14,939 nt of DNA. Source: Thermococci archaeon (GTDB lineage Archaea > Hadarchaeota > B88-G9). The stretch is taken from assembly GCA_003660555.1 (NCBI GenBank), contig QMUK01000026.1:1-14939 (forward strand). Direction: 5' to 3'. The first letter of the stretch is position 1. Every line of letters begins with the position of its first letter. The notes beneath the pieces were generated by a model. It saw only the letters and a list, made by a program, of their open reading frames with translations. It was not told the DNA's origin and ran no database searches. Below are positions 1 through 14,939 of the stretch, in pieces. The translations under genes and the position numbers were made by a program.

Positions 1-642
1 GCCATACCCTAGGAAATCCATTCCTATAAATGTGGAATATGCATCTAGCATGTGACCGAATATTATCAACAGGTCAGCTCTGTCTAAGTTCTTGAAGATT
101 AGATATATACCCATGGATGTCGCCAACGACATAGATATTATGGCCATTGGAGCTTGGATTTTCTCAGGAACCCCCAAGAAGTAAAAAACTACTAACAGGG
201 AGAGTATCGCGAATACATACGCTGGTCTGTGATATGAAGAAAGCTTTTTAATTCTCTCGAGATGGAAAGATATTAGGAAGATGGGTAACCAGTAAGAAAA
301 TACTAGAAAGTAGATCCCAGGAGTTACTGTGAGGTAAGTATATGGGAGTAAACCTGAGTCGACAGAGACTCTCAGCGAAGAGCCCAATAAAGTGTACAGG
401 AATGCCATGCCCCAGACCCTTTGATCCAGCCCAACTCCAAGCTTAGAGAACATCTTACTAAGTAGATACATTGCCAATATCAAGACTAGAGCGTATGTCA
501 TTGTGTTAATTGGGTTATACCCAGTTCCCTCCCTTACAGGTCTGAGAAAATAATCGTCTAGGATGCGGAGAGGATCTAACTTGATTAGGAGGATGCAACT
601 TCCCAGGGAGATTTTAGTTGGAAGTGGAGTGATCAAGGACAT
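1..642 (-). CDS. DUF63 family integral membrane protein (partial, C-terminus cut by window start)
   Basis: An open minus-strand frame of 214 codons runs off the left edge of the window. The protein is strongly hydrophobic with several predicted membrane helices. It carries features I associate with the archaeal DUF63 family: a GYNPINT motif just before the first helix, and HMLDAYSTFIGMDFLG near the truncated end, matching the family's H-x-x-D-x-x-[ST]-T-F-x-G motif. Its function is unknown. The first canonical start upstream of the conserved part is ATG at 642-640 (TTG at 636 also possible). It is preceded by a GAGGTGA Shine-Dalgarno match at 657-651 with 8-nt spacing. This start lies inside the 5' end of the divergent egsA gene. 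If the start is instead non-canonical it would lie near 580. Family assignment is fairly sure; the start is not. Confidence 0.8.
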   Translation of the reverse strand, partial: MSLITPLPTKISLGSCILLIKLDPLRILDDYFLRPVREGTGYNPINTMTYALVLILAMYLLSKMFSKLGVGLDQRVWGMAFLYTLLGSSLRVSVDSGLLPYTYLTVTPGIYFLVFSYWLPIFLISFHLERIKKLSSYHRPAYVFAILSLLVVFYFLGVPEKIQAPMAIISMSLATSMGIYLIFKNLDRADLLIIFGHMLDAYSTFIGMDFLGYG

Positions 643-1624
643 ACCCGAGGTCACCTCTTCCCTCAGGGTTGGTAAAAGAGTATTAATAGTTACTGGACCG
701 ACCAAGACTAAGGAAATTGGAGAGGCTGTCATAGAGGAATTTTCCAATTCGGACTATTCGGTAGAACTTACTACAGTCAAGAACTCAACTATGGAAGACG
801 TTTTGGAGATCAAGGAGATCTTAGAGGAATATGACTTCTCGATTGCCGTTGGAGGAGGTAAAGTCATAGACGTAGTAAAATTGGGGAGCTTCAAAGCAAG
901 AAAAGAGTTCATGAGTGTTCCTACTGCAGCCTCTAATGATGGAATGGCCTCCTTTAAAGCATCAATAAAGGGAGAGAGAATTTTCTCGATAGATGCGCAC
1001 GCTCCATTAGCTGTCGTTGCGGACACTTCAGTAATGATGAATAGTCCCTTTGAGTTGCTTGCGTCTGGATGTGGTGACCTAGTGTCTAACCTCACAGCTG
1101 TGAGAGATTGGAGATTGGCTTATTTATTGAGAAATGAACCATATAGTGAATATGCAGCGGCCTTGTCTGAAATGAGTGCCGAAATAATATTAGACTCTGC
1201 CGAAATTATTTCCAGAAGGGTAGAAGAAAGTTACAGGAAGGTAGTTAAGTCTCTGATAAGTAGTGGTGTCGCTATGAGCATAGCTGGAAGCAGCAGGCCT
1301 GCCAGTGGTTCTGAACACCTCTTCTCCCACGCACTGGACGAGATATTAGATGAGCCAGCTAGACACGGTGAACAGTGTGGTGTTGGATCAATAATGATGA
1401 TGTACCTCCATGGTGGCGATTGGAAGAGAATCAGAGATACTTTGAAAAAGATTGGGGCTCCTACTAATGCTAAGGAACTAGGAGTTCCGGAAGACAAAAT
1501 AATAGAGGCTTTAACGATAGCTCATAAAATAAGGCCTGAGAGATACACTATCTTAGGTGATAGGGGGCTAACCTGGGAGGCTGCTGAGAGATTGGCCATA
1601 GAAACAGAAGTAATAAGTCCGTGA
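563..1624 (+). CDS. egsA: sn-glycerol-1-phosphate dehydrogenase (NAD(P)+)
   Basis: Cytosolic enzyme that reduces dihydroxyacetone phosphate to sn-glycerol-1-phosphate, the backbone of archaeal ether lipids. It belongs to the iron-containing alcohol dehydrogenase/glycerol dehydrogenase superfamily. Visible motifs (numbering from ATG 563) are the nucleotide-binding GGGKVID at 97-103, SVPTAASNDG at 118-127, and the metal ligands expected for the family: Asp172 in GCGD, His252 in SEHLFSH and His268 in ARHGEQCG. At 353 codons the length is normal. The start is uncertain: the family usually begins near MQLPREILVG, at ATG 593; TTG 581 has a partial GGAGAGG ribosome site 7 nt upstream; ATG 563 is the longest option. 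A weak TTATAC box lies at 515-520. UPF0179 follows after 3 nt, suggesting one transcript. Confidence 0.95.
   Translation: MRRGSNLIRRMQLPREILVGSGVIKDIPEVTSSLRVGKRVLIVTGPTKTKEIGEAVIEEFSNSDYSVELTTVKNSTMEDVLEIKEILEEYDFSIAVGGGKVIDVVKLGSFKARKEFMSVPTAASNDGMASFKASIKGERIFSIDAHAPLAVVADTSVMMNSPFELLASGCGDLVSNLTAVRDWRLAYLLRNEPYSEYAAALSEMSAEIILDSAEIISRRVEESYRKVVKSLISSGVAMSIAGSSRPASGSEHLFSHALDEILDEPARHGEQCGVGSIMMMYLHGGDWKRIRDTLKKIGAPTNAKELGVPEDKIIEALTIAHKIRPERYTILGDRGLTWEAAERLAIETEVISP
651..657 (-). promoter_or_regulatory. Shine-Dalgarno supporting the DUF63 ATG at 642
   Basis: On the minus strand this reads GAGGTGA, a full match to the archaeal anti-Shine-Dalgarno, 8 nt before ATG 642-640. A TATTAATA box lies about 26 bp upstream of the implied transcript start, at 681-688. 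Both sit within the egsA coding region, so they may be chance matches. Confidence 0.4.
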
Positions 1625-1627
1625 GTC

Positions 1628-2074
1628 GTGATTCACATGCTACCGTACTTGCTTCCCAAAGGTCTGGCAAAGAAGGGCTATTCTTTCAAGTTCCTAGGCA
1701 TTACAGAGGAGTGTGAGTCGTGTGATATGGTCAAGATCTGTTCATCCCTAACTCCCGGAGTGAGCTACGAGGTCTCAGAGGTGAGGGAAGTCGAGCATAA
1801 CTGCCCGATCCAAGGAAGAGTGAAAGTAGTGTTCGTTAGAGAGGCTCCGATTTATCTCTCCATGGAGAAGAGAGTTGCACTAGAAGGTGCCATTATGGAG
1901 TTCGAGAGCATAGGGTGCTCTGATTGTAAGAATTCAGAGTTCTGCTCTCCAGAAGAAGTCAAAGGGAGAGTGAAGATTAGGGTGGAGGAAGTAATAAGGC
2001 CCATAAAGTGTCCGAAATCCATAGAGCTTGTCCTAGCTAAGGTTACTGTTTTGGAAAGACTTCCTGAAAGATGA
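1628..2074 (+). CDS. UPF0179 family cysteine-rich protein
   Basis: A conserved archaeal protein of unknown function, recognised by its pattern of two four-cysteine clusters: C29, C32, C38 and C59, then C97, C100, C106 and C128, with the phrase ESCDMVKIC and the mid-protein EHNC. The spacing suggests two metal sites (zinc or iron-sulfur), which is inference. The 148-residue length is usual. The start used is GTG 1628; an in-frame ATG at 1637 gives a protein three residues shorter, and neither has a clear Shine-Dalgarno. It begins 3 nt after egsA and is probably cotranscribed. Its last 32 nt overlap the 3' end of the convergent FKBP gene. Confidence 0.85.
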   Translation: MIHMLPYLLPKGLAKKGYSFKFLGITEECESCDMVKICSSLTPGVSYEVSEVREVEHNCPIQGRVKVVFVREAPIYLSMEKRVALEGAIMEFESIGCSDCKNSEFCSPEEVKGRVKIRVEEVIRPIKCPKSIELVLAKVTVLERLPER

Positions 2075-2714
2075 CCCTCTTGAAACTAGTGTACTCTAGG
2101 ATGTCCCTAGCCCCAGCCTCTTTTCCAATACTTAATTCCTCTGGAGATGCATCTGATTCTTTTATCTCGACTATTAGGTCTTCTCCCTCATCTTTTAGTT
2201 CAAAAGATACTCCTGATGGAAAATTTAAATCTAAAAGTCCTTTTGATATCTCTAAATCATTGTTGAGCTCTTCTATTAGCTTTATCTTGTATCTGAGAGT
2301 CTTTCCTGCCAGAGGATGATTGAAATCGACTCTCACTCTTCCTCCACTTACGCTCTGTACTCTCGCCATTAAGCCTCCGATCCTGACGTATCTGCCTGGT
2401 ATTGGGTCAATTCCGGCTTTCTTGAATTCTCTTAGGGATATCAATTTCACTAGATCCTTTTTCCTGTTCCCAAATGCCTTCTCCGGTGGTATGTCTACTT
2501 CTCTCTCTTCTCCTGGTGCCATTTTCTCTATTTCCTCTTCTAAACCTCTTATTACATGACCTGCGCCTATTACTACCACTTTCGGTCCGTATTTCTCTCC
2601 TTCCCTGTATATCCCCTCTTTTCTGGCTACTTCCTCATCTGTAGTATCGAAGACTTCTCCGCTTTCTTTCACATAACCTGTGTACTCTATCCTCACGACC
2701 CTAGCCACTTCCAT
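2043..2714 (-). CDS. FKBP-type peptidyl-prolyl cis-trans isomerase (SlyD-like, archaeal long type)
   Basis: Catalyses cis-trans isomerisation of proline bonds and acts as a folding chaperone in the cytosol. The N-terminal FKBP core shows YTGYVKESGEVFDTT, VIGAGHVIRGLEEEIEKM and PPEKAFG. An insert-in-flap segment follows (about residues 82-125), then the returning core strand with VDFNHPLAGKTLRYKIKLI. A C-terminal domain of about 75 residues matches the long archaeal FKBP architecture. I chose ATG 2714 (223 residues, starting MEVARVV) rather than ATG 2729, because the TATA box at 2741-2750 predicts transcription starting near 2719. That leaves only a few leader bases before 2714 and excludes 2729. 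The 3' end overlaps UPF0179 by 32 nt. Confidence 0.93.
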   Translation of the reverse strand: MEVARVVRIEYTGYVKESGEVFDTTDEEVARKEGIYREGEKYGPKVVVIGAGHVIRGLEEEIEKMAPGEEREVDIPPEKAFGNRKKDLVKLISLREFKKAGIDPIPGRYVRIGGLMARVQSVSGGRVRVDFNHPLAGKTLRYKIKLIEELNNDLEISKGLLDLNFPSGVSFELKDEGEDLIVEIKESDASPEELSIGKEAGARDILEYTSFKRVIFQEVFPKQ

Positions 2715-2739
2715 CCCCTTGGGTGGCATGTGACTCAGT

Positions 2740-2751
2740 CTTATAAATAAG
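2740..2751 (-). promoter_or_regulatory. TATA box of the FKBP gene
   Basis: The minus strand reads CTTATTTATAAG, a good archaeal TATA element that is also a short palindrome (CTTAT/ATAAG). Its centre is about 31 bp before ATG 2714, predicting a nearly leaderless transcript. Confidence 0.6.
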
Positions 2752-2827
2752 AAGGTGAAGTAAGCATAGCTGTGAACTCAGAGAGTAGGCATTCAGCTAG
2801 GTAACAACTCAGTTTTGTGTTAGAGTG

Positions 2828-2851
2828 CATCAAAATTGTAAGATTTTGATG
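2828..2851. repeat. Perfect 9-bp inverted repeat, 6-nt spacer
   Basis: CATCAAAAT at 2828-2836 and ATTTTGATG at 2843-2851 are exact reverse complements. The element is in the non-coding gap between two divergent genes, 80-100 bp upstream of the FKBP TATA box and about 115 bp upstream of the prenyl synthase TATA box. It could be a regulator binding site or a hairpin. No T-run follows, so a terminator is unlikely. Confidence 0.55.
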
Positions 2852-2906
2852 GGTCAAATGTCCTTTACCAATCTGAGAGATTGATCTTTCTTGATCTAAC
2901 AAGGGA

Positions 2907-2944
2907 TTCGATTGAAACGATATTGATTCTTAGACTCAATCGAA
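2907..2944. repeat. Perfect 9-bp inverted repeat, 20-nt spacer, upstream of the prenyl synthase promoter
   Basis: TTCGATTGA at 2907-2915 and TCAATCGAA at 2936-2944 are exact reverse complements, with half-site centres 29 bp apart (close to three helical turns). The downstream arm ends about 20 bp before the TATA box at 2966-2972. This is a suitable position for an activator or repressor acting on the lipid operon. Function is inferred from position only. Confidence 0.5.
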
Positions 2945-2965
2945 CGAAATACTTACGGCTCAAGA

Positions 2966-2972
2966 TTTATAT
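2966..2972 (+). promoter_or_regulatory. TATA box for a leaderless prenyl synthase operon transcript
   Basis: TTTATAT is preceded by a purine-rich CAAGA BRE-like segment. Its centre is 27 bp before the A of ATG 2996, the spacing expected if transcription starts at the initiator codon. No Shine-Dalgarno precedes this ATG, which agrees with leaderless initiation. Confidence 0.7.
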
Positions 2973-2995
2973 CTTGTATCTGAATCCTAGGAAAC

Positions 2996-3982
2996 ATGCT
3001 CGATCTTCCACCGAAAGTCTCCTCCCTCATGGTGAAAGTAGAGGAAGAGATAAAAAAAGCTGTGGGCGAGACTGAATTAGATTTTCTCTGGGAGAAGTCA
3101 CATTCCTTCTTATCCAAAGGCGGAAAAAGGGTGAGGCCACTGTTAGCTCTATTATCTCACTTAGTTTCTGGAGGAGGTAAGGAGAAAGAAGCTATAATAC
3201 TAGCGACGTCCATAGAGCTCGTTCACGCCGCATCCCTAATTCACGACGACATAATGGATGAAGCTAGGGAAAGGAGATGGGGCCCTTCTCTTCACTTAGA
3301 GGTCGGACTACGTAGGGCCGTTGTAATCGGGGACTACCTCTTTGTGAAAGCATTCACTCAAGCGAGTAAAATCGGAGGAAGAATACCAATGGAAATAGGG
3401 AGGGCTTGTTCGAGAATGGCTGAAGGGCAGCTACTTCAGGAGGAATACAGATTCTCAGAGATCTCTATCGAGAAGTACCTAGAGATCGTCAAGAGGAAGA
3501 CTTCTTCACTTTTCTCAGTAGCTTGCAAGTGCGGTGGATTACTCTCTCATAGGTTCGAAAGAGAGTTAGAATTATTTGGAGAGAAGTACGGAGTAATTTA
3601 TCAGATATGCGATGACGTTCTGGACGTAGTTGGATTGGAAGAATTCACCGGAAAGACTAGAGGATCTGACGTAAGAGGGGGGTTTTTTACAGCTCCATCT
3701 ATACTCTCGTTAGAGAGTCTGAGAGAAGCTGGTGATATGGAGAGGGCTAAGAGATTCTCCTCGATAGTTAAAAGTAGATGGAATACAGAAAGTGATGTGG
3801 AGTTCGCAATAAGGACTATGGTGGAAAGTGGAGGTGTAGATAAATCTCTAGATCTGTGTAGGGAGTACGTCTCACAAGCAATAAAGATAATATCTGAGCT
3901 TCCCAATAGCGAGTACAGGGAAGCTTTGGAGAAAATCACTTTGAATACCCTAGAGAGAACTAAGGAGTTGGCTGGGACATAA
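2996..3982 (+). CDS. Short/medium- or long-chain trans-polyprenyl diphosphate synthase (GGPP synthase family)
   Basis: Condenses isopentenyl diphosphate with an allylic diphosphate to make the isoprenoid chains of membrane lipids or quinones. Motifs over 328 residues: GGKRVRP (42-48, IPP binding), first aspartate-rich motif DDIMD (84-88), KTSSLF (168-173), second aspartate-rich motif DDVLD (216-220), and TGKTRGSD after it. Two oddities are visible. The fifth and fourth residues before the first motif are Ala79 and Ser80, where archaeal GGPP synthases typically carry a bulky Phe/Tyr at the fifth position, so products longer than C20 are possible. The usual GKxTxP lysine downstream is replaced, reading GGFFTAP. 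It is the first gene of a tight operon, ending 1 nt before the GGR-like gene. The family is certain; chain length is not. Confidence 0.92.
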   Translation: MLDLPPKVSSLMVKVEEEIKKAVGETELDFLWEKSHSFLSKGGKRVRPLLALLSHLVSGGGKEKEAIILATSIELVHAASLIHDDIMDEARERRWGPSLHLEVGLRRAVVIGDYLFVKAFTQASKIGGRIPMEIGRACSRMAEGQLLQEEYRFSEISIEKYLEIVKRKTSSLFSVACKCGGLLSHRFERELELFGEKYGVIYQICDDVLDVVGLEEFTGKTRGSDVRGGFFTAPSILSLESLREAGDMERAKRFSSIVKSRWNTESDVEFAIRTMVESGGVDKSLDLCREYVSQAIKIISELPNSEYREALEKITLNTLERTKELAGT

Positions 3983-3983
3983 A

Positions 3984-5072
3984 ATGAGTAGGAGAGAAGT
4001 AGTAATCGTTGGTGGGGGACCAGCTGGGCTAACTGCTGCTAGATTTTCTGCTGAAAGAGGGGCAGACACTCTTCTACTGGAGGCCAGAAGAGACTTCACA
4101 GAGAATCTCAGATGTGGGGAGTTCATACCATCTCTGGAGCAGATGAAAGAACTCTTCCCGAGAGCTGACATAGACGGCATATTGGATGAAGAAATGATTT
4201 CTCCATGCATATCTAGGAGAATAAGAGAGATAAGTGTTTTCTCACCTAGGGGTAGGGAATATTCAATAGACTTCGATGGAATTGTCCTAGAGAGAAGAAT
4301 ATTTGAGAAGGAATTAGCAATATCTGCATCTAAAGCTGGAGCAGAGATATTGCTTGGAAAACGTGTCCGAGAAGTTATACCTGAGAGAAGAGTGCTCAAA
4401 ATCGGTAGTGAGGAGATATCCTTTGAAGTGCTCATACTAGCGGATGGTCCATTCTCACTAGCTAGGAAGTTGGGATTCCCTACTCCCTCCGAGCTAACTC
4501 CTACAGTACAATACGAGGTCCCTGGAAAAAAGGACAGGGTAGAAATGTACTTGGGAAACAAGATAGCTCCCGGAGGGTATGCTTGGGTGATACCAAAGAG
4601 CAACTCTATTAACATCGGGCTTGGGGTTAGGTGGAAGAAGAATATGATGATGAATTTCTTGGAAAAGTTCAGAGAGAGAATGTGTGGAAATATTAGCCCA
4701 GTCTACTTCACTTCTTGGGTCGTTCCATCCGGAGGGCCAATACAGAGAACCTGCAACGACTTCTGCTTAGTGGTAGGCGATGCTGCAGGGCAAGTGATTC
4801 CTACAAACGGAGGAGGAATACCCACCTCATTAATTTGCGGTAGAATTGCTGGAGAGATTGCTAGTAGAAAGATTAGGGGGGAGAAAGATCTAGTGGAATA
4901 CGAAAAAGAATGGAGAAGGCAAATAGGAAGAGAGTTGGAGAATTCTCTAAGAGCTAGAGTACTGATAGATAGGTTTATGAGGTCTGACTTACTCATGGAA
5001 ACTCTGATGGCGGTCTTCGGATCTAGCGGTGTTGAAAAAGTATTGGAGTGTAAGCCTATTGGAGGGGCATGA
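3984..5072 (+). CDS. Geranylgeranyl reductase family FAD-dependent oxidoreductase
   Basis: A flavoprotein of the family that saturates geranylgeranyl chains of archaeal lipids. The 362-residue protein has an N-terminal Rossmann FAD site GGGPAG (10-15), a RCGE motif with Cys44 resembling the active-site cysteine region of geranylgeranyl reductases, ADG (153-155), the substrate-site motif GGYAWVIPK (197-205, matching the family's YxWxFPK), and the second FAD motif GDAAG followed by NGGGIP (265-280). It is somewhat short for the family. It starts 1 nt after the prenyl synthase stop codon, so the two enzymes are almost certainly coexpressed, which supports a lipid role. The exact substrate (digeranylgeranylglyceryl phosphate, free prenyl diphosphate, or a quinone tail) cannot be told from sequence. 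Confidence 0.9.
   Translation: MSRREVVIVGGGPAGLTAARFSAERGADTLLLEARRDFTENLRCGEFIPSLEQMKELFPRADIDGILDEEMISPCISRRIREISVFSPRGREYSIDFDGIVLERRIFEKELAISASKAGAEILLGKRVREVIPERRVLKIGSEEISFEVLILADGPFSLARKLGFPTPSELTPTVQYEVPGKKDRVEMYLGNKIAPGGYAWVIPKSNSINIGLGVRWKKNMMMNFLEKFRERMCGNISPVYFTSWVVPSGGPIQRTCNDFCLVVGDAAGQVIPTNGGGIPTSLICGRIAGEIASRKIRGEKDLVEYEKEWRRQIGRELENSLRARVLIDRFMRSDLLMETLMAVFGSSGVEKVLECKPIGGA
5061..5067 (+). promoter_or_regulatory. Ribosome binding site deciding the PAC2 TTG start
   Basis: GGAGGGG lies 6 nt before TTG 5074, inside the last codons of the GGR-like gene. It favours TTG 5074 over an upstream in-frame GTG at 5029. Confidence 0.7.
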
Positions 5073-5073
5073 C

Positions 5074-5802
5074 TTGGCGAGAGAGATTTTACTAGTTGAG
5101 AAAGAAGGAATATCTCTGAATAATCCGGTGTTAATAGAGGGTTTTCCAGGTGTAGGGCTTGTAGCATCAATAGCAACAGGTTTCCTCGTTGAGGAGCTTA
5201 AACTAGAGGAAATTGGCTATGTCTTCTCTAAGTATCTGCCTCCAGCAGCGATACTTCACTCCGGGAAAGTGTCTATGCCAATAAGGTTCTATGGAAGAGA
5301 TGACCTAGTGGTAGTCCTGTCTGAGATGCCAATACCACCACCCATGATGGCTCCCTTAGCAAAGGAGATATTGGACTGGTGTGAGCAAAGGGAGTTTGAA
5401 ATGATAATAGCACTGGCAGGAATATCTGTCCCATTTCAGAAAGGCGAGCCAATGGCGTTTGGAGTGGGGACTAACGAGGAAAGCATAGAGAGGCTAAGGA
5501 AGGTGGGGGTGAAAGTGCTGGAAGAGGGAGTAATAACTGGAATGTCTGGATTGCTCCTAACTGAGTGTCACATAAGAGGTTTAACTGGAATTGGTCTTCT
5601 AGCACAAGCTAGAATGGGATATCCAGATCCCAGAGGTGCTGCCGAGCTAATAAAGACGCTTAATGTACTGTTGGATTTAGATTTATCTGTAGATCCATTA
5701 ATTGAACAAGCAAAGCAGATAGAAGAGAAGATGGCAAGACTAATGGAGGAAACACACAGAACCATGGAAGAAGGTAAACAGTCATACATGATGTATGGAT
5801 AG
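5074..5802 (+). CDS. PAC2 family proteasome-associated protein with C-terminal HbYX ending (PbaB-like)
   Basis: Belongs to the PAC2 family (COG2047), homologous to eukaryotic proteasome assembly chaperones. The diagnostic EGFPGVGLV motif is near residue 22, followed by the conserved YLPPAAILHSG and an ITGMSGLLL region. A predicted amphipathic/coiled C-terminal helix (about residues 205-235) leads to the final residues Met-Tyr-Gly. This fits the hydrophobic-Tyr-any HbYX signature by which activators dock on the 20S proteasome; archaeal PbaB is reported to use such a tail. I chose TTG 5074 (242 residues) because of a strong GGAGGGG site and minimal gap to the preceding gene. It is the third gene of the operon. 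Family certain; proteasome binding inferred. Confidence 0.9.
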   Translation: MAREILLVEKEGISLNNPVLIEGFPGVGLVASIATGFLVEELKLEEIGYVFSKYLPPAAILHSGKVSMPIRFYGRDDLVVVLSEMPIPPPMMAPLAKEILDWCEQREFEMIIALAGISVPFQKGEPMAFGVGTNEESIERLRKVGVKVLEEGVITGMSGLLLTECHIRGLTGIGLLAQARMGYPDPRGAAELIKTLNVLLDLDLSVDPLIEQAKQIEEKMARLMEETHRTMEEGKQSYMMYG

Positions 5803-5816
5803 GGGGTGGGAGAGAC

Positions 5817-6185
5817 TTGGAGCTTGTTGCTCTTACAGGATTATCTAGGTTTGTATTGGAGGACCTAATCAAACATAAATTAAGAGCAATAGAAATAGTT
5901 GGATTCAGGAATCTCACTGGTGCAATGGAGCTAAGAGAGGGAGACAACGTGTTCTTAACTCACATAGGCAGAGAGGAAATAAACATAGGGACCGAGGGAT
6001 TGATAGCAGAGGTAATCAAAAAGGAGCACAGTATGAGAAAGTTTCTGTCGCACTCAGAAACAGATGAGGTTGAAATTGAAACTGTGAGATTGAGGCTCAA
6101 ATACCTGTGCAGAGGAAGGATATCAGAAATAGAGCGTAGAGAAATGATAAGAGTTAAAGTTCTTTATCCCTCCCTCGTATGCTAG
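5817..6185 (+). CDS. DUF473-like conserved archaeal protein
   Basis: A 122-residue protein starting at TTG 5817, with a GGGGGTGGG-type ribosome site at 5802-5810. The opening VALTGLS, the IEIVGFRNLTGA phrase, GDNVFLTHI and the GTEGLIAEVI segment resemble the archaeal DUF473 family as I remember it. The function of that family is not known. The fold looks mostly beta with an N-terminal helix; there is no signal peptide or membrane segment. It lies 14 nt after the PAC2 gene and is likely translated from the same mRNA, making a shared process plausible. The last 32 nt overlap the convergent winged-helix gene. The gene is certain; the family call is moderate. Confidence 0.75.
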   Translation: MELVALTGLSRFVLEDLIKHKLRAIEIVGFRNLTGAMELREGDNVFLTHIGREEINIGTEGLIAEVIKKEHSMRKFLSHSETDEVEIETVRLRLKYLCRGRISEIERREMIRVKVLYPSLVC

Positions 6186-6783
6186 TCTTCAGAGTATAGA
6201 TAAACGGTCTCTCCCTTTCCAGAAACCTCCTACCCTCGGGGCCGAGCTCATATATAACTATCCCTTTGTTCTTCTTATATTTCCTGAAAAGGTTCAATTG
6301 CGTCCCCCAAGAAAGCAATACTCTAGCCTTAGCCTTATACGTCTCCTCAGACCAGCTAGCGTTGAACCAGTCTCTCAGGAATTCTCCCAGTTCCCCTATG
6401 TCCCTTCCACCCCCCTTTAGATAACTAGCTATTGCCCTGAATGGAGGATAAGAAAACACAACTTCTTGGAGAATTTTCTTTCTTCCCCAATCGGATGCTT
6501 TCAGAACTCTCATGCCGAGCTTAGTCGGAAAGTATCTATATCCCTTCTCTTTTTTCTCCCTCCCTATGAGGCCTAATTGCCAACATGCTTCCACGTAGCC
6601 TTGCACTGTACCCACACTGGAGTCTACTACCTCAGAAATTTTGGATATAGTATCGTGTCCATCTGCTATCCTTTTGAGAAACGATACTATCCCATCGACG
6701 CTATTAGCGCTGGGTATGGAGAAACCCCTTTCCAATACACCACCATCCCATCTAGTCTCGTTGTCCTTTTTATTCCTTCCCAT
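6154..6783 (-). CDS. Winged-helix DNA-binding protein of unknown role
   Basis: A 209-residue protein without membrane segments. After a short basic N-terminus, residues about 25-95 form a winged-helix-like unit: VDGIVSFLKRIADG, then SKISEVVDSSVGTVQGYVEA as a likely recognition helix, and YFPTKLGMRVL as the wing. A second all-helical segment (about 100-170), with R-K-x-I-x-x-x-V and PPFRAI, resembles the C-terminal domain associated with some archaeal ATPases. The arrangement LGLI...T.LG...R..I...V...PPFR occurs in several archaeal regulators. This resemblance is weak and from memory. It lies 86 nt downstream of the DUF354 gene on the same strand and may be cotranscribed. No good Shine-Dalgarno precedes ATG 6783. 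Targets are unknown. Confidence 0.7.
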   Translation of the reverse strand: MGRNKKDNETRWDGGVLERGFSIPSANSVDGIVSFLKRIADGHDTISKISEVVDSSVGTVQGYVEACWQLGLIGREKKEKGYRYFPTKLGMRVLKASDWGRKKILQEVVFSYPPFRAIASYLKGGGRDIGELGEFLRDWFNASWSEETYKAKARVLLSWGTQLNLFRKYKKNKGIVIYELGPEGRRFLERERPFIYTLKTSIRGRDKEL

Positions 6784-6868
6784 TGCGAGACGTGTGAGTT
6801 CGAGACTGAGTTCATGGTTGGTCTACTTTGTGTTTAGCTCAACCTGAGCTCTCTTCGGAGTAAGTCAG

Positions 6869-7825
6869 TCAGGTCAAGTGTTCCACTTCCTCTATTATTC
6901 TCGGTATTGGATTCTCCATGCTTTTAATAACACTTTCTGCTCTCTTCTTAAGTCTTCTTCTCTCCATGATAGTATTGACGAGTAAATCTTTTGTTAATCC
7001 CTCTGGAGTTATCTTCTTTATCAATCTCTTCGAAATCAATAACTTGGTCACTGAGGGGAAGTCCATCAACTCTACTGCTATATTAGGGACGCCCAATAGA
7101 GCTGCCTCTCTGTTCATAGTCCCTCCAGTCCCTATGAGGAGAGCTGAAGATGATATTAGCCTTATTCCATCTTCTAGTGTTTTTTCTAAATCCCTAGATA
7201 TTTCTAGAGGCCTATATCCACTTGGACATATCTTAACCAGTTTTTCTGAAGTTAATTTTCTCTTAGACTTGAAGTACTCTGCTTTTCTTGGTTCTGGCCT
7301 AATTATTATATTGTTTGTTATTTCTTCTGGAATTTCTTCTCCATAAACGTGAGCTAATTCGAATACCCCATTGAAAGTTCTGAATTCAATAGACTCGTAC
7401 TCGGAAAGCGACTCAGCTGTGACTTTTGGTGCTAATACTCTAGTAGATATGTTTAAAACTAGTTTGTTATGGGCACTAGCTAGTTCATTATCTACTAAGC
7501 ATAAAGACGGTATTTTCAGACCAAAAGCAACTCTAGCGGCTTCTGGAGAGTGTTTAAATATTAACACGTCAGGCTTCTCTCTGGAAATTAGCTTGGTCAA
7601 CTCAATGGCACGCTTGGTCCCTTCTAAGAGTTTGCTTCTGAGCGAAGATCCACCGTGTTTTCCCAAACTGATGAATTCTATTCCCTTTCGGTTCAACAAG
7701 TCCTCTAGAAATCCATACTTTCTGGCAGTTACCAGTATCTCGAAACCTTTATTCCTCAACTCTTGGATTACTTTGGAGAACAACTGGACTTGAGGTGAAT
7801 TGCTAACTTCTATCCAGACCTTCAT
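6869..7825 (-). CDS. DUF354 family protein (GT-B fold, glycosyltransferase/epimerase-like)
   Basis: A 318-residue cytosolic protein matching DUF354. Visible are the N-terminal MKVWIEVSNSPQV (most members have PHV where this has PQV), LVTAR, KHGGS, EKPDVLIFKHSPEAARVAFG, the VDNE acidic motif (111-114), and the sugar-nucleotide-site-like GTGGTMNREAALLGVP (232-247). The fold is related to UDP-GlcNAc 2-epimerases and GT-B glycosyltransferases; the substrate is not known. ATG 7825 is preceded by GGGGAG with 6-nt spacing. The neighbourhood includes a true UDP-GlcNAc 2-epimerase about 1.5 kb away, which suggests surface or protein glycan metabolism (inference). It is divergent from the AAA+ gene, with a shared promoter region containing an inverted repeat. 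Confidence 0.88.
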   Translation of the reverse strand: MKVWIEVSNSPQVQLFSKVIQELRNKGFEILVTARKYGFLEDLLNRKGIEFISLGKHGGSSLRSKLLEGTKRAIELTKLISREKPDVLIFKHSPEAARVAFGLKIPSLCLVDNELASAHNKLVLNISTRVLAPKVTAESLSEYESIEFRTFNGVFELAHVYGEEIPEEITNNIIIRPEPRKAEYFKSKRKLTSEKLVKICPSGYRPLEISRDLEKTLEDGIRLISSSALLIGTGGTMNREAALLGVPNIAVELMDFPSVTKLLISKRLIKKITPEGLTKDLLVNTIMERRRLKKRAESVIKSMENPIPRIIEEVEHLT

Positions 7826-7857
7826 GGTATCTCCCCGCGCTATTGTGTGGGTGTATT

Positions 7858-7902
7858 GAATGGGTTCAGGTCGATACCTTTATATTCAAAGTGAACCCAT
7901 TC
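7858..7902. repeat. Perfect 11-bp inverted repeat bracketing a TATA box (candidate operator)
   Basis: GAATGGGTTCA at 7858-7868 and TGAACCCATTC at 7892-7902 are exact reverse complements separated by 23 nt. The TATA-like CTTTATATTC (7878-7887) sits in the spacer, and the half-site centres are 34 bp apart. A protein bound to both arms would cover the BRE/TATA region. Since the TATA element can be read on both strands (reverse GAATATAAAG), it could control DUF354 and the ATPase gene together. Confidence 0.65.
7878..7887 (+). promoter_or_regulatory. TATA box of the AAA+ ATPase gene (possibly bidirectional)
   Basis: CTTTATATTC predicts plus-strand transcription from about 7908, 40 nt before ATG 7950. 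This excludes the longer frame starting at 7860. On the opposite strand the same element would start DUF354 mRNA near 7857, about 32 nt before its ATG and ahead of its ribosome site. Confidence 0.5.
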
Positions 7903-7949
7903 TCCTAGGGACAGTTTTGGAGAGAGATTCCCCCATCCTCAGTCTGATC

Positions 7950-9035
7950 ATGAACGAATACGAGGAGAAAGTAAAAAAAGATTACTTTTCAAAATTCGGG
8001 TGGAAAAGAGATCCATTCATACTGAGAGGCGTGCTACCACACCCTAGCTTATATGTGAGACGAAAGGACGACCACCAAAGACTAGGACCGTTCATAGAAG
8101 CTTTGAAAGAAGGGCAGTCCGTGTCCCTAGTTGTAGGACCTGTAGGTTCAGGGAAAAGCACTCTACTGAAGCTTTTCGACTATGAGTTAGAGAGGGTCCT
8201 AGGGAATTGCAGAGTAGTGTTCATAGAACAACCAGGATTTACCCAAGAACAGTTCATGAAGCTAGTACTTTCCAGAATAAATAGCGGAATGGCTAATGGA
8301 GACAAGGTCTCTCTCTATGAGAATCTCAAGAATTGGGTGAACGGTAGCAGGGATAGGAGACTAATTTTGATGATAGATGAGGCACCGGAGATTCCAGAGG
8401 AGACTGGTAGACTGATCAGGAACTTGTCCGATATGGAGAACATATCCTTCATATTGTCAGGAGTACCAGACAAGATAGCCAAATCCATGGAGAAAATGCA
8501 GCCCCTTCTGGACAGGAAGGGGAGTGAGTATGAAGTGAAACCCTTCGAGAGTCCAGAGCTAACTTGGGAGCTCATAGCCAGAAGAATATGTTATGCCAAA
8601 GGAGATTTCTCAGAACTGGATATAAGACCATTTACTGATGAAGCCATTGAGAAAATACATGAAATGAGTGGAGGTTCTCCAAGAGAAGCCCTAAGGATTG
8701 CCCACGATGCTCTTAGAAGGGCTATGGTGTCTAAGAACTATGAGATTGACGAGCAATTAGTAGCTGAAAGCGGAAGATCTGTTATAGTTACCGAGGGGGA
8801 GATACTAAGAGAGTTCTCTGAGGTCCAAAGAAAAATAATAACTCTTCTCAGGAATAAGCCGGAGGGGTTACTCATAAGGGAGATATATGAGTCCCTTGGG
8901 ATTACTCACAACACAGCTAAAACGTCGTTGAAGAGACTCAGAAACAAAGGGGTCGTGAGGGTTTGTAGAAGGAAGGGAAGAGCTTATATATACTGTCTCA
9001 GCGAGGAGTGGAGACGAAGACTAATGAAAGGCTAA
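7950..9035 (+). CDS. AAA+ ATPase with C-terminal winged helix (ExeA/Orc-like, role unknown)
   Basis: A 361-residue protein from ATG 7950. N-terminal YFSKFGWKRDPF resembles the opening of ExeA/TniB-type and Orc-like ATPases. It is followed by Walker A GPVGSGKST (about 63-71), Walker B LILMIDEAPE (140-149), and a sensor-1-like FILSGVP. A helical lid includes MSGGSPREALRIAHDALR (sensor-2 Arg). Then comes a C-terminal winged helix (about 290-350) with LLIREIYESLGITHNTAKTSLKRLRNKG as turn and recognition helix. It lacks the length and full signature of canonical Orc1/Cdc6, so I do not call an initiator. A TTG at 7917 is an alternative start. Being divergent from DUF354 across an operator-like repeat, it may regulate itself. 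Its stop codon overlaps that of the convergent membrane-protein gene. Confidence 0.85.
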   Translation: MNEYEEKVKKDYFSKFGWKRDPFILRGVLPHPSLYVRRKDDHQRLGPFIEALKEGQSVSLVVGPVGSGKSTLLKLFDYELERVLGNCRVVFIEQPGFTQEQFMKLVLSRINSGMANGDKVSLYENLKNWVNGSRDRRLILMIDEAPEIPEETGRLIRNLSDMENISFILSGVPDKIAKSMEKMQPLLDRKGSEYEVKPFESPELTWELIARRICYAKGDFSELDIRPFTDEAIEKIHEMSGGSPREALRIAHDALRRAMVSKNYEIDEQLVAESGRSVIVTEGEILREFSEVQRKIITLLRNKPEGLLIREIYESLGITHNTAKTSLKRLRNKGVVRVCRRKGRAYIYCLSEEWRRRLMKG

Positions 9036-9274
9036 TCTCCTTTTGTTTCTTCTTTCAGCTCTGGGATTTCCTCTATTGGTTTTATGGAAAACATTATCCA
9101 TCCTAGCCATGCCAAGATGCCCATTGCTACCAGAAATCCTATCGAAACCACTACCTTGATGGCTATGTCCCCTCTTCCAGAGAACATCGCCCATAAGTAG
9201 GCTATGGAGAGTATCACAGACAAGAGAAGTATTATTAGACCTAAGAGCCTACCCCTCTCCAACTGGGACCCCAA
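9032..9274 (-). CDS. Small two-helix membrane protein, hypothetical
   Basis: An 80-residue protein with two clear membrane helices (about residues 10-30 and 41-65) joined by a short polar loop SGRGDIAIK, and a charged acidic tail ELKEETKGD. I do not recognise the family. The start used is TTG 9274; TTG 9262 is an alternative giving 76 residues. A strong TATA box at 9293-9300 on the minus strand predicts transcription from about 9270, so the 9262 start is quite possible with a very short leader. The stop (TAG) shares bases 9032-9035 with the TAA of the convergent AAA+ gene. The promoter and hydrophobic pattern make it a real gene; a link to the ATPase is only positional. Confidence 0.7.
   Translation of the reverse strand: MGSQLERGRLLGLIILLLSVILSIAYLWAMFSGRGDIAIKVVVSIGFLVAMGILAWLGWIMFSIKPIEEIPELKEETKGD
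9039..9056 (+). terminator. Possible oligo-T terminator after the AAA+ gene
   Basis: A T-rich tract (CCTTTTGTTTCTTCTTTC) begins 4 nt after the ATPase stop codon, as in archaeal intrinsic termination. It also encodes the tail of the opposite-strand gene, so the composition may have a coding cause. Confidence 0.3.
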
Positions 9275-9292
9275 GGATAGTTTCCAACTTAG

Positions 9293-9300
9293 TATTTAAA
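9293..9300 (-). promoter_or_regulatory. TATA box of the small membrane protein gene
   Basis: The minus strand reads TTTAAATA, a near-consensus archaeal TATA box 22-34 bp before the candidate TTG starts. On the plus strand it lies immediately before the UDP-GlcNAc 2-epimerase gene, too close to serve that gene's start. The epimerase promoter therefore remains unidentified. Confidence 0.65.
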
Positions 9301-9310
9301 GGTGAGGGTA

Positions 9311-10558
9311 TTGGTCGAGAGGGTTTGCCTAGTAGTGGGAGCCAGACCGAATTTCGTGAAGGCCTATCCATTACTCAGAGCCTTCTCTGAGGAGGAAATG
9401 GAGGTATCTCTAGTTAATACAGGACAACACTACGACGCTGAGCTATGCGAAGTGTTTTTCGATGAGTTGAGGATAAGAGACTTCGTGAGAGAAATAAACT
9501 TGAAAGTAGGCTCGGGGAGTCATGCTGAACAGACCTCCAGATGCATCATCCAAATGGAGAGAGTTCTCCAAAGAGAGAAACCGGATGTCACTGTCGTGAT
9601 CGGAGACGTGAATAGTACGTTAGCTGGAGCCTTGGCATCCATAAAGACAGGAATACCTGTTGCGCATGTGGAAGCGGGATACAGATCATTTGATCTTGGG
9701 ATGCCAGAAGAGGTAAATAGAATTCTAGTGGATCACATTTCGCAATTATTGTTTTCTCCGACAGAGAGCTCTACCATGAACCTAATGATTGAGGGTATCC
9801 CTGAAGACAGAATTCGTTTTTCAGGCAACGTTTTGATAGACTCATTGGTTTCCGTATGTGAGAATCTCGGAATAACTCCAAAGAATATTGATAAGGAAGA
9901 TTACGCTGTCCTGACTATTCACAGACCTAAGAACGTAGACGATCCAAATAGGCTCAGGGAGATAGTGGATGCTGCTAAAGAAATTCCGATTAGGGTTGTC
10001 TTCCCAATACACCCTAGGACTAGAGAACGTTGTGCTGAATTCCGAGTAGATCTAGAAGGCATAGAAGTGAGGTATCCCATGGGATATATGGAGTTTATTT
10101 CACTGCTAGCTAGAGCCAAGTTAGTTTTAACTGATTCTGGTGGGATTCAAGAGGAGGCTTTATTCCTAGGGACCCCGTGTTTAACTTTAAGAGAAAACAC
10201 TGAGAGAATAGAGACCCTGATCTCTGGAGGAAACCTCTTAGTTGGTGCTAACAGGGAAAGGATAATAAGAGTTGTCTCAGAATTACTAGAGGATGAGAAA
10301 AAGTACGAGTCCATGGTCAAGGCTGAAGTTCCAGATAGGTGGGATGGAAGAGCCTCCAAGAGAATTGCTTCAGAACTCGGTGAGAGTGAAATGAAGATTC
10401 AGAGCTATAACTTCATGAAGATGGGCATACCACAATACATGCTAGTAGAGAAGAGAGAACTATCCAAGGAGGACGAAGTAATAGCTAAGTTCTCCAGAAA
10501 CCGTCTCTCCATTTATTCATTCGACACTGCCCTCGTGAGGAGGTGGAGAGCCCATTGA
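9311..10558 (+). CDS. wecB: UDP-N-acetylglucosamine 2-epimerase (non-hydrolysing) with C-terminal extension
   Basis: Interconverts UDP-GlcNAc and UDP-ManNAc for glycan synthesis in the cytosol. Motifs (numbered from GTG 9302): GARPNFVK at 13-20, Asp102 in GDVNST, Glu124 in HVEAG, MPEEVNR at 134-140, His207 in IHRPKN, His237 in FPIHPR, and GGIQEEALFLG (280-290) with the following LRENTER. All the expected catalytic acids and histidines are present. I chose TTG 9311 (415 residues), which has GGTGA 5 nt upstream; GTG 9302 is possible. The family normally ends soon after the RASKRIASEL helix, but about 55 further residues, rich in basic and aromatic positions, continue in frame. It overlaps the PfkB kinase start by 4 nt. 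Confidence 0.92.
   Translation: MVERVCLVVGARPNFVKAYPLLRAFSEEEMEVSLVNTGQHYDAELCEVFFDELRIRDFVREINLKVGSGSHAEQTSRCIIQMERVLQREKPDVTVVIGDVNSTLAGALASIKTGIPVAHVEAGYRSFDLGMPEEVNRILVDHISQLLFSPTESSTMNLMIEGIPEDRIRFSGNVLIDSLVSVCENLGITPKNIDKEDYAVLTIHRPKNVDDPNRLREIVDAAKEIPIRVVFPIHPRTRERCAEFRVDLEGIEVRYPMGYMEFISLLARAKLVLTDSGGIQEEALFLGTPCLTLRENTERIETLISGGNLLVGANRERIIRVVSELLEDEKKYESMVKAEVPDRWDGRASKRIASELGESEMKIQSYNFMKMGIPQYMLVEKRELSKEDEVIAKFSRNRLSIYSFDTALVRRWRAH
10539..10545 (+). promoter_or_regulatory. Ribosome binding site deciding the PfkB TTG start
   Basis: GGAGGTG is a strong Shine-Dalgarno 9 nt before TTG 10555. The in-frame GTG at 10543 lies inside this element and is therefore an unlikely start. Confidence 0.65.
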
Positions 10559-11397
10559 TCTCCGTAACGGGGCATATAGCGATAGATGAGATAATGAAGA
10601 TAAAAAATGGTAGATATGTAGAGAGCTTTGGTCTCTTCTACGGAGGAGGAGCTGCCAACTCTAGCGTGGTGGCCTCGAGGCTAGAGGAGGAAGTGGACTT
10701 ATACGGAATAGTCGGGGGAGACTTCCCCAAAGACTACTTGTCTCACCTAGAATCAAGTGGCGTTAGAGCTCATCTAAAATTCTTAAGTGAAGAGAGAACT
10801 GCCAGAGCCTGGATATTGAACTTCGAGGGAAGAAATATAAGTTATTTCTATTGGGGAGCGTCTAAAATGATGGAGGAATTACTAGAAGATATACCTGATG
10901 GAAAGGACTTCCTAATCATCACTGGATCCCCAGAATTCTGCATAGGTGTGTCAGATGTATCGGAGAGAGTATTCATAGATCCTGGGCCCGACATAGTTCT
11001 TTGGACTAAAGACGACTTTTCTAAGGTCTTAGAGAAAACTGAGGTTTTGTTTCTAAATGCTGAAGAATTCAAATACTTCTTAAGAATCTACGGAGAGCTC
11101 CCAACATGTGAATTGGTAGTAACCAGCGAATTGGGGGCAAAAGTCTTTGAGGAAGGGGAATTAATTGGATTCGCTAAAGCCGTGAGAACTAGAGTAGTAG
11201 ATCCGACTGGAGCAGGAGACGCTTTTAGAGCTGCATACGTGATAAGCAGAAAGAGAGGATATGAGCCTGTTGAATCTGCCAAGATAGGTAATTGTGTCTC
11301 TAGCTTTATAGTGGAAGAAGTGGGAGCCCAAACAAATGTTCCTGGATGGAGAGAAGTGAAGAAGAGATTCCTACAGTACTATGGCTCTCCAATTTAG
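10555..11397 (+). CDS. PfkB/ribokinase family carbohydrate kinase
   Basis: An ATP-dependent sugar or nucleoside kinase of the ribokinase fold, 280 residues from TTG 10555. The N-terminal GHIAIDEI strand and the FYGGGAANSSV glycine motif (about 29-39) are typical. The C-terminal signature DPTGAGDAF (216-224) supplies the anion hole and the catalytic base Asp222. The substrate cannot be assigned. The TTG start overlaps the epimerase stop as TTGA (4 nt), with GGAGGTG upstream, so translation is coupled to the epimerase. That suggests the kinase acts in the same sugar or sugar-nucleotide pathway (inference). The 3' 92 nt overlap a convergent minus-strand gene. Confidence 0.9.
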   Translation: MISVTGHIAIDEIMKIKNGRYVESFGLFYGGGAANSSVVASRLEEEVDLYGIVGGDFPKDYLSHLESSGVRAHLKFLSEERTARAWILNFEGRNISYFYWGASKMMEELLEDIPDGKDFLIITGSPEFCIGVSDVSERVFIDPGPDIVLWTKDDFSKVLEKTEVLFLNAEEFKYFLRIYGELPTCELVVTSELGAKVFEEGELIGFAKAVRTRVVDPTGAGDAFRAAYVISRKRGYEPVESAKIGNCVSSFIVEEVGAQTNVPGWREVKKRFLQYYGSPI

Positions 11398-11809
11398 TCA
11401 TCTTGTTCATCAGTCTTCTGTGGAGAAAGAGGCTTATTATAAGACTAGAAAACAAAAGGAGTATCTTCGGCAGTTGATTGCCCCATATTCTGAATGAAGC
11501 CTCTCTGCTTTCCCCGTTCTGTGAGACGCATCTGACTTTGATCTCCGGGTAAGACGTGTCTCCTATGATTATTTCTCTCCTCTCTAATGGAGATAGGAGA
11601 AATTCCCCATAGTAGAACGTCTCTCCATTTGAGTCTGCGTAAATCCTGAAAACTTCCTCTCTGTCTGAGACGTTTCTTATCTTTAGAAATATGTTTCCAT
11701 TGTCTATTTTTATTCCCTCTATTTCACAGAGGGCTGAACAAAGTATGGGTGTGGCAAGAAGAACTAATGGAATTGCAACGATCAAAGTGGAGTGGATGGC
11801 CCTCCTCAT
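11306..11809 (-). CDS. Secreted or membrane-anchored small protein, hypothetical
   Basis: A 167-residue protein from ATG 11809, preceded by GGGAGGGGG. It begins with a basic MRRAIH and a hydrophobic signal segment (about 7-26, ending LCSALC). A polar, probably beta-sandwich domain (about 29-110) contains KIRNVSDREEVFRIYAD, reminiscent of extracellular CARDB/DUF11-type modules. A second hydrophobic helix (about 115-129, LLLFSSLIISLFL) is followed by basic HRRLMNKM, so the domain should face outside with a short cytosolic tail. I do not recognise the family. A TATA-like GATATA at 11844-11849 fits the ATG. The last 92 nt overlap PfkB, so the C-terminal 30 residues are encoded opposite the kinase and may be unconstrained. 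No plus-strand gene occupies 11398-11748, which supports this gene. Confidence 0.65.
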   Translation of the reverse strand: MRRAIHSTLIVAIPLVLLATPILCSALCEIEGIKIDNGNIFLKIRNVSDREEVFRIYADSNGETFYYGEFLLSPLERREIIIGDTSYPEIKVRCVSQNGESREASFRIWGNQLPKILLLFSSLIISLFLHRRLMNKMTKLESHSTVGISSSLLSIQEHLFGLPLLPL

Positions 11810-11831
11810 TCCCCCTCCCTTCGAGTCTGGG

Positions 11832-11863
11832 TGAGGCGGGAGGTATATCAAGGAATCGCCTCA
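11832..11863. repeat. 7-bp inverted repeat bracketing the TATA box of the secreted-protein gene
   Basis: TGAGGCG at 11832-11838 and CGCCTCA at 11857-11863 are exact reverse complements with an 18-nt spacer. The TATATC element (minus-strand GATATA, 11844-11849) is almost exactly central. The layout resembles 7858-7902 but the half-site sequence differs. It may be an operator between this gene and dph2. Confidence 0.45.
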
Positions 11864-11884
11864 TTAGCGAGATAACGTTAACCT

Positions 11885-11891
11885 GGAGGTG
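11885..11891 (+). promoter_or_regulatory. Ribosome binding site deciding the dph2 TTG start
   Basis: GGAGGTG lies 7 nt before TTG 11899. It excludes the 50-codon longer frame that opens at 11749, whose extra residues also overlap the start of the divergent gene and do not look like Dph2. Confidence 0.75.
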
Positions 11892-11898
11892 TGTTAAA

Positions 11899-12801
11899 TT
11901 GAAGCTCGTTGAACTACCAATGGGTCTTAGACGGTACGTCAAAGACATATCTAGAGAGCTAGGCGAGGAAATAATATTCTTGGGAGATCCAGTATATGGA
12001 TCTTGTCATCTCTATGAGGAAATTGCTGATTTTCTCGGTTTAGAGGAGATAATACACTATTCACACACCCCCTTTTATACTCCGAACAAGAGAGTTGTGT
12101 TTAAAGTGAACCAACTGAGTTACTCAGAGGATGTCTTCTCCATAATAGAAGAAGAGATAAGGTCTGAGAGTGGTAAAGTTGGTGTGATTACAAACGCCCA
12201 ATTTCTGAAGTTGGCATACGAAGTTAAGAAGAGATTCAAGGACCGCGTGGAATTAAAGAGGGGTAGGCTCGCTCGAGGACTTGGGCAAGTCTTAGGTTGT
12301 GACTTCTCAGCCGCTAGAGTGGAATCGAGAAAATTGATCTTTCTGGGAGACGGACTCTTCCATCCCATAGGAGCTAGGATATCCACGGGAAAGGAAGTGT
12401 TGTCATTGAATCCGGTTACCTGTGAACAGATAAATGTGGAAAAGGAGGCTGAAAGGTTCCTAAAGATGAGATTCCACTCTATATTCAGAGCAAAGAGGTC
12501 TAATAGTTTTGGGGTAATACTAGGAGCTATGAGGGGCCAGTTTAGAATGAGGGACTTTCAAATGTCCGTTAGGTTGCTCCAAGAAGAGGGAAAAGAGGTC
12601 TTCAGGATTGTCTCTAAGGTAATAAGCCCTGAAATAATTGAAGAGTTTGGATTGGATTGCTACGTTATATGCGCCTGTCCCAGAATAGTGGACGAACAAC
12701 CTAGATTTAAGAAACCATTGATCACTCCAAGAGAATTAGAAATAGCCTTTGGTAGGAGAGACGAATATGTCATGGATGAGATCTCAGAGGTTGAGTGGTA
12801 G
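11899..12801 (+). CDS. dph2: 2-(3-amino-3-carboxypropyl)histidine synthase (diphthamide biosynthesis)
   Basis: A radical-SAM-like [4Fe-4S] enzyme that transfers the aminocarboxypropyl group of SAM to a histidine of elongation factor aEF2, the first step of diphthamide formation. Numbered from TTG 11899 (300 residues), the three cluster cysteines are visible as YGSC (Cys36), VLGCDFSAAR (Cys134) and CACPRIVDE (Cys260). Other family landmarks are IIHYSHTPF and GDGLFHPIGA. It is the first gene of an information-processing operon and overlaps the downstream methylase by 35 nt. It is slightly shorter than many archaeal Dph2 proteins but keeps all three repeat domains. No clear TATA box precedes it. 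Confidence 0.92.
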   Translation: MKLVELPMGLRRYVKDISRELGEEIIFLGDPVYGSCHLYEEIADFLGLEEIIHYSHTPFYTPNKRVVFKVNQLSYSEDVFSIIEEEIRSESGKVGVITNAQFLKLAYEVKKRFKDRVELKRGRLARGLGQVLGCDFSAARVESRKLIFLGDGLFHPIGARISTGKEVLSLNPVTCEQINVEKEAERFLKMRFHSIFRAKRSNSFGVILGAMRGQFRMRDFQMSVRLLQEEGKEVFRIVSKVISPEIIEEFGLDCYVICACPRIVDEQPRFKKPLITPRELEIAFGRRDEYVMDEISEVEW

Positions 12802-13411
12802 GAAACTAGAAATTATACTTGAGGAGTTGGAGAAAAAAGAGAATCCAAATCTCATACTGGAACAATATCCTACTCCACCACGGATCGCTTCTGAAATGCT
12901 AATGCTAGCTTTTAACAGAGGAGACATAGAAGGAAAGATAGTACATGATTTGGGATGTGGTACTGGGATATTAGCCATTGGTGCCGCTCTCTTGGGCGCT
13001 GAGAAAGTAATAGGTGTTGACGTAGACCCTGTATCTGTGGAAATAGCTAGGAGGAATTCCAAGAGACTTGGTGTTGAAGTCGAGTGGATAGTATCACCAA
13101 TAGAAGAGTATTTCGGTAAAGGGGACACTGTACTGCAGAATCCTCCGTTTGGTGTTCGGAAAAAGGGTGCAGACATGTTATTTCTGATGAAAGCATTGGA
13201 AGTTGGAGAAGTCATTTATTCTCTCCATAAAGCTGGAAATAGAAATTTCATAGAGGGCAAAATAGGTAGCAAGGGAAAGGTATTAAACGTTATACCAATG
13301 ATGTTCCAGATGAGGAGGGTGTTTCCCTTCCATAGAGAGGAGATACACGAGTTCCCAGTAGAGCTCTACGTCATAAGGAGGACTAGAGATGAAGAAAAAA
13401 GACGTAGTTAG
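12767..13411 (+). CDS. METTL5-like SAM-dependent RNA methyltransferase (COG2263)
   Basis: A class I methyltransferase of the archaeal/eukaryotic METTL5 group, whose eukaryotic member makes N6-methyladenosine in small-subunit rRNA. The 214-residue protein shows the family's N-terminal LEQYPTPP (about 31-38), SAM motif I DLGCGTG (61-67), the acidic VDVDP after strand 2, and the catalytic NPPFG (125-129). I chose ATG 12767, with GGAGAG 6 nt upstream; ATG 12776 is possible. It overlaps dph2 by 35 nt and csl4 by 23 nt, so it is translated within the same operon. The rRNA target is inferred from the family. Confidence 0.9.
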   Translation: MSWMRSQRLSGRKLEIILEELEKKENPNLILEQYPTPPRIASEMLMLAFNRGDIEGKIVHDLGCGTGILAIGAALLGAEKVIGVDVDPVSVEIARRNSKRLGVEVEWIVSPIEEYFGKGDTVLQNPPFGVRKKGADMLFLMKALEVGEVIYSLHKAGNRNFIEGKIGSKGKVLNVIPMMFQMRRVFPFHREEIHEFPVELYVIRRTRDEEKRRS

Positions 13412-13982
13412 TGGGGAGTTCGTTGTTCCAGGAGATTTTCTGGGAGTAATAGAGGAATTCATTCCTGGAGAAGGGACCTATGAGGAAGGGGGGGAGATAT
13501 TCTCGAAAGTGGCAGGAATAGTGTTGATAGACATGCAGAATAAGAAAATAAGTGTTTATCCAAAGGTTAGGACTCCTATAACAATTTCTAATGGAGATGA
13601 CGTCATAGGGAGAGTGGAGGATGTCAGAAACCAAGCGATTCTAGTGAGAATAGACCTGGTTAAGAAGGAAGGGAGGGAAAAAACCGAATTACTTGGGATA
13701 CCAATACTGGGTGGAATACACATTTCCCAAGTCAGCGATAAATACATAAACGACTTATCAGCCGAATTCCAACCGGGAGACATAGTCAAGGCAAAGGTAA
13801 TAAACTCTAGGAGGAATCCCGTGCAACTATCCACTGTTGGAGAGAAATATGGTGTGATAAAAGCGTATTGTACTAACTGCAGAAGTACGCTGGTGAAAAG
13901 AGGAATAAGGCTATATTGCAGAAACTGCGGTTCTGAGGAGAACAGGAAGATCTCCCTAGATTATGGAAAGGGGGTGTTCTGA
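13389..13982 (+). CDS. csl4: Exosome complex RNA-binding protein Csl4
   Basis: A cap subunit of the archaeal RNA exosome that binds RNA and helps recruit partners such as DnaG. In order over 197 residues: an N-terminal beta domain beginning VVPGDFLGVIEEF (about 12-65), an S1 RNA-binding domain (about 70-152) with DDVIGRVEDVR, HISQVS and FQPGDIVKAKVI, and a C-terminal zinc ribbon with Cys161, Cys164, Cys177 and Cys180. ATG 13389 has GGAGG 7 nt upstream. It overlaps the methylase gene by 23 nt and is followed by rpoL after 5 nt. Confidence 0.95.
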   Translation: MKKKDVVSGEFVVPGDFLGVIEEFIPGEGTYEEGGEIFSKVAGIVLIDMQNKKISVYPKVRTPITISNGDDVIGRVEDVRNQAILVRIDLVKKEGREKTELLGIPILGGIHISQVSDKYINDLSAEFQPGDIVKAKVINSRRNPVQLSTVGEKYGVIKAYCTNCRSTLVKRGIRLYCRNCGSEENRKISLDYGKGVF

Positions 13983-13987
13983 TAAAG

Positions 13988-14254
13988 GTGAAAATCCTAA
14001 AGTTCGAGGAAAAGGAAATAGAGCTAGAGATAGAGGGAGAGGATTACACCCTTCTTGGAGCTCTGAGGGACGCTCTATATGAAGACGAGGACGTTGAAGT
14101 CGCTAGCTACGCTAAAGACCATCCATATCTTGGAAACATGAAGCTACTTGTGAGGACTAAGAATGGGGAGGTAATCAAGGCTCTAGAAAGAGCTGTGAAG
14201 AGGGTAGTGGATGTATCAAGAGAATTCAGAGAGAAATTCCGTTCATCCTATTAA
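13988..14254 (+). CDS. rpoL: DNA-directed RNA polymerase subunit L (Rpb11 homologue)
   Basis: A small assembly subunit that pairs with subunit D in archaeal RNA polymerase. The 88-residue protein has the family's DYTLLGALRDALYEDEDV segment, then the conserved YAKDHPYLGNMKLLVRT, and an amphipathic C-terminal helix ALERAVKRVVDVSREFREKF. The GTG start at 13988 follows csl4 by 5 nt. The 3' end overlaps the DUF99 gene by 44 nt. Confidence 0.95.
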   Translation: MKILKFEEKEIELEIEGEDYTLLGALRDALYEDEDVEVASYAKDHPYLGNMKLLVRTKNGEVIKALERAVKRVVDVSREFREKFRSSY

Positions 14255-14867
14255 GTTTTGGAGGATAAAGGAAGAAATTAGGGTTTTAGGAGTGGACGAT
14301 GGACCTTTCATTCCTAGGCGAGAGGGGAGGGCACTAGTAGTAGGCGTCGTTTTCAGAGGTGGATTCTGGCTAGATGGTGTCATGTTCACCACGGTTGAAG
14401 TGGATGGAGAGGACTCTACCGAGAGAATATCTGAGATGATATTGAAATCGAAGCATCTGAAACAGCTCAGGGTAATCGTCCTGGATGGGATTACCTTTGG
14501 AGGATTTAACGTAGTAGACATACGAGAACTATATGAACTAACGGGATTGCCAGTGATTGCTGTCTCTAGAAGAATGCCTGACCTAGAAAAGATAAAACTA
14601 GCCATAAGAAGGGTGAAAAATTGGGAGAACAAGCTTAAAAGAATGAAAAATGCCGGGAAAATATACAAAGTAGAGACAAAGAGGGGGAAATTTGTTTACA
14701 TGCAAATAAGTGGAATATCGAAGGAAGACGCAGAAGAAATAGTCAGATCGACTTCTACTAGGAGCCTAGTTCCAGAAGCTCTCAGAGTAGCTCACATAAT
14801 AGCTTCTGGGCTCAGAGGTGTAGAGGTTGAGGAGGGCAACTCTGGGATTATACAACACCTACGATAA
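14211..14867 (+). CDS. DUF99 / UPF0215 family protein (annotated as endonuclease dU family)
   Basis: An archaeal family related in fold to endonuclease V/RNase H-like nucleases; databases now often name it endonuclease dU. Visible conserved segments are IRVLGVDDGPF near the N-terminus, VVVGVVFRGGFWLDG, VIVLDGITFGGFNVVDI with TGLPVIAVSR, and the terminal PEALRVAHIIASGL. Acidic residues in the DDG and LDG motifs are the likely metal ligands. ATG 14211, with GAGGG upstream, is the only canonical start before the conserved region and forces a 44-nt overlap with rpoL. The role in this operon is unknown; repair of deaminated bases is family-based inference. Confidence 0.87.
   Translation: MYQENSERNSVHPIKFWRIKEEIRVLGVDDGPFIPRREGRALVVGVVFRGGFWLDGVMFTTVEVDGEDSTERISEMILKSKHLKQLRVIVLDGITFGGFNVVDIRELYELTGLPVIAVSRRMPDLEKIKLAIRRVKNWENKLKRMKNAGKIYKVETKRGKFVYMQISGISKEDAEEIVRSTSTRSLVPEALRVAHIIASGLRGVEVEEGNSGIIQHLR
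14815..14820 (+). promoter_or_regulatory. Ribosome binding site for the DUF531 gene
   Basis: GAGGTG ends 6 nt before TTG 14827, inside the DUF99 coding sequence, and supports translation of the overlapping downstream gene from that TTG. Confidence 0.6.
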
Positions 14868-14939
14868 ACTAAGGCTTCACGAGGCACATTTCAGAGCTTT
14901 AGCTAGGGCTGCTCCCTTATCTAAGGCTTTCGATATGAA
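14827..14939 (+). CDS. DUF531 family protein (partial, N-terminus only)
   Basis: A frame from TTG 14827 stays open to the window end, overlapping the DUF99 gene by 41 nt. The visible 37 residues include TLGLYNTYDKLRLHEAH and RALARAAPLSKAFDM. These closely match the opening of the archaeal DUF531 family as I remember it, whose members begin with a LYNTYD strand followed by a HEAHLRAIARAAP helix. The function is not established. It continues the csl4-rpoL operon; the remainder lies outside the window. Confidence 0.78.
   Translation, partial: MRRATLGLYNTYDKLRLHEAHFRALARAAPLSKAFDM

Follow-up and report, generated by a model that had tools for sequence, protein, structure and literature searches.

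The 124-bp gap (7826-7949) between a DUF354 gene and a divergently transcribed AAA+ ATPase gene contains an exact 11-bp inverted repeat around the core promoter of the ATPase gene. The best explanation, which we hold as evenly balanced between true and false, is a real ATPase core promoter lying inside a chance repeat rather than a purpose-built pair of operator arms; we rate this slightly above an operator. The window, i.e., the whole 14,939-nt stretch analysed, is contig C26 of an archaeal genome (G000; 1.3 Mb, 150 contigs). Distant homologues of the ATPase carry a conserved GTGAA box at their own genes, a result that is firmer and more interesting than the window repeat. One weak copy of this box may be present at the window site.

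The two arms, GAATGGGTTCA (7858-7868, + strand) and TGAACCCATTC (7892-7902, + strand), are separated by a 23-nt spacer, with 34-35 bp (~3.3 turns) between arm centres. Pairing stops at 11 bp, with a mismatch at the next base pair both outward and inward. The TATA box CTTTATATTC (7878-7887) is enclosed nearly symmetrically. The initial annotation described this perfect repeat around a TATA box and named its neighbours, and both descriptions are correct: on one side lies the GT-B-like DUF354 gene (6869-7825, - strand; PF04007, E 1e-53), and on the other the gene for a 361-residue AAA+ ATPase with a C-terminal winged helix (7950-9035, + strand; AAA_22, E 3e-16). The ATPase start is ATG 7950, from which homologues align; an in-frame ATG at 7860 was rejected, as it lies upstream of the TATA box and homologues begin at 7950.

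A BRE/TATA motif trained on 290 upstream regions of the window's genome (consensus ~AAAGTTTATAT) has starts that peak genome-wide 40-45 nt before start codons. Its match at 7875-7888 on the + strand (TACCTTTATATTCA) scores 7.8 bits, against a median of 6.4 for best matches, so that the TATA box is, as had been claimed, a credible archaeal promoter element, and the site belongs to the archaeal BRE/TATA core promoters. It sits 75 nt before the ATG, farther than the usual 40-45 nt. Nothing comparable was found on the minus strand at 7875-7888. Because the motif is directional and fits the + strand only, the TATA box is assigned to the ATPase gene, and the proposal of a bidirectional element common to both genes is rejected. 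The best minus-strand match (AACCCATTCAATAC, 7866 down to 7853; 4.0 bits, weak) overlaps the left arm, 41 nt upstream of the DUF354 start, and a possible DUF354 ribosome-binding site, GGGGAG, occupies 7831-7836 on that strand. By the -26/27 rule for archaeal transcription start (PMC4158304), ATPase transcription would begin at ~7909, which would place the right arm between the TATA box and the start. On the chance reading, TBP and TFB would bind the + strand element at 7875-7888, and transcription would proceed from near 7909 with a leader of ~40 nt ahead of the ATG; the repeat around the promoter would most likely be a sequence coincidence, and its second arm would have no role.

The same predicted start bears on whether the repeat acts as a hairpin, in RNA or as a cruciform, which is highly improbable. 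The segment 7850-7910 does fold as a single strand (-10.7 kcal/mol, z -4.2), but so would any 11-bp perfect repeat; with the predicted start at ~7909, downstream of the two arms, neither would be part of the ATPase message, and Rfam gave no match.

The repeat had been called very unlikely by chance, a claim that holds for its own gap but fails genome-wide. Maximal perfect inverted repeats with spacers of 3-40 were counted in 835 kb of the window's genome, gene calls outside the window being those of a simple ORF caller. Eight repeats have arms of at least 11 bp, versus 14.4 expected in the 835 kb under an order-2 Markov model, and three of the eight are the paired repeats at the probable replication origin described below. 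Chance predicts 0.0015 such repeats in 124 bp and 0.98 in 80 kb of intergenic sequence; this site is the only intergenic repeat of such size in the sampled DNA, the origin-side paired repeat aside. The repeat is therefore striking in its own gap (~0.0015) and ordinary across the genome (~1 intergenic expected, one found). Nor do the 131 TATA-bearing promoters show an excess of TATA-bracketing repeats (arms of at least 8 bp: 0 versus ~1.4 expected). The chance reading is favoured by these counts, by the lack of half-site enrichment, and by a 23-nt spacer unlike those of the archaeal operators TACT-N3-AGTA, TATCAC-N5-GTGATA and TTCGTA-N4-TACGAA (PMC3729527, PMC4158304). Counting against it are the near-symmetrical enclosure of the TATA box and the length of the repeat, exceeded in just one of 340 promoters, the origin-side one.

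The initial annotation proposed a genome scan for further half-site copies, and this revealed no regulon: with up to two mismatches the half-site has 189/182 matches, in keeping with 176/198 for the reversed control, and the sole other exact copy lies within a glutamate dehydrogenase gene. Promoters contain none at 0 or 1 mismatch; at up to two they contain 14, versus 7.4 (sd 3.6) for letter-permuted words, a count in which divergent gaps are partly counted twice. These data bear on whether the repeat is an operator for a different regulator, either the 209-residue winged-helix protein encoded at 6154-6783 or one acting in trans, which would recognise two inverted TGAA-N4-TTCA sites flanking the TATA box. 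Each arm is indeed nearly palindromic (TGAATGGGTTCA, TGAACCCATTCT), the left arm plus base 7857 (TGAATGGGTTCA) being a TGAA-N4-TTCA palindrome in its own right, and the winged-helix gene lies just past DUF354, with weak matches to DUF7226, EarA and Csa3-type HTH models. However, the genome's intergenic DNA shows no enrichment of TGAA-N4-TTCA (a single copy, ranking 145th among 256 half-sites), and with no half-site regulon found, such an operator seems quite improbable. Within the window the TGAA-N4-TTCA word occurs three times (3345-3356, 6285-6296 and 7857-7868), versus 0.5 expected, and 4 of 200 shuffles reach three; this excess and the near-palindromic arms count against the chance reading.

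The only close relative found, NJEE01000097 from 'Candidatus Bathyarchaeota archaeon ex4484_205', has an identical site. It is 99.7-100% identical to the window over most blocks and hence the same species, so the identity of the site says nothing on selection. A same-species public assembly (L034) lacks many short stretches of the window (4536-4754, 6548-6739, 8528-8597, 9200-9296, 10286-10484, 11907-12097, 12552-12751 and 13146-13217), and genes intact in the window are broken or shortened there; the gaps are probably assembly collapses. Within the phylum, homologues of the ATPase reach no more than 38% identity, no arms were found ahead of the ATPase gene in the other genomes, and among the 28 genomes examined no other has DUF354. 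Viral contigs contained neither the repeat element nor a relative of the ATPase.

Homologues of the ATPase (E <= 1e-25) occur in 25 of 394 genomes, most of them full-length, and those with the winged helix are found in distant archaeal families; in the phylum of G040, 27 of 34 genomes have a homologue. The most over-represented 5-mer in the homologues' own promoters is GTGAA/TTCAC (54 versus 8.6 expected, in 10 of 11 genera). Among winged-helix homologues, such a box is present at the ATPase gene itself in 15 of 16 genera, and two or more in 12; the mean is 2.6 per promoter, against 0.31 for 138 control promoters of those genomes. Eleven genus representatives carry 34 boxes versus 3.4 in controls, a total that none of 100,000 draws attained; the genomes used to find the motif core overlap with those used to test it, although the control promoters and helix-less homologues are independent. 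Distances between boxes in the same orientation cluster at 10-12, 19-24, 30-33 and 40-42 bp, corresponding to one to four helix turns. The extended box reads TTCAYGTGAA with AA/TT flanks, and about ten exact TTCACGTGAA palindromes are arrayed in ~1 kb ahead of the ATPase gene in both G254 (contig C4, L150:1234-2214) and G271 (contig C54, L107:109-996). Homologues without the winged helix average 0.5 boxes per promoter, about background, and the recognition helix hardly varies among the box-bearing proteins, reading [HN]A[LIV]RxxNNxLxR[LM] (HALRAVNNILRRL). Because boxes, helical spacing, arrays, helix-less background and conserved recognition helix combine, self-binding is the simplest reading of these sequences in the box-bearing clade, and autoregulation by such ATPases is strongly suggested in the distant homologues.

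Other genes adjoin the boxes in some genomes. In G040 (L148, 2597-3184) the divergent neighbour of the ATPase gene is a 2'-5' RNA ligase/thpR-like gene, and MRCF-type starts resembling the one in G040 occur upstream of homologues in other genera; the box-bearing gap may be common to several genera. Further GTGAA clusters lie ahead of other genes in G113 (contig C11, L202, 171479) and G073 (contig C8; L186, 23958 and L187, 47296); the genes are one next to a TctA-like membrane protein and polB near orc1, and a tsaD/Kae1-like gene. A small regulon of the AAA+ winged-helix protein is possible in this genus.

In an AlphaFold2 model of the window ATPase (mean pLDDT 86), the C-terminal winged helix spans approximately residues 284-352, with helices at 291-302, 309-316 and 320-332 followed by a two-strand wing. 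The fold is closest to Orc1/Cdc6, RuvB and MuB, the best matches being archaeal and eukaryotic Orc1/Cdc6 (7jgr_G, 2qby, 1w5t). An ORC-CDC6-like Pfam model matches the protein weakly, below cut-off. The Orc1/Cdc6 model TIGR02928 has no match on the window contig among the matches listed for the genome, weak ones included, and exceeds its cut-off on contigs C27 and C92; by this model the ATPase does not qualify as an Orc1/Cdc6 initiator. Its helix region, HNTAKTSLKRLRNKG, is 8 residues shorter than that of the box-bearing proteins and lacks the near-invariant HALRAVNNILRRL. Within its phylum, the protein clusters with the helix-less homologues, and the sequence it binds may be a different one.

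These features weigh on the proposal, made in the initial annotation, that the ATPase regulates its own gene, which has backing in the distant homologues, with GTGAA boxes at their own genes; in the window protein the matching recognition helix is missing. In its fuller form, the winged helix would bind a GTGAA-type box in the right arm (ATTCAAAGTGAAC) and, more weakly, an inverted copy in the left arm, thereby blocking RNA polymerase; the nucleotide state would set oligomerisation and hence repression, and DUF354 may be co-regulated, the left arm overlapping its weak TATA box. We regard this operator as a tentative second choice. It draws on the frequency of the boxes in winged-helix homologues, their helical spacing and their background level where the winged helix is absent, and on precedent, as autorepression adjoining the BRE/TATA is established for MsvR (PMC3729527) and autorepression is noted for TrmB-family and Lrs14 regulators (PMC4158304). 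In the gap itself (7826-7949), a box motif built from the distant homologues without the window has its best match in the right arm (TTCAAAGTGAACCCA, 7885-7899, + strand; 9.0 bits) and its second in the left (ATCGACCTGAACCCA, 7861-7875, - strand; a weak 3.7 bits), and the 13-mer ATTCAAAGTGAAC (7884-7896) recurs in the promoter of the G227 homologue. That the top two matches fall on the two arms counts against the chance reading, but the best score is reached by 3.3% of shuffles and 3.8% of the genome's own 340 promoters (p ~0.035), which is weak given the many things examined. Also against autoregulation in the window are the 8-residue deletion and the helix-less grouping, and the ATPase promoter has a single GTGAA, at -59 from the ATG, when 29% of the genome's own promoters have at least one. 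On two points, one box instead of at least two and a different recognition helix, the site does not fit the GTGAA-box autoregulated family.

Taken alone, the window site would extend the list of archaeal promoters that may carry an operator. Of wider importance is the box, which is conserved in at least 15 archaeal genera at an AAA+ winged-helix gene that is uncharacterised and offers a DNA target on which this family, whose function is unknown, can be tested directly. The likeness of the box to bacterial parS and the 1-kb arrays in two genomes raise the question of a role in chromosome segregation or replication in archaea without a recognisable ParB; none of 12 genomes tested, G254 and G271 included, has a ParB above the family cut-off. 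A broader synthesis, which we think unlikely, is that Orc1/Cdc6-fold AAA+ winged-helix proteins, as a family widespread in archaea, regulate their own genes and perhaps also organise DNA close by. They would act through GTGAA boxes in helical phase, whose full palindrome TTCACGTGAA is the parS core, in genomes lacking a recognisable ParB, and the window repeat would be a diverged single-pair form of that operator.

Three known systems offer comparisons. The archaeal autoregulated repressors MsvR, Lrs14 and TrmB/Tgr resemble the window site in having divergent or self-controlled promoters, boxes at the BRE/TATA or between TATA and start, and inverted repeats (PMC3729527, PMC4158304). However, their spacers are 3-10 bp and their sites occur at several promoters, whereas the window repeat has a 23-bp spacer and occurs once in the genome. 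Orc1/Cdc6 with its ORB boxes is similar in the modelled fold, an AAA+ domain plus winged helix, and in the repeated boxes beside the gene in distant homologues, but the window's genome has a separate, true Orc1/Cdc6 with ORB-like CCAGTGGA boxes beside it. These boxes lie on contig C27 (L077, 10610-11121), adjoining orc1/cdc6 (9465-10535), with a 41-bp unit in two identical copies, both of them 12-bp inverted repeats; the region is the probable replication origin of the genome, and a CRISPR-like reading of its paired repeats was rejected given the adjacent orc1/cdc6 and ORB-like boxes. An origin function for the GTGAA arrays is not supported, as 16 of 17 genomes have Orc1/Cdc6 at another location, GC skew along the 394-kb G113 contig has no turning point or minimum at the ATPase gene, and several TTCACGTGAA copies near orc1 fall within coding genes. 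The third system is bacterial parS, TGTTTCACGTGAAACA (PMC7022226). It differs in that the homologues' boxes lie in the promoter region of a gene encoding an AAA+ winged-helix protein, and the window has no exact copy, but the parS core is TTCACGTGAA, the very box of the distant homologues that is arrayed in G254 and G271 (PMC7022226).
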